Positions 1 to 64,000 of a stretch of DNA of 64,000 bases are shown piece by piece. The translations under genes and the position numbers were made by a program. Within the stretch, counting starts at the first letter, position 1, and each line of letters starts with the position of its first letter. The notes beneath the pieces are model-generated. The model ran no database searches, was not told the DNA's origin, and saw only the letters and a program-made list of their open reading frames with translations. Source of the DNA: Bacillota bacterium (GTDB taxonomy: Bacteria > Bacillota > JADQBR01); assembly GCA_016278515.1 (NCBI GenBank), contig JADQBR010000002.1, positions 1 to 64,000 on the forward strand. Reading direction: 5' to 3'.

Positions 1-366
1 TAGCTGTGAGTCATTTTTTATCTGTGTTTGGGCACTTAATTATACAACTTATCTTGTCATACCGGATGTACTATTATATAATTGTTTTCGTACAACCAAA
101 AGGTTGTAATTTCTATTTAGCGTGAAATTGTTGGTTAGTTTGAAAAGAATGCCGTTTCCAACTGTCCAACTTTCTGCTTTCCAACTTTCCGCTTTTGCGG
201 CGCACTAACCGTTAGCAAAACTCTTAGCAACTTGTTGCTCTTAGAGTTTTGGATATGCCCCCTGCGGGTACCTCATTACTACGCTTATTCATAACTGACG
301 CTGTAGTGTTATGATGAATTGGAACATACTAAGATAGATAAATTATTGCTAGAAGGGGTGTAAAAA
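1..366. other. Upstream non-coding stretch, no gene seen
   Basis: No convincing coding frame is seen. The stretch holds a degenerate 15-16 bp tandem repeat (CCAACTTTCTGCTTT at 166-180, then a near copy at 181-196) and an imperfect inverted repeat at 217-250 whose arms start and end with AAAACTCT/AGAGTTTT. The hairpin could end an upstream transcript but has no clear T-run. The last bases carry the Shine-Dalgarno of the GTPase gene at 367. Confidence 0.5.
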
Positions 367-1434
367 ATGGCTTTGACATGTGGAATTGTTGGACTACCTT
401 CCGTAGGAAAAACTACATTTTTTAAGATTCTGACAGGGGCAAATGTTTCTGTCGGTACTTACGCAGATCAAGCGAATGTGGAAATTGCTAATATACCTGA
501 TTGGCGTATTGACTGGTTTAAGGAGCTTTATCAGCCTAAAAAGACTACTTATGCACAGTTGCAATTAATTGACATACCGGGATTAAAGACGGATGGGGGC
601 AGCAGGGACTTCCTCTCACAAGTTGGAAAGGCTGATGCTTTGGTACATGTGGTACGGGCTTTTTCGGATGAGCAAGTTTTTCATATTAACAGTGATGTAA
701 ACCCCATGCGTGATCTGGATACAGTCAATTCAGAGTTGCTATTGGCGGACCTTCAATTGGTTGAGACTAGAATTGAGCGGATTAAAAGCACAAAAAAAAT
801 TACGCTGGAAATGGAAAACGAGTTAGGTATTATGGAAAAAATAAAAGAAGGATTGGAACAGGAAACGATGCTGTCAAACATGGCATTGGAAACAGAGATG
901 AGTGAATTGATAGACCAGATGAACTTTGTTACTGATAAACCTATGATAGTGGTAATTAACATAGATGAAGATCAGTTGCATGATGGCTATCAGCAGCAGG
1001 ATGACTTGTTGCATTACTGTAGAGAAAATAATATTTTCATGTTGGAGATTTGTGCCCAAGTGGAGATGGAAATTAATGAATTGCCTAAAGAAGAAAGAGA
1101 AGAATTTCTAAGTGACCTAGGAATTAATGAACCGGGAATTTTACGGTTGGCAGCAACAATTTATGATACCTTGGGATTGATTTCATTTTTAACCGTGGGT
1201 AAAGACGAAGTACGTGCATGGCCTATTAGGGTAGGACTTAACGCTAAGCAGGCAGCAGGGAAAATACATTCGGATATTGCACGCGGGTTTATTAGAGCAG
1301 AAGTGGTGGCTTTCGAAGACTTTTATCGAGTTGGGTCTACCGAGGCAGTTAAGGAACAAAACCTACAGCGACTGGAAGGTAAGGAGTATATTGTTAAGGA
1401 TGGGGACGTAATGAATTTTAGATTTAATGTATAA
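367..1434 (+). CDS. ychF: YchF/OLA1-family P-loop ATPase/GTPase
   Basis: 355 aa, close to the usual ~364 of YchF. The Walker A/G1 motif GLPSVGKT is at residues 9-16, the G3-like DIPG at 69-72, and a NIDE motif near residue 198 replaces the NKxD of true GTPases, which in this family goes with ATP preference. The C-terminal ~85 residues look like the TGS domain. YchF proteins bind ribosomes and are linked to translation and stress control. The segment after G3 (KTDGGSRDFLSQV) is shorter than in classic YchF, so this may be a divergent paralogue rather than the housekeeping copy. The ATG follows AGAAGGGGTG at 351-360. A terminator follows directly, so the gene is probably monocistronic. Confidence 0.85.
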   Translation: MALTCGIVGLPSVGKTTFFKILTGANVSVGTYADQANVEIANIPDWRIDWFKELYQPKKTTYAQLQLIDIPGLKTDGGSRDFLSQVGKADALVHVVRAFSDEQVFHINSDVNPMRDLDTVNSELLLADLQLVETRIERIKSTKKITLEMENELGIMEKIKEGLEQETMLSNMALETEMSELIDQMNFVTDKPMIVVINIDEDQLHDGYQQQDDLLHYCRENNIFMLEICAQVEMEINELPKEEREEFLSDLGINEPGILRLAATIYDTLGLISFLTVGKDEVRAWPIRVGLNAKQAAGKIHSDIARGFIRAEVVAFEDFYRVGSTEAVKEQNLQRLEGKEYIVKDGDVMNFRFNV

Positions 1435-1437
1435 GTC

Positions 1438-1480
1438 ATGTGGCTGCTCCTTTTAAAAAAGGAACAGCCACTATTTTTTT
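1438..1480. terminator. Bidirectional rho-independent terminator
   Basis: Hairpin with arms TGGCTGCTCCTTTT and AAAAGGAACAGCCA followed by seven T. The A-rich flank lets it serve both ychF (plus) and the convergent hypothetical gene (minus), whose stop lies in the T-run. Confidence 0.85.
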
Positions 1481-1869
1481 GGTTTAGCAGGGAGTGACTT
1501 GATAATATCCGTAGGAATTTCAGGCGGGGCACCTTCACCTTCGTGGGACGGACGCTGAGGGGAGTGGACAACAGTGACGCTGTTCATTAAGATTTCTGAC
1601 GAAGTTTTTTCTCCGGTCGGTTTGATATGTTCGCGCCTAATCTCCACCCTTGGTATAACAATGGTAACCTCATGGGGAGTATCGTAAGTTAGGATTCTGG
1701 TTAGTTTAATTTCTAAGTAATCGTCTAATTCAAGGAGGACTTTGTCAATATTTGGACAGCAATCCTCAAGATTATCATGGTTGCTTTTTTGTCTTTTCCT
1801 AAGTAATGGCAACCGTGGCACTTTTTGCTGAAAAGAATTTTTTAATCCTTTTAAAATAGACATTATCAC
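1471..1869 (-). CDS. Hypothetical protein, 132 aa
   Basis: Not recognised. Two starts are possible: GTG at 1869, seven bases after AAGGTGG, or ATG at 1863. The N-terminus is basic (KGLKNSFQQKVPRLPLLRKRQK), the middle contains a two-Cys stretch (EDCCPN) and an alternating hydrophobic region (LTRILTYDTPHEVTIVIPRVEIRRE) that suggests beta strands, and the C-terminus is Pro-rich. No signal peptide or membrane segment. A TTGACT at about 1945-1950 on the minus strand could be the -35 of its promoter, but the -10 is weak. It stands alone between ychF and the nucleotidyltransferase. Confidence 0.6.
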   Translation of the reverse strand: MIMSILKGLKNSFQQKVPRLPLLRKRQKSNHDNLEDCCPNIDKVLLELDDYLEIKLTRILTYDTPHEVTIVIPRVEIRREHIKPTGEKTSSEILMNSVTVVHSPQRPSHEGEGAPPEIPTDIIKSLPAKPKK

Positions 1870-2066
1870 TTATAGGCCACCTTTTTGAACTTATTATTAA
1901 TTACTGAAAAAAGGCTATATATTATTATTGTATGGTTTTAGTCCAGTCAAAGTGACCAAGTAGAGGAAGTTCGGAAGTCCATAAATAATAAGCGACGAAA
2001 ATTTGCAAATTATCAAAGGAAACTAGAGTTTTTTCACGAAAATACATTTCTGAGGTGAAAATCAAT

Positions 2067-3497
2067 ATGCAGCATATTCTTTGGGCTCTGAGTAAAGTAA
2101 GAAACATGGCAGACAAAAGGCGTCTTGAAGTTTTTCTCGTTGGTGGTTTTGTCAGGGACCTTTTTTTAAACGAATATAGCAAGGACATCGATTTACTTGT
2201 TGCTGGTCCTTGTTTGGAATTTAGTCAACAACTAGCCAAGGAAACTGGTGGTACTCTTATTGCGCTTGGTGGCGAATATCAAGTGTATCGCGTAGTTATA
2301 AAAAAAACAGGCATAAAAATGGATATTACCAGTTTAACAGAAGGGCAGTTTATAAAAAATTTATTAAACAGAGATTTCACATGTAATGCGATTGCCTTAA
2401 ATGTTAAACATTACTTGGAAAACAATACCTGGTGGGATAAGGTATTGGACCCTAGCAAGGGCTTGGAAGACTTAAGCAGAAGGAAATTGAGACCGCTAAA
2501 AAAAGATACTTTTTCTAATGATCCAGTGCGTATTCTTAGAGGGTTACGGTTAGCAGCCCAATTTGCTCTGGATTTGGAATCAGAATATCAGGTGCAGGCA
2601 CAAGCAGCAGCGCCCCTCCTGGAAAAAGTGCCAGGGGAAAGGATAAAACAGGAACTCTGGCCCCTCTTACAACAACAGTATTCTCATCGATATATAAAAC
2701 TGCTTGACAGTTGGCAGGTTTTAGATGTGATTTTTCCGGCCATTGGGAAGCTAAGAAGTACGGAACAGAATTATCATCATGGCGAGAATGCCTGGGCACA
2801 TAGTTTGAGGGTCTTGAAAGTTTTGGAAAACGAAGGGGTAGATTACTTACCCCGTAAGGTTAGTGCATTAATACCAGATTACCTGTCTCAAAGATTAACC
2901 GTCGATGGAACCAGGAGTCAGGTATTAAAATTGGCTGCTTTAATTCACGATATTGGTAAAATCGATACAAGCAAGAAGCAGCCTGATGGGAGAATAACGT
3001 TTCACGGTCATGATAGCGCCGGTACCAAGTACGCGGAAAAAATATCGATGAGGCTGCGTCTTGGTAAGCGTGAGCAGCAGAGTTTGTCAAATACTGTGAA
3101 GCTGCATATGAGACCCCTAGCCTTGGCGGTTGAGAAAAAGATTACAGAACAAGCATATTATCGTTTTCTCACAGAGGCAGGGGATGATGCAGGTATGATT
3201 TTGCTACTTTCCTTTGCAGATGTGTCTGCGACTCGTGCTGCTAAAGGGAAAACAATCGAACCTTCATATGTTAAGTATCTTAGTCAGCTTTGGGAAAAGA
3301 ATATTCATTACAACTATCAGGACAGTTTCCTTAACGGTGACGATTTAATCAACTATCTTCATCTAAAGCCGGGACCAGTCGTCGGGGTGCTTTTGAACCG
3401 CATTGAGCAAGCCAGGTTTTCCGGTAGACTAAAGAACAAAGAAGAGGCCCTAAAATTTGCTGAAGATGAGTTAAATAAAACAAGAAAGGATTGTTAG
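2067..3497 (+). CDS. cca: CCA-adding-type tRNA nucleotidyltransferase with HD domain
   Basis: 476 aa from the ATG at 2067. A longer frame opens at GTG 2055, but that GTG lies inside the GAGGTG Shine-Dalgarno, so ATG 2067 is preferred. The class II polymerase beta signature is clear: GGFVRD at residues 26-31 and the metal-binding DID at 40-42, then the poly(A)-polymerase RNA-binding core (DPVRILRGLRLAAQF). The C-terminal half is an HD domain (HDIGK at 294-298, followed by HGHD), as in bacterial CCA enzymes that also act as phosphohydrolases. It could instead be an A-adding-only or CC-adding enzyme, since Clostridia often split these activities. The aminotransferase gene follows after 3 nt. Confidence 0.88.
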   Translation: MQHILWALSKVRNMADKRRLEVFLVGGFVRDLFLNEYSKDIDLLVAGPCLEFSQQLAKETGGTLIALGGEYQVYRVVIKKTGIKMDITSLTEGQFIKNLLNRDFTCNAIALNVKHYLENNTWWDKVLDPSKGLEDLSRRKLRPLKKDTFSNDPVRILRGLRLAAQFALDLESEYQVQAQAAAPLLEKVPGERIKQELWPLLQQQYSHRYIKLLDSWQVLDVIFPAIGKLRSTEQNYHHGENAWAHSLRVLKVLENEGVDYLPRKVSALIPDYLSQRLTVDGTRSQVLKLAALIHDIGKIDTSKKQPDGRITFHGHDSAGTKYAEKISMRLRLGKREQQSLSNTVKLHMRPLALAVEKKITEQAYYRFLTEAGDDAGMILLLSFADVSATRAAKGKTIEPSYVKYLSQLWEKNIHYNYQDSFLNGDDLINYLHLKPGPVVGVLLNRIEQARFSGRLKNKEEALKFAEDELNKTRKDC

Positions 3498-3500
3498 TTA

Positions 3501-4610
3501 ATGAAGCCTTTAGCACCTTTTTCTCTTGAACGCTGGTTTGATAAGTATGAGTTTGTAGTAGATATTAATCTGTGCGCAAGCTGTGCTGAAACAACCAATA
3601 CCAACCAACTTTTATCCATGGCAAAGGATAAAAGAGAAGCTTATCTCAATTTACCTTTGGATTATATTGAGAGCAACGGAACTGCCGCTTTTCGGCAGGC
3701 GGTGAGCAATCAGTATGCAAATATTTCTAAGGACGAAATACTTGCCGCAACTGGTGCTTCAGAAGCTATCAGTATGCTGATGCTGGCAGATGTCACTCGC
3801 GGCGATGAGATAGTTGTTCAGTGGCCAATTTATCAATCGTTATTTGCACTCGCTGAAGCATTAGGTGCCAACATTGTTAAATGGCTGCCTGACGAACGTT
3901 TTAGATGGCATACCTCTGAGCTGGAGAATACCGTAACTGACAAAACTAAAATGATTGTCTTAAATACTCCCCATAGTCCTACCGGCTTTTGCTTTTCAAC
4001 CATACAGATGAAAGAAATCGTTCATATTGTCAATGAAAGAAAGATTAGGCTCATATCAGACGAAGTTTATCGTGGAGTCTTTTATAGCGATGACTACCCG
4101 GCGGCTGCCGCGGATTTAACACCAAACGGCGTCAGTATTGGGGATATAACGAAGCCTTACGGTCTGGGCGGGCTGAGGGTCGGGTGGATTGCCAGTTCAG
4201 ACAGAGATCTGCTTAGTCAGTGTGCTCAGGTGCGCGATTACACCACCATGTGCTGTGCCGCTCCCAGTGAATTTTTGGCAGCTATTGCTTTAGAAAACAA
4301 AGAGCAGTTATTAAGAGAAAAGATTAAGCATGCAAGACAAAATATCATACAATTTAGTCAGTTCATAGAAAATAATTCGGATAAGCTTGAATGGAATATT
4401 CCCCAAGGCGGTTATACTGCATTTCCAAAAATTAAGGTAGGCATGTCCTCTTATGAATTCTGCAGCAGTTTTGTAAAAGAGGCAGATGTGCTTTTATTGC
4501 CAGGGTCTGTTTTTGGCTATGATCAATATTTTAGAATAGGCTTTGGACTGCCGCCTGAGGCGTTCAGTAGAGGTTTGGAGAGGTTTGCGACCTTTTTGAA
4601 AAACATATAG
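3501..4610 (+). CDS. PLP-dependent aminotransferase, class I/II
   Basis: 369 aa, fold-type I. The expected residues are visible: N155 in LNTPHSPTGF, D187 and Y190 in SDEVY, the Schiff-base lysine K218 in GDITKPYG and R226 in LGGLRVGW. The N-terminus (FDKYEFVVDINLCASCAET) resembles capreomycidine synthase-like or plant-type aminotransferases more than AspC. The substrate is unknown. It starts three bases after the nucleotidyltransferase stop, so the two are likely co-transcribed, and the 50-aa Cys-rich gene follows after 14 nt. Confidence 0.8.
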   Translation: MKPLAPFSLERWFDKYEFVVDINLCASCAETTNTNQLLSMAKDKREAYLNLPLDYIESNGTAAFRQAVSNQYANISKDEILAATGASEAISMLMLADVTRGDEIVVQWPIYQSLFALAEALGANIVKWLPDERFRWHTSELENTVTDKTKMIVLNTPHSPTGFCFSTIQMKEIVHIVNERKIRLISDEVYRGVFYSDDYPAAAADLTPNGVSIGDITKPYGLGGLRVGWIASSDRDLLSQCAQVRDYTTMCCAAPSEFLAAIALENKEQLLREKIKHARQNIIQFSQFIENNSDKLEWNIPQGGYTAFPKIKVGMSSYEFCSSFVKEADVLLLPGSVFGYDQYFRIGFGLPPEAFSRGLERFATFLKNI

Positions 4611-4624
4611 CAGGGGGTATTTTA

Positions 4625-4777
4625 ATGAACAAAAAGCAAGTGCGCAAGTGTGCCAATTGTTTTGTCTGCCTTAAACATACGGAACTCTGCCCTTTGAATG
4701 AGAACTATCAAGAACTATCAGTAGAGGATTGGCTAAAAAAGATCAATGAAGTAAACAAAGAAGAACGGGACGACTAA
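4625..4777 (+). CDS. Small cysteine-rich protein, 50 aa
   Basis: ATG preceded by AGCAGGGGGT. The start of the protein carries the pattern KCANCFVCLKHTELCPLN, that is C-x2-C-x2-C-x6-C, consistent with a small zinc or iron-sulfur site. The rest is charged and helical (SVEDWLKKINEVNKEERDD). Too small for routine calling but supported by the ribosome site, the operon position and the Cys pattern. Its stop overlaps the stop of the convergent HD gene by 4 nt. No family recognised. Confidence 0.6.
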   Translation: MNKKQVRKCANCFVCLKHTELCPLNENYQELSVEDWLKKINEVNKEERDD

Positions 4778-5259
4778 TCCTGTTCTTCAGGCAGGTTCAA
4801 TTCTTTTTTTACTTTAGCTAACCGTTTTCTATGGCTTTTCTTGGATATTACATGGCCATGAAGATAACAGTCAACTATGTCACTATCTTTTACGATTTCT
4901 TCCACGGGCGTGCCCACTACATCTTTTGAACTATGATTTTTGCCTGCCGCTGCAATTATCTCGATTTCATTTTCATTAAAAAGGTTCAATTCCTGCAACC
5001 AATTTCTTAAAGGTAGATAACCTGCTTCAGCATGATTTTCCTGAATTCCTGTAACAATTCTGCCGAAATCATGAACTGTAGTTGCGATAGCAGCCAATTC
5101 CGGGTCTACACCGCGTTTTTCCGCCAACATCTTGGCAAACTGCGGAGCACTGGCAATGTGAACAATCTCCCAACTCAAAGGATAAACCCTGTCATTATTT
5201 GTGCTAACATTATTCATATATTTAAACAGCATGTCTTGTACTTTAGTTAAACGCTTCAT
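4774..5259 (-). CDS. HD-domain protein (putative phosphohydrolase), 161 aa
   Basis: Single HD domain with H34, H63-D64 (TVHDFGRI), H76 (ENHAEAG) and a later DSDIVD, the metal-ligand order of small HD phosphohydrolases. Substrate unknown; YedJ- or OrnCyc-like nucleotide hydrolases are possible. The ATG follows GGAGGTATTTTT, read on the minus strand. A consensus promoter lies upstream at 5292-5320. The gene converges on the Cys-rich ORF with a 4-nt overlap of stops and no terminator between. Confidence 0.75.
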   Translation of the reverse strand: MKRLTKVQDMLFKYMNNVSTNNDRVYPLSWEIVHIASAPQFAKMLAEKRGVDPELAAIATTVHDFGRIVTGIQENHAEAGYLPLRNWLQELNLFNENEIEIIAAAGKNHSSKDVVGTPVEEIVKDSDIVDCYLHGHVISKKSHRKRLAKVKKELNLPEEQD

Positions 5260-5291
5260 AAAAATACCTCCCTATGAAATTTTCTATTTTC

Positions 5292-5320
5292 ACTATAGCT
5301 TTGCTATTGTCAAATGTCAA
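5292..5320 (-). promoter_or_regulatory. Sigma-A-type promoter for the HD gene
   Basis: On the minus strand: -35 TTGACA (5320-5315), a 17-bp spacer and -10 TATAGT (5297-5292). It lies about 30 bases upstream of the HD gene start. Confidence 0.65.
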
Positions 5321-5368
5321 ATAAGTTCATTTAGATTGTGCATAATAGTTGCAAGGAGGTGAATATAT

Positions 5369-5563
5369 ATGTCTAAACCAACAAAAAGGAGCAAAATGAG
5401 ACAGGCAGCTCATGAACAGGCAGAAGAAACAGAAACAGTGCGTGAGCAGTTTGTCAGAGATGTAGCAAAGAACGTTGACGGGATTAACGCCGATAGTGAA
5501 AAGTTTGCAGATGGTTACCATACCTTTAGCCCAAAAATCCTGCCGCCAAATAAAGAGGACTAA
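5369..5563 (+). CDS. Hypothetical small hydrophilic protein, 64 aa
   Basis: ATG at good distance from GCAAGGAGGTG. Highly charged, Glu- and Lys-rich, no membrane segment; likely intrinsically disordered (KRSKMRQAAHEQAEETETV). The short length, strong ribosome site and dedicated terminator support a real gene. The style recalls small spore-associated proteins of Clostridia, but no family is recognised. Confidence 0.65.
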   Translation: MSKPTKRSKMRQAAHEQAEETETVREQFVRDVAKNVDGINADSEKFADGYHTFSPKILPPNKED

Positions 5564-5566
5564 ATA

Positions 5567-5596
5567 TAAAAATAGACCCTAAGGGTCTATTTTTTG
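5567..5596 (+). terminator. Rho-independent terminator
   Basis: Perfect arms AATAGACCCT and AGGGTCTATT followed by T6, just after the stop of the 64-aa gene. Confidence 0.85.
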
Positions 5597-5640
5597 TCCT
5601 AAAATTTGGGGCTAGTCGTTACAAACTAGCTGGTTACATA

Positions 5641-5669
5641 TTGACAAAAGACTAAGGTAAAATTATAAT
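5641..5669 (+). promoter_or_regulatory. Consensus sigma-A promoter of the beta-oxidation/ETF cluster
   Basis: -35 TTGACA (5641-5646), a 17-bp spacer and -10 TATAAT (5664-5669): a perfect match to consensus. Transcription should start near 5676, inside the inverted repeat at 5674-5701. The start codon of the enoyl-CoA hydratase is about 290 nt downstream, leaving a long leader. Confidence 0.8.
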
Positions 5670-5673
5670 AAAG

Positions 5674-5701
5674 CCATAAATGAATAACCATTCATTTATG
5701 G
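5674..5701. promoter_or_regulatory. Palindromic operator over the transcription start
   Basis: Perfect 12-bp arms CCATAAATGAAT and ATTCATTTATGG around a 4-nt centre AACC. The core TGAAT-N4-ATTCA resembles TetR/FadR-type operators of fatty-acid degradation genes (the Bacillus FadR box also has TGAAT and ATTCA ends with a wider centre). Its place directly after the -10 fits repression of the downstream enoyl-CoA hydratase and etf genes. The regulator is not in this window. Confidence 0.65.
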
Positions 5702-5710
5702 CGAGATCAC

Positions 5711-5732
5711 TATGTATATGATAGTATACATA
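5711..5732. repeat. Second inverted repeat in the leader
   Basis: Arms TATGTATA and TATACATA with a 6-nt spacer, ten bases after the first palindrome. It may be a second operator or an RNA hairpin in the leader. The rest of 5733-5950 is AT-rich without a recognised element. Confidence 0.4.
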
Positions 5733-5964
5733 TACCCAGTTGATCTATAGTATTATTGACACTAAGAATAATAGTAAATCTATTATTTGGTTAATGTTAC
5801 GTTATAGACAATCTGTAGAGAAGGCTTTAACAAAGCTACGTTATGATTTAAAGTAATATTTCTTAATTTTTTAAAATTTCTTTTTTTTAGGAATGTCTTT
5901 TGTGGCATTAAAATTGCATTATAAGGTTATTAGTAGTTTACTATCAAAAGGGGAGGAGATAGTT

Positions 5965-6738
5965 TTGCAAAGCTTACTTTGGGAAGTTAGGGACTCTATC
6001 GGCTATTTGACCCTAAACAGACCCCAATTCCTAAATGCATTAAACCATGCAGTATTGCAGGAATTGAATGATTTATTGGATCAGGTCAAGGTTGACGATG
6101 GCGTTGAAGTGTTAATTATATCCGGTGCTGGAAAGGCTTTTGTTGCAGGTGCTGATATAAAGGAGATGGCTTCGAAGACTGCTCTGGAAGCACGGGCGTT
6201 TTCTGCTTTGGGGCATACTGTCATGTCTAAACTGGAGAATTTGCCGCAACCTACTATTGCTGCTATTAACGGCTATGCGTTGGGTGGTGGTTTGGAACTG
6301 GCTTGTGCCTGTGATATTCGAATTGCTTCTGTAAAAGCAAAATTCGGACAACCGGAGGTAGGACTTGGAATAATACCGGGTTTTGGCGGCACTCAGCGTT
6401 TGCCGCGTTTGATTGGTAAGGGTTTCGCCAGCGAAATATTATACACCGGTGCAATATTTGATAGTGAAAGAGCCATGGAGATAGGGTTAGTAAATGAAGT
6501 CGTTCAGCCGGAAGAACTACTAAAGTCAGTGGAACAATTAGCTGGAAAGATAATCAATAATGGGAAATTGGCTGTTCAATTAACTAAGAGTACCCAAATA
6601 AACGGATTAGATATGGATTTGGACAGTGCTCTAGCCCATGAAAAGGAAGTTTTCGCATTATGTTTTTCAACTGAGGATCAAAAAGAAGGCATGCAAGCCT
6701 TTGTTAACAAGCGCAAACCGAATTTTGTCGGCAAGTAG
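5965..6738 (+). CDS. Enoyl-CoA hydratase / crotonase family
   Basis: 257 aa from the TTG at 5965, which sits six bases after GGGGAGGAG. The frame is open from 5893, but the extra 24 residues have no ribosome site and lie outside the family's usual length. Crotonase motifs: oxyanion-hole AGKAFVAGADIKEM (residues 55-68), ALGGGLELA with E111, and GQPEVGLG with E131, the two glutamates that hydrate 2-enoyl-CoA. Both acids present argues for a true hydratase (crotonase) rather than an isomerase-only member. First gene after the operator-controlled promoter, 88 nt before etfB. Role: beta-oxidation or butyryl-CoA-type metabolism in the cytoplasm. Confidence 0.88.
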   Translation: MQSLLWEVRDSIGYLTLNRPQFLNALNHAVLQELNDLLDQVKVDDGVEVLIISGAGKAFVAGADIKEMASKTALEARAFSALGHTVMSKLENLPQPTIAAINGYALGGGLELACACDIRIASVKAKFGQPEVGLGIIPGFGGTQRLPRLIGKGFASEILYTGAIFDSERAMEIGLVNEVVQPEELLKSVEQLAGKIINNGKLAVQLTKSTQINGLDMDLDSALAHEKEVFALCFSTEDQKEGMQAFVNKRKPNFVGK

Positions 6739-6826
6739 CAGTAGCAAGCTCATTGTCTAATAGAAATTATAACCATGCTGTCAATTACAATTAATATAAT
6801 TATATAAAATAAAGGAGGTAATTTAT

Positions 6827-7579
6827 TTGAACATTCTAGTTTGTCTGAAGCAGACTTTCGACACCGAAGCCAAGATCGAGTTAAAGGATGGAAAGATTAA
6901 TGCTCAAGGTATTAAAAACATTATTAATCCCTACGATGAGTTTGCTGTTGAAGAAGCACTGAAGCTGAAAGAGGCTAATGGCGGCGAAGTAACAACCATT
7001 AGTGTAGGTTCAGATCAAACACAGGAAGCGTTACGACAGGCACTGGCAATGGGTGCTGATAAAGCTATACTAGTGGAGTTTCCTAATAGTGATGAACATG
7101 CAACTGCCAAGGCTTTGGCTAAAGCCGTACAAGGAATGGAATTCGATTTAATTTTAGGTGGTCACGTAGCTATTGACGATAATTCCGGTCAGATTGCTAT
7201 CCGCTTGGCTGAAGAGTTGGACTTACCACAGGTGAATGTGGTAACCAAATTAGAGATAAATGACGGTAAGGCGGTATGTACTCGCGAAATAGAAGGCGGA
7301 GTACAAATAGTGGAGACACCTCTGCCTACGGTAATCACCTGCCAAAAGGGACTAAACGAACCTCGATACCCTAGCTTGAAGGGTATTATGCAGGCGAAGA
7401 AAAAAGAACTCAAACGGATTGGTTTAGAAGAACTTGGTCTAACTGTTGATAATAAAGTGGAAATATTGGAAGTATTCTTGCCGCCCCAAAAAGAAGCCGG
7501 GAAAGTTATTGAAGGCGAAGCGGAAGAGGCTGCAGGTGAGCTGGTTCGATTGCTGAAGGAAGAGGCAAAGGTAATATAG
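6827..7579 (+). CDS. etfB: Electron transfer flavoprotein, beta subunit
   Basis: 250 aa. TTG start after AAAGGAGGTAATT. The family pattern is clear: MNILVCLKQTFDTEAKIEL at the start, NPYDEFAVEEALKLKE, GADKAILVE, and VNVVTKLE with REIEGG in the middle. The beta subunit binds AMP or, in bifurcating EtfAB, a second FAD. It pairs with EtfA encoded 46 nt downstream and carries electrons from acyl-CoA dehydrogenases. The membrane FeS oxidoreductase downstream is the likely electron acceptor. Confidence 0.93.
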   Translation: MNILVCLKQTFDTEAKIELKDGKINAQGIKNIINPYDEFAVEEALKLKEANGGEVTTISVGSDQTQEALRQALAMGADKAILVEFPNSDEHATAKALAKAVQGMEFDLILGGHVAIDDNSGQIAIRLAEELDLPQVNVVTKLEINDGKAVCTREIEGGVQIVETPLPTVITCQKGLNEPRYPSLKGIMQAKKKELKRIGLEELGLTVDNKVEILEVFLPPQKEAGKVIEGEAEEAAGELVRLLKEEAKVI

Positions 7580-7625
7580 CTGGATTTAACAGTAGCTTTT
7601 ATTAATATGACGGGGGGAGTAAAAT

Positions 7626-8600
7626 ATGGCCATTTGGGTTATTGCCGAACAACAGGATGGTATACTTAAAAAGGTTAGCTTGGAAATCCTTAGTAAGGGC
7701 CAGGAGCTGGCGGAGGAACTGGGATTTGAATTGGAAACGGTTCTATTAGGAGAGGATGTTTCGGAATTAGCGGATACACTTGCTGCCTATGGCGCAAGCA
7801 AAGTATACGTTGCGGATGATGAAGAGCTTGCTGTATACGGCAGCGAAGCCTACAGTCAGGTTATAGCGAGTTTAATTGAAGAAAATGAGCCTGAGGCCGT
7901 TTTCTTTGGGCATACGGCGTTAGGAAAAGATTTGGCTCCTAGGGTGGCTCAAAAAGTAGAGACAGGCATGGTTAGTGACATTACAGATGCTGAAGTTGAG
8001 GATGACCAACTGGTATTTACACGTCCAATTTATGCAGGGAAGGCATTCACTAAAAGCAAAGTTCTTTCAACTCCTGTTATGGCTACGTTTAGACCTAATG
8101 TACAGAACATGTCTGATGCTGATGACGGGGCTAGTGCCAATATAGAAGAGGTAGACGTTGAATTAGAAAATATTCGGGCTAAAGTCATAGATGTTCGGAA
8201 ACAGTCAGGTGGACGAGTATTGTTAACTGAAGCAGACATTATTGTCAGTGGCGGCAGAGGCATGAAGGGTCCGGAAAACTATCCCGTGATAGAGGAATTG
8301 GCAGATGCATTGGGAGCAGCCGTAGGGGCTTCGCGTGCTTCGGTTGATGCTGGGTGGAGACCCCATTCTGACCAGGTAGGGCAGACTGGAAAGACCGTAT
8401 CCCCTACGCTTTATATCGCGTGCGGCATTAGTGGTGCCATCCAGCATTTAGCTGGAATGAGCTCTTCTAAGTACATTGTTGCAATTAATAAGGACGAAGA
8501 GGCTAATATATTTAATATTGCGGACTACGGTATTGCAAATGATTTATTTAAGGTTGTTCCTGCAATGACCGAAGCAGTGAAGAAATATAAAAATGAGTAA
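7626..8600 (+). CDS. etfA: Electron transfer flavoprotein, alpha subunit
   Basis: 324 aa, normal length. Start ATG after GACGGGGGGAG. The C-terminal FAD domain is conserved: SGGRGMKGPENYPVIEEL, GASRASVDAGW, QVGQTGKTVSP and YIACGISGAIQHLAGM. There is no N-terminal ferredoxin extension, unlike some bifurcating forms. It forms the EtfAB heterodimer with the preceding gene and probably feeds the HdrD-like membrane protein at 8707. Confidence 0.94.
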   Translation: MAIWVIAEQQDGILKKVSLEILSKGQELAEELGFELETVLLGEDVSELADTLAAYGASKVYVADDEELAVYGSEAYSQVIASLIEENEPEAVFFGHTALGKDLAPRVAQKVETGMVSDITDAEVEDDQLVFTRPIYAGKAFTKSKVLSTPVMATFRPNVQNMSDADDGASANIEEVDVELENIRAKVIDVRKQSGGRVLLTEADIIVSGGRGMKGPENYPVIEELADALGAAVGASRASVDAGWRPHSDQVGQTGKTVSPTLYIACGISGAIQHLAGMSSSKYIVAINKDEEANIFNIADYGIANDLFKVVPAMTEAVKKYKNE

Positions 8601-8602
8601 AC

Positions 8603-8635
8603 AAGGCGCGGGTTCGCAAGTAGAACCCGTGCCTT
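8603..8635 (+). repeat. Intra-operon hairpin between etfA and the FeS oxidoreductase gene
   Basis: Arms AAGGCGCGGGTTC and GAACCCGTGCCTT with one mismatch and a 7-nt loop, right after the etfA stop. There is no T-run, so it is more likely an mRNA-stabilising or processing hairpin than a full terminator. Confidence 0.55.
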
Positions 8636-8706
8636 CCAACAAACCAGGCATCAGGTACGGAAAGACAGTTTTAAGCTAGGGACAAAGATTACACGGAGGG
8701 ATTGAT

Positions 8707-10725
8707 ATGACCGCTAGTCGTGAGCTATATTGGAATATTCATGGCCATGGTTTAATGTATTTGCTTTTTATATTAGCACTAGCTGTTTTCGCTTATGGTT
8801 TTTACAAAAAATATAAACTCTGGCGGTTGGGTTCGCAGGAAAACCGTATCTACGATGTTCCAACCAGAATTTATAAAATTCTTATTCATACTCTCGCTCA
8901 CCGTCGTATCCTGCGCGAGGGTTATGCCGGCAGCTTTCACAGTTTTATTTTTTACGGCTTTTTACTGTTTGTTTTTGGCACTTTCGTGGTAGCCTTGCAG
9001 GCAGATTTTGGATTGGAAGTATATAAAGGTGGTTTTTACCTAGGTCTAACCCTGTTCATGGATTTGGCTGGTTTAGCCGCCATTATTGGTATTGGAATGG
9101 CATATTACAGGCGTTATGTGCTAAAACCTGATGGTTTGGATAACCAACCCGATGATGCCTATAGTTTACACCTTTTATTACTAATAATTCTAACAGGATT
9201 TTTTATGGAAGGGCTCAGAATTGCCGCCACCCAAGATCCATGGGCAGCATGGAGTCCCGTCGGTATGTTATTCGCAACTGTTTTTGGGGCGGCATCCGTT
9301 AAAACGCTGCAAAATATTCATGTAGTTTTATGGTGGGTTCACTTGTTGCTGGCTTTTGGCTTTATAGCTTACTTGCCTTATTCAAAATTACTTCATATCA
9401 TAACCACTCCGCTTAATCAGTTTTTCAGCAGTTTAAAACCTGCAGGAGCATTAAAAACAATTAATTTTGAAGATGAGGGTCTGGAAAACTACGGCATATC
9501 TCAACTTGAACATTTTACATGGAAGCAATTATTCGATACGGATGCATGCACTCGCTGCGGCAGATGTCAGGATAATTGCCCGGCATATTTAACCGATAAA
9601 CCATTATCACCAAAGGCAATGACCCAGGATCTCAAAACATACTTGAACGATGTTGCAAACTCCATGAAAAATATGCCAACTGACCAAGGGGAAACGGCGG
9701 AACTGGCAGCAGCTTCGGAGCGGGCTTTGATAGGGGATGTTTTTGAGGAAGACACTCTATGGAGCTGTACCACTTGTCGTTCCTGTCAAGAACATTGTCC
9801 TGCGCTGGTTGAACATATTGATAAGACTATTGGCATGCGTCGTTCTTTGGTATTGGAAGAAAGTAAGTTTCCGTCTGAAGTACAGACTGTATTTAAAAAC
9901 GTTGAGAACAATGGGAATCCTTGGGGAGTCGGATTCGCCGATAGGGCAAAATGGGCTGAAAATTTAGGAGTTAAAATTATGTCAGAAGTAACTGACGAAG
10001 TGGACGTTTTATACTGGCCCGGCTGTGCAGGCGCGTTTGACGATCGAAACAAAAAGGTTGCGACAGCTGTAGTTAAGGTTTTAAAGGCCACCGATGTTAA
10101 TTTTGGGATTTTAGGTACTGAGGAAAAATGCTGTGGTGATTCAATTCGGAGAATTGGTAATGAATATCTATTCCAAATGACAGCAGAGGAGAATATAGAA
10201 ACAATTAAATCCTATGGTATTAAGAAAATTGTCACCCATTGCCCCCACTGTTTTAATACTCTAAAGAATGAATATCCCGAATTCGGGGGTGATTTTGAAG
10301 TTATCCACCATACCAAGTTTATTCATAATTTATTGGATACCGGGCAGCTTTTCATAGATCAACCGGAAGAGAGTTACGTTACCTACCATGATTCATGTTA
10401 TTTGGGCAGGTACAATAACGAATATTCGGCGCCTAGACATATTATTAAACGTATTGGCGGGAAGATTAAAGAGATGGATAAGAACCTTAACAAAAGTTTT
10501 TGCTGTGGCGCAGGCGGCGGACGCATGTGGATGGAAGAAACCTTAGGCACCAGAATCAATGAAGAACGTACCAAACAAGTTCTAGCTACAGGGGTCTCAA
10601 CGGTGGTCACTAATTGCCCATTTTGTTTAACTATGATAGAAGACGGTCTTAAGGAACATGAAGAAAATAGTGTTAAAACTTATGACATCGCAGAGCTATT
10701 AGAAGACAAAATCTACTGTAGGTAG
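8707..10725 (+). CDS. Membrane FeS oxidoreductase (HdrD-like ETF:quinone-type)
   Basis: 672 aa. The N-terminal ~240 residues contain about six hydrophobic helices of the NarI-like cytochrome b type. Two [4Fe-4S] motifs follow: C281-x2-C284-x2-C287-x3-C291-P and C354-x2-C357-x2-C360-x3-C364-P. The C-terminus has two CCG domains (EKCCGDSIRR...HCPHC and FCCGAGGGRMW...NCPFC), as in heterodisulfide reductase subunit D. This architecture, next to etfBA, is that proposed for enzymes moving electrons between EtfAB and menaquinone (EtfD/FadF-type). Inferred role: the membrane exit for electrons from acyl-CoA oxidation. ATG after ACGGAGGG. Confidence 0.88.
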   Translation: MTASRELYWNIHGHGLMYLLFILALAVFAYGFYKKYKLWRLGSQENRIYDVPTRIYKILIHTLAHRRILREGYAGSFHSFIFYGFLLFVFGTFVVALQADFGLEVYKGGFYLGLTLFMDLAGLAAIIGIGMAYYRRYVLKPDGLDNQPDDAYSLHLLLLIILTGFFMEGLRIAATQDPWAAWSPVGMLFATVFGAASVKTLQNIHVVLWWVHLLLAFGFIAYLPYSKLLHIITTPLNQFFSSLKPAGALKTINFEDEGLENYGISQLEHFTWKQLFDTDACTRCGRCQDNCPAYLTDKPLSPKAMTQDLKTYLNDVANSMKNMPTDQGETAELAAASERALIGDVFEEDTLWSCTTCRSCQEHCPALVEHIDKTIGMRRSLVLEESKFPSEVQTVFKNVENNGNPWGVGFADRAKWAENLGVKIMSEVTDEVDVLYWPGCAGAFDDRNKKVATAVVKVLKATDVNFGILGTEEKCCGDSIRRIGNEYLFQMTAEENIETIKSYGIKKIVTHCPHCFNTLKNEYPEFGGDFEVIHHTKFIHNLLDTGQLFIDQPEESYVTYHDSCYLGRYNNEYSAPRHIIKRIGGKIKEMDKNLNKSFCCGAGGGRMWMEETLGTRINEERTKQVLATGVSTVVTNCPFCLTMIEDGLKEHEENSVKTYDIAELLEDKIYCR

Positions 10726-10779
10726 CACTGTTCTTAAAAAGAATTAGAAGGTTACATTGGTTAATAATCTGGAAACATC

Positions 10780-10810
10780 AACAGGCACCGTTTGGTGTCT
10801 GTTTCTATTT
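10780..10810 (+). terminator. Probable terminator after the ETF cluster
   Basis: Arms AACAGGCACC and GGTGTCTGTT (one G-U pair) with loop GTTT, then TTCTATTT. It ends the crotonase-etf transcript. The remaining ~190 bases before hemE show only a small CCTGT/ACAGG hairpin near 10897-10911 and no recognised riboswitch. Confidence 0.6.
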
Positions 10811-10999
10811 ATCAAATAAATTGTAAACATATTACATTATTCTAGAGATTATGACAATAATGAAAAAAAAGGACTATGGGTTTACCCTGTCGAATACAGG
10901 ATAGGATTGCCATGATTGCAATTACAATTAAGAGGTTATGGAACATGAACTTCTAGTCACAATCACATATTGATTTTTTATTTTTGAGGAGGCGGCTGT

Positions 11000-12034
11000 A
11001 TGAAAAATGACGTGTTTTTAAGAGCATGTAAGCGCGAAAAGGTGGAATATACGCCTGTTTGGCTCATGAGACAAGCGGGTAGGTATATGTCTGAGTATAT
11101 GGAAATACGAAAGAACCATTCTTTTTTGGAGATGTGTAAAACGCCGGAACTGGCAACCGAGGTTACTCTTCAACCTGTTAACCGTGTGGGCGTAGATGCT
11201 GCTATCCTCTTTGCGGATATCCTTCTGCCGCTTGAGGGTATGGGAATAGATTTGGAATTTGCCAAGGGAGAAGGACCGGTTATTCATAATCCGGTGCGCT
11301 CGGAAGCAGACGTGAAGAAACTCAGGTTGATTGAACCTGAGCAGGACGTACCTTATGTACTAGAAGCCATAAAGTTAGTGCGAAAAGAGCTGGATGGCAG
11401 GGTGCCTTTGATTGGATTTTCAGGTGCGCCCTTTACTTTAGCCAGTTACATGATAGAGGGCGGCGGTTCTAGAAACTATTTGTACTGCAAACAGCTGATG
11501 TGGCAGGCACCTCAGCTGTGGCACGCTTTAATGGAGAAAATCTCCAAGGTTATAGTCAGCTATTTACGAGCACAAGCAGCTGCAGGGGCCCAGGCTTTAC
11601 AGGTTTTTGATTCGTGGGTAGGTGCACTATCACCGGCGGATTATGCTGAATACGTATTGCCCCACTCTAAGTACGTGTTTGAACAGCTCGCGGATTTAGG
11701 AGTACCGGTAATTCACTTTGCCAATAACGCTTCCACTTTGCTGGAATTAGTACGGGAAGCAGGCGGCGATGTAATTGGTGTAGACTGGCGGATTGGTTTA
11801 GATGAAGCTTGGCAGCGCATTGGTTATGATGTGGCTATTCAAGGGAACTTAGATCCCGTTTCTTTGATGGCTCCTCCTAAGGTGATTGAACAAAAGGTCA
11901 AGGAAATTTTAGAACAAGCCGATAACAGACCTGGCCATATATTTAATTTGGGCCATGGTATTAATAAAGAGACTCCTGTGGACAATGTTATTGCCATGGT
12001 TGAAGCGGTTCATAAGTATAGTAAGCGCAGTTAA
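11000..12034 (+). CDS. hemE: Uroporphyrinogen decarboxylase
   Basis: 344 aa. ATG after TTGAGGAGGCGGC. The N-terminal signature PVWLMRQAGRYMSEY is diagnostic, followed by AILFADILLPLEGMG, GFSGAPFTLASYMIEGG and FDSWVGALSPADY. It decarboxylates uroporphyrinogen III to coproporphyrinogen III. First gene of a hemE-hemH-hemY operon (22 nt to hemH). Confidence 0.95.
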   Translation: MKNDVFLRACKREKVEYTPVWLMRQAGRYMSEYMEIRKNHSFLEMCKTPELATEVTLQPVNRVGVDAAILFADILLPLEGMGIDLEFAKGEGPVIHNPVRSEADVKKLRLIEPEQDVPYVLEAIKLVRKELDGRVPLIGFSGAPFTLASYMIEGGGSRNYLYCKQLMWQAPQLWHALMEKISKVIVSYLRAQAAAGAQALQVFDSWVGALSPADYAEYVLPHSKYVFEQLADLGVPVIHFANNASTLLELVREAGGDVIGVDWRIGLDEAWQRIGYDVAIQGNLDPVSLMAPPKVIEQKVKEILEQADNRPGHIFNLGHGINKETPVDNVIAMVEAVHKYSKRS

Positions 12035-12056
12035 AGTTAGGATTTAGGAGGTAACT

Positions 12057-12977
12057 ATGAACGATAAAGTCGGCGTCATGCTCATGGCATTCGGGGGTCC
12101 GGATTCGCCAGATGCAGTAGAGCCTTTTGTAACTAAATTACTAGGTGGGAAGAGGGTTCCCCCGCCGGTAATGGCTAAGATAAAGGAAAGATATCGTATG
12201 ATTGGTGGAGCATCTCCTCTGGCCCAAATAACTTATTCTCAGGCGGAGGCTCTACAGGAAGCATTGGGAGGAGATATTCCGGTTGAAGTTGGCATGAGTT
12301 ATTCAGAACCGACAATTCAAGCTGCAATTAATAATTTATTGACAAAAGGCGTGGAACAGATAATTGCATTAAGCTTGTCTCCCCATTACTCCCGGGTCAG
12401 TACAGGAACTTACGAAAAAGAAACGAGACGACTGGCAAGCAGTTTAAATGAACCGGTTAAGATAACTTTTGCTGAGGGATGGTATGATTATCCCTTGTAT
12501 TTAAGCGCGGTTGCGGAGCGAATTGAAGAAGCACTGCAGACTTTTGAGGAAGATGTCAAGGATGAGGTTGAGATTATTTTCAGTGCTCATAGTCTACCCA
12601 AATCCTATATTGAGGAAGGTGAACCCTACGTAGCTCAATTGGAGGAAACAATAAAAGGGGTAGTGGCTCATTTCCCCAATACCCCTTACTGCTTAGCTTA
12701 TCAAAGCAAGGGTAGAGGCAAAGAAGAATGGTTGGGGCCTGATGTTGAGACGATATTGAAGGGGCTTGCTAATGCAGGTAAAACTAACATATTGTTGGCT
12801 CCCCTCAGTTTCGTTGCCGACCATGTAGAAACCTTATATGATATAGATATTGAAATAAAACAGCATGCAGAAAAGCTGGGTATTAACTTTAGACGAGCGA
12901 TAGCACTGAATAATAGTCCTAAGTTTATCCAAGCATTAAAAGACAAGGTGCAGGAAGCTTACCGCGCATTGCAGTAG
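12057..12977 (+). CDS. hemH: Ferrochelatase (coproporphyrin-type)
   Basis: 306 aa. Start after GATTTAGGAGGTAAC. Motifs: MAFGGPDSPDAVEPFV at the N-terminus, LSLSPHYSRVSTGTY, FSAHSLPKSYIEEGEPY with the catalytic His, and APLSFVADHVETLYDIDIE with the metal-site Glu. It inserts iron into the porphyrin. In Gram-positive bacteria this family usually works on coproporphyrin III (CpfC) rather than protoporphyrin IX; that is family knowledge, not readable here. Followed after 12 nt by the oxidase gene. Confidence 0.93.
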   Translation: MNDKVGVMLMAFGGPDSPDAVEPFVTKLLGGKRVPPPVMAKIKERYRMIGGASPLAQITYSQAEALQEALGGDIPVEVGMSYSEPTIQAAINNLLTKGVEQIIALSLSPHYSRVSTGTYEKETRRLASSLNEPVKITFAEGWYDYPLYLSAVAERIEEALQTFEEDVKDEVEIIFSAHSLPKSYIEEGEPYVAQLEETIKGVVAHFPNTPYCLAYQSKGRGKEEWLGPDVETILKGLANAGKTNILLAPLSFVADHVETLYDIDIEIKQHAEKLGINFRRAIALNNSPKFIQALKDKVQEAYRALQ

Positions 12978-12989
12978 GAGTGTTGTCAA

Positions 12990-14381
12990 ATGAAGAAAAT
13001 AGTGATAATAGGCGGCGGGATAGCCGGATTATCAGCGGCTTATTACTTACAAGAACAAAAGATTAATGACCTTTCCATTACTCTCATAGAGGCTGAAGAT
13101 AAATTGGGAGGAAAACTACAAACTGCAGATGAAGACGGTTTTGCCATTGAAGGAGGGCCCGATTGCTTTCTTTCCCAAAAGCCGGCTGTAGCCAGGTTAG
13201 GGAAGCAAATAGGAATATCGGAGGATTTAATAGGTACCAGTGAGGAGAACAAAGGGACATATATTTTGTCCGGAGGGCGCCTGCACGAGCTTCCCGAGGG
13301 GCTGATGCTGATGGTTCCAACAAAAATATTACCTTTTGCGACAAGCTCATTAATTTCTTGGCCCGGTAAGTTTCGCATGGGGCTGGATATGGTGCTTCCT
13401 AAAAAAAATAGTAGCGGAGATGAAAGTTTAGCCAGTTTTGTAACCCGTCGCTTAGGAAAAGAAGCTCTAGATAAAATTGCGGAACCGCTTATCGGTGGTA
13501 TACATGCTGGTGATCCGGATAATATGAGTCTAAAAGCTAGTTTCCCACGTTTTTTGGATATGGAGTCTAAACATCGTAGTCTTATTAAGGCTATGCTTGT
13601 TGGCAAAAGGGAGGCAGCCCGGTCTAAGGGCAAAAAGACTTCCCATTTTATGTCTTTTGTCGGAGGTATGGGAGAATTAGCCCAATCAGTTGCGGGCAAA
13701 CTAGATTCCGTAGAAATAAAGACAAGCTGCCCCGTTCAATCCGTCAACTATAGTGATAAGTTCCATATTACGTTAAAAAATGAGGAGCAGCTTGAAGCAG
13801 ATTATGTCATATTTGCTGTTCCAGCATATGCGGCGGCTGACATTATCGAGCAACAAGACAAGCAGATTGCTCAGACTTTACGCAGTATAAATTTTGTTAA
13901 TTCTGCTACCGTATCGGTGGCGTACCATAAAAATGATCTAGGGAAACCCTTAAAAGGTTACGGTTTTGTTATTCCGTCCCAGGAAAAAAGAAATATTATG
14001 GCTGTAACATACAGTTCGCAAAAATGGCACCATCGTATTCCCAACGATAACTACCAGCTACTCCGATGCTTTGTAGGCGGACCCAAAAACCAAGACATGG
14101 TGCTGTTGGATGATGAGGAAATGCTAACTAAAGTAAAAGCTGAGTTAAAAGATATATTGGGAATTACAGCTAAACCGCTTCTAACGAAAATTTGCCGCTG
14201 GGTTAACGGTATGCCCCAATATTCCATGGGCCATTTGGAAAGGGTAGAAAGTATTGAACAACGGTTGGAACGTTTTCCGGGTTTGGCTCTTGCAGGTAAT
14301 TCTTATCGGGGAATTGGTGTTCCCGACTGTATTGAGTCAGGCGAAAGGGCTGCAAAAAGGATATTAGAAAGGCTACACTAA
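12990..14381 (+). CDS. hemY: Copro-/protoporphyrinogen oxidase (HemY-type flavoprotein)
   Basis: 463 aa. FAD-binding IIGGGIAGLSAAYYL at residues 6-20 and the matching ALIEAEDKLGGK-type second motif, IEGGPDCFLSQKP, and a C-terminal GLALAGNSYRGIGVPDCIESG that binds the flavin. In Firmicutes this enzyme (CgoX) oxidises coproporphyrinogen III. It is normally oxygen-dependent, which is notable beside otherwise anaerobic metabolism. Last gene of the operon; a terminator begins at its stop codon. Confidence 0.92.
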   Translation: MKKIVIIGGGIAGLSAAYYLQEQKINDLSITLIEAEDKLGGKLQTADEDGFAIEGGPDCFLSQKPAVARLGKQIGISEDLIGTSEENKGTYILSGGRLHELPEGLMLMVPTKILPFATSSLISWPGKFRMGLDMVLPKKNSSGDESLASFVTRRLGKEALDKIAEPLIGGIHAGDPDNMSLKASFPRFLDMESKHRSLIKAMLVGKREAARSKGKKTSHFMSFVGGMGELAQSVAGKLDSVEIKTSCPVQSVNYSDKFHITLKNEEQLEADYVIFAVPAYAAADIIEQQDKQIAQTLRSINFVNSATVSVAYHKNDLGKPLKGYGFVIPSQEKRNIMAVTYSSQKWHHRIPNDNYQLLRCFVGGPKNQDMVLLDDEEMLTKVKAELKDILGITAKPLLTKICRWVNGMPQYSMGHLERVESIEQRLERFPGLALAGNSYRGIGVPDCIESGERAAKRILERLH

Positions 14382-14408
14382 CGGCACCGGCGGGTGCCGT
14401 TAGTTTTT
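14378..14408 (+). terminator. Rho-independent terminator of the hem operon
   Basis: Arms CTAACGGCACC and GGTGCCGTTAG, loop GGCG, then T5. The left arm overlaps the hemY stop codon. Confidence 0.9.
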
Positions 14409-14484
14409 CGACATTTAAAATTATAATACTAGGTTTATGAAATTTAAAGTGTTATTGGCAAATAATTTACGAGGAGGCGATTAG

Positions 14485-15039
14485 TTGAGGGTAGGGGTAG
14501 ATATAGATGGGGTGCTCAATGACATCCTTTCGATATGCGTTGAAGGGTTAAACGATTATTTGGAGGTAACCCTGACGACAGAAGATATGACGGATTACAA
14601 CTTCGCAAAATCATATCAAGTACCACAAGAAAAAGTGGTTGAATTTTTCATTCGTGAGGAAACCAATATTTTAAGGAATGCAGCTCCACAACAAAATGCT
14701 GCGGAAACATTATTTGAAATGAATAAACAACATCAAATTATACTGGTTACGGCTAGACCTGAGAATCAGAGGAAAGTAACGGAAGAGTGGTTAAAAAAGC
14801 ACGAAATAGACTATGACAAATTGATAATGGTAGGGTCGAGTGATAAGCGGAAAGCGTGTTTAAAAGAACGTATTGATGTCTTAATAGAAGATAGTTTAGA
14901 AAATGCGTTGATGGTCAACGGACAAGGAATACCGGTGATATTAATGAATGCGCCGCATAATCAAGGAAAATTGCCCCAGGGAATTACCAGGGTATCATGC
15001 TGGCTGGAGGCAGAAGAACATTTGGCGGATCATTGCTAG
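14485..15039 (+). CDS. 5'-nucleotidase, NT5C/HAD-like
   Basis: 184 aa. TTG start after CGAGGAGGCGA. HAD motif I is DIDGVLND at residues 6-13, with the nucleophile and acid aspartates D6 and D8. Motif II TARPENQR and motif IV IEDSLENA follow. This matches the 5'(3')-deoxyribonucleotidase-like family, which dephosphorylates nucleotides. Its location just before the pyr operon could be functional, but it has its own transcript start region and the pyr promoter lies downstream. Confidence 0.75.
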   Translation: MRVGVDIDGVLNDILSICVEGLNDYLEVTLTTEDMTDYNFAKSYQVPQEKVVEFFIREETNILRNAAPQQNAAETLFEMNKQHQIILVTARPENQRKVTEEWLKKHEIDYDKLIMVGSSDKRKACLKERIDVLIEDSLENALMVNGQGIPVILMNAPHNQGKLPQGITRVSCWLEAEEHLADHC

Positions 15040-15068
15040 ATAAAGAAAAACCTCTTTTGAAATTGCTG

Positions 15069-15106
15069 TTGACAAATAGTATTTAATTGGATAAACTATC
15101 TATAAT
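15069..15106 (+). promoter_or_regulatory. Promoter of the pyr operon
   Basis: -35 TTGACA at 15069-15074. At 17 bp spacing the -10 would be TAAACT (15092-15097). A perfect TATAAT at 15101-15106 lies too far from that -35 and may use another upstream element. Either places the start just before the PyrR leader. Confidence 0.5.
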
Positions 15107-15114
15107 AAATTAAT

Positions 15115-15214
15115 TCCTTTAAGCATGGCCCTGTGAGGCTGGCAAGGAAGTTATATTCCGAATTTAGGATTAGCGTATAACTGCTTGCAAACCTCTGGGA
15201 AAAGCAGTTTTTTT
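15115..15214 (+). promoter_or_regulatory. PyrR-responsive attenuator 1 (pyrR leader)
   Basis: The PyrR-binding loop core CCTGTGAGGCTGGCAAGG (15130-15147) matches the consensus of UMP-PyrR sites. It is closed by a TTCCTT/AAGGAA stem (anti-antiterminator). Downstream is an intrinsic terminator, arms AACTGCTT/AAGCAGTT with T7 at 15179-15214. UMP-bound PyrR should stabilise the binding hairpin and allow termination before pyrR. Confidence 0.88.
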
Positions 15215-15223
15215 ATGCTTTAA

Positions 15224-15790
<567 letters not shown>

Positions 15791-15802
15791 CCGTTAGTTT
15801 TG

Positions 15803-15894
15803 TCCTTTAAATTGGTCCTGCGAGGCTGATAAGGGCGGTGACAGGCGGATTTTTTTATGCTGTCTAACCTCCTAGCCTAGGGCCGGGAGGTTTT
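15803..15894 (+). promoter_or_regulatory. PyrR-responsive attenuator 2 (uraA leader)
   Basis: The PyrR-binding core GGTCCTGCGAGGCTGATAAG lies at 15814-15833 and is closed by a GTCCTT/AAGGGC stem. A terminator with arms AACCTCC and GGGAGGTT plus TTTATTT follows at 15866-15894. It should reduce read-through from pyrR into uraA and the biosynthetic genes when UMP is high. Confidence 0.86.
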
Positions 15895-16011
15895 ATTTAT
15901 TTTAAAAATTATTTTGCGTGAAAGGAGCTGAAAAACACCGAAATTAGGGTTTAACACTGGGGTATGTGGAATTATACTTAATGAATTATATTTTAAAGGG
16001 GGGACTTATTA

Positions 16012-17307
16012 ATGCGTAATTTTGTTTTAGCCTTACAACATGTATTAGCAATGTTCGGTGCTACAGTTTTGGTTCCTTTAATAACAGGTCTTAACCCGGG
16101 CGTAGCGTTGTTTACAGCCGGCGCCGGTACTTTGATGTTTCATTTTATTTCCGGTGGACAAGTTCCGGTCTTTCTTGGATCTTCTTTCGCATTTATCGCA
16201 GGTATTTTAACTGTTAAGGCCATACCGGGATTAGGCTTGGAACATGCCAGTGGTGCTTTTTTAGGAGTTGGCGTGGTGTATATAGTTATGGCAGCTTTGG
16301 TTTACTTCGTTGGTCCTGATAGAGTAAAAAAAGTCTTTCCACCCATAGTAACTGGACCGATTATTATTGTTATCGGTTTGATTTTAGCTCCTGTGGCAAT
16401 AGATATGGCAGCTAGTAATTGGACAGTAGCCTTAATTACTATGGCTGCGGTAATTTTAACCGGAATCGTTTCCAAAGGATTTTTTCGCTTTATCCCAATC
16501 CTAACGGGCGTTATTATTGGCTATGTTGCAGCACTAATTTTCGGTTTGGTAGACCTTACGCCAGTTATAGAAACTGGATGGCTCCGTATGCCGGCTTTTA
16601 CGGCACCTAAGTTTTCCTTGCAGGCATTTAGCATTATTGTTCCTATTGCATTGGTTACTATGATTGAACATATTGGGGATATTACTACTAACGGTGCAGT
16701 TGTAGGTAAAAACTTTTTTGAGAAACCTGGTTTACACCGCACGTTACTAGGTGACGGCTTGGCAACTGCTTTAGCTGGTTTTCTTGGAGGACCAGCCAAC
16801 ACTACTTATGGCGAAAATACGGGTGTATTGGCAGTTACGAAAAACTATAATCCCAGTATTTTACGTACAGCTGCAGCTATCGCTATTGTATTAAGTTTTA
16901 TCGGCAAGTTTGGTGCTCTTATACAGACCATACCGGCAGCCGTAATGGGTGGTGTCAGTTTTATTCTCTTTGGCATGATTGCCAGCATAGGTATTAAAAC
17001 TTTGGTAGACAGTGCTCCGGATCTGGCTAACCTGCGTAACTCTAGTGTGGTTTTCATAATACTAATTACGGGTATTTTAGGTATTATGGATCAAAGCGTA
17101 CTTGGTTTAGATAAAGTTCAAAACCCGCTGACAATTAGCTTGACATCTCAGGCCAGCCTATCCGGTCTTAGCTTGGCTGCTTTACTGGGTGTGATATTAA
17201 ATTGGGTAATTGGTTTAATCCCTGACAGAGTCGAGGAAGAGGCTGTTGCTCAAAGCTATTCGGGAAGTAAAGTTCCATCTGCTGCAAAGAAAATCAAAGA
17301 AGACTAG
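16012..17307 (+). CDS. uraA: Uracil permease, NCS2 family
   Basis: 431 aa, hydrophobic throughout with about 12-14 membrane segments. The N-terminus LALQHVLAMFGATVLVPLITG is the NCS2 signature. VTMIEHIGDITTNG and GGPANTTYGENTG match the uracil-binding helices 8 and 10 (the conserved Glu in each). Imports uracil by proton symport. Equivalent to pyrP of Bacillus by operon position. ATG after AAAGGGGGGAC. Confidence 0.93.
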   Translation: MRNFVLALQHVLAMFGATVLVPLITGLNPGVALFTAGAGTLMFHFISGGQVPVFLGSSFAFIAGILTVKAIPGLGLEHASGAFLGVGVVYIVMAALVYFVGPDRVKKVFPPIVTGPIIIVIGLILAPVAIDMAASNWTVALITMAAVILTGIVSKGFFRFIPILTGVIIGYVAALIFGLVDLTPVIETGWLRMPAFTAPKFSLQAFSIIVPIALVTMIEHIGDITTNGAVVGKNFFEKPGLHRTLLGDGLATALAGFLGGPANTTYGENTGVLAVTKNYNPSILRTAAAIAIVLSFIGKFGALIQTIPAAVMGGVSFILFGMIASIGIKTLVDSAPDLANLRNSSVVFIILITGILGIMDQSVLGLDKVQNPLTISLTSQASLSGLSLAALLGVILNWVIGLIPDRVEEEAVAQSYSGSKVPSAAKKIKED

Positions 17308-17327
17308 TTCTTTAATTAATGGAATAA

Positions 17328-17356
17328 GGCCTCCCTGGAAGATGGGAGGTCTTTTT
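17328..17356 (+). terminator. Hairpin terminator between uraA and pyrB
   Basis: Arms GGCCTCCC and GGGAGGTC followed by T5. In Bacillus this gap holds a third PyrR attenuator; here no PyrR loop or antiterminator is visible and there is little room for one, so it probably acts as a constitutive partial terminator. Confidence 0.7.
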
Positions 17357-17388
17357 GAAAAGAACATCTTGGAAAGGGGGAAATAGCT

Positions 17389-18327
17389 TTGAATCTAAAG
17401 CGTAAAGATTTATTAGGCATAGAAGAATTAACTGTTGAGGAAATTAATTTGATTTTGGATACGGCTCTTCCCATGAAGGATATTGTGCAGCGGGATATTA
17501 AGAAAGTTCCAACTCTCAGGGGACGGTCAGTAGTTAATTTATTCTACGAACCTAGCACCCGTACTAGAACATCTTTTGAATTGGCTGGAAAATTCATGAG
17601 CGCCGACACAGTTAACATAGCAACCAGCAGCAGTAGTGTTGCTAAGGGAGAAACTTTGAAAGATACCGCTAAGACTATAGAGGTGATGGGTGCGGACGTG
17701 GTGGTGCTGCGCCATGGCATGCCAGGTGCAGCTAGGATTCTGGCTGAAACAATCTCTTCTCACATCATTAACGCTGGTGATGGTGCCCACGAGCATCCTA
17801 CCCAAGCCCTGTTAGATTTGTTTACCATTAGGGAGGAAAAGGGACGCATTGCTGGCCTCACTGTAACGCTTGTCGGTGATATCGTTCACAGCCGGGTTGT
17901 CAGATCAAATATTCTTGCTTTAACTAAGCTTGGAGCATCAGTCCGTCTGGTTGGTCCACCGACTCTAATGCCCTACGGAATTGAAGATATGGGAGTGGAA
18001 GTATATTATTCCCTTGAGGAAGCGCTGAAAGACAGTGATGTAGTAATGGCTTTAAGAATTCAAAAAGAAAGGCAGCAAAGAGGACTTTTTCCCAGTTTGC
18101 GCGAGTATTCCAGACTCTATGGTTTAACTGAAGAAAAACTGAGTTGGGCAAAAGAAGACTGCCTGCTGATGCACCCTGGCCCTATCAACCGAGGAGTCGA
18201 ACTTAGCAGTCCCTTAGCAGACGGAATAAGCTCCCTGATAAATAGGCAGGTTACTAATGGAGTTGCAGTAAGAATGGCAATATTATTCCTGTTAATTGGA
18301 GGTGGTAAAAGTGACATTACTGCTTAA
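17389..18327 (+). CDS. pyrB: Aspartate carbamoyltransferase catalytic chain
   Basis: 312 aa. TTG start after GGAAAGGGGGAAA. The carbamoyl-phosphate loop STRTR is at residues 56-60, [11 protein letters not shown] near residue 135 and [10 protein letters not shown] in the C-terminal domain. It condenses aspartate with carbamoyl phosphate. No pyrI regulatory subunit is present, as in Bacillus. Overlaps pyrC by 17 nt. Confidence 0.95.
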
Positions 18328-19603
18328 AGGCGGAAGAATAATCGACCCAGCTAACAATTTAGATAAAATAGGAGATATCTTGATCGATCAGGGAAAAATA
18401 GCAGCAGTGGGAGATACGGTCGAACCTACTGAAAACATGCAGATTTTGGATGTCAAGGGTATGATAGTAACTCCGGGATTAATTGATATGCATGTTCATC
18501 TGCGGGAGCCGGGCCAAGAATACAAAGAAACAATTGAAAGTGGGGTAAAGGCGGCTATAGCAGGTGGATTTACTGCTGTTTGCCCGATGCCAAATACGCT
18601 TCCGGTTATGGGCACTCATTCTATAGTATCTTATGTAAAAAACAAGGGACATGCTCTCGGTCTGGCAAAAGTTTTCCCTATTGCAGCAATTACCAAGGAA
18701 TCACAGGGAAAGGAACTAGCAGAAATGGCAGACTTACTGGATGCAGGTGCAGTAGCATTCTCAGACGATGGTATGCCGGTCATGAACCCCGCTATAATGC
18801 GTCGGGCTTTCGAATATGCTAAACCGCTGGCAGTTCCATTAATAAGCCATTCCGAAGATAAGCATTTGGCTGAAGACGGTGTGATGCATGAGGGGCTAAT
18901 GTCCACAAAGCTGGGATTAAAAGGCATTCCGGCAGCTGCGGAAGAAGTTGCTGTTGCAAGAGATTTATTATTAGCAGAAACAACAGGCGGCAGGCTCCAC
19001 CTTGCTCACATTAGTACTGCCCGGTCAGTTGAAATGGTGCGCGAGGCTAAGAAGCGCGGTATTAATGTAACAGCAGAAGCTACACCGCATCATTTTACTC
19101 TTACAGATGCGGCTGTGGTTGACTACAATACTAATACGAAGGTAAATCCTCCTTTAAGAATAGCTAAAGACAGGGAAGCAGTAATAGAGGGCTTAAGAGA
19201 CGGAACAATAGACGCAATTGCGACAGATCATGCACCCCATGCCATCGAGGATAAAGACGTAGAATATGATTCGGCACCTTTTGGATTGATTGGTTTAGAG
19301 ACAGCATTACCGTTGGTTGTAAGCAAATTGATTGATAGCGGCAAGCTAAGCTGGGCGCAAGCTATTGCCGCATTGAGTACCAACCCAGCACGTATTCTTA
19401 ACCTAGCCGGTGGAACGCTATCAGTAAGTTCAGCTGCAGATATAACAGTCATTAATCCGGAACTGGTACAAATGGTGGATAGCAGTAAATTCGCTTCAAA
19501 GGCAAAGAATACTCCATTTGAAGGATGGACCCTAAAAGGATGGGCGGAATACACCATGGTAGATGGGATAGTTGTCTATCGGCGACAAAAAGAGGAGGAA
19601 TAA
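18311..19603 (+). CDS. pyrC: Dihydroorotase, class I
   Basis: 430 aa from the GTG at 18311, five bases after GGAGGTGG. A TTG start at 18296 would overlap that ribosome site and is less likely. Zinc ligands H61 and H63 lie in [10 protein letters not shown]; further metal residues sit in SEDK, LAHIST and ATDHAPH. Type I dihydroorotases of this length are the Gram-positive form and cyclise N-carbamoyl-aspartate. Confidence 0.94.
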
Positions 19604-19604
19604 G

Positions 19605-20690
19605 GTGAAAGCATTATTAGTGCTAGAGGACGGAACGGTCTTTCAGGGTAAGGGGTTTGGAGCCCAGGGGAAAAAACATGGTGAGGTAGTATTTAATACC
19701 AGCATGACCGGTTACCAGGAAATATTAACCGATCCTTCATACTGTGGGCAAATTGTGACCATGACTTACCCTTTGATTGGAAATTACGGGTTAAATGATG
19801 AAGACTTTGAAGCTGTGAAACCCTATGGCAACGGATTTGTGGTTAGGGAAAGATGTAAAGTTCCCAGCAATTGGCGATCTCTAGAAACCCTTAATCATTT
19901 TCTGATTGAGAACCATATTCCCGGCATCGAGGATATCGATACCCGTGCTTTAACTAGGCGTTTACGCACTCATGGTACAATGCGGGGAGTAATTGCGACG
20001 GGTGACTGGGATGTTACCGAACTTAAACGTATCGCCGATGCTCCACCGGAAATGTCCGGCGATAGATTAATTCCTCATGTTACCACTGCTAAGCAGTATC
20101 AAGTCTCGGGCGATAAGTATCACGTGGTTTTGGTGGACTATGGCGTAAAACACAATATAATTAGGTGGTTGTCTAAGATTGGTTGTAGGGTAACCGTAGT
20201 CCCTGCTCATACTACTGCAGATGAAATATTGATGTTGAAACCGGACGGAGTGATGCTTTCAAACGGACCCGGAGATCCTAAAGACGTTCTTTACGGCGTA
20301 CGAACTACCCAAGCATTATTAGGTAAGATACCCATATTTGGGATTTGCTTAGGACATCAACTATTGGGAATGGCTGTTGGTGCTGGTACCTTTAAACTGC
20401 CCTTTGGACATCGTGGAGCAAATCATCCGGTAAAAGATCTTAAGACGGGCCGGGTTTATATTACATCCCAGAATCACGGCTATGCCATTGATCCGGATAC
20501 TGTTAAAGAAGATAAAGCGGAAATTACGCATTTAAATATTAATGATGGCACTGTTGAAGGCTTAAAAATAAAGGGATGCCCTGCTTTTAGCGTCCAGTAT
20601 CACCCGGAATCTTCACCAGGTCCTACGGATAATGAATATCTTTTCTATCAGTTTTTTGACCTGATTGAACAGCAAGGAGGGAAAGTATGA
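19605..20690 (+). CDS. carA: Carbamoyl-phosphate synthase, small (glutaminase) chain
   Basis: 361 aa from the GTG at 19605, after GAGGAGG; the frame extends upstream into pyrC without a better start. N-terminal CPSase_sm domain ([12 protein letters not shown]...[17 protein letters not shown]). The class I glutaminase domain has nucleophile C248 in GICLGHQ and H333/E335 in YHPES. Supplies ammonia to CarB. Its stop overlaps the carB start (ATGA). Confidence 0.95.
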
Positions 20691-23600
20691 GACTAAAAGG
20701 ACTGAAAAAGGTTCTGGTAATAGGTTCAGGCCCTATTATTATTGGCCAAGCGGCAGAGTTTGATTATGCAGGTACCCAGGCTTGTCGAGCACTAAAAGAT
20801 GAAGGCTTGGAAGTCGTTTTAGTAAACAGCAATCCCGCCACCATTATGACAGATCCCGACGTCGCCGATCGAGTATATATAGAACCACTGACAGCGGATT
20901 TTGTAGCCAAAATTATCCGTAAAGAGCGACCCCAAGGGGTATTGCCCACATTAGGCGGTCAGGTGGGCTTAAATATAGCCCTGGAATTAGCGCACAAGGG
21001 AGTGTTGGAAGAGGAAGGCGTTCAACTGTTGGGAACTCCGTTAGAAGCTATTGAAAAGGCCGAGGACCGAGAAAAATTCAAACAGATGATGGCAGATATA
21101 AATGAACCGGTCCCAGAAAGTATTATCGTATCAACTATTGACGATGCTCTGTCCTTCGCTCGTGGCCTTGGTTATCCGGTGATCGTACGACCTGCCTATA
21201 CTCTGGGTGGAACCGGTGGCGGTGTGGCTCATGATGAAGAACAGTTAAAACAGATTGCCGCTAGAGGGCTTAAACACAGCTTAATTAAACAAATTCTGGT
21301 GGAATTTTCGGTTGCCGGTTGGAAAGAAGTGGAGTACGAGGTAGTCCGGGATGGCAACGATACCTGTATTACCGTTTGTAATATGGAAAATATTGACCCG
21401 GTCGGTATTCATACCGGTGATAGTATAGTTGTGGCCCCTTCCCAAACCTTATCCGATAAAGAATACCAATTACTTCGCAGGGCTTCGGTCAAAATAATTA
21501 GGGCCTTGGGTATTGAAGGTGGCTGTAATATACAGTTTGCTTTGGACCCTAGCAGCTTTCAATATTATGTTATTGAGGTCAACCCCCGGGTCAGCCGATC
21601 AAGTGCATTGGCCTCTAAGGCTACGGGTTATCCCATTGCAAAGGTTGCAGCTAAGATAGCCATTGGTCTCTCTTTGGATGAAATAAAAAATGCTGTAACC
21701 CAAAAAACTTATGCGTGTTTTGAACCTGCTTTAGACTACGTTGTATTAAAGATACCCAGATTTCCGTTTGATAAGTTTGTATTTGCCGACCGGGTGTTAA
21801 ATACACAAATGAAGGCAACAGGCGAGGTAATGGCCATAGATAGAACCTTCGAAGGAGCCTTATTAAAGGCGATTCGTTCCCTGGAAATAGATATGAATGG
21901 CTTCTGGAATGAGAAACTGATGGCAATTAATGATGACGATTTAACGAAAGCGTTAGGTAATCCTGATGATGAACGAATTTTTGTTGTAGCCGAAGCATTG
22001 CGAAGGGGCTTTCCGCTTGAGCTTGTCAATAATATTACTGGTATAGATATATTCTTTCTTGAAAAAATCAGGGTAATAACTGAGTATCTTAATAAAATTA
22101 ATAATATGGTTCTTTACCAGCTAACTAAGGAAGAACTATTAACAGCGAAAAAGTTAGGTCTGGGGGATAGAGAATTAGGGCGGCTGACAAAAACTGACGA
22201 AGCCAGTGTTAGACAAGTACGACAGGACATGGGCATTACACCTGTCTACAAAATGGTGGATACTTGCGCTGCAGAATTTGAAGCTGAAACGCCCTACTTT
22301 TATTCCAGTTACGAAACGGAAGATGAAGCGCGCCCGGAAGAACGGAAAAAGATAGTAGTCCTTGGGTCAGGACCTATCCGTATTGGTCAGGGAATCGAAT
22401 TTGATTACTGTTCGGTGCATTCCATTTGGGCTTTGAAGGATGCCGGCATACAATCAATTATTATAAACAATAACCCAGAAACGGTTAGTACTGATTTTGA
22501 TACATCCGACAGGCTGTATTTTGAACCGCTGGTAACAGAGGAAGTATTAAATATACTGGATCATGAACAGCCGGACGGAGTGATAGTCCAATTCGGAGGA
22601 CAGACGGCAATAAATTTGGCCGAGCCGTTGGCTAGAGCCGGCTGGCCTATTTTGGGCACGTCAGTAAAGGATATTGATAAGGCCGAGGATAGGGATAAGT
22701 TTGAACAACTTCTTAATCAGTTAAATATCCCACGGCCTGAAGGCAAAACAGTCACTACTGTTACTAAGGCACAAAAGGTTGCGGAACAATTAGGTTTCCC
22801 TGTCTTGGTTCGACCTTCTTATGTTTTGGGTGGACGCGCCATGGAGATTGTTTACTGCCAGGAAGAACTGCTCCAATATATGACTACTGCAGTAGAGGTT
22901 TCTCCCCACCATCCGGTCTTGATAGACCAGTACTTACAAGGTACTGAAATGGAAGTAGATGCTGTTTCTGACGGTGAAGATGTATTAATTCCGGGTATTA
23001 TGGAACATGTGGAGCGGGCCGGGGTGCATTCGGGAGATAGTATTGCGGTCTATCCCGCCCATCGTATAACAGAAAGAATTCGGGAACAGATTAAAGATTA
23101 TACTACAAGACTTGCTAAGGCACTAAATGTGAAAGGTCTCTTAAATATTCAATATGTGGTGTTTAATGATCAGGTTTACGTTATAGAAGTTAACCCACGC
23201 TCCAGCCGCACAGTTCCTTATATTAGTAAAATAACCGGGGTGCCCATTGTCAAGCTGGCAACCGAAATAATATTAGGTCAGCAGTTGGTAGATCTGGGTT
23301 ATGGCACAGGATTATTGGATCCACCGAAACATGTAGCAGTTAAAGTGCCCGTTTTTTCCTTTGCAAAACTGCTGAAAGTGGATACTTCCTTGGGCCCGGA
23401 GATGAAGTCAACCGGCGAAGTAATGGGGATAGATTATAATTTTGCGCGCGCTCTGTACAAAGGGCTAGTAGCGGCAGGTTGCGAAATTCCTCACCAGGGT
23501 ACTATTTTAGCAACAATTGCGGATAAGGACAAAACAGAGGCATTGCCAATGTTTAAAGAATTTACTGATCTGGGATATAAATTGGTAGCAACAGAAGGTA

Positions 23601-23914
23601 CTGCTAATTACCTCAAAAAGCAGCAGGGATTGTCTGTAGAGAGAGTTAATAAAATAGGTGAAGGCTCTCCCAATATTGTCGATCTGGTAAGGGAAGGTAA
23701 AATACATTTTGTAGTCAACACTTTAACTAAAGGCAAAATTCCCGAAAGGCATGGCTTTAAAATTCGCCGCGCCGCCGTTGAACACGGGATTCCCTGCCTT
23801 ACGTCCTTAGATACTGTTAAAGTACTACTTCATGTACTTCAAGCTTTTAAGCGCGGTGAACAGTTGGAACTGAAAGCTATGCAGGATTATGTCCCTTTCA
23901 AGGGGGAAGCATGA
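20687..23914 (+). CDS. carB: Carbamoyl-phosphate synthase, large chain
   Basis: 1075 aa, full length. Two homologous ATP-grasp halves: the first begins [20 protein letters not shown], the second [20 protein letters not shown] at about residue 560. Each has a VNPRxSRSSA/[10 protein letters not shown] metal-binding stretch. The C-terminal MGS-like domain (~940-1075) is the allosteric region. Makes carbamoyl phosphate for both pyrimidine and arginine synthesis. Starts in a 4-nt overlap with carA and ends in one with pyrK. Confidence 0.97.
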
Positions 23915-24696
23915 TGCAGCGTACATTTGCGAAGGTACTGAATATTGAACAGTTAACGAGCCATTATTTTTTAATAACATTAATGGCTCCTCAACTGGCT
24001 AGGACTGTACAGCCCGGGCAGTTTTTGCATGTTAGAACGGGAGAACAACTGGACCCCTTGTTAAGACGCCCTTTTAGTATTCATGACTGGCATTCCGGAG
24101 AAGGGACAATGCAATTGTTATTTCAAGTTAAGGGTAAGGGAACACAGCTCTTATCCAGAAAACAAAAAGGCGAACAATTAGATGTCTTGGGCCCATTGGG
24201 AAATGGTTTTGCCATTACAAAGAAAAAAGGGAAAGCTCTTTTAATTGGCGGTGGCATAGGGGAGGCACCTCTCTGGGGCTTGGCTAGGACTCTTAAGGAA
24301 GCCCATTGGGAGGTAACAATTGTACTTGGTGCTGCTAAACAGACTCTGTTGGCAAGGCACAATGACTTTTCTCAGTGGGGTGAGACTTATATTGCTACTG
24401 AAGATGGTTCTGTCGGTTTTAAAGGTCGGGTGACCAATCTTTTACCGTTAGTTGCAGCAGAACATTTAGATCAGGTTTATGCTTGTGGACCGAAACCTCT
24501 ACTGGCCGCTCTTTACACTTGGACTAACAGCAATAACCTGCCTTTGCAGGTATCTTTGGATGAAGTAATGGCGTGCGGCATGGGTGTTTGTTTAGGTTGT
24601 GTCCAACCCGTTGGCCGTAAAGAAGCACCGGTGCTTGCTAAGGTATGTACGGATGGGCCGGTTTTTTCCGCAGAGGAGGTTGTCTGGGATGATTAA
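23911..24696 (+). CDS. pyrK: Dihydroorotate dehydrogenase electron transfer subunit
   Basis: 261 aa. FAD-binding RRPFSI motif (residues 51-56) and NAD-binding [13 protein letters not shown]. The [2Fe-2S] ligands C222, C227, C230 and C246 are all present (CGMGVCLGC...VC). It couples the PyrD type 1B subunit to NAD+. Two adjacent ATGs exist at 23911 and 23914; the first overlaps the carB stop. Overlaps pyrD by 8 nt. Confidence 0.94.
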
Positions 24697-25606
24697 CCCT
24701 GATTTGACCGTTAAGATAAGCAGCCTGACCTTAAAGAACCCAGTTATGACTGCTTCGGGTACATTCGGTTTTGGCCTAGAGTTTGCAAATCTTCTAGATT
24801 TGAGTTCCCTTGGCGCAGTGGTGGTAAAAGGAATTACTTTAACTCCCCGCCAGGGAAATCCGGGGCCGAGGATAGTGGAAACTGCTGCCGGTGTGCTAAA
24901 TGCCATTGGCTTGGAAAATCCGGGAGTGGAAGCTTTTATCAGCGATATCTTACCTGAATTACTTCCTCATGCGGTTCCGATAATCGTCAATATTTCGGGA
25001 AATACACTGGATGAGTATGGGATACTGGCAGCTAGACTGAATGAAACTGGCGTCAGTGCACTAGAAGTAAATATATCCTGCCCCAATGTCAAAGAAGGAG
25101 GTCTGGTTTTTGGGACTGTTCCTGAACAGGCTGCCCAGGTCGTTGCGGCTGTACGCGCCAATACTAGGCTGCCGGTTATAGTTAAGTTATCCCCTAATGT
25201 AACGGATATAGTCAGCATTTCAAAAAGTGTGGAGGCGGCCGGAGCGGATGCAGTGTCGCTTATAAATACCCTGCTGGGTATGGCAATAGATACGACTAAA
25301 ATGAAACCTGTTTTAGGAAACGTGTTTGGCGGGCTCTCAGGGCCCGCCGTAAAGCCTGTTGCCTTGAGAATGGTTTGGCAGGTATCCCAGGCAGTAAGTA
25401 TTCCTGTTATTGGGATGGGTGGAATATTGTCCACTGAAGACGCCTTAGAGTTTATAATGGCCGGAGCCAGTGCCATAGCCGTGGGGACAGGCAACTTTGT
25501 CAACCCCCAGGCGACGGTAGAAATAATCAGTGGCATAAATAGCTATTGCAGTGAACATGAAGTAAATTTAAAAGATTTAGTCGGTATGGCATGGGAGGCG
25601 AATTAG
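24689..25606 (+). CDS. pyrD: Dihydroorotate dehydrogenase, type 1B catalytic subunit
   Basis: 305 aa from the ATG at 24689, after CAGAGGAGG; the open frame reaches back to 24599 but that part lies inside pyrK. FMN-barrel motifs: [26 protein letters not shown], and the catalytic cysteine C131 in [11 protein letters not shown], which marks the 1B class (1A also has Cys, class 2 has Ser). Works with PyrK as a heterotetramer using NAD+. Confidence 0.95.
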
Positions 25607-25607
25607 T

Positions 25608-26327
25608 GTGCAGGATAAAGGTTTGATTGTCGCTTTGGACACTGACAATTTGGAACGGGTGAAAGTATTAGTAGCTCAATTAAAAAATAAGGTGGATTAT
25701 TTTAAAGTTGGCTTAGAGCTATACACAACTTTTGGGCCTCAAGTTATTGAATGGTTAAAAAGTCAAGGCTGTAGTATCTTTGCGGATTTAAAATATCATG
25801 ATATACCCAATACTGTTAGTCATGCGGCCCTTGCATTGGCCAGACAGGGAGTGGACATCTTTGATCTTCATTTGTCCGGAGGACCTAGCATGGTTGAGAC
25901 CACTGTCAACCAAGTAAGACAGTTTACTAAAGAACAGGGAATTAAGACGCCTAAGATCTTGGGCATCACTGTCCTCACAAGCACTTCCGAGCAGGAATAT
26001 TCCAAGCAGGGATATAGCGAAGCCCTCAACGACAGAGTTATAAGTCTGGCGAAAATGGGTCAAGCATGCGGACTAGATGGTGTGGTTGCATCACCTAAAG
26101 AAGCATCGATGATTAGAAAGGCGTGCGGACCGGATTTCTTAATAGTGACGCCCGGCATTCGCCCGAAATGGGCAGTCAGCGATGACCAACGACGTATTAC
26201 CACACCCAGTCAGGCACTGAACTTGGGTGCGAATTATTTAGTTGTAGGGAGGCCAATCACCAAGGCCGAACATCCTGCAAGCGCAGCGGACAAAATTTTA
26301 ATGGAGATGGAGGGGCTAAACAATTGA
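25608..26327 (+). CDS. pyrF: Orotidine 5'-phosphate decarboxylase
   Basis: 239 aa. GTG start shortly after GGGAGGCG. Active-site DLKYHDIPNTV (Lys and Asp of the catalytic tetrad), TPGIRP and VVGRPIT phosphate-gripper motifs. Performs the last step to UMP. The stop overlaps the pyrE start codon region by 4 nt. Confidence 0.95.
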   Translation: MQDKGLIVALDTDNLERVKVLVAQLKNKVDYFKVGLELYTTFGPQVIEWLKSQGCSIFADLKYHDIPNTVSHAALALARQGVDIFDLHLSGGPSMVETTVNQVRQFTKEQGIKTPKILGITVLTSTSEQEYSKQGYSEALNDRVISLAKMGQACGLDGVVASPKEASMIRKACGPDFLIVTPGIRPKWAVSDDQRRITTPSQALNLGANYLVVGRPITKAEHPASAADKILMEMEGLNN

Positions 26328-26890
26328 AAGAAACACTGGAAATATTCAGAGAAAGCCAAGCTTTGCTGGAAGGACATTTCGTTTTAACCTCAGGAAAACA
26401 TTCGGATAAATATATCCAATGTGCTAAGGTTTTACAGTATCCGTGGCATGCGGAGGAATTAGCTGGGCGATTGATAGATAAAATTAAAGAAGAGGTCTCC
26501 CTGGTAATCGGTCCTGCTATGGGAGGGGTGGTTCTGGCCCAAGAAGTTGCCAGACGCCTGAAGGTTCCCGCAATCTTCAGTGAAAGAGAACAGAGTAAAA
26601 TGGCCATCAGAAGAGGCTTTGAAATTAGACCAGGTGCGAAGGTGTTGGTGGTGGAGGATGTTATAACCACAGGCGGCTCAGTGCAGGAAGTGGTGGAACT
26701 TGTAAAAAGAGAGGGAGGTGTCCCCGTAGCAGTGGCAGTTCTTGTTAATAGAAGCGGCGGTAGGGCAGAATTTACTGTACCTCTATATGAACTTTTAACC
26801 ATTGATGCTCAGATTTTTGCCCCTGAAGAATGTCCTCTTTGCCGACAAGGGGACAAAGCGGTAAAACCGGGAAGCAGAAATTTGGCCTAA
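26324..26890 (+). CDS. pyrE: Orotate phosphoribosyltransferase
   Basis: 188 aa. TTG start inside the pyrF end. N-terminal FVLTSGKHSDKYIQCAK is the orotate-binding part; the PRPP loop is VLVVEDVITTGGS. The C-terminus carries ECPLCRQG, a small Cys pair common in clostridial forms. Last pyrimidine gene; no terminator follows, so the next gene may be co-transcribed. Confidence 0.94.
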   Translation: MKETLEIFRESQALLEGHFVLTSGKHSDKYIQCAKVLQYPWHAEELAGRLIDKIKEEVSLVIGPAMGGVVLAQEVARRLKVPAIFSEREQSKMAIRRGFEIRPGAKVLVVEDVITTGGSVQEVVELVKREGGVPVAVAVLVNRSGGRAEFTVPLYELLTIDAQIFAPEECPLCRQGDKAVKPGSRNLA

Positions 26891-26941
26891 ATAGTTGTCG
26901 TAAGTTATTAGTTTTGTATAGAATGTTATTAGGTGATAAAA

Positions 26942-28423
26942 ATGCTCAAAAAGGTAATCTTATGTGTGATTGATTCTTTTCATCCGCAAGTATTAGCTGA
27001 ATGTTTTAGCCGGGGCTGGGTACCGGCTTTGCAATTTTTGCGCGATGAAGGTTATTACCATAATGATTGTGTATCGGTCTTTCCAACCATGACTCCAACG
27101 GCCGCGGCTGCGATTAGCACAGGCCGCCACTCCGATATGCACCGAGTTCCCGGGTTTATTTGGTATGATGAAGCCAACAAAAGAATAGTTAATTATGGTG
27201 CCACTCCCATGGCAATTTATCGAGTTGGCGTACGTACTGTTTTGGAAGAACTAATCTACAACTTAAATCTAAAACATTTAAATTCCAAGACACCGACAGT
27301 GTTTGAGACATTGTCCAAGCACGGTATTAGCACGGGTTGTATTAACTTTTTCATTTATAGAGGCACCAAGGAATACCGAACAAAAATACCTATAACTATG
27401 CAGCTGCTTTCTAAATTTAATTGGCAGTATCAGACTATCTATGGTCCGGACCAGTTGGTGCTGGGAAAGGTAGTGTGCCCGGACTGGTTGGATCCGGCGG
27501 GAGCACCGGCCGCTCCATGGAACAAATATGGTATTAATGATTTATTCACCGGCTATGTGTTAAAAGAAATGGTACGCCAAAATAAACTACCGCAGTTTAC
27601 CTTGGCATATTTTCCGGATACTGATGCAATGGCGCATGATCACGGGCCTTTAGATACTCATAAAAGTATACGCAGGGTAGATAAACAAATAGCGGCCATA
27701 TTGGATTTATATGAAAACTGGCACAAAGCCTTAGATGAATTGGCGTTTATTATTGTCGGTGACCATTCTCAAACTTTGATTGGCCGAAATCGCAACCACT
27801 TAATAAATTTACAATCGATGTTAAGCAAGTTTAAGCAGCTGCGTTTAGGTTCTGTTCTAACTGATGAGGAATTAGTTATTAGTCCTAACGAACGAATGGC
27901 TATCTTAAATTTTCCTGAGGATAAGATTAAAGATGATGTGGTTAAGAGATTAGTCAAGGATTATAGAATAACTCAAATAATTTGGAAAGAGGCTGATGAG
28001 TATCGGGTATTGAAAGGCGGTACCGGGCAGAAGCTTAGTTTTCGACCGGGCGGTTCATACTGGGATCGTTCTGGAATGAATTGGACCTGGTCTGGAGACT
28101 TAGGTATTTTGGATTATCGTACTCAAGGCAGACAGTTAATTGACAGGGATTATCCCGATGCATTCTATCGGATAAAGACGGCGATGGATGGCAGTCCAAG
28201 GGGTGTGTTACTATCCGCTTTGCCCGGGTATGAATTTCGGGGTGAACATGCCCCATTGCACCCCGGTGGCGGCAGTCACGGTTCATTACATAAGAAAGAT
28301 TCTGTCGTGCCGTTGATTATAGCTGGCTTAGAGAAGGATATTCCTAACCCACGGATTACTTCCTTTGTCCCCTACATTTTGGCATATCTGACTTGCCAAG
28401 TCCAAAGGCAACACATATTTTAG
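26942..28423 (+). CDS. Alkaline-phosphatase-superfamily phosphodiesterase/nucleotide pyrophosphatase
   Basis: 493 aa. ATG at 26942 chosen because the GTG at 26933 lies in the AGGTGAT ribosome site. Type I phosphodiesterase pattern: metal Asp in KKVILCVIDSFHP (D11), the nucleophile region SVFPTMTPTAAAAISTG, YFPDTDAMAHDHGP, IVGDHSQ, and a C-terminal GGSHGSLHKKDSVVPLIIAG with metal His residues. No signal peptide, so probably cytoplasmic. Substrate unknown. It starts 51 nt after pyrE and a terminator follows. Confidence 0.75.
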   Translation: MLKKVILCVIDSFHPQVLAECFSRGWVPALQFLRDEGYYHNDCVSVFPTMTPTAAAAISTGRHSDMHRVPGFIWYDEANKRIVNYGATPMAIYRVGVRTVLEELIYNLNLKHLNSKTPTVFETLSKHGISTGCINFFIYRGTKEYRTKIPITMQLLSKFNWQYQTIYGPDQLVLGKVVCPDWLDPAGAPAAPWNKYGINDLFTGYVLKEMVRQNKLPQFTLAYFPDTDAMAHDHGPLDTHKSIRRVDKQIAAILDLYENWHKALDELAFIIVGDHSQTLIGRNRNHLINLQSMLSKFKQLRLGSVLTDEELVISPNERMAILNFPEDKIKDDVVKRLVKDYRITQIIWKEADEYRVLKGGTGQKLSFRPGGSYWDRSGMNWTWSGDLGILDYRTQGRQLIDRDYPDAFYRIKTAMDGSPRGVLLSALPGYEFRGEHAPLHPGGGSHGSLHKKDSVVPLIIAGLEKDIPNPRITSFVPYILAYLTCQVQRQHIF

Positions 28424-28426
28424 GTT

Positions 28427-28464
28427 AGAAGAACCAACCTCAGGCGTTAAGGTTGGTTCTTTTC
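28427..28464. terminator. Bidirectional terminator between convergent genes
   Basis: Arms AAGAACCAACC and GGTTGGTTCTT, T-rich on both sides. It serves the phosphodiesterase gene (plus) and rqcH (minus), whose stop lies in the right arm. Confidence 0.8.
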
Positions 28465-30207
28465 AAGCTTGTTAACTATTAATTCATCGGGTGTTACAAA
28501 AAGAGTTTTTTGGTGGTCATAGATGACCATCCCCGGCTTAGCGCCTTTCGGTTTACGGACATGTTTTACTAATGTGTAATCTACTGGCACATTAGCGGAG
28601 GCTCTAGCTTTGCTGTAGAATGCTGCTAATAGTGCGGCTTCCTCTAAAGTAGTGCGGGGAACCTCTGCTGCAGAAATCACCACATGAGATCCGGGAATGT
28701 CTTTGGCATGAAGCCAGGTATAGTCTCGCTTAGCAAGTTTGAGGGTGACAATATCATTCTGGCGATTGTTTTTACCAACTGAAATAGTAATTCCGTCACT
28801 GGATTTAAGCTGCCGTGGTTGCGACCACTGTGGCTGTTTTTTTTCATTCTTTTTAACTGGTTTCTTTTTAATTATGTCTGCTGCTATCAGTTCCTGTTTG
28901 ATTTCTTCCAAGTCTAATAAGGATTCGCTGTTTAGTACGGCTTGTTGAATACTTTCAAGATACCTTAACTGATCTTCAGCTTCTTTTAAATGTTTCTTCG
29001 CTACTTCCCCACCTTTTTTTGCCTTTTGGTATCGTTTAAAATAACGTTGAGCATTAGCAGCTGGTGTTAATTGTGGTTTTAATGGAATTGTTACAGGTTC
29101 TGCGGTATAAAAGTTTTCAGCAGTCAGTTCCTTTTGACCCGGTTTAGTGCGGTAAATATTTGAGGTAATTATCTCTCCCATAATTCTAAACTGTTGAGCA
29201 TCCATTGCATCCTGAAGCTTTTTCTGATTTATGGCAACTTTTTTGGTTAGACGGTTAATTTCGCTGTTCAGTTTACTGTTCAATGAGTGCTGCATTTCGT
29301 TAATCAGCTTTTGGTCTCTTTTTTCACTGAAGAAGGTGTCCAATGCTTCGTTTATGGTTGGGAAGTACATTTTTTGTTCATTATCTGTTTCCGGCGATAA
29401 GTCAAAAGGGCTATACTTTTTAAATGTACCTGATACCGTTACCAAAGTAGGAGTGTATGCAGATTCTTTCAGCTCTTTAAGCATAGCATTTAGGGCCTGC
29501 CACATAATACTGAAATCGTATTGACCGCATTTTTCTATGGTCAAATCTGCCCTAAGATCTGCTCGAGAAAGTATCTCTTTGCAGCTTTGGGGGCTAAAAC
29601 CGGAAAGAGCAGTAAGGAGGCCTTTGCTGACCTTTATTTCTAAAGGTTGATTTAATAATAGTTCAATGAATGTATCTTCCGACAAGTTGAAGGGATTCGT
29701 TTTAAGCTGCTCAGGCGGCGGCATGTAGGGTAACCCGGGCAGTATCTGACGGTATTCATTCATTGCCGCGTTGAACCGCTTCAAAGCATCCAATATTTTA
29801 TCCTGTTCGGTTAAAAGCACCACGTTGCTGTGCTTACCCATTAGTTCACATCTTAGTATTTTTTTAACAGGCTCACCAAGTTCATCATAGGTCTCAATTT
29901 CTATCGATATCATTCTTTCCAACTGCTGTTGGTAAAATCCTGAGATACGGCCGCCCTCTAGATGTTTGCGTAACGCCATGCAAAAGGTTGGGGGTTGTTT
30001 GGGGTTAGTAAAAGTACTGTCAGTAATATTAATCCTTGCTGAATCCGATGCAGTGGATATTAAGAGTCGGTAATTCTTTCGGTTATTACGAATATTTAAA
30101 AGCAGCAGTTCTCTTTCGGGTTGATATATCCGATCAATCCTTGCTCCCATCAGTTCCTTATTTAATTCACTAGTCAATGCAAAAAGCAACAATCCGTCAA
30201 AAGCCAT
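28447..30207 (-). CDS. rqcH: Rqc2 homologue RqcH (NFACT protein; formerly FbpA)
   Basis: 586 aa. The N-terminal NFACT-N domain begins MAFDGLLLFALTSELN and contains GARIDRIYQP and LLISTASDSARI. A helix-hairpin-helix part, a coiled coil (~residues 300-430) and the NFACT-R domain with WLHAKDIPGSHVVI near the C-terminus follow. RqcH binds obstructed 50S subunits and recruits tRNA-Ala to add alanine tails. Start ATG after AGAGGGGAAT on the minus strand. Divergent from the Ca-ATPase; the ~184-bp gap should hold both promoters. Confidence 0.93.
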   Translation of the reverse strand: MAFDGLLLFALTSELNKELMGARIDRIYQPERELLLLNIRNNRKNYRLLISTASDSARINITDSTFTNPKQPPTFCMALRKHLEGGRISGFYQQQLERMISIEIETYDELGEPVKKILRCELMGKHSNVVLLTEQDKILDALKRFNAAMNEYRQILPGLPYMPPPEQLKTNPFNLSEDTFIELLLNQPLEIKVSKGLLTALSGFSPQSCKEILSRADLRADLTIEKCGQYDFSIMWQALNAMLKELKESAYTPTLVTVSGTFKKYSPFDLSPETDNEQKMYFPTINEALDTFFSEKRDQKLINEMQHSLNSKLNSEINRLTKKVAINQKKLQDAMDAQQFRIMGEIITSNIYRTKPGQKELTAENFYTAEPVTIPLKPQLTPAANAQRYFKRYQKAKKGGEVAKKHLKEAEDQLRYLESIQQAVLNSESLLDLEEIKQELIAADIIKKKPVKKNEKKQPQWSQPRQLKSSDGITISVGKNNRQNDIVTLKLAKRDYTWLHAKDIPGSHVVISAAEVPRTTLEEAALLAAFYSKARASANVPVDYTLVKHVRKPKGAKPGMVIYDHQKTLFVTPDELIVNKLEKNQP

Positions 30208-30391
30208 ATCTATTCCCCTCTAAATAGTTATTACGTGATTATACGTTAATTTTCAATAACTTTAACCAAGACCTTCTAAGTATATCGGTTTTTTATCCCT
30301 CTGGCAATTTCTTATCTTTGTCATGATTTTGCCAAGCTATGAATATCAATGTTTAAAGAAGTATCTAGTATTATAAATGGAGGGAAAATAG

Positions 30392-33112
30392 ATGGCTCAA
30401 AATTGGTATAACCTAAATATCACTGAAACTTTAAGTAATCTGAATACAACGCCGAAAGGCCTATCAAATAAGGAAGCAGATAAAAGGTTGGAACGCTATG
30501 GCCCTAACACTATAAAAAAGAAAAAGAAAAAACCTGCTTGGTTAATTCTGACCAGCCAATTCACCGATTTTATGGTGCTGGTTTTGATTGGTGCAACCGT
30601 AATTTCTGTCTTTTTGGGAGAAATTGCCGATGCCATTACCATTCTCGCTATTGTGATCATCAATGCCATACTAGGCTTTGTGCAGGAGTTTAAGGCAGAG
30701 AAATCTTTGGATGCATTAATGAAACTGACTGCACCTGAATCTGCTGTAGTACGCAATGGCAAAGAGGTCAAAATACCGGCGGATCAGCTTGTTCCCGGTG
30801 ATATAGTCACCTTAAATACCGGCGATAAAGTACCGGCTGATTGTCGTTTAGTTGAAACAACCAGTTTAAGCGCTGAGGAAGCCTCATTGACTGGCGAATC
30901 CGTGCCGGTTAAGAAAACAGTGGATGTAATTCCCAAAAGAAAGTTGCCCTTAGGGGATAGAAAGAATATGGTATTTATGGGTACCAGTATCAGCAGAGGT
31001 CGAGGCAAGGCTGCGGTAGTTGCAACAGGCATGGATACTGAAATGGGTGACATTGCAGGGATGATACAAGAAGTAGGGGATAATGAGACTCCGCTGCAGA
31101 GGCGGTTGGCAAGCTTGGGTCATTGGTTGGTACTGTTTTGTTTGTTAGTATGCGCCTTGGTAGTTGTTACCGGTGTGATGAGAGGAGAGCCTCTTTACCG
31201 CATGTTTATGGCCGGCGTCAGTCTTGCAGTAGCAGCAATTCCTGAAGGGCTGCCTGCAATAGTCACTGTTGCATTAGCTATTGGCGTACAGAAGATGATC
31301 CGGCGGAACGCTGTCATAAGAAGTCTGCCTGCAGTGGAGACTCTGGGTTGTGCTACCGTCATATGTTCAGATAAAACAGGCACCCTTACTCAAAATCAAA
31401 TGACAGTACGCAGCTTATGGTTAGGAGATGAGATTCATGTGACGGGTGAAGGATATGCGCCCCACGGAGAGTTTCTTTCCGATGGAAGCAAGACTAAAGT
31501 AAAAGGTGCATTGGAACAGGCGCTTAAGATAGCTGCCATGTGCAATAACGCTCAATTAGAAAAAAATAAAATACCCGTAACCGGATTGTTTCGTCGTAAA
31601 CAATCCAATTGGGAAATAATCGGCGACCCAACAGAAGGGGCTTTATTGGTAATGGCATCCAAAGGAGGAATCTGGAGGGAAAATGTAGAACAAAGAGAAC
31701 AACGAATTTATGAACTGCCCTTTGATTCCGACCGAAAACGCATGACGGTGGTGGCTAAAGAAAAGAATGGCCAGATGACGGCTTACACTAAAGGAGCCCC
31801 CGACGTCGTTATCAAGAAAAGTACCCACTGCCTGGAAAATGGCGAAGTTAAGCCCATGAACAGTCGAGTTAGGGAAGAAATTTTGACGAGAAATGATCTG
31901 ATGGCGAGTAAAGCCTTGCGGGTTTTGGCATTGGCCTATCGTCCGGTCGCGTCATTAAACGATAGTAACCTAGAAACAAATTTGATATTTGTTGGGTTAG
32001 CGGGAATGATTGACCCGCCCAGGCCCGAAGCGGTAAAAGCTATCAGGACTTGTAAACAGGCAGGGATAATTCCAGTAATGATTACCGGCGACCATCAAGC
32101 TACTGCTCAAGCAATTGCAGAAGAGATGGGGTTGCTGGACAACGACCGGATAGTCATAACCGGGGAACAGTTGGATATGTATAGCGATAAGGAACTGGAA
32201 AATGCAGTAGGCAGGGTTGCCGTCTATGCCAGAGTATCGCCGCAACATAAGCTTCGGATTGTTAAAGCATTAAAAGCAATAGGTCATGTTGTTGCCATGA
32301 CAGGAGACGGTGTTAATGACGCTCCAGCGGTGAAGGAAGCTGATATTGGCGTGGCAATGGGTAAAACCGGGACGGATGTAACCAAGGAAGCATCTGCCAT
32401 GGTCTTAGCCGATGATAATTTTGCGACGATTGTAGCCGCCGTTGAAGAAGGGCGTGCCATTTACGATAATATTCGAAAATTTATCCGCTATTTATTGTCC
32501 TGTAATGTGGGTGAAGTGCTCACCATGTTTTTAGCAGCTTTAGCTGGTTTGCCGCTGCCTTTGCTGCCAATTCAAATATTATGGGTCAACCTAGTCACCG
32601 ATGGTCTGCCTGCAATGGCTTTGGGGGTAGATAACGCGGATAAGGATATTATGCTGCGGTCGCCAAGGCATCCTAAGGAAAGTATCTTCTCTCACGGTCT
32701 GTCGAAGAAGATAGCAGCAAGAGGTTTTCAAATAGGACTGGGCACGCTAATAGTCTTCATTATCGGTATTTGGTTAGGGAATGGGAGCCTGGAAACGGCT
32801 CGCACCATGGCTTTTTCGACACTAGTGTTTTCTCAGTTATTTCATGTTTTTGATTGTAAATCCGAGAGACATACATTGTTTGAAGTAGGGATTTTTTCAA
32901 ATCTGCTGTTGGTGGCAGCAGTTGCCATTTCCGTCACGATGCAGTTGTCAGTCATATACTTGCCTTTTCTGCAACCAATATTTAAAACCGTCCCTTTGAA
33001 CGCCTTTCACTGGATGATTATTTTATTAACTGCCGGCTGGAGAACTTTTGCTGTTGCAATATTCCATTACTGCTGGCGGCCTTTAAAGAGGCGAGTATAC
33101 ATAAGGGCATAA
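30392..33112 (+). CDS. Cation-transporting P-type ATPase (calcium-type, P2)
   Basis: 906 aa. N-terminal cation ATPase domain, phosphorylation motif [14 protein letters not shown] with D327, nucleotide domain, and hinge motif [22 protein letters not shown]. About ten membrane helices; [14 protein letters not shown] (M4) and [13 protein letters not shown] (M6, Asn/Asp) match the ion site of SERCA-like pumps, so calcium export is the best guess. Manganese transport is an alternative. ATG after ATGGAGGG. Confidence 0.9.
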
Positions 33113-33170
33113 TTAGCCTGTAGTTGGCAATAATGACTATGATGAAAAACTTTTGGGGAGGTTAAAAGAT

Positions 33171-34019
33171 GTGTTGAACTTTATAAAGATGCATGGTTTG
33201 GGCAACGATTTTATCATGGTGGAAGACTTGAAGGAAAAATTATCGGAGCAATTACTTTCAAAGCTGGCAGTTGAACTTTGTGACCGTAAGTTCGGGATTG
33301 GCGCTGACGGGCTTGTACTGATACTTCCTTCTACCAAAGCCGATATTCGAATGCGAATTTTTAATCCGGATGGTTCTGAACCGGAGATGTGCGGTAATGC
33401 CATTCGTTGTTTTGGGAAGCTTGCCTGGGAAGAAGGTCTCGTAACAAAAACTAATATTACGGTAGAGACCCTGGCGGGCATTATTAAACCGCAATTGACC
33501 TTGAAAGGGGACGATATTGAAGCTATTAGGGTGGATATGGGTGAACCCATTCTGAAACGGGAGAACATCCCAATGTCCGGGCCAGGGACAAGCCCGGTTA
33601 TTGCTGAAGAAATTACAATTAACTCCGGTCAAGGATTTAAATTTACTGCGGTTTCAATGGGTAACCCCCATTGTATCATTTTTGTTGATGATGTTGAGGA
33701 TGTTCCATTGATCCAGTGGGGCCCGGAGCTTGAGAAACATAATTTGTTCCCACGTAAAACTAACGTGGAATTCGTGCAGGTATTGACTCCTGAACATGTC
33801 AAAATGCGCGTTTGGGAGCGGGGGGCCGGCGAAACCTTGGCTTGTGGAACAGGTGCCTGTGCTACAGCGGTTGCCAGTATCTTAAACGACAAAACCGGGC
33901 GAAAAGTGAAGGTTTCTTTGGCTCACGGTGATTTAGATATTGAATGGTCAGAAGATGATAACAGAATCTATATGACCGGTCCGGCCACAAAAGTGTTTAC
34001 CGGACAGGTAAAGATATAA
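33171..34019 (+). CDS. dapF: Diaminopimelate epimerase
   Basis: 282 aa from the GTG at 33171, nine bases after GGGGAGG; the frame is open from TTG 33153, which lies in the ribosome site, and TTG 33174 is another option. N-terminal [12 protein letters not shown] is diagnostic. The two catalytic cysteines are C74 (MCGNAIRC) and C225 (LACGTGAC). Converts LL- to meso-diaminopimelate for peptidoglycan and lysine. Next gene dapL makes its substrate. Confidence 0.95.
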
Positions 34020-34032
34020 GGAGGCTAAAAAT

Positions 34033-35205
34033 ATGCAAGAAGCAAAAAGACTACAATCATTACCACCCTATTTGTTTGCTCGTATTGAAAAGAAGATCCA
34101 GGAAAAAAAGGCTGCAGGTGTAGATGTGATCAGCCTTGGAATAGGCGATCCTGACAGACCGACCCCCGGAAATATTATTGATAAGCTGGTGGAACAGGCT
34201 CATAATCCTGAAAACCACAGTTATCCGTCTTCCGTAGGAATGATGGAATATCGCGAAGCTGTGGCTCAATGGTACAAGAACCGCTTCGAGGTTGATTTGG
34301 ATCCTGCATCAGAAATAGTAGCATTAATTGGATCTAAGGAAGGAATTGGCCATATATCTTTTTGTTATGTTGACCCGGGCGACGTTAACCTAGTTCCGGA
34401 TCCCGGCTATCCGGTCTATGGCATAGGCACTCTTCTAGCAGGTGGCGAACCTTATAATATGCCATTGAAAGAAGAAAGTGGATTTTTACCCGATTTAGAT
34501 GCCATCCCTGAAGATGTAGCGGACAAAGCGAAAATTTTATTTATTAATTATCCAAACAATCCCACCGGAGCATTGGCCGATATTGGTTTTTTCAATAAAG
34601 TGGTTGCTTTTGCGAAAAAGCATGACTTAATAGTCTGCCATGATGGGGCTTACAGCGAAATTGCATTTGACGGCTATGAACCTCCAAGCTTTCTACAGGC
34701 TGAAGGAGCAAAAGAGGTAGGGATAGAGTTTAATTCTCTTTCTAAACCTTATAACATGACTGGCTGGAGAATCGGTTGGGCAGCAGGAAGGCCGGATGTT
34801 ATAGAAGCTTTGGGACGCATTAAATCCAACCTAGACTCTGGTGCCTTTCAGGCAATTCAGTATGCGGCTATTGAAGGGCTTACTGGGCCGCAGGATAGTG
34901 TTAAGAATATGCAGGCAGTCTATAAAGAACGTCGTGATACAGTAGTCAATGGCCTAAACGCTATGGGCTGGAACATGAAAGCTCCTAAAGCAACATTTTA
35001 TGTGTGGGCACCTGTTCCCAAAGGCTTTAACTCCAGTGAATTTGCAGAGTTGGTACTGGAGAAGGCCGGTGTCATTATTACGCCGGGAATTGGCTATGGT
35101 GACAACGGAGAAGGCTATTTTCGTATTGCATTAACTGTTGATAATAAACGTATTGAAGAAGCGTTAGGACGTATGAAGGATGCTATCGGAAAGGTAGAAT
35201 TTTAA
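34033..35205 (+). CDS. dapL: LL-diaminopimelate aminotransferase
   Basis: 390 aa. Fold-type I aminotransferase with [36 protein letters not shown] and the PLP lysine K238 in [13 protein letters not shown]; these match the DapL family. It makes LL-DAP directly from tetrahydrodipicolinate, the short route found in many Clostridia. Placed 13 nt after dapF, supporting the pathway assignment. Start after TAAGGAGGCT. Confidence 0.93.
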
Positions 35206-35224
35206 AGAATGAGCTAAGAAATAG

Positions 35225-35266
35225 GTAGCAAGACCGTCAAATATTGCGGTTCTTGCTACTTTTTTG
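35225..35266 (+). terminator. Rho-independent terminator after dapL
   Basis: Arms GTAGCAAGACCG and CGGTTCTTGCTAC (one bulge) followed by T6. Confidence 0.88.
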
Positions 35267-35402
35267 CCTCTCAGTGACTAATTGTTTAGTTTTTGGGCAG
35301 GATTTTTACTGTACAAGTAGAAGTAATCTCTGTTGTGTAAGAAGCTAAATAATATGGAAATAATAAGAATATAAGAGTTAAATGGCGTTTGGAGGAAATA
35401 AT

Positions 35403-36278
35403 ATGGTAAAAAGCATGACAGGTTACGGTCAAGGCAAAGGTAGCAGTGCCGGCAAAGCAGTAACTATTGAAGTAAAAACAGTTAATCACCGGTTTTTGGA
35501 CATATCAATCCGAATTCCAAGGCAACTTACGCTTTTGGAAGAACGGTTTCGCCAGCTGGTAAAAGAGTATTTGTCCAGGGGTCGGGTAGATATTTTTGTA
35601 AAAATGGAAGAGGAACTGGAAGCAAAAAAAAATATTACGGTTGACAAAGCACTGGCAGAGGCATATTATAAGTCTTTTAAAGAGTTGGGTGAAGTTTTAA
35701 ATATCACTGCCGACGTAACTGCGTTTCAGTTATGTCAGATGGATAATGTAATTAACCAGGAAGAAAAGGAAGACTTAGATGAAATATGGGTGGGAATGGA
35801 GAAGGCTTTAAGTCAGGCTTTAGAGCAAGTGCAAAATATGCGGCAGATAGAAGGTAAAAAATTAGAAGAGGATGTTCTTGACCGGGCAGCGGTTATTGTA
35901 GAATTAGCTGGTCAGATTGAGAGCAAAGCTTCAGTAGTTGTAGAAGATTATCAGGAAAGATTAAGAAAGCGGATAGTAGAGTTGCTTGATAGCACTCCCG
36001 TTAATGAGGATCGGATTGCTATGGAAGTTGCTATTATGGCTGAGAAGAGTGATATCAGTGAAGAGTTGGTAAGACTAAGAAGCCATATGGAGCAGCTTAC
36101 GGAAACTTTTAATGAGATCAAACCTATTGGACGTAAGTTGGATTTTCTTGTCCAGGAAATGCATAGAGAAATTAACACTATCGGTTCAAAAAATAATGAT
36201 TTGCTAATAAGTCGATTGGTTGTAGAAATTAAAAGTGAAGTAGAAAAAATTCGCGAACAGGTGCAAAATATTGAATAG
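35403..36278 (+). CDS. yloC: YicC/YloC-family endoribonuclease
   Basis: 291 aa from the ATG after GGAGGAAATA. MVKSMTGYGQGKG, IEVKTVNHRFLDISIR and the C-terminal GRKLDFLVQEMHREINTIGSKNND are family signatures. YicC proteins are Mn-dependent endoribonucleases; the C-terminal Glu/His motif (EMHRE) is conserved. The order yloC-remA-gmk-rpoZ-coaBC is the classic Firmicutes cluster. Confidence 0.93.
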   Translation: MVKSMTGYGQGKGSSAGKAVTIEVKTVNHRFLDISIRIPRQLTLLEERFRQLVKEYLSRGRVDIFVKMEEELEAKKNITVDKALAEAYYKSFKELGEVLNITADVTAFQLCQMDNVINQEEKEDLDEIWVGMEKALSQALEQVQNMRQIEGKKLEEDVLDRAAVIVELAGQIESKASVVVEDYQERLRKRIVELLDSTPVNEDRIAMEVAIMAEKSDISEELVRLRSHMEQLTETFNEIKPIGRKLDFLVQEMHREINTIGSKNNDLLISRLVVEIKSEVEKIREQVQNIE

Positions 36279-36364
36279 GAGGTGCGCTCGTTTAGTTAGC
36301 ATGGTTAAAATTAATAAGCAATATGCTATATTTTAGATACATATTAGGGGAGGTTAATATATCA

Positions 36365-36634
36365 ATGGCTATTAAGCTGATAAATATTGGTTTTGGCAAT
36401 ATAGTTTCCGCAAACAGGATCGTTGCCATAGTAAGTCCCGAATCTGCACCAATTAAAAGAATTATTCAGGAGACGCGGGACAAGGGAATGCTAATAGATG
36501 CAACCTACGGAAGGCGCACACGTGCTGTCATTATTACTGACAGTGACCATATTATCTTATCTGCGGTACAACCGGAGACCGTAGCACATAGACTATCTAC
36601 GAAAGAAAATTCGCAAGATGAAGGCAACGAATAA
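36365..36634 (+). CDS. remA: RemA-family DNA-binding regulator (DUF370)
   Basis: 89 aa from the ATG at 36365 (after GGGGAGG); 14 extra upstream codons are open but lack a ribosome site. [30 protein letters not shown] and [11 protein letters not shown] are highly conserved. RemA activates matrix and osmoprotection genes in Bacillus. 20 nt before gmk. Confidence 0.92.
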
Positions 36635-36654
36635 CGGTTGGGGAGAGAATTGGC

Positions 36655-37248
36655 GTGACGGAAAAAGGCTTATTGATCGTAGTATCAGGTCCCTCAGGTG
36701 CAGGTAAGGGCACCATATGTAAGCAACTATTAAAGGATGCAAAAAAGATAAACTACTCTATTTCAGCTACCACTCGTCTTCCCCGAAAAGGAGAACAGGA
36801 TGGGAAAGATTATCTATTTCTAACAAGAGAAAAATTTCTAGAAATGCGAGATGACAGTGCTTATTTGGAGTGGGCAGAAGTATACGGTAACTTTTATGGT
36901 ACCCCCCAAAAAAACGTTGAGGAACAATTGAATAAGGGGACAGATGTTATTTTAGAAATAGATATCCAAGGGGCTTTGCAGATCAAAAAGAAGTTTCCGG
37001 AAGCAATATTTATTTTTATCGTACCGCCTTCGTTAGAGGAACTGGCAACCCGAATTAACCGGCGGGGCACGGATTCCCGAGAAGTTATTCGAAAACGTTT
37101 GCATTCTGCTTCAAAAGAGTTAGAATATGTTAGTGAGTACGATTATGTAGTAATTAATGATGTTTTAGATATGGCTGTGGAGCGGGTAAAAGCAATTATT
37201 ACGGCAGAAAAATGCCGACCGCACCGAAAACAGATTAATTTTAACTGA
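36655..37248 (+). CDS. gmk: Guanylate kinase
   Basis: 197 aa. GTG start after GGGGAGAG. P-loop SGPSGAGKGT at residues 11-20; SISATTRLPRKGEQDGKDY is the GMP-binding region; RRGTDSREVIRKRL the lid. Phosphorylates GMP to GDP. Followed by rpoZ after 22 nt. Confidence 0.95.
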   Translation: MTEKGLLIVVSGPSGAGKGTICKQLLKDAKKINYSISATTRLPRKGEQDGKDYLFLTREKFLEMRDDSAYLEWAEVYGNFYGTPQKNVEEQLNKGTDVILEIDIQGALQIKKKFPEAIFIFIVPPSLEELATRINRRGTDSREVIRKRLHSASKELEYVSEYDYVVINDVLDMAVERVKAIITAEKCRPHRKQINFN

Positions 37249-37270
37249 AACGATGGAATGAGGTGATTCT

Positions 37271-37474
37271 ATGAATTTGCCACCAATTGATCTATTGCTA
37301 ACGAAAGTAGATAGCAAATATGCTTTGGTTGTGTTGACAGCTAAAAGAGCTAGAATGATTGCAGAGGAACCGGCTGATGAAAATGAAAAGGCCATTAAAC
37401 CTGTAACTCGCGCTTTAAATGAAATAGCAAATGATAAAATTACATATGAAAGGACAAGAGATGGTATTAAATAG
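37271..37474 (+). CDS. rpoZ: RNA polymerase omega subunit
   Basis: 67 aa. NLPPIDLLLTKVDSKYALVVLTAKRARMI and KPVTRALNEIANDKITY match omega. Start ATG after ATGAGGTGATT. Ends 14 nt inside the coaBC reading frame. Confidence 0.92.
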   Translation: MNLPPIDLLLTKVDSKYALVVLTAKRARMIAEEPADENEKAIKPVTRALNEIANDKITYERTRDGIK

Positions 37475-38690
37475 TGAGTCGTTGGTAGGAAAAACCATAA
37501 TAGTTGGTGTTACCGGTGGGATTGCTGCATATAAAGCTGCTGAATTAGTTAGTCAGCTAAGAAAGAAAAATGCAAATATCCAGGTTATTATGACAGAATC
37601 TGCAAATCATTTCATTACCGCTACTACTTTAAGCACCCTTTCTGGTAACGCTGTTAAGGGCGATTTATTTCAAAACCAAGGAACTGTCAGTCATATTGAT
37701 TTAGCCATGGAAGCCGATGCACTGGTTATTGCGCCGGCTACTGCTAACATTATTGCTAAAATGGCCCATGGGATAGCGGATGATCTATTAAGTACAACAA
37801 TTTTAGCCATGCGGTGCCCGATGATTATTGCACCGGCCATGAATGATAGGATGTATCTTAACGCAGTGGTGCAGGGGAACCTACATAGTCTTGAGGCAAT
37901 GGGGATGAAGGTTGTTAAGCCCGAAAGTGGAAAATTGGCTTGCGGTACAGAAGGCCCAGGTCGACTTGCACCAATAGAAAGCATTTTAAATGAGATTATA
38001 GTAAATTTATCAACAAGCACACAGTTTAAAGGGATTAAAATGCTTATAACTGCCGGAGGAACGCGAGAGCCAATTGACCCGGTAAGATATATAGGTAACC
38101 GCAGCACAGGCAAAATGGGTTTTGCGGTTGCCTCAGTCGCTGCCAGACTAGGAGCGGAAGTAGTATTGGTTCATGCAAATACAGACATTCCTATTCCTTA
38201 CGGAGTAAAACATATATCGGTTACGACAGCTAACGAAATGTATCAAGCAGTTTTAAGAGAATACCATGATTGTGATGTGGTAGTGAAAGCTGCAGCGGTT
38301 GCAGATTTTCACCCGCAGCCGCAACCGGAAAAAATAAAGAAGCAGGATCAAGAACTAATAATTTCTTTAGAATCCACTACGGATATTTTGGCAGAACTTG
38401 GCCAGAAAAAGAAGCATCAGATATTAGTAGGCTTTGCCGCCGAGACAAATGATTTGATGGCTAATGCCGCCAGTAAAATACGGCGAAAAAACCTTGATTT
38501 GATTGTGGCTAATGATGTCAGCAGGTCAGATATAGGTTTTTCTAGTGATGACAACCAAGTTACCTTTATCTATCCCAATGGTGAAAAAGAATCACTGGAA
38601 AAAATGACAAAGAAAGCAGTAGCCTATCAGATTCTAGACCGTGTTTTGGGTATGATTAATGATAAGTTTCCTTCTAGGGAAGAGGAGTGA
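37461..38690 (+). CDS. coaBC: Bifunctional phosphopantothenoylcysteine decarboxylase/synthase
   Basis: 409 aa from ATG 37461, with AAAGGA six bases upstream; ATG 37446 is an alternative. N-terminal flavoprotein CoaC domain ([42 protein letters not shown] with active Asn/Met, [13 protein letters not shown] with the Cys). C-terminal CoaB ([20 protein letters not shown]). Two steps of coenzyme A synthesis. Confidence 0.94.
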
Positions 38691-38694
38691 TGAT

Positions 38695-39885
38695 ATGGTA
38701 AAGAAGTTATTTACATCAGAGTCAGTAACCGAAGGCCATCCTGATAAGATTGCTGACCAGATTTCTGATGGGGTGTTGGATGCAATTTACAGTCAAGATC
38801 CCATGGCCAGGGTAGCCTGTGAAACTTCTATTACTACGGGAATGGTGCTGGTTATCGGTGAAATTACCACTAAATGCTATGTGGACATTCCCAAAGTAGT
38901 ACGTGAGACAATCCATGGAATTGGTTACACTAGAGCTAAATATGGCTTTGACAGTGAAACATGTGCCGTACTAACAGCTATTGATGAACAGTCTTCTGAC
39001 ATTGCGATGGGTGTGGACAAAGCGTTAGAAGCTAAAGAGGGAACTATGACCGATGCGGAAATTGACACTATTGGAGCGGGAGATCAGGGAATGATGTTTG
39101 GCTACGCCAGCAACGAAACGCCGGAACTAATGCCCCTGCCAATTTCTTTGGCACATAAGCTAACCAGACAATTGTCGGAGGTACGGAAGAGAAAAGAGCT
39201 AACGTATTTACGCCCTGACGGAAAGTCCCAAGTGACTGTAGAATATGAAGATGATACGCCTGTTAGAGTGGAGACTGTAGTCATTTCAACCCAACACAGT
39301 CCTGACATATCTTTGGGAGCCTTGAAAAAAGACTTAATTGAAAAAGTAATTAAGCCGGTAATCCCTGCTGAACTTATAGATGAACATACTAAATACTTTA
39401 TTAATCCCACAGGTCGCTTCGTTATCGGCGGACCCCAGGGAGATGCAGGCCTGACCGGAAGAAAAATTATCGTAGATACTTATGGCGGTATGGCTCGTCA
39501 TGGCGGTGGTGCTTTTAGCGGCAAAGACCCCACAAAAGTAGACCGTTCTGCATCCTATGCGGCCAGATACGTAGCCAAAAACGTTGTTGCAGCAGGTCTT
39601 GCTGACCGTTGTGAAGTTCAGTTAGCATATGCCATTGGTGTTGCTGCGCCGGTTTCAGTTAGAGTAGACACTTTTGGTACCGGTGAAATTGACGATGGGT
39701 CATTGTCGGACCTAATTCAAAAACATTTTGACCTGAGACCGGCGGGGATTATTAAAGAACTGGATCTCAGACGACCTATTTATAAGCAAACAGCGGCTTA
39801 TGGCCATTTTGGGCGCGATGATCTGGATTTGCCGTGGGAACGTACTGATAAAGCGGATATTCTCAAAAAGGAAGCTGGACTTTAA
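38695..39885 (+). CDS. metK: S-adenosylmethionine synthetase
   Basis: 396 aa from ATG 38695, after GAGGAGTG; the open frame starts inside coa[34 protein letters not shown] and [16 protein letters not shown] are MetK signatures. Five bases after coaBC, so it shares that operon, and no SAM riboswitch is present. Confidence 0.96.
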
Positions 39886-39889
39886 GATG

Positions 39890-39915
39890 GAGGCACCTAC
39901 TGGGTGCCTTTTTTC
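39890..39915 (+). terminator. Rho-independent terminator after metK
   Basis: Arms AGGCACC and GGTGCCT with a short loop and T6. Confidence 0.9.
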
Positions 39916-39987
39916 TAAAAATTAGGTGGAAAACTATAATAAATTTTCCAAAGATGTACGTCGGTATAAATTGGGAGGGGTGAAAAA

Positions 39988-40938
39988 ATGGTTCAGGTGT
40001 TAGTGAATTTTGATTTAAAGGAGAAACATTTGAAAACTTTGCAAGAAGAGTTTCCAACTGTTAGCTTCACTATTGAAGAAAATTTAGCTGATAACACTGA
40101 AGAGGTACGGAATGCAGATATAATTGTTACCTTTGGCTTTGATTTTTCCGAACAAATAGCCCGTCAGGCAGAAAGTTTAAAGTGGGTTCAAGCTCTTACG
40201 GCGGGTGTGGATAATCTTCCCCAAGCAGAATTACAAAGAAAAGATATAATGGTTACCACCGTTAAAGGGATACATGGCATTCCCATGGCTGAACACGTTA
40301 TGGGTTTTATCCTTTCTTTCAGTCGAGGACTAGTAACCTTTAGGGCTAACCAACTGCAAAAAGAATGGAAACGGAAGGTTTCTGTAGTGGAAATTTATGA
40401 TAAGACATTGGGAATTGTAGGAGTCGGCAGCATCGGTCAGGAGATTGCCAAAAGAGCAAAAGCTTTTGGCATGAAGGCTGTGGGAATAAACAACAGCGGG
40501 GGGCCGGTAGACTATGTTGATCAGGTAATGACATTAGACCAACTGCCATCTTTGCTTAAAGAAAGTGATTATGTCGTAGTTACTTTACCGTTAACCCAAG
40601 CAACATACCAATTATTTAAAGAAGAACAATTTAAATTAATGAAAAAAGAAGCATATTTCCTAAACTTGGCTAGAGGAAATGTTGTAGATGAAAACGCCCT
40701 AATTAAAGCTATAGAAAGCAAAGAAATAGCTGGAGCAGCACTGGATGTATTTGAAACAGAGCCATTACCTGAAGATAGCCCTTTATGGGAAATGGAAAAT
40801 GTTATTATCACACCCCACTTAGCAGCAATATCGCCCCAGTATAATAAACGGGCTATGGAAGTATTCCGTAAGAATCTTAGACTTTACTTGGAAAATAAAG
40901 CATTAATTAACGTAATGGATTGGGATAAGGGCTATTAA
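39988..40938 (+). CDS. D-2-hydroxyacid dehydrogenase
   Basis: 316 aa. ATG after GGGAGGGGTG. NAD-binding LGIVGVGSIGQEIAKRAKAFG (about residue 135), substrate Arg in NLARGNVVDENAL, Glu in ETEPLPEDSPLW and catalytic His in ITPHLAAIS. Belongs to the glycerate/phosphoglycerate dehydrogenase-like group; the ligand is not predictable. Monocistronic between metK and the convergent uvsE, which ends only 15 bases away without a visible terminator. Confidence 0.82.
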   Translation: MVQVLVNFDLKEKHLKTLQEEFPTVSFTIEENLADNTEEVRNADIIVTFGFDFSEQIARQAESLKWVQALTAGVDNLPQAELQRKDIMVTTVKGIHGIPMAEHVMGFILSFSRGLVTFRANQLQKEWKRKVSVVEIYDKTLGIVGVGSIGQEIAKRAKAFGMKAVGINNSGGPVDYVDQVMTLDQLPSLLKESDYVVVTLPLTQATYQLFKEEQFKLMKKEAYFLNLARGNVVDENALIKAIESKEIAGAALDVFETEPLPEDSPLWEMENVIITPHLAAISPQYNKRAMEVFRKNLRLYLENKALINVMDWDKGY

Positions 40939-40953
40939 GCTGGTTTAGTTATA

Positions 40954-41910
40954 TTAAACAACAACTATCCCGTTTCCCATCAGTTGCCAGTCAGTATTCT
41001 TTTTGATCGCCTCAGATATGTGCAAAACAGCCAGATCTTTATTTTTCGCTTCTAACATAATATCTGCATCCATATCCAAGGGTTTTAATTGATGTATGAT
41101 CCATGAGAAATCATCCCAGCCAATGTCGTCAGCATGGCTGCGAAAATCCTTTTCGTTCTTGGGGCTGGATAAGTGCATTTTAGGCTGCAGTTCGCCCGGC
41201 CATGTTTTCATAATGTTTGGCAGCAGTTCAGAAAGAACTGTTTCGCCGGGATTACATCGATGGTGGTGAAAATCCAAAACCATTGGTATATCTAGCTGTC
41301 TACAAATGCTTAAAACATCATTTGCAGTGTAAATCTTATCATCGTTTTCCAAGATAATTCGGTTTTGGATACGTTCAGGTAATGTGCGAAAGTTTTTCAT
41401 AAAGCGCTCAATGGAAGGTTCTTTGCTGCCATACTTTCCTCCGACATGCAAAACCAGCTTAGCACTTTCATCCAGATTCATGGCTTGGAGAATATTATCA
41501 TGGTATTCGAGGTCGGCTAAAGCCTTTTGGAAAACATCTTCTTTGGGAGAATTAATTACCGTAAAGTGGTCAGGATGCAACCCCACCCGCATATTATTCT
41601 CCTTTACAAATGTACCTATTGATTCAAATTCAGCTTTGCAAGCTGAGACATAGTCCCAACCTTCAGCTACCTCATGGGTGGCCAAAGGAACTAATTTTGA
41701 AGTAAAACGATAAAACTCTATGCGGTGTGCATAGGCATGTCTTAAGACTCGCAAGGTGTTTTGCAGATTCTCTTTTGTCAGTCGTTCCAGCTTTCTGATA
41801 CGCACATCATGGTCAGGGATTTTTGAAATGGATTTATACGTAACGGTTTTTGAGGGTGAAGCATCTTCCAATTCCAAAGACATGGCAACAAAGCCTAGCC
41901 GAATTTTCAT
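40954..41910 (-). CDS. uvsE: UV DNA damage endonuclease
   Basis: 318 aa. RLGFVAMSLELEDASPSKTVTYKSI at the N-terminus, MRVGLHPDHFTVINSP, VLHVGGKYGSKE and MVLDFHHHRCNPGE are typical of UVDE, a TIM-barrel nuclease using a metal cluster. It nicks 5' to UV photoproducts and is often found in spore formers. ATG after GGAGGCTTGTA. Confidence 0.93.
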   Translation of the reverse strand: MKIRLGFVAMSLELEDASPSKTVTYKSISKIPDHDVRIRKLERLTKENLQNTLRVLRHAYAHRIEFYRFTSKLVPLATHEVAEGWDYVSACKAEFESIGTFVKENNMRVGLHPDHFTVINSPKEDVFQKALADLEYHDNILQAMNLDESAKLVLHVGGKYGSKEPSIERFMKNFRTLPERIQNRIILENDDKIYTANDVLSICRQLDIPMVLDFHHHRCNPGETVLSELLPNIMKTWPGELQPKMHLSSPKNEKDFRSHADDIGWDDFSWIIHQLKPLDMDADIMLEAKNKDLAVLHISEAIKKNTDWQLMGNGIVVV

Positions 41911-42001
41911 TACAAGCCTCCAGTAGTTCTATGATGTTTTTAGTATATCCAAGGCAGGATAGTAAGTACCCGCACTTGAATTAGTATTTGGAGGAACAAC
42001 T

Positions 42002-42676
42002 ATGCGTAAAAATCTACTTAAATGGCTGAAAATAGTTATGATTACAGGTTTGTTGTTTTGCTTTGGCGTATTGTCGGTTGATTATTATATTAAAACAGCG
42101 GGGCAGCGGCATATTAAAGGCGTACTTACCCAGGTGGAGGCAACTGAAACAGCTATTGTGCTGGGTGCGAGGGTTTACTCAAACGGCAACCCGTCACCTA
42201 TGTTAGCAGATCGTCTGGATACCGCCATAGATTTGTACCACAAGGGAAAAGTGTCCAAACTACTACTAACCGGGGATCACGGACAAAAATCCTATGATGA
42301 AGTCAACGCCATGCGGCAGTACACAGAGGACCAAGGAGTGCCGCCGGAGGACATATTCATGGATCATGCCGGTTTTAGCACTTACGATTCCATGTACCGT
42401 GCCAGAGACATTTTCCGAGTAAAAAATGCAGTTGTTATTACACAAAACTTTCATTTGCCCCGGGCAGTTTTCACAGCCAATCAATTGGGCATAGAGGCAG
42501 CCGGTTTGATTGCCGACAGGCATACCTACCCCGGAGAAGCGTATTATGAGTTAAGAGAAATACTAGCCCGTAACAAAGCCTTTTTGCAGCTTTTTATTCT
42601 TAACTCTAAGCCAAAATACTTAGGACCTGTTATACCCATTACAGGCGACGGAAGAGCAACATGGGATGAATTGTAG
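42002..42676 (+). CDS. SanA/YdcF-like membrane-anchored DUF218 protein
   Basis: 224 aa. N-terminal hydrophobic segment (~residues 10-32) after basic residues: an anchor with the rest outside. The DUF218 core is clear: TAIVLGARVYSNGNPSPMLADRLDTA, LLLTGDHG, STYDSMYRARDIF and VITQNFHLPRAVF. The family includes E. coli SanA (vancomycin exclusion at high temperature) and YdcF; biochemical role unclear. ATG after TTTGGAGGAAC. Confidence 0.8.
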   Translation: MRKNLLKWLKIVMITGLLFCFGVLSVDYYIKTAGQRHIKGVLTQVEATETAIVLGARVYSNGNPSPMLADRLDTAIDLYHKGKVSKLLLTGDHGQKSYDEVNAMRQYTEDQGVPPEDIFMDHAGFSTYDSMYRARDIFRVKNAVVITQNFHLPRAVFTANQLGIEAAGLIADRHTYPGEAYYELREILARNKAFLQLFILNSKPKYLGPVIPITGDGRATWDEL

Positions 42677-42707
42677 GATATAAATACTATATTTTCAGAC
42701 TGGCTTC

Positions 42708-42736
42708 TTGACTATCACATCCTAGCGAGGTACAAT
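42708..42736 (+). promoter_or_regulatory. Promoter of tRNA-Thr
   Basis: -35 TTGACT (42708-42713), 17-bp spacer, -10 TACAAT (42731-42736). The predicted start lies about 16 bases before the mature tRNA. Confidence 0.75.
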
Positions 42737-42758
42737 ATTTAATACTGACAATATACAC

Positions 42759-42833
42759 GCTGATGTGGCTCAGAGGTAGAGCAGCGCACTCGTAATGCGC
42801 AGGTCGTCGGTTCAAATCCGACCATCAGCTCCA
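42759..42833 (+). tRNA. tRNA-Thr (anticodon CGT)
   Basis: 75 nt including encoded CCA. Acceptor GCTGATG pairs with CATCAGC; anticodon stem GCGCA/TGCGC with loop CTCGTAA gives anticodon CGT (codon ACG); T arm GTCGG-TTCAAAT-CCGAC is intact. The 3' half is duplicated at 45764-45809, marking this gene as the integration site of the element that follows. Confidence 0.95.
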
Positions 42834-42835
42834 GT
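42790..42835 (+). repeat. att-type direct repeat, tRNA-side copy
   Basis: 46 nt from the anticodon loop to two bases after CCA, repeated at 45764-45809 with a single mismatch. This is the copy inside the functional tRNA. Confidence 0.85.
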
Positions 42836-42846
42836 GGAAAATGAGG

Positions 42847-42871
42847 CACCGCAAGGATTTGCGGTGTTTTT
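42847..42871 (+). terminator. Terminator of tRNA-Thr
   Basis: Arms CACCGCAA and TTGCGGTG, loop GGAT, then T5. A decayed similar sequence follows the distal tRNA copy at about 45823-45843. The remaining 42872-43171 is AT-rich non-coding sequence; a promoter for the TAC genes probably lies near 43130-43160. Confidence 0.85.
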
Positions 42872-43171
42872 GCTATTCAGAAAGCAAAATAGAAATAAGG
42901 GATTTGGGTGCAAATTGGGTACGAAAGTAATTTCTTTTCATTAATATAGAAATTTTTGGATTTAAAAAGGAGGAAAAAGCAGAAATATTGCTAAATAACA
43001 CAATGTAGTAGGATTTGTATTGTTTCAATCGATTACAGTAGAAATTAAAGGAAATTGAGAAATATTGTCGAAATGTTTACGATAGAGGGTAAAATCACTG
43101 TCTTTTCAGCATTTTTAGCTATTTAGCAGGTTTGCCAAGTATGATAAACTGTATAAAAGGACAGAATATCA

Positions 43172-43677
43172 ATGAAAAAATTTGTTGGCTATCATGGTAC
43201 GAAAGACGAGGCAGCACAAAAAATATTTGAAAGCAAAAGTTTTCGGCCTTCAATAGGCGAAGAAGAATGGCTAGGTAAAGGGGTTTATTTTTTTGAGGAA
43301 GACTACAAGCAGGCTATTAACTTTTGTACAAAGCTAGGCGTTATTCTTCGTGGAAGGTTTTACAGGCAGTTATAGAAGGAACGGTGATTATTGATTTAAT
43401 CAACTTGGATACTTTTGAAGAGTTCGAGAGGCAAGCTAAGAAAATTCAACATAGGTATAAAAAAACGAAAAGAGGAAGGCCAAGAGAGTTGTTAAATGCT
43501 GTTGTATTGAATATGATGTATAAGACTAAACCTTATGATATTGTGAGAGGAGTTTTTCCTGTTCCTAGAAAATCAGCTGTTAATAGGACTAACATTCAAC
43601 CTTATGAAATCCAACTAAGCGTTAGAAACAGGGAGTGTATAAATACAGATACAATTAAGGAGGTGGCGAGTAGTTGA
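43172..43677 (+). pseudogene. ADP-ribosyltransferase-like toxin of a TAC system, frameshifted
   Basis: The first frame (43172-43375) begins KKFVGYHGTKDEA and continues WLGKGVYFFEEDYKQAINFCTK, then runs out. The second (visible from 43324) continues ARRYSSWKVLQAVIEGTVII to 43677. Joined near 43333 they give a ~168-aa protein. The GYHGT motif (H8) and GKGVYFF (Y39) fit the H and Y of an H-Y-E-type ART fold, and NIQPYEIQLSVRN could hold the third catalytic residue. Loss of one G (AAGGCT to AAGCT) explains the shift. ATG after AAAGGAC. First of three overlapping genes with a putative antitoxin and a SecB-like chaperone. As read, the toxin is inactive unless this is a sequencing error. Confidence 0.65.
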
Positions 43678-44018
43678 ATACGAAAGAATATTTAAAAGAA
43701 GTGGGCGAAACTATTGATAAATTGAATGAGGAAGAATTTTTTGAACTTCTTAATGAATCGGGGTTAGATTTATGTCCTTTTGAAGATGACCTAGATGAGA
43801 AAAAACGGGTTCAAATTTTTAGTGAAGAGTATAGGCAAATGGTTCTACGGGCAAATATTGATGATATCATTTTTGAACCGTTGCTGAAAACAGACGTTAC
43901 GGTTTCTAAAACTAGCAGTTACGAGACGAAAAGAACTTACTACTCGTCTGGTAACAGGGTCAATTTTTTGGAGATGACAAAAGGGTGGCTTAAATATGGA
44001 CAAACAATTAAAAAGTGA
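43674..44018 (+). CDS. Putative TAC antitoxin, 114 aa
   Basis: TTG start after AAGGAGGTGGCG, overlapping the toxin stop by 4 nt. The N-terminal half is acidic and helical (KEYLKEVGETIDKLNEEEFFELLNES); the C-terminus (RVNFLEMTKGWLKYG) is more hydrophobic, which would fit a chaperone-dependent tail. No helix-turn-helix is seen. Antitoxin role is inferred only from position between an ART-like toxin and a SecB-like chaperone. Intact. Confidence 0.55.
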   Translation: MNTKEYLKEVGETIDKLNEEEFFELLNESGLDLCPFEDDLDEKKRVQIFSEEYRQMVLRANIDDIIFEPLLKTDVTVSKTSSYETKRTYYSSGNRVNFLEMTKGWLKYGQTIKK

Positions 44019-44439
44019 ATTTGCTTTTGATGACTATAATGTTAATTATGTCCAATTTATGGCTAATCCTAAATATAAAGAAGATGGCCCAATTGAATTG
44101 GATTTTAATATTGCTGTGGAGATAGGAATTAATGAAGAACTGGCTACTGGCAAGGTGACCTTGATTATTGATATTTTTGAAGATGCAGAGAAAAATAATT
44201 TTCCTTTTTCGATAAGTCTTTCTATTACGGGTTTTTTCAGTGCGATTAATAAGGAGATTTCTGAAAAAGAATTGGGCAATTTTTGTAAGGTTAATGGCAC
44301 CGCTATATTATTCCCTTATTTGCGTTCAATTGTTTCTGAAGTAACTAAGGCTGCAAATGTTGAACCATTAACGTTGCCACTAATAAATGTGTATAGACTT
44401 ATTGAACATAAACAGAAACATATGGACGAAAATAAATAA
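43996..44439 (+). CDS. SecB-like chaperone of a TAC system, 147 aa
   Basis: The SecB fold pattern is visible: an N-terminal beta region (LDFNIAVEIGINEELATGKVTLIIDIF), PFSISLSITGFFSAI, then NGTAILFPYLRSIVSEVTKAANVEPLTLPLINV, which aligns with the NILFPYARECITS...PQLNLAPVNF part of E. coli SecB. Gram-positive bacteria generally lack export SecB; solitary SecB-like proteins beside toxin-antitoxin pairs act as antitoxin-stabilising chaperones. ATG after AAAGGGTGG, overlapping the antitoxin by 23 nt. Intact. Confidence 0.75.
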   Translation: MDKQLKSEFAFDDYNVNYVQFMANPKYKEDGPIELDFNIAVEIGINEELATGKVTLIIDIFEDAEKNNFPFSISLSITGFFSAINKEISEKELGNFCKVNGTAILFPYLRSIVSEVTKAANVEPLTLPLINVYRLIEHKQKHMDENK

Positions 44440-44462
44440 GAAAATAATTAATTGGCGGCAAA

Positions 44463-44808
44463 TTAAACACTAATAGTTGTCCTCGGAGCGGGGATAGCTA
44501 TTTTGTGCTCAAATAGATAATCTAGTACATACGCTGCTTGCTTCTGCAAAGCGTCAGTCACATGTCCATAAATATCCATAGTAGTGCCAATATTAGAGTG
44601 TCCCATCCGGGCACTTATTGCTTTCATATGGACCCCTTGTTGGATCAATAAACTAGCGTGACTGTATTTTATAAAATCCAAACGTTTGGATTTTATTTAG
44701 GTTTGGATAACGAAAATCGTAGATTCTTGGGCCAACGCCTCTGCCTCCATGGGAGATCCCAGCCCGCCACAAGAACCGGCGAAAATTGTGATACACATTG
44801 GTTCTTAT
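44463..44808 (-). pseudogene. Disrupted tyrosine recombinase (integrase) C-terminal part
   Basis: Two frames on the minus strand join to one recombinase: NVYHNFRRFLWRAGISHGG...RIYDFR, then YSHASLLIQQGVHMKAISARMGHSNIGTTMDIYGHV. The expected HDLRHSHAS box reads YDFR-YSHAS, so both histidines are replaced by Tyr (consistent with C-to-T decay), while the GH and the nucleophile Tyr of DIYGHV remain. The join is interrupted by a ~43-nt insertion containing a perfect palindrome. The N-terminal half is missing. Alternatively the halves come from two different recombinases fused at the palindrome. Confidence 0.7.
44671..44696. repeat. Perfect 26-bp palindrome inside the recombinase remnant
   Basis: Each half is ATAAAATCCAAAC or its complement, with no spacer. 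It lies in a ~43-nt segment that interrupts the catalytic box of the recombinase, flanked by TA dinucleotides. Confidence 0.85.
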
Positions 44809-44887
44809 CATGGGCTTAGGAATGCACATAACAATGTTCCTTGCGGCGAAAGGTAGGTCAATAATAAAAATTAATACGTATATTACT

Positions 44888-44915
44888 ATAGAGCCCACAT
44901 TTGGGCTCTATTTTC
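44888..44915. terminator. Hairpin with T-run
   Basis: Arms TAGAGCCCA and TGGGCTCTA, 3-nt loop, followed by TTTTC on the plus strand. A terminator left over from the element. Confidence 0.6.
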
Positions 44916-45043
44916 ATCATTAAAAAAAAGACTGCCTCTGCAATCTTTGGTTAACTTTTTTTCCCGTATTATTTTTATATTAGTATTTTACTTATTTCGG
45001 GTAGCCAACTCCTATAAGGCGTTGATTCCCAGGTTCTCGCTAA

Positions 45044-45112
45044 CTAAAGAACCTTTTCTAGGACAATTAATAATATTATCAACAGTCCCAGTAATTTAAT
45101 TATTTCCTCCAT
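45044..45112 (-). CDS. Candidate hydrophobic micro-peptide, 22 aa
   Basis: ATG seven bases after GGAGGTG on the minus strand. The peptide starts MEEIIKLLGLL, continues with a run of Leu/Ile/Val and ends EKVL: one short membrane helix with charged ends, like type I toxin peptides or phage holin-like toxins. No antisense RNA can be proved. Could be chance, but the ribosome site is excellent. Confidence 0.35.
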   Translation of the reverse strand: MEEIIKLLGLLIILLIVLEKVL

Positions 45113-45281
45113 GAAGAATCACCTCCAGTAAGAGGACTAATAATATTATAAACGTTTTAAATTACATTATTTACATTATTGCCAGGTAAATAATTCCAAG
45201 GAGCCAACATTGGAAATTCCCCAATAGGTTAAAATTCTTGGTCACGAATACTCAGTTAAATTCATGCCTGACTATTAAAGT

Positions 45282-45482
45282 ATGGGCAGCTGTAACACGG
45301 GCGGTAATAGAATATTGATTAACGGTACAAAACCCCAAAGCCAACAGGAGTCAACCTTGCTTCATGAAATCATAGAGGCTTTGGATTTTAACCTGGAATT
45401 GAAACTTGAATATAACCAGATATCCCAACTGAAAGTAGGTCTGTATCAGGTCTTGAAAGATAACGGAATTAAGTTCGAATGA
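45282..45482 (+). pseudogene. Phage-type zinc-peptidase-like fragment, 66 aa
   Basis: QQESTLLHEIIEALDFNLELKLEYNQISQLKVGLYQVLKDN resembles a small family common in prophages, with an HExxH-like LHEIIEA. No ribosome site precedes the ATG and the first residues look unlike the family, so it is probably a truncated remnant. Part of the degenerate element. Confidence 0.5.
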
Positions 45483-45763
45483 TAAGTTTCTCTAGCAAAG
45501 AAGGTGGTGATTATGCCCAGGAACCCAAACAAAAAAAGGTGTAAGGCAAAAGCGAAAAGCACAGGAGAGCGCTGTAAGTATTGGGCTGTGCCTGGGTACG
45601 ATGTATGCCGGTTTCATATAGCTGGTGGTGGACCACCAAAGAAAAATCGTAATGCGGAACGTCACGGTTTCTTTGGTAAGATTATGCTGGATGATAAAGA
45701 GACATTGGCTATTATGGAAGAGATCGGCCTAAAAAAGTCGTTAGATATGATATGGGAGAATAA

Positions 45764-45809
45764 TCGTAATGCGCAGGTCGTCGGTTCAAATCAGACCATC
45801 AGCTCCAGT
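45764..45809 (+). repeat. att-type direct repeat, distal copy
   Basis: Copy of 42790-42835 with one mismatch in the T stem. Similarity continues weakly past CCA for about 28 nt (roughly 21 of 27 positions), including the tRNA terminator region, which suggests this side holds the host's original sequence downstream of the tRNA. Confidence 0.85.
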
Positions 45810-45837
45810 CGAAACTCAAGCTCCGCAAGGGTTTCAG

Positions 45838-45909
45838 GGTTTGGTCTCGATAATTTTTTGATAGAGGCAAAATTGCTTTATCAAACCATTATCGCACCAA
45901 ACCTTTTTT
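45838..45909 (+). terminator. Long imperfect hairpin with T-run after the distal att copy
   Basis: Nested inverted repeats: GGTTTGGT/ACCAAACC outside, GATAAT/ATTATC and TTGATA/TATCAA inside, CAAAATTG at the tip, then T6. About 66 nt. Reads as a strong terminator or a structured RNA end. The rest of 45910-46132 shows no gene beyond weak frames. Confidence 0.55.
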
Positions 45910-46132
45910 GTTTCTTTAAGGTATATCAATTAGTACAAGCGTTTATAGTCACTCAAAACATACCCGCATTGTAAAAGGACTATAAAAAAATTGATTTTTC
46001 GCCAAAAGCGCCGCGTGATAAAATTTGAGGAGTATTTTGCACGTTTTAGTGTAACAAAACCGGCTTTGTTGGTACTAATCTATAGAGTACGCGATTACCT
46101 TAAGTATAAGACAACTGGGGGAGGGCCATTCT

Positions 46133-47107
46133 GTGATAAAAAAACGGTTGGGAAAGTTGTTGCTTGTTGTAATTACTGTTTGGATTGTTATTTCTATCTA
46201 TTTTTACTTCCAGCATAATGTGACGGTAAAGGTAATGGAAATGCCCGGTTGGTCTTTAAATAATCAGAAGTATCAAGGCTTACTCGTAAAGGAAATAAGA
46301 GTATATGACTGGAAGCCTAGAAGAACTGAGTATTGGGATAGATGGTTTCCGGTTCTTAGCCTCGGAAACAAATTGCCACCCACTATACGAATGAAATATT
46401 TTAGAATTGCTGGTTCAATACTAACCTTTTATACTGATCCTTATCAAAAGCTTGAAGAGGGTGTACAGCGTATAGAAGTGATTGGTTTATTTCTCAAAAG
46501 ACAGCCGGGCGAGTTAGGCCCCAACGATCATCCTAAAGTACGTGTTTATTCTGATGGTGAATTGGTTGCAGGTATTAGCAGTGGATTTGGCATGCAATAT
46601 TCTGGCAATAGCAACTATTATATTTTTGACGTTCACGATGGTATGGTTTATAGACCGATAAAAAATTCGATGAAAATAACCTGGCAATGGGATGATGGAC
46701 CACTTGTTTCAGAGTCCCTAACTGGTACTAAGTTTCATACAGAAACGTATTCTTTTTTCAAGCGTCCTGATTTGAATTACAGTAGTAACTTAAGACCCGA
46801 TCGTAAAGCTCTGGAATTTATTAATAATTATAAGAACGGCGGGGAAGAAAAGGCAAGTAATTTGCTAAGCACCCAAGTAACGGGATTTCCATGGAAACGT
46901 CTTGAATGGATTAAAGGAAAGGAAGATTATTCGTTATCCGGCGATAATTACTATGGGAAATATATGGGTTTCCAGACTGTATTTACGGTAGATTTAGCTT
47001 TACAAAAGACTAATTCCGAAGAGAATTATGCAGAACAAATAATATATTTAGTTGATGATGGCAGCGGCTGGAAGGTGATTGATATAGGGCCTCGCCAAAG
47101 CATTTGA
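46133..47107 (+). CDS. Hypothetical anchored protein, 324 aa
   Basis: GTG start after GGGGGAGGG. Basic N-terminus and one membrane helix (~residues 8-28, LLLVVITVWIVISIYFYF), the rest outside. Tyr/Trp-rich central part (YDWKPRRTEYWDRWF) and a C-terminal ~100 residues (ALEFINNYKNGGEEKASNLL to DGSGWKVIDIG) that look like an NTF2/DUF4829-type fold. No family recognised with certainty. Confidence 0.65.
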   Translation: MIKKRLGKLLLVVITVWIVISIYFYFQHNVTVKVMEMPGWSLNNQKYQGLLVKEIRVYDWKPRRTEYWDRWFPVLSLGNKLPPTIRMKYFRIAGSILTFYTDPYQKLEEGVQRIEVIGLFLKRQPGELGPNDHPKVRVYSDGELVAGISSGFGMQYSGNSNYYIFDVHDGMVYRPIKNSMKITWQWDDGPLVSESLTGTKFHTETYSFFKRPDLNYSSNLRPDRKALEFINNYKNGGEEKASNLLSTQVTGFPWKRLEWIKGKEDYSLSGDNYYGKYMGFQTVFTVDLALQKTNSEENYAEQIIYLVDDGSGWKVIDIGPRQSI

Positions 47108-47211
47108 TAACTGCTATTATTTTTCTTAAACGCTATGATTGGTTTGCGATCAATTGTCCGATAAAGAAGTCTGATAGAAAATAATATAGATGTTTTGCTA
47201 GGGCATTACGA

Positions 47212-47388
47212 GAAGTTTTCTCTCTCGAAATTGCCAAGGAGCTTATTGAGGTTGTTGAGGGAAAAGAAAAAATATCGGTATTTTTGCTGGGTGATAATGT
47301 TTATGGTTATGAGAGATTAGGGTTTGATTTTAAGGTGGTTAATGATAAATTGAAGGTCATTAGATATAAGTACGAAGCAAACAGCTAG
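47212..47388 (+). pseudogene. GNAT acetyltransferase C-terminal fragment
   Basis: In-frame residues IAKELIEVVEGKEKISVFLL and NVYGYERLGFDFKVVND resemble the end of a GNAT domain (the Y-x-x-L-G-F motif). No start codon or N-terminal half is present; stops lie just upstream. The rest of 47108-47471 is non-coding. Confidence 0.5.
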
Positions 47389-47471
47389 ATAAAAGATAGC
47401 GGGGTAAAACCGCAAACAGGGGAGGAAGGGAATGAATTTAAATGCACTAGTGGGAAAGAAAGGGAGATAGT

Positions 47472-49790
47472 ATGAAACGGCTACTATTTATCTTAATTAT
47501 GATAAGCCTATTAAGCTTTAGCTGTACAACCGACAAACCAAAAGAACCAATTGAACAAGACAATGAATCTGCTAAATCAGAAGTAGAAGAGGAATCAGAG
47601 GCAGTAGAGTTATCTAACTACCAACCATGGTCCATAAAAGCATATTTAGCAGAGTTGGATTCCGTGTTTTCCGAGACATGGTCTCCTGATGGGAAAACGG
47701 TTGCTTACATAATATTTGACCAGTTGAATGAGACAGGTAAATTGAATATTTGGAAGGCAGGTGAAAAAGAGCCTAAAATCGTCCGGTCGGTCAAGGAGAG
47801 GATAGATACACTTTATTGGTCTCCTGACAGTAATTATATAATTGCTGATGTCGGAACTTCCTCACTGCGCTTGGGCATAATTGTTGATGCGATAAAGTGT
47901 ACTAAGGTGGACAGCATTAACTACTTCGGGAAACCGGTATGGTCCCCCGACGGTAAATGGCTGGCTCTCGGGCAAGTACGAGCCATTGACCCGCCTATTG
48001 CATGGGAGTTGGACGGAACAGTAGACTTGACCATGTATAACGTTGAAAGCCAGGAAATTAAGGTATTAAAAGAAGGTAACCAGAAGGAATATTACAAACC
48101 CCTGAACTGGCAAAAGGATGGAGTGCTGGAGTACACTTATCTACTAATAGATGGCAGCAGCCAGCGCCAATGGTATTTACCTAGCGAGGAGACATTTAGA
48201 AATCAATTTGAAAAGCAAATTGTAAAAAAGTATAACTCGCCCTCAAAAAGTTATGAAATTATCTTAATTAAGAACAGCGAAGGGTATTATTTTTACTGCC
48301 AAAATGAAGATAACTTTGCCCTTATAAAACATTTTTCTTACGTAGGGGATTCACCAAATGTAAGCTGGTCTCCCGGAGAAAAATATGTAATTTTACAAAC
48401 AGGAATTTCGAAGATTTCTCATGGGTACATTTTTGATTTAATTAATGCTAAAGGAGTAGGCTCAATTGATTACTTGTCAGGACCGTTTTGGTCTCCGACC
48501 GGTGACTATTTAGGCATCACCAGACGTGGTGATGCAATACCGGATGCAGGCGACGATGGGCCTTTTTATACGACTGATCTATATATATATGACATGGGTT
48601 TAACCAGCTACTCCGATGTTTTAAAGGGAACGGAGGACTTCTATTATACAGTTGAAGGCTGGGATAAAGAGGGTGTAAAGTATTCTAAAAGGACTAATGC
48701 TGACGGTAAGGTTTTGGAAAATGGCAACTACGTTTATGCCAGGAACATAATCTCATGGAATCTTGATACGGGAGAACAGAAGGTTCTGGAAAAATTTGTA
48801 GGAAGTCAATATGCCGGTTTTAACTACTCCGCCGATAAAAAATGGATTTCTTTAATTAAAAACCTTCCTAGTGCAGGTGAAGCGTTTCCGGGTATTCCTG
48901 CTTTTTATAATACTGAAACGAAAGAAATTAAAGAGCTGGATGTGATATTACAGGTCTGGTTTGACTGGGCGGAGACGTTTTGGTTTAATCATTCTCCTAA
49001 AGTCATCATTAACCAAAAAAACTTATTTGACATTGACTCCTGGGAAATGAAAGAAATAAACGCGGGGGAAAACGAAAGAATTTTAGCTGCCAAGCCTTCA
49101 CCGAATGATACAAAAATTGCAGCATTTACCTACTACCGTGAAGAAAACACCATCGACGATATGGGAATACCTCTTAACTTAAACATTTTTGACAACAACG
49201 GAAAAAATATTTTAAATAAATACGAAACAGACCTTTTACCGTTTTTTAATAACAATACTCAAAGTTTATTGCCCGTGAATTTTACCTGGCTGGGCAATGA
49301 TGCAGTAGTATTAGAAAATTGGCGAGAACAATATGAAGAAATCTCCGATATTTATAAAATTGATATAAATTCAGGGCAGACCATAAAGTTAGTTGAGAAC
49401 GCCCATACTCCTATTGCCGCACCTGATGGTACTAAGATAGCAGTGATGGAAATGAATGGAGATAGGGTATACTTCCCGCAGACTATTAGAGTGATAAATT
49501 CCTTAGGCAATACCGTCAAAGTCTTAAACTGCAAAGATTTTGCTCTAGGCTTTTTTGACTCAGAAATGATTTGGAGCGGTGACTCTGAAAAACTGATTGT
49601 CATAGGATATGAGGAGGAAGACGCAGCCAGTGATCAGTTTGTTGTTATTTACGACATGGAAACTGAAAAGAGTAAAGTCTTACCATTCAATAATAATGAA
49701 TTTTACTATGATGGGAAACATTTTCTTGATGTCAATGAAGATGCAACGGAAATTATATTTTCCCAGATGGGTAGTCTAGAAACTTATTAA
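47472..49790 (+). CDS. Lipoprotein with TolB/WD40-like beta-propeller repeats
   Basis: 772 aa. Signal peptide and lipobox LSFSC (lipid Cys C18), then a Glu-rich linker (~20-50). Repeated propeller motifs: WSPDGKTVAYI, WSPDSNYIIADV, WSPDGKWLALGQV, WSPGEKYVILQ and WSPTGDYLGI, a TolB/DPP4-like arrangement that probably makes two propellers. No protease triad is seen. Surface-anchored; function unknown. ATG after GAAAGGGAGAT. Confidence 0.8.
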   Translation: MKRLLFILIMISLLSFSCTTDKPKEPIEQDNESAKSEVEEESEAVELSNYQPWSIKAYLAELDSVFSETWSPDGKTVAYIIFDQLNETGKLNIWKAGEKEPKIVRSVKERIDTLYWSPDSNYIIADVGTSSLRLGIIVDAIKCTKVDSINYFGKPVWSPDGKWLALGQVRAIDPPIAWELDGTVDLTMYNVESQEIKVLKEGNQKEYYKPLNWQKDGVLEYTYLLIDGSSQRQWYLPSEETFRNQFEKQIVKKYNSPSKSYEIILIKNSEGYYFYCQNEDNFALIKHFSYVGDSPNVSWSPGEKYVILQTGISKISHGYIFDLINAKGVGSIDYLSGPFWSPTGDYLGITRRGDAIPDAGDDGPFYTTDLYIYDMGLTSYSDVLKGTEDFYYTVEGWDKEGVKYSKRTNADGKVLENGNYVYARNIISWNLDTGEQKVLEKFVGSQYAGFNYSADKKWISLIKNLPSAGEAFPGIPAFYNTETKEIKELDVILQVWFDWAETFWFNHSPKVIINQKNLFDIDSWEMKEINAGENERILAAKPSPNDTKIAAFTYYREENTIDDMGIPLNLNIFDNNGKNILNKYETDLLPFFNNNTQSLLPVNFTWLGNDAVVLENWREQYEEISDIYKIDINSGQTIKLVENAHTPIAAPDGTKIAVMEMNGDRVYFPQTIRVINSLGNTVKVLNCKDFALGFFDSEMIWSGDSEKLIVIGYEEEDAASDQFVVIYDMETEKSKVLPFNNNEFYYDGKHFLDVNEDATEIIFSQMGSLETY

Positions 49791-49911
49791 GTATGCGGCC
49801 GAAATAAAATTGATGCATTATTAAGGGGAACGCATTACGTCCCTGCAGATAAAGCAAACAGCAACATTCGTGTAAAAAATCAAATAAAAATGGAAAGGCG
49901 GATATTTGGTT

Positions 49912-50127
49912 ATGCAAATCATAATAGGAATTATTTTGCTTCTGGCAATTATAGGATCGATTGCTGCTTGGATAAATACCAAAATCATTCTTGAGGAGCT
50001 AGCTCTCATCAAAAAGGAATTAGGAATTAAGGAAGAGAAAAAAGAATTCTTTTTGGCTGATGATAATGAGGACTTTTTTAGTCATTCAAGCCCTAGCTTT
50101 TATGGGGGGAATAGAAGTAAAGATTGA
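49912..50127 (+). CDS. Small membrane protein, 71 aa
   Basis: ATG 49912 after AAAGGCGG (TTG 49906 also possible). One N-terminal helix (IIIGIILLLAIIGSIAAWI) followed by a coiled, charged tail (ILEELALIKKELGIKEEKKEF). Unknown; resembles small YtxG/YhaH-like membrane proteins only in style. Confidence 0.55.
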   Translation: MQIIIGIILLLAIIGSIAAWINTKIILEELALIKKELGIKEEKKEFFLADDNEDFFSHSSPSFYGGNRSKD

Positions 50128-50269
50128 AAGATTGCAAGGATTTTAGGGTATGGTGGATATTGACTTGGGTGAGGCAAAAGAGCTTTTATCAGACCAATAT
50201 CAAACCAAATCCTATTTTTTTAGTTTGTTTGCAGCAACTAATTGATTAGCCTAAGGAACAGACTAGAGA

Positions 50270-50304
50270 CAAAGAACAGTGCCTCCACCATAGGTATAGG
50301 CACT
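50270..50304 (-). terminator. Hairpin terminator of the DUF3231 pseudogene
   Basis: Arms AGTGCCT and AGGCACT with a 13-nt loop; on the minus strand it is followed by GTTCTTTG. It lies just after the stop of the minus-strand gene. Confidence 0.5.
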
Positions 50305-50307
50305 AAT

Positions 50308-51283
50308 TTAAGTCGGTTCTACGTAGATTGGCGGTACACTTGCCCATCCTTTCATTTTTCCAAGCTTAAAATAATTATCTTGGATATTTAGCTCGGAGCT
50401 ATATATGTCTAAAAACATCTTACGCAAGGCGTCATTTCTCAGGATGTCGATTACACCCCTTATATGCATATCTATCGAATCATCTATGCCTTTGTAAATT
50501 ATCTTATACATAAATTTATCCTCAAAACTTTCAGGTTCGATAGAAACTCTAAGTGATGCTGGAGGCCTTTCAGGCAATGGCACTTCATATTTTAATGCTA
50601 CTTGTTCCATCTCTTTAATCTGTTTCCTGAGGGCCTTTGTACCTATAGTTAGTACAGCCTTGAAATCTGAATCATGGGCAAAAACTAAGAAATGCTGAGA
50701 TAATTCGCTTTGGAGATACCTGTCATTTAAATTATGCCAAATATGCCATGCTTCTCCTGTAGCAATAGGTTCATTTTCTACTTGTTTTGTGGTCTTGTAA
50801 GCAGGCGGGATTTCTTCCCATCCTTTTAACTTGCCATACTTATAAAGTGATACAAAATCTTGCAAGTGGGAAATCAAGAAAACTCTAAATAACTTCCTCA
50901 TTCGGTCGTTAGTAAGAGTTGTTCGTACCGCAGTACTCAGAGAAAACATTTCAGACATCATATCAGCATGCATTCTCTTATAGATAAACTTGTCAGTAAG
51001 TTCATCTATTCGGGTCGAAGTCTTATATCAACTGCAGGCCTGGGGGGTGCCTTGATTTTAAACTTTTCAGCTTCTTTTTCAAGTTGTTCAGTCTGGATCT
51101 GAAAGTGTTTTAACAGTCTTACAAAGACCACTTCTAATCCTTATCGTGGACAAAATTTTTGAGCATTTGACCTGCTTCAATACTATTGTATCTAGCTCTT
51201 AGTAAGTTCCACAAATTATGTGAAGTTTGCATATTGATTTGTTCTGTTTTGGAGGTAGATTTTTTAAAAAATGAAATATCCAT
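50308..51283 (-). pseudogene. DUF3231 family protein, frameshifted
   Basis: The start ATG at 51283 has AAGGAGTA and begins MDISFFKKSTSKTEQINMQT...NFVHDKD, then meets TAG. The next part (EVVFVRLLKHFQIQTEQLEKEAEKFKIKAPPRPAVDI) is in another frame, stops again, and the rest (DELTDKFIYKRMHADMMSEMF onward, 221 aa open from 50973) is in a third. Together they restore the usual ~330-aa, two-repeat DUF3231 protein (spore-former family, function unknown, ferritin-like helical). The long 50308-50973 frame is intact, so a truncated product is possible. Confidence 0.75.
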
Positions 51284-51448
51284 AATAAATTGTACTCCTT
51301 ACTTTAATGTATCGTGTTATATATATTATTAAGTATTTTGCCTTAGTGTATTCTTGAGACTTGATTTTTTAATTACTGTGGCAGGATTATGCATTTAATA
51401 ATCGAAATTTGGGATATGTATTTTAATTTTAGGAAGGGAGCAACTAAG

Positions 51449-53199
51449 ATGGTTAAAGAAGAGCAGCACTTTCCCATCGTGGGCATTGGCGCCTCAGCCG
51501 GGGGACTGGCAGCGTTTGAATCTTTCTTTGCTAAAATGCCCAGCGACAACGGAATGGCTTTCGTCCTTGTTCAGCACCTTGCGCCCGAACATAATAGTAT
51601 TTTGAGTGACCTGATCAAGCAGTATACCGAGATGCAGGTCTGCCAGGTGGAGGATGGGATGCTGGTAGAACCTAACTGTGTTTATATAATCCCTCCCAAC
51701 AGGGACATGACATTAGTGGATGGTCGCCTATTCCTAAGTGAAAGTGCTTCCCAAGGAACTACGTTTGCCTATTGACTTATTTTTCCACTCCCTCGCCCAG
51801 GACCAGCACGAGCGAGCAATCTGCATAGTCCTTTCCGGCGCTGGTACTGACGGAATGCTGGGGTTAAAAGCAGTAAAGGGCGAAGGAGGGATGGCGATGG
51901 CACAAGATCCCGCCTTCGCCGAGTTCAATAGCATGCCCGCCAGCGCCATCTCCACCAATTTAGTGGACTACGTACTGTCACCGGGGGAGATGCCGAATCA
52001 GTTGCTCAGCTATGTTCAACATGCCTTCAGAAAGCAATCTGATCCAGTCTGGCCCCCTGAATCTAAAACAAGAGACTGGCTGCCAAAAATATTTACCTTG
52101 CTTCAGGTCCAAACCGGGAACGACTTTTCCTATTACAAGCAGAACACCATTTGCCGCCGCATAGAACGTAGGCTGGCGATCAACCAGATTGAGCAGCTAG
52201 ATGACTACATTCACTACCTGGAAGAAAATCCACTAGAGGTGGAGGCTCTTTTTCGAGAGTTTTTAATCGGTGTCACTAGTTTTTTCCGCGATCCAGAAGC
52301 CTTTGAATTTCTCGAAAAGCACGTAATCCCACAGATCTGAACTGGAGACGTCTAACGAAGAACTTCAGTCTGCAAACGAAGAACTTCAATCCACCAATGA
52401 GGAATTGGAGACCGCCAAGGAGGAACTGCAGTCAACCAACGAGGAACTAATGACAGTTAATGTGGAACTGAATGAAAATATATACGAGTTATCTCAAGCC
52501 AACAACGACATAAATAATATGCTAGCCGGCACAGGAGTGGGTACCATATTTGTGGATCATCAGCTGCGCATTAAACGTTTTACTCCCATAGCCGCTAAAG
52601 TAATGAATTTGCTTCAGAACGACCTCGGCCGGCCTATAAATCACATTGCATCCAAACTAGTAGGATATGACTGTCTAGAACAGGACTTAAATACGGTCCT
52701 GGACACACTGGTATCTAAAGAGATAGAAGTACAGACAAGTGAAGGTATGTGCTATTTAATGCGCATCCTACCCTATCGATCACTGAAGAATGTAATAGAA
52801 GGTGCAGTGATTACCTTTATTGATATAACGGAGCAAAAGGAAATGTTGAATTCAGTTAAAAGATTGGCTTTGATTGTGCGAGATTCCTGCGATGCTATTA
52901 CGATGCATGATTTAAAGGGACAGATTTTGGCCTGGAACCCGGGGGCTCAAAAGCTTTACGATTGGAGTGAGGCAGAAGCTGTAACGATGAACATTCAAGA
53001 TATAGTTCCGGAAGGTAAGGGCAACGAAGTCTTTGAAATAATTAAAAAATTATTTTGTAATGAAAAGATAAAGCCATTCCAAACCCAACGCATCAACAAG
53101 AACGGCAAGATTGTAGAAGTGATGCTGACTGCGTCAGTACTGGTGAATGAGGCCGGGGAGCCATATGCCATCGCTACTACTGAGCGGTTCATCAGCTGA
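51449..53199 (+). pseudogene. CheB-CheR-PAS fusion, broken by a frameshift and a deletion
   Basis: Three frames. (1) 51449-51748: CheB methylesterase start VGIGASAGGLAAFESFF (Ser) and VQHLAPEH (His), after AGGAAGGGAG. An extra T at ~51748 shifts the frame. (2) to 52340: RLPIDLFFHSLAQDQ, the CheB Asp in SGAGTDGMLGL, then the CheR N-terminal domain (DFSYYKQNTICRRIERRL, GVTSFFRDPEAFEFL). Here the SAM-binding CheR core (~200+ aa) is deleted. (3) from 52339: coiled linker of ELETSNEELQSANEELQ repeats, then two PAS domains to 53199. A receptor-modifying sensor scaffold in life; now dead. Confidence 0.8.
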
Positions 53200-53232
53200 G
53201 GTTAATACTTCTTAATTGAGAGGTGATAAACA

Positions 53233-55434
53233 ATGGAAGAGAAGACTGGTTCAATAAAGGATGTAGACCTGCGTAGACGAGCAGAGAAAGTCGTATCTGG
53301 AAAGCAGGTAGATGTGTCCGGGAATCTGGCATCCCTGTCGCCCGAGGACGGGCAGCGGCTGCTCCATGAGCTACGGGTGCATCAAGTGGAGTTAGAGATG
53401 CAGAATAAGGAACTGCGTCTGACCCAGGTGGAACTGGAAGCGTCTCGTGCCCGGTATTTCAACCTCTATAATTTGGCTCCCATCGGATATGTAACCCTGG
53501 ATGAACATATCCGGATTCAAGAGGTCAATCTTGCCTGCGCTCAGCTATTGGGACTGGAAAGAAGCGATATGGCTAAACAGTCATTGACTAGTTTCATTGC
53601 GAGTAAGGACCAGGACATCTTCTATCTCTATCGAAGAAAGCTATTTGCAGAACAAGCACCGAAGGCTTGTGAAATAAGATTGGTCAAAAAAGACGGTTCT
53701 CAGTTCTGGGCGCAAGTGAAAATGACAGTGGGGCAGGATAGTGAAAGCGGGACTATCGTGTATCGGGCTGTAATAATGGATATCACAGAGCGCAAGCAGG
53801 CGGAGAAACTACTGAAAAATATTTACCTTGAATTAGAGCAAAGAGTAAAAGAGCGGACATCGGAGCTGGAAAAAGCCAATAAAAAATTGTGGATGGAAAT
53901 TTCGGAGCGTAATAAAGCAGAACGCTCATTACGAAAGAGTGAAGAACATTTCCAGCAAATTGTGGAACTGTTACCTGTAGCAATTTTATGCCAAAACGAA
54001 ACAGAAATCGTCTTTGCCAATAAGGAAGCGTCAGAATTAATCAATTTAGCAAACCCCCAAGTTTTGTCAGGAAAATGTTTTTGCGAATTTTTGCACCCGG
54101 AAGATAAAGAAATATTTATCCAACAATTCAAACAAGTACTAGTTGAGGGAGTTCAAAAAAAATCATTTACCGCCAGAATTGTTTCAGCGACAGAAACAGT
54201 TATTGATGTAGAATTGTTTTTAACCTCTTTTACTTACCAAGGCGCTCCGGTAGTACAAATTACCGTTTACAATCTTACCCAGCGTAAAAAAATTGAACAA
54301 GAAATTTTCAAGGCGGAGAAACTTGAATCAATCAGTCTCCTTGCCGGTGGGATTGCTCATGATTTTAACAACTATCTAACAGTTCTACTGGGAAATATCT
54401 CCTTGGCCATGAGTTATAAAAATAATCCTGATAAAGTATATAAATTTTTACAAAATACCAAGGATGCAACCCTGCAAACAAAAAATTTAACCTCTCAGTT
54501 ATTTACCTTTGCTAAAGGTGGGGATCCAATTAAAGAAGTGGCAGCTATTGATCATTTAATTGTTGAAAGCACTGATTTTGCTTTAAGCGGTTCTAATGTG
54601 CGCTGTCAGTTTTCTTTCCCTAAAGACCTATCCATGGTTGAGATTGATAAGGGACAAATCACTCAGGTTTTATACAATATTATTATTAATGCTGTCCAGG
54701 CTATGCCCGAGGGTGGAACAATCTGGGTTAAGGCTGAAAATATTACCTTAAAACCGGAAACAAATGACAACCCTGTTTCTTTATCAGCAGGAGAATATGT
54801 CAAAGTATCTATAACAGACGAGGGGTCTGGTATCCCAGAAGAATCATTGAACAAGATTTTTGATCCTTTTTTCACCACAAAGGACAAAGGAAGCGGTCTG
54901 GGCCTATCCGGCTCCTATTCCATAATTAAAAACCATGATGGCCACCTTCAAGCCCAATCCGAATTGGGGAAGGGTACCACTTTAAGTTTTTTTATTCCCG
55001 CATCCACTCAACTAGCTACAATAGATACTGGAGAAAAAGACGTTCTTATTTATGGAACTGGAAAGATATTAATCATGGATGATGAAGAGGCTATTAGGGA
55101 GGTAGTAGGCCAGATGTTAACAACTCTAGGATACGAAGCTCATTTTACCAGTAACGGGTCTGAAGCCATTGCAGTATACCTAGAAGCTAAAAAAACAGAC
55201 CGGCCATTTGATCTAGTGATAATAGATATGACCATTCCCGGCGGGATGGGTGGTAAGGATACTATCAAAGAATTGCTTAAAAAAGATTCTGAAGTGAAAG
55301 CTATTATTGCCAGCGGCTACTCTAAAGATTGGGTAATGGCCAATTTCAGGGAATATGGCTTTAAAGGGGTAGTTAAGAAACCTTTTTCAATTGGAGAATT
55401 GGCTAAAATCGTCAATAAGGTTATAAATGAATAG
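53233..55434 (+). CDS. Hybrid sensor histidine kinase (PAS-PAS-HK-REC)
   Basis: 733 aa. N-terminal helical part, PAS 1 (~75-190), coiled coil (EQRVKERTSELEKANKKLWM), PAS 2 (~235-345), HisKA with H376 in GGIAHDFNNYLT, HATPase_c with NIIINAVQAM (N box) and TDEGSGIPEE, FFTTKDKGSGLGLSGSY, then a receiver with DDEE and phospho-acceptor D665 (VIIDMTIPGG) and K in VVKKPFS. No membrane segment: a soluble PAS sensor. It sits 33 nt after the broken CheB-CheR-PAS gene, its likely partner. ATG after GAGAGGTGAT. Confidence 0.9.
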   Translation: MEEKTGSIKDVDLRRRAEKVVSGKQVDVSGNLASLSPEDGQRLLHELRVHQVELEMQNKELRLTQVELEASRARYFNLYNLAPIGYVTLDEHIRIQEVNLACAQLLGLERSDMAKQSLTSFIASKDQDIFYLYRRKLFAEQAPKACEIRLVKKDGSQFWAQVKMTVGQDSESGTIVYRAVIMDITERKQAEKLLKNIYLELEQRVKERTSELEKANKKLWMEISERNKAERSLRKSEEHFQQIVELLPVAILCQNETEIVFANKEASELINLANPQVLSGKCFCEFLHPEDKEIFIQQFKQVLVEGVQKKSFTARIVSATETVIDVELFLTSFTYQGAPVVQITVYNLTQRKKIEQEIFKAEKLESISLLAGGIAHDFNNYLTVLLGNISLAMSYKNNPDKVYKFLQNTKDATLQTKNLTSQLFTFAKGGDPIKEVAAIDHLIVESTDFALSGSNVRCQFSFPKDLSMVEIDKGQITQVLYNIIINAVQAMPEGGTIWVKAENITLKPETNDNPVSLSAGEYVKVSITDEGSGIPEESLNKIFDPFFTTKDKGSGLGLSGSYSIIKNHDGHLQAQSELGKGTTLSFFIPASTQLATIDTGEKDVLIYGTGKILIMDDEEAIREVVGQMLTTLGYEAHFTSNGSEAIAVYLEAKKTDRPFDLVIIDMTIPGGMGGKDTIKELLKKDSEVKAIIASGYSKDWVMANFREYGFKGVVKKPFSIGELAKIVNKVINE

Positions 55435-55483
55435 AATTAAGGTATAGATTATTCATAGGTGCATAGAAAATTACCCGTCCCTG

Positions 55484-55501
55484 CCCCTTATATAAAAGGG
55501 G
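55484..55501 (+). repeat. Short GC hairpin before the CBS gene
   Basis: Arms CCCCTT and AAGGGG around ATATAA. No T-run. Confidence 0.4.
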
Positions 55502-55561
55502 TACCCCCAATTATACGTTAAGTGGTGAACAATCGCAGACCTAATTAGGAGGCTATAACTG

Positions 55562-55975
55562 ATGACTACCGCTGCTTTCTTTCTTATCCCAAAACAGAAT
55601 GTAATTTTTTTAGAAGATAGTGCCACTATGCGTCAGGCATTGGAAAAAATGGAGTATCATCGCTATATGGCAGTTCCCTTGATAGATGAGCAAGGAAGAT
55701 ACGCAGGGACCTTAACGGAAGGAGACCTGCTCTGGAAAATCAAGAATACACCTGGCTTAACTATTGACAATACCAGTCAGGTTTCTTTGAAGCAAGTACA
55801 CCGTCGCATGAAGAATTTACCTGTTAGTATAGACGCCAATATGGAGGAACTGATTGTGCGGGCCATTGAACAAAATTTTGTACCGGTTGTGGATGATAAC
55901 GATGTGTTAATTGGTATTGTTAGGAGAAGGGAAATTATTGAATACTGCTCCAAGCTTATCCCATATAACGAGTGA
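55562..55975 (+). CDS. CBS domain pair protein
   Basis: 137 aa made of two CBS motifs: VIFLEDSATMRQALEKMEYHRYMAVPLIDEQGRYAGTLT-type first repeat and LPVSIDANMEELIVRAIEQNFVPVVDDNDVLIGIVRRREII second. CBS pairs bind adenine nucleotides and usually regulate a partner; no partner domain is fused. ATG after TTAGGAGGCT. Nothing downstream for ~230 nt. Confidence 0.82.
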   Translation: MTTAAFFLIPKQNVIFLEDSATMRQALEKMEYHRYMAVPLIDEQGRYAGTLTEGDLLWKIKNTPGLTIDNTSQVSLKQVHRRMKNLPVSIDANMEELIVRAIEQNFVPVVDDNDVLIGIVRRREIIEYCSKLIPYNE

Positions 55976-56121
55976 ATATAATAGAAGAAACGGCTGGGCT
56001 CTGTGTTTGTGAGTTGGGCATGCTAGTTCCATTGGCCGTATTTGCTGTGTCCAATAATCGAGATCCTTAATGAGGCGGTTGAATTCATACCTACAGTGTT
56101 AGATATAAAGAAGAATTGGAT

Positions 56122-56156
56122 AAAAAAGAAGAGCCATGATTTCTATATCATAGCTC
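56122..56156 (-). terminator. Terminator of the minus-strand micro-ORF
   Basis: On the minus strand: arms GAGCTATGAT and ATCATGGCTC (one U-G pair) then TTCTTTTTT. Confidence 0.65.
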
Positions 56157-56210
56157 ATGCCATTAAAAAGTGGTGAAAAAATGATGGTAGATTTTTTGTT
56201 ACATTAAAGA

Positions 56211-56306
56211 TTAATCAAAGTCATTAAAAATAAAGAGGAAAAAAATAATCACTATGAAGATCATAAAGAAATCATCTCCAAAAATACCGCCTATTCCCTT
56301 TGACAT
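56211..56306 (-). CDS. Small membrane peptide, 31 aa (YjcZ-like style)
   Basis: ATG after AAAGGGGGAATTTAGA on the minus strand. Starts SKGIGGIFGDDFFMIF, then a hydrophobic Ile/Phe stretch and an acidic end (NDFD). This composition resembles short sporulation-associated membrane peptides of Firmicutes. Own ribosome site and terminator support it. Confidence 0.55.
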   Translation of the reverse strand: MSKGIGGIFGDDFFMIFIVIIFFLFIFNDFD

Positions 56307-56586
56307 TCTAAATTCCCCCTTTCTGGTATCATACTATGTTAATAGGCAGGATTAGTGATAGTTAACTTTATGCTATTATGAAGTAGAGCGGATTTTTTTA
56401 GTGTAAAAAACCAATGTTGATGGCACTAACTATATAAGCAACAGATATTAGGTTAACAATCTATATTTTGGCTAGTTGTAGGTGCTGCTATCCGGAAAGC
56501 ATTGGAATGCCTTCGGTAGTTGTAGAGCATACTAATATTCTTTCTATGTTAAAACAAAACAAACTATTTTAGAGGGGTGATAAGCA

Positions 56587-57576
56587 TTGCCTAATATAGC
56601 TGTTCCTCACAAAACTGACTTGGCACGGCTGCCTACACCGATTTATAGCTTGGCAAGGTTCAGTCGCAAATTGGGTGTAAATATTTTTGTCAAACGGGAT
56701 GATATGACTGGAGTGGAACTGTCCGGCAATAAGATACGCAAGCTGGAATATCATCTGGCTGATGCAATAAAACAGGGAAAGAACGCTGTAATAACCTTCG
56801 GTGGCATTCAGTCTAACCACTGCCGGGCCACTGTCTATGCCGCAAGAAAACTCGGACTTATGCCAATCTTGATACATTCCGGCGAAGAACCGGAAATTGC
56901 AGAAGGAAACTATTTTCTTAATAAACTGGCTAAGGCAAAAACCTTTTTTGCACCTGACGTTGATTTTTTTAATCCTAAATCGGCTATCAAGGAGGCCGAA
57001 CAATGGGCTGTCCATAAGGGCTTAAAGACAGCAGTTATTCCCCTGGGAGCATCCGATGCTATAGGTCTATGGGGCTATATTGGCTGTGCCCAGGAGATTA
57101 TGGATTATACTAATGAAAAGGGAACAGTCTTTAATAAAGTGATTTGTGCTGTTGGGTCCGGCGGCACTTACGGTGGTCTGCTGGCAGGAAGTAAACTTTA
57201 TGGGTTGGATTCAGAAATAATTGGTTTCAATGTACTGGGAACGGCTGAGTTTCTCAAAGACCTGGTAAGTAAACAGCTTTCTGATTTCGAGGAGAAATTC
57301 TCTGTTCAAGTAGGTTGCAAGGATGATATTAATATCATTGACGGTTACGTTGGGGCTGGCTACGGTGAAACTTGGCCTGAGTTACTTGCATTGATAGAAG
57401 AAGTGGCTGTGGAGGAAGGAATAATTCTTGACCCGGTTTATACCGGTAAAGCGTTTTACGCTTTGGTGGACCAAATCAAGAAAGGGCAGTTTAGTGAAGG
57501 GGACAATGTGCTCTTTCTTCACACCGGAGGAATATTTGGGGTTTTTCCCCACAGGGAGAAGTTTATAGTGGAGTAG
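56587..57576 (+). CDS. D-cysteine desulfhydrase / ACC deaminase family PLP enzyme
   Basis: 329 aa, TTG start after AGAGGGGTGAT. Fold-type II PLP enzyme: VKRDDMTGVELSGNKIRKLEYHLADA carries the Schiff-base lysine, TFGGIQSNHCRATVYAA and the phosphate loop GSGGTYGGLLAG. This matches DcyD-like D-cysteine desulfhydrases (D-cysteine to pyruvate, sulfide, ammonia); ACC deaminase is the alternative. Terminator follows at 57628. Confidence 0.85.
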   Translation: MPNIAVPHKTDLARLPTPIYSLARFSRKLGVNIFVKRDDMTGVELSGNKIRKLEYHLADAIKQGKNAVITFGGIQSNHCRATVYAARKLGLMPILIHSGEEPEIAEGNYFLNKLAKAKTFFAPDVDFFNPKSAIKEAEQWAVHKGLKTAVIPLGASDAIGLWGYIGCAQEIMDYTNEKGTVFNKVICAVGSGGTYGGLLAGSKLYGLDSEIIGFNVLGTAEFLKDLVSKQLSDFEEKFSVQVGCKDDINIIDGYVGAGYGETWPELLALIEEVAVEEGIILDPVYTGKAFYALVDQIKKGQFSEGDNVLFLHTGGIFGVFPHREKFIVE

Positions 57577-57627
57577 AAGGAATATTCTCTGATTTCGGGC
57601 AGCGGAACTGTTTATGAGTTAATGCAA

Positions 57628-57669
57628 AAGCTTTCAAGTGCGGCAGCAATTTGAAAGCTTCTATTTTTT
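57628..57669 (+). terminator. Rho-independent terminator
   Basis: Arms AAGCTTTCAA and TTGAAAGCTT, 13-nt loop, then CTATTTTTT. Confidence 0.85.
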
Positions 57670-57715
57670 GCCTAATATTGGGTTGGAACTTACAATAATC
57701 TCATGGGGAAGAAGA

Positions 57716-57982
57716 TTAAATTTTTAAAAGCTTACTTATTTTTTCCTTATTTGCTTCAAAACCTAGAATAACTTCTTTGCCGATAACTATGGTTGGTACT
57801 GCTAAACGATTGTATTTTTCGACCAGTTCCTCTCTGTTTGTTTGATTGACAATATCCTTCCAGGTTATTTCAATGTCCTTGTCCGCAAAGAACCTCTTTG
57901 CAAGTTGACAGTCACTTCAAGTTTCAGAAGAGTAGATAGTGATATTTTTTTTGCCGCCGAGAAGGTTTTGTATAAAGCCCAT
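57716..57982 (-). CDS. Glutaredoxin-like selenoprotein (UxxC), 88 aa with in-frame UGA
   Basis: ATG at 57982 after AAGGAGAT on the minus strand. Frame is open to TAA at 57716 except for TGA at 57919-57917, codon 22. Around it: ITIYSSET-U-SDCQLAKRFF, so UGA occupies the first position of the CxxC redox motif. The rest is a normal glutaredoxin/thioredoxin fold with cis-Pro in LAVPTIVIGKEVILGFEANKEKI. A SECIS-like hairpin follows the UGA (57878-57904). Selenocysteine is therefore more likely than a nonsense mutation. Cytoplasmic redox or NrdH-like role. It lies downstream of the GGDEF gene. Confidence 0.8.
57878..57904 (-). promoter_or_regulatory. Bacterial SECIS-like hairpin
   Basis: In the mRNA: CUUG, then stem GCAAAG/CUUUGC with loop AGGUU, closed by CAAG. 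It starts 12 nt after the UGA. The loop resembles the AGGUCU loop of E. coli fdhF SECIS and its GU is in the expected place for SelB. Confidence 0.7.
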
Positions 57983-58049
57983 TAAGATATCTCCTTTTTA
58001 AATATTGTTACTAGAAGTCTGCTACATCACCGTAGTTATTATTCTTCAA

Positions 58050-59726
58050 CTATACTGCACCAGAGGACTGTCCCTTAATGATATCTATAAATATTTTTAC
58101 TAAATCCGGGTCAAACATTGAAGGGGAACATCGTATTAATTCAGAAATTGCCTCTTCCTTAGACAAAGAACCTTTATACGGTCGGTTAGTAATCATAGCG
58201 TCATAACTGTCTACAATACGAATTATTCGGGAAAGCAGGGGGATATCTTGTCCGCTTATTCCTTGGGGATAACCGGATCCATCATAGTTTTCATGGTGGT
58301 AGAAAATTACTTCAGCGGCAGGTTCTAAAGTCTTAACTGATTTTACAATATCACTACCCCATTTTGGATGCTGCTGCAAAATATGCCATTCTTCATCCGT
58401 AAGTTTTCCCTGCTTATTAAGAATAGCTCTTCCTATCTCTATTTTTCCGATATCATGTAAAAAGGCGGCGTAGCGCAGAAGATAAATTTCTTCTTTTGTA
58501 ACACTTGTTTTCTCCGCAAGGTTTACTGCATATCCCATCACTCTTTCCGAATGACCATAGGTGTAACGGTCCTTGCCGTTAATCACTGAAACTAAAGTAC
58601 GAATAGAGTTAACTAGTTCCTTTTCATCACCCTTGACATCTAAACTGTCAAAAATGGAGTAGTATAATTCTACCTTGTTTTTACTAAGATTCTTGGCTCT
58701 ATATAACGCTTTATCCGCCAACTTAATTAAATCCTGGGCACTTTGGGCGTGGGTGGGATAAGTAGCAATGCCGCAGGAGACTGTTACTTTACTCTCTGGC
58801 TGATACTCCTGTCCTTTAAAGGGTTCCTCTGATACCTGAGCCCGAATGTTTTCGCCTAAAATTGCTGCCTTTCTTCCGTCGCAATTGGGTAAAACCACAA
58901 CAAATTCTTCACCCCCGTAACGTGCTGCAAAACCGGCATCACCTACAATCATAGTTAACATTCTGCCTAGCGATGCAAGCACTCTGTCACCGGCTATATG
59001 CCCAAAGCTGTCATTATACTGTTTGAAGTGATCAATATCCAAAAAAATTAAAGAAAGGGGTTGCTTTTCCGAACTGGACTGCACAAGCAGCTTCAGCTTT
59101 TCTTGGAAATAGCGGTGATTAGATAGTCCTGTCAAAACGTCAGTATTAGCCATGTCTATCAACTGCTGACGCTGAAGCCTCTCCAAATCACGTATTCCGC
59201 CGATAAACCATCCTAAAATGTACATGACGCAGATCAATATCAAATTAGACTCAATGATGAAAGCAAAAGACATCTCTACAGAAAACACAGCGCTGTGTAT
59301 CAAAAGTATGACAGCCGCAGCTGTGGTCATTAATAGGCCTGATTTTTTTCCAAAAGTAGATGCAGTAATAATCACCGGTACCAATAGGATAACTTTGGTG
59401 TAATTTTTATCATCGCCAATAATAAATAAGATTATTGCGCCTACCAACAGCGGAAAGCCGCTGTATAGGATGTCAATAAAAGATAAGGGTGTCTCGTTGT
59501 GAAGGGGTACAGGTTTCTTAGCATTATAAAGGGTAACAGCAGTAAGTACCACCGATCCTATAAAGAAAAACATGCGAATATTAAATAATGGATGTACGTT
59601 ATCTGCAAAGAACTGCTTGCTAACAATTAGCGATAAAAACATTAGTAGGATGCTGAACATATGCGTGGAAGCTATATAATCATATAAATTTTTTTGTCCC
59701 ATATTTTTGCTATCATAAAGTCCCAT
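58050..59726 (-). CDS. GGDEF/HD-GYP protein with N-terminal membrane sensor
   Basis: 558 aa from the ATG at 59726, after GGAGTGGC; the frame opens at TTG 59777 without a ribosome site. Six N-terminal helices (~18-180) ending in WFIGGIRDLERLQRQQL, then GGDEF with ARYGGEEFVVVLP near residue 270 (active-type GGEEF) and HD-GYP with HDIGKIEIG near 422 and HHENYDGSGYP near 481. Makes and/or degrades c-di-GMP. The sensor is homologous to that of the kinase at 61262, including the HMF and GGIxDLE motifs. Confidence 0.9.
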   Translation of the reverse strand: MGLYDSKNMGQKNLYDYIASTHMFSILLMFLSLIVSKQFFADNVHPLFNIRMFFFIGSVVLTAVTLYNAKKPVPLHNETPLSFIDILYSGFPLLVGAIILFIIGDDKNYTKVILLVPVIITASTFGKKSGLLMTTAAAVILLIHSAVFSVEMSFAFIIESNLILICVMYILGWFIGGIRDLERLQRQQLIDMANTDVLTGLSNHRYFQEKLKLLVQSSSEKQPLSLIFLDIDHFKQYNDSFGHIAGDRVLASLGRMLTMIVGDAGFAARYGGEEFVVVLPNCDGRKAAILGENIRAQVSEEPFKGQEYQPESKVTVSCGIATYPTHAQSAQDLIKLADKALYRAKNLSKNKVELYYSIFDSLDVKGDEKELVNSIRTLVSVINGKDRYTYGHSERVMGYAVNLAEKTSVTKEEIYLLRYAAFLHDIGKIEIGRAILNKQGKLTDEEWHILQQHPKWGSDIVKSVKTLEPAAEVIFYHHENYDGSGYPQGISGQDIPLLSRIIRIVDSYDAMITNRPYKGSLSKEEAISELIRCSPSMFDPDLVKIFIDIIKGQSSGAV

Positions 59727-59813
59727 TGCTGCCACTCCGTACGTTAGAATTTGATATGAAACAAACGTTGCTGACAAATATAGCTTAGCTTTTCCTTAGA
59801 ACCAACTTGCACT

Positions 59814-59844
59814 ATATATATGGCAGCTATAGCGCCATATATAT
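59814..59844. repeat. Inverted repeat upstream of the GGDEF gene
   Basis: Perfect 11-bp arms ATATATATGGC and GCCATATATAT with a 9-nt centre, between the agrD terminator and the GGDEF gene. No T-run, so a protein-binding site or leader hairpin is more likely than a terminator. Confidence 0.55.
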
Positions 59845-59867
59845 CTAATGAAATACTTTCTATTTTA

Positions 59868-59902
59868 TATGAAAAGAGGTGGTTAGCCACCTCTTTTTCA
59901 TA
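59868..59902. terminator. Strong bidirectional terminator after agrD
   Basis: Arms ATATGAAAAGAGGTGG and CCACCTCTTTTTCATAT (nearly perfect), loop TTAG. On the minus strand it follows the AgrD stop. Confidence 0.85.
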
Positions 59903-59905
59903 TCC

Positions 59906-60037
59906 TTATTTTCTTAGTGACTGAGGAACCTCTGGTTGATAGAAGGCGAACCAACATGCCGACGCGGACGCAACACTGGCAAAAAGCATCAATGCGGCAG
60001 TAAACAGGCCCAGCAAGATATGATATGACTTTTTCAT
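59906..60037 (-). CDS. agrD: AgrD-like cyclic lactone autoinducer pre-peptide, 43 aa
   Basis: ATG after AAAGGAGGTG on the minus strand. N-terminal amphipathic leader (KKSYHILLGLFTAALMLFAS), core ASACWFAFYQPEVP, tail QSLRK. Clostridial AgrD peptides share the A-C-aromatic core followed by YQPE-type residues; the Cys would form the thiolactone. Encoded 40 nt after agrB. Too short for standard calling. Confidence 0.88.
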   Translation of the reverse strand: MKKSYHILLGLFTAALMLFASVASASACWFAFYQPEVPQSLRK

Positions 60038-60077
60038 TCTTTACACCTCCTTTCTAATTGAACTTCTAATGTGGACT

Positions 60078-60701
60078 TTATATGCTGTCCAACAATTCCA
60101 TTAATTTATGTCCGTGTTTAGTGAGAACCAAACTGACCCATAAAACTGATACCGAAAGGTAATTCTGAATTTCAGCTGCAGATGGTATACTACTTTGCGA
60201 TAAAAATACTGTAACAGCCAAAATCCCAGCTAACATTAATATGGACATAGTTTTTAATCTTTTTCTCCTTGCAGGTGAGACAATTGGCGCCTGGGGTGTG
60301 TCTACGGGAGCCAGCCGCCTTATTACTATAAAGCTAACTATTATTGCAGCTATAGATAGGAAATCGGTAAACTCGTAGGGTAGTAGCGTCCACAGTTTAC
60401 CCGAAATAGCCAGCAGTGGGAATACTAACATAGTAATGGCGCCGCAGCGTAATGCTGATTGAGAATGTGCTCCGCCCGCTGTCTGACGAAAAAGAGCTAC
60501 CACCAGCAAACAAATGGCAGTACCGTATAAAACACCCAAAACAAACCCTAACAGGCCAGCTAGCAGCACACCGGTAATATTTAATACTAAAAGCTCTATT
60601 ATGTAAGCCAAAACAGCTTCTTTCTCTTCAGAAGCGCTTGTTCTTTCTGCTAAATAACCTGCTATACGCTTGCTGAAAGCCATATAACTCAAATTGTCCA
60701 C
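60078..60701 (-). CDS. agrB: AgrB-family peptide-processing membrane protease
   Basis: 207 aa with about five to six helices. The AgrB active-site block FRQTAGGAHSQSALRC is present: R72, H79 and C86 match the conserved Arg, His and Cys of the family. It cleaves and cyclises AgrD. GTG start 60701 overlaps the upstream gene by 13 nt; TTG 60692 or ATG 60683 are alternatives. Confidence 0.88.
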   Translation of the reverse strand: MDNLSYMAFSKRIAGYLAERTSASEEKEAVLAYIIELLVLNITGVLLAGLLGFVLGVLYGTAICLLVVALFRQTAGGAHSQSALRCGAITMLVFPLLAISGKLWTLLPYEFTDFLSIAAIIVSFIVIRRLAPVDTPQAPIVSPARRKRLKTMSILMLAGILAVTVFLSQSSIPSAAEIQNYLSVSVLWVSLVLTKHGHKLMELLDSI

Positions 60702-61147
60702 TCATCCTTTTTCTCTTTTCTGACCACTGATATTAGAATAGCCACTAGGTTTAATAATAGTGCTTGCAATAAGCCCAAAAGAGACCATTGCATTACATTT
60801 GATTGAGCTTCTTCCAGAGTCAGATGTGTCAACGCAAAATATGGTTCCAACACTAATATCTCCATTATAGCTAACATTCCCAGAGTTATAACGGAAACCA
60901 ATAAAGCTTTAGATGTGGAAACGGTAGTCGTATAATTCAGAAAAATAACCACTAATAACAAACCGGCTATGGTATGGATGCCGAATGTTAAGGGTAAAGA
61001 CCTGAGAGTGAATAGAATAAGAGCCAGGACTGACCCGCTGGTAGCGATAATTCGCCACCGCAGTGGCACTGCAGCTAAGGCCAGACTGACAGCAACAACC
61101 CCCATGGACTCAGGTATACCCTGCAAAAAAAACATTAATAATTTCAT
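60689..61147 (-). CDS. Stand-alone receptor-like membrane protein of the Agr locus, 152 aa
   Basis: Start ATG 61147 (or 61150), after AAGGAGTG. Five to six helices: FFLQGIPESMGVVAVSLAL, ATSGSVLALILFTL, LTFGIHTIAGLLLVVIFL and LLGLLQALLLNLVAILISV. The sequence (FLQGIPE...LPLTFGIHT) resembles the membrane sensor half of AgrC-like kinases in clostridial Agr loci, but no kinase domain follows. Overlaps agrB. Likely peptide-sensing or partner protein; inference. Confidence 0.65.
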   Translation of the reverse strand: MKLLMFFLQGIPESMGVVAVSLALAAVPLRWRIIATSGSVLALILFTLRSLPLTFGIHTIAGLLLVVIFLNYTTTVSTSKALLVSVITLGMLAIMEILVLEPYFALTHLTLEEAQSNVMQWSLLGLLQALLLNLVAILISVVRKEKKDEWTI

Positions 61148-61245
61148 CATGTCACTCCTTACCCTAAGGTGTCGTTGTATCATTGGAAATCTTTTCTACA
61201 ATTACCAGGCAAATTCCTCTATAAATGCTAAGAATTTTTTCAAAT

Positions 61246-61277
61246 AGAAAAAACCCGGCTCTTATACAGCCGAGTTT
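61246..61277 (-). terminator. Terminator of the sensor kinase gene
   Basis: Minus strand arms AACTCGGCT and AGCCGGGTT, loop GTATAAG, then TTTT. It overlaps the kinase stop codon. Confidence 0.8.
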
Positions 61278-62527
61278 GGTAAATTGACGAAAAAGGTCGT
61301 TCCATGGCTGCCGGTATCAAAGGTGATGTTGGCGTTTGCTTCCGAAACAAGGCGGTAACAGGTAGTTAAGCCTAAACCGGTGCCGTTTTCCTTGGTGGTT
61401 AGAAACGGTGTGCCAAGCTTATCTAATATCTTAGGGTCAATGCCTCCTCCCTGATCTTTAACGGCTAAAATAACATTATTTTTTTCTGTATATGTACTAA
61501 TAGTGAGCGTGCCCCCGGGTTTCATTGCTTCCAAACCATTTCGTGTTAAATTAAGAATTATCTGCCGTATTTGATTTTCTTGTACCATTATGTTTGGCAC
61601 TTCTGCCAAATCAAGTTCCAAGTACTTGTCCTGCCCCAAGGCATCAGCTTGGATCAAGAGGGAAATTGTCTCGACAATTCTGCTTATGTCATGCAGTCTA
61701 GGCTTCTCTTCTTTGTTTTTTCCAATGGCAAGAAATTCAGAAATCATTGAGTTTGCTCGGTCTAATTCCTCTATCATAAGATTAAATATCTTTTTTTCCT
61801 CCGCATACTTATCTTTCTCTGACAATACCTGCAAAAATCCCCGGACGGTGGTCATAGGATTTCGTACTTCGTGGCTAATACTTGAAGCCATTTCTCCCAA
61901 CAAATTAAACCTTTCCAGGCGGTTAACTTCATTTCCTAAATTCTTTACTTCAGTAATAACTGTCTTAAGATAGTCTTGATGCTGCCTCTCCAAGTCAGTT
62001 ATGCCGCCAACATACCAGCCAACTAAAAGAAACAACCCTACCAACACCAGGTGCGATTCCACAATAGCACTTACTGTTTGTCCAGTCCCCGTCATAATAC
62101 TAAAAGTTATTAATAATGCAAGAGAAATGCAGGCCATAATCAGAGCAGGCTTTTTACCCATAATCGTTGCAGTAACTATAATGGGAATTAGAAACAAGAC
62201 TTCCGAATAATACTGAGCAACCCCGACAACATAAAAAACTAAGGAAACAAACATAAGTGAAAGGGATACATAGAGGAAATCTGTCAATACCTTAGAGTCA
62301 TTGTCGTCGTAATTTCGTTTTCGATTTTGATAAAGCAATATTACCCCGCAGCCAATTACACTTATGATAATAACTAATCGAATAGTCATGTAAGGGTACA
62401 TTTTAGAATTGATACTATCTGCCAGCAGCAGAATATACATAGTTAATAATAAGCAGAACATATGGGCCGACGTTATATATTCACTAATATGTTTCTGCCT
62501 TAACAATTCTTTTTCCTCAATTTGCAC
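61262..62527 (-). CDS. Membrane sensor histidine kinase
   Basis: 421 aa. Six N-terminal helices (~20-175) ending in WYVGGITDLERQHQDYL, then HisKA with H219 (SISHEVRNPMTTV), N box (LNLTRNGLEAM), and G1/G2 (DQGGGIDP, NGTGLGLTTC). This is the KinB/sporulation-kinase-like class without a fused receiver. GTG start after TAGGAGAG. Its sensor domain matches that of the GGDEF/HD-GYP protein. No cognate regulator nearby. Confidence 0.9.
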   Translation of the reverse strand: MQIEEKELLRQKHISEYITSAHMFCLLLTMYILLLADSINSKMYPYMTIRLVIIISVIGCGVILLYQNRKRNYDDNDSKVLTDFLYVSLSLMFVSLVFYVVGVAQYYSEVLFLIPIIVTATIMGKKPALIMACISLALLITFSIMTGTGQTVSAIVESHLVLVGLFLLVGWYVGGITDLERQHQDYLKTVITEVKNLGNEVNRLERFNLLGEMASSISHEVRNPMTTVRGFLQVLSEKDKYAEEKKIFNLMIEELDRANSMISEFLAIGKNKEEKPRLHDISRIVETISLLIQADALGQDKYLELDLAEVPNIMVQENQIRQIILNLTRNGLEAMKPGGTLTISTYTEKNNVILAVKDQGGGIDPKILDKLGTPFLTTKENGTGLGLTTCYRLVSEANANITFDTGSHGTTFFVNLPNSAV

Positions 62528-62942
62528 ATCATCACTCTCCTAGCCCAGATTTGACAGTTGCTATTATATTTTACAATAGTTGGCATAATTTATAAACCCA
62601 ATCCTCTAAAACCTTCAAAAGAACAATAGGTAATAGAGAAATTAGACCACAATGTTAGATGGTGGTTGCAAGGCTTAGCTTAGATTCATTTAACCAGGAA
62701 AGGGAGCAAATATTAAATTTAACAGGATTTAACATTTTTTTGTTGAAAACTATCAAGGCTTAGAAACATCATAATCGGATAATAGATGCCAAATTGAGCA
62801 ACCGGAATTTACTTTGCAAGGGCCAGAAAAATTTTTGCCGCTTTTAAATAAAAGGAATTATCCTGGTACAATTAAGTAAAAGTTATTAAATCCGATATTA
62901 ATTAACCTATAATACAGTTTTTTCATAAAGGGGTGCACGGTT
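62528..62942. other. Divergent intergenic region
   Basis: No gene seen. It should hold the kinase promoter (a TATAAT is readable on the minus strand near 62562-62570) and that of the sigma-54-type regulator (TATAAT about 30 nt before AAAGGGG). No -24/-12 element was found by eye. Confidence 0.45.
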
Positions 62943-64000
62943 ATGACCAAACTAAAAATGATTCAAAAATTTGCCCAGCAGGTGGCCACTGCTATGGCGG
63001 CGGTATTGGATTTGGAAGTGGCCATGATTGATGAGCGCCTTTGTCTGGTTGCAGCCACCAGGGCACATAATCAAGTGGGAGAGACTTACCAGAAGAACAC
63101 CATCAGCTACCAGGTGCTGTGTACGGGAAAAACTTTTGTTGTGCCAAACTCTAGATACCATGAGGCATGCCAGCTCTGCCCCCATCGGCCCAGCTGTATT
63201 GATGTGGCAGAAATATGCCTGCCAATTGTGGTTCAAGATAAGGTGATTGGTGTTTTTGCAATACTGGCATTGGATGAACAACAGAAGGATAGACTGCTTA
63301 ACAAGGAGCGTAAGTTGGTTGAGTTTGTTGCCAAGGTAACTGATTTAATCGGTTATGCAATAAATGCCCGGGAACTGACGGATCGGTTATCGCTATTAGC
63401 TAATGAGATGCAGGCCATAGCCAACTCAGTCACGGATGGGATTATCGCTGTGGAAAGCTCGGGGTTAATCAGGCAGGCCAATAAACCAGCTCAGCAGATG
63501 CTGCATTTGTCTGCAGAGCGGCTGGTGGGCAGAAGTGTCACCGATATTTTTAGGGACCCGGTAATTAAGGACGCTATTAAATCAGACAGCACAATAAACA
63601 ACCAGGGTATATATGCAGTAGTTGGGGGCAAGAAGCTTTCATTCTTAGGTAATTTGACACCTATTAGTACGGAAAAAAGGTGGGAAGGGAAAGGCCATGT
63701 GTTGGTAATCCGCAATATTTCCGAAGTAACCAAGATGTTTGGAAATTACTTCCTTAACGGAGGTAATTTTACCTTTGAAAATATTATTGGCACCAGTAAA
63801 GTGATAAAGGTAGCAAAAGAAAAAGCATTAACTGTGGCTAAAGGAGATTCTACTATTATTATTTTGGGGGAAAGCGGCACCGGTAAAGAACTTTTTGCCC
63901 GCTCCATACATTCTGCTAGTTTTAGGGGGGAAGGTCCTTTTGTAGCGGTGAATTGTGCCGCACTGCCCGATACCCTATTGGAAAGTGAATTGTTTGGGTA
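62943..64000 (+). CDS. Sigma-54-dependent transcriptional regulator, cut by the window end
   Basis: At least 352 aa, open at 64000. ATG after AAAGGGGTG. N-terminal GAF-like domain with a Cys cluster ([18 protein letters not shown]), a PAS domain (~155-250: [20 protein letters not shown]), then the AAA+ domain starting [17 protein letters not shown] with Walker [13 protein letters not shown] and [17 protein letters not shown]. The GAFTGA loop is beyond the edge. The Cys cluster suggests metal or FeS sensing. Target unknown. Confidence 0.88.

Follow-up and report, generated by a model that had tools for sequence, protein, structure and literature searches.

The minus strand at positions 57716–57982 of the window (the whole 64 000-nucleotide stretch of Bacillota DNA analysed here) very probably encodes, with a probability that we put at about 95%, a selenoprotein of 88 residues that belongs to the glutaredoxin kind (YruB/cGrx1-like) of thioredoxin-fold thiol/disulphide oxidoreductases and has a predicted Sec22-x-x-Cys25 redox motif. 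As judged from comparative sequence analysis, the TGA at codon 22 is almost certainly read by the cell as selenocysteine. The initial annotation of this locus had already proposed a selenoprotein, and our data support that reading; on both points named there as able to overturn it, a genome devoid of selB or selC and close homologues with TGA in other places, the findings went in its favour.

Results

The gene starts with an ATG at 57982–57980 and ends with a TAA at 57718–57716 of the minus strand, and contains a single in-frame TGA at 57919–57917. When this TGA is read through, one frame of 88 amino acids plus TAA appears, with a single odd codon and the product MGFIQNLLGGKKNITIYSSETUSDCQLAKRFFADKDIEITWKDIVNQTNREELVEKYNRLAVPTIVIGKEVILGFEANKEKISKLLKI. 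Residue U22 occupies the first redox position of a UxxC motif (T-U-S-D-C), whose resolving cysteine, Cys25, is encoded at 57910–57908 on the same strand; both Cys25 and Pro63 are invariant in the alignment of relatives. The description of a glutaredoxin-like frame broken only by TGA at the first redox position is thus true, and refers to the minus strand, which the initial annotation had left unmentioned; a plus-strand reading of 57716–57982 was rejected, as it contains stops and yields no glutaredoxin. The ribosome site reported earlier was found as a Shine-Dalgarno AAGGAG at 57996–57991 (minus strand), 8 nt ahead of the ATG, and similar sites also precede the genes of most relatives. No terminator-like or minus-strand promoter-like site was seen near the gene in a simple scan. 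Under the standard code, the ORF list holds no ORF of at least 60 amino acids at this locus, in agreement with the expectation that ordinary gene finders would lose the gene.

The assignment to the glutaredoxins holds as a family call, with a score of 41.4 bits for Pfam PF00462 (Glutaredoxin) against a gathering cut-off of 22.9. The AlphaFold2 model of the product (mean pLDDT 89, weak only at residues 1–9) matches solved glutaredoxins in fold, the closest solved structure being 7c10 (cGrx1), with 38% identity in the structural alignment and an rmsd of 1.3 Å. In the glutathione site, GF (residues 74–75) stands in place of the canonical GG, which makes the use of glutathione by this predicted USDC glutaredoxin doubtful and leaves room for a reductase-driven cycle without glutathione.

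The in-frame TGA is conserved among relatives. A gene 74% identical to that of the window, present in another genus of the same family (genome G002, locus L023), and a paralogue 65% identical in the window's own genome (G000, contig C43, L024) carry TGA at the equivalent codon. Across 34 aligned relatives, the Sec22 column holds TGA in 26 cases and TGT or TGC in the remaining 8; homologues therefore keep TGA at the equivalent codon or carry Cys, and the displaced TGA codons that would have pointed to a pseudogene were not observed. Sec and Cys were exchanged about five times on the maximum-likelihood tree, at least two of these swaps lying on well-supported branches. Profile matches occurred in 85 of 399 genomes of the phylum, and a separate scan of genome contigs returned only three relatives, all distant. 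Behind the TGA, the comparison between the window gene (L022) and its orthologue in G002 gave a pS of 0.86 and a pN of 0.14, an excess of synonymous change which indicates that this region is translated and under selection; synonymous change also clearly predominates there when the paralogue is included. Further Sec-glutaredoxin genes were noted in the window's genome at 519–761 of L024 (C43) and 1486–1719 of L026 (C12), which brings the total to at least three.

The same genome (4.27 Mb) carries selA (620 bits), selB (394 bits) and selC consecutively on contig C99, so that neither selB nor selC is lacking. The selC gene, located directly after selA and selB, is called as tRNA-Sec by ARAGORN as well as by Rfam (71 bits against a cut-off of 47), and has the anticodon TCA. 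Two selD genes complete the set; in both of them the known Sec motif GUxxKIG contains an in-frame TGA. This gene content indicates that the host can make selenoproteins. The two selD genes, both selenoproteins, are clearly different from each other, being located at 13497–14414 of C93 (L068, motif GUAAKIG) and at 15647–16564 of C162 (L069, motif GUACKIG).

A bacterial SECIS stem-loop, GCAAAG-AGGUU-CUUUGC, is located downstream of the UGA at 57901–57885 of the minus strand. Its inner stem of 6 bp starts 15 nt past the TGA and its apical loop, AGGUU, lies 21 nt past it; loop length, the G at the second loop position, spacing and energy (MFE −10.4 to −11.4 kcal/mol) all agree with the bSECIS rules (PMC13188914). 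None of the Rfam models matched the stem-loop. The 6-bp stem with its AGGUU loop had been noticed before, and it is both present and maintained through compensatory changes among UGA relatives. The distance of 12 bases then given is the one to the outer CUUG, which already shares its G with the start of the inner stem, and not the one to the inner stem itself; the proposal that an outer CUUG/CAAG closure forms part of the element did not stand, since that pairing is not retained in the closest relatives and only the inner stem-loop is supported.

Taken alone, the stem in the window gene might result just from the codons that specify AKRFFA: against codon-synonymous shuffles it gave a P of about 0.095, not significant by itself, and its single-sequence fold z-score is about −1. 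It becomes convincing only together with the relatives. The stems of L024, L034, L025 and L026 gave synonymous-shuffle P values of 0.006–0.03, and relatives with different residues at this place (VKEFLS, encoded GUGAAAGAGUUUCUUUC) retain a stem at a nearly equal position. Two-sided base changes were found in 6 of the 10 stem pairs, with a covariation score above those of all 500 shuffles and every slid pairing scoring lower, in a count that used a one-nucleotide shift of the three closest sequences (L022, L023 and L024) to bring the loops into register and omitted the MDGUxAC group (UGA relatives L047, L054 and L059). On the unshifted alignment, RNAalifold recovered four pairs only, because in L022, L023 and L024 the distance from the UGA to the stem is shorter by one nucleotide, a discrepancy that the loop-based alignment resolved. 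Overall, most UGA relatives keep the stem and almost no Cys relatives have it. L047 and L054, which are among the more distant UGA relatives, show no clear canonical stem; the third MDGUxAC member, L059, does have one (AUCAAAG/CUUUGAU). One of the Cys homologues, L037 (1642–1692), retains a SECIS-like GAAAG/CUUUC stem behind its TGT, which may be a relic of a recent Sec-to-Cys change.

Discussion

Other explanations of the in-frame TGA have to be weighed against selenocysteine insertion. A Cys-coding glutaredoxin could have become a pseudogene by gaining a nonsense TGA from TGC or TGT, which takes one base change, and Cys homologues do exist; we regard this as highly improbable, given that the TGA is retained in the orthologue, in the paralogue and among the 26 TGA-bearing members, that selection behind it is strong, a pattern which a pseudogene would not show, and that the Sec machinery of the genome is complete. 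Just as improbable is an altered genetic code, or a suppressor tRNA, by which UGA would be read as Trp or Cys. Such a reading would also leave the frame open through the TGA, but TGA is an ordinary stop elsewhere, ending 5 of the 36 long ORFs of the window, a specific tRNA-Sec and SelA, SelB and SelD are present, and the UGA is accompanied by a SECIS-like stem that Cys homologues almost always lack.

Hardly more credible is a conditional switch, in which UGA would act as stop or as Sec codon depending on the selenium supply and the resulting 21-residue product would have a role of its own. Recoding of UGA does compete with RF2-mediated termination (PMC4513850), but there is no sign of the N-terminal 21 residues as a separate functional peptide, the first strand of the thioredoxin fold in the AlphaFold2 model lies within them, and about nine of the initial residues are missing from the paralogue.

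We therefore favour the selenoprotein reading. By analogy with the known bacterial mechanism, the stem-loop 21 nt downstream would recruit SelB, which would deliver Sec-tRNA-Sec to the UGA. As in the cGrx1 family, the selenolate of Sec22 would then attack a disulphide or an oxidised thiol on a partner protein to give a selenenylsulphide, which would be resolved by Cys25. The reductant may be a thioredoxin reductase-like protein or a thiol of low molecular weight.

The neighbours of the gene in the window, which encode a PALP-fold enzyme and a GGDEF/HD protein, show no clear functional link to it. In G002 (region 4333–7161 of L062), a heavy-metal P-type ATPase gene and a gene of 99 amino acids without Pfam match precede the orthologue, while a Cys homologue in G275 lies amid ZIP, HMA-ATPase, ArsP-like and CsoR-like genes; no metal-handling neighbour of the sort found in these two genomes was found beside the window copy. 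Tentatively, and with a low likelihood in our estimation, the glutaredoxins sharing the UxDC and GFxANK motifs (the window gene, L023, L024 and L034, together with Cys forms such as L035) might constitute a separate functional class of Sec-redoxins with its own partner, possibly in metal handling. Elsewhere in the window, an AgrB-like gene (60078–60701) overlaps an ORF of 164 amino acids without Pfam match and is adjoined by a histidine kinase gene (61262–62527), and the region 60078–62527 is possibly a peptide-signalling cluster.

The gene represents a clean case of one overlooked by standard annotation and, as the subgroup of Sec-glutaredoxins to which it belongs lies below the NCBI naming cut-off, similar genes have probably been lost in other Bacillota genomes. 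It leaves the general understanding of selenoproteins or glutaredoxins unchanged.

By sequence and fold, the best match among known systems is cGrx1 of Clostridium (Alkaliphilus) oremlandii, whose native form has U13 and C16 and which has been used as the U13C form (PMC4479559). Residues 13 and 16 of 7c10 are both Cys and, from its name and these positions, this structure seems to represent the C. oremlandii Sec glutaredoxin in its Cys form; 7c12 and 7c13 are likewise taken as Cys forms. Both proteins have a small glutaredoxin fold, a UxxC motif with Sec first and a Bacillota host. They differ in that cGrx1 has a PHC motif (CPHC in the structure) where the window protein has USDC, and lacks both the N-terminal extension and the two-residue 'GFEANK' insertion near the C-terminus of the latter. 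Furthermore, the MsrA served by cGrx1 is a Sec protein, whereas the single MsrA gene detected in the window's genome has no in-frame TGA; a tandem Sec-Grx/Sec-MsrA arrangement was thus rejected there, and the pairing of C. oremlandii does not transfer directly.

Among the NCBIfam families, the best match is TIGR02196 (GlrX_YruB), to which the mainstream Sec relatives L026 and L041 belong with 98–101 bits; the window gene (59.8 bits) and the members of its subgroup L023, L024 and L034 (60–72 bits with the window gene) fall below the cut-off of 88.55. This subgroup is marked in the alignment by the U/C-x-D-C motif and the two-residue insertion mentioned above. The UXX-star selenoproteins (NF041212, NF041114 and NF041211) likewise resemble glutaredoxins and carry Sec at the first redox position, but the window gene scores far below their cut-offs (33.7 bits against 66 for NF041212) and its product retains the second Cys. 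Sec-glutaredoxins were included in a 2006 survey (PMC1794560) and in a 2026 review (PMC13188914) and are, with the C. oremlandii protein (PMC4479559), an already described and characterised family. The kind of selenoprotein is hence known, the divergent UxDC subgroup under the NCBI naming cut-off is the slightly new part, and the window gene is a well-supported further member of this family.
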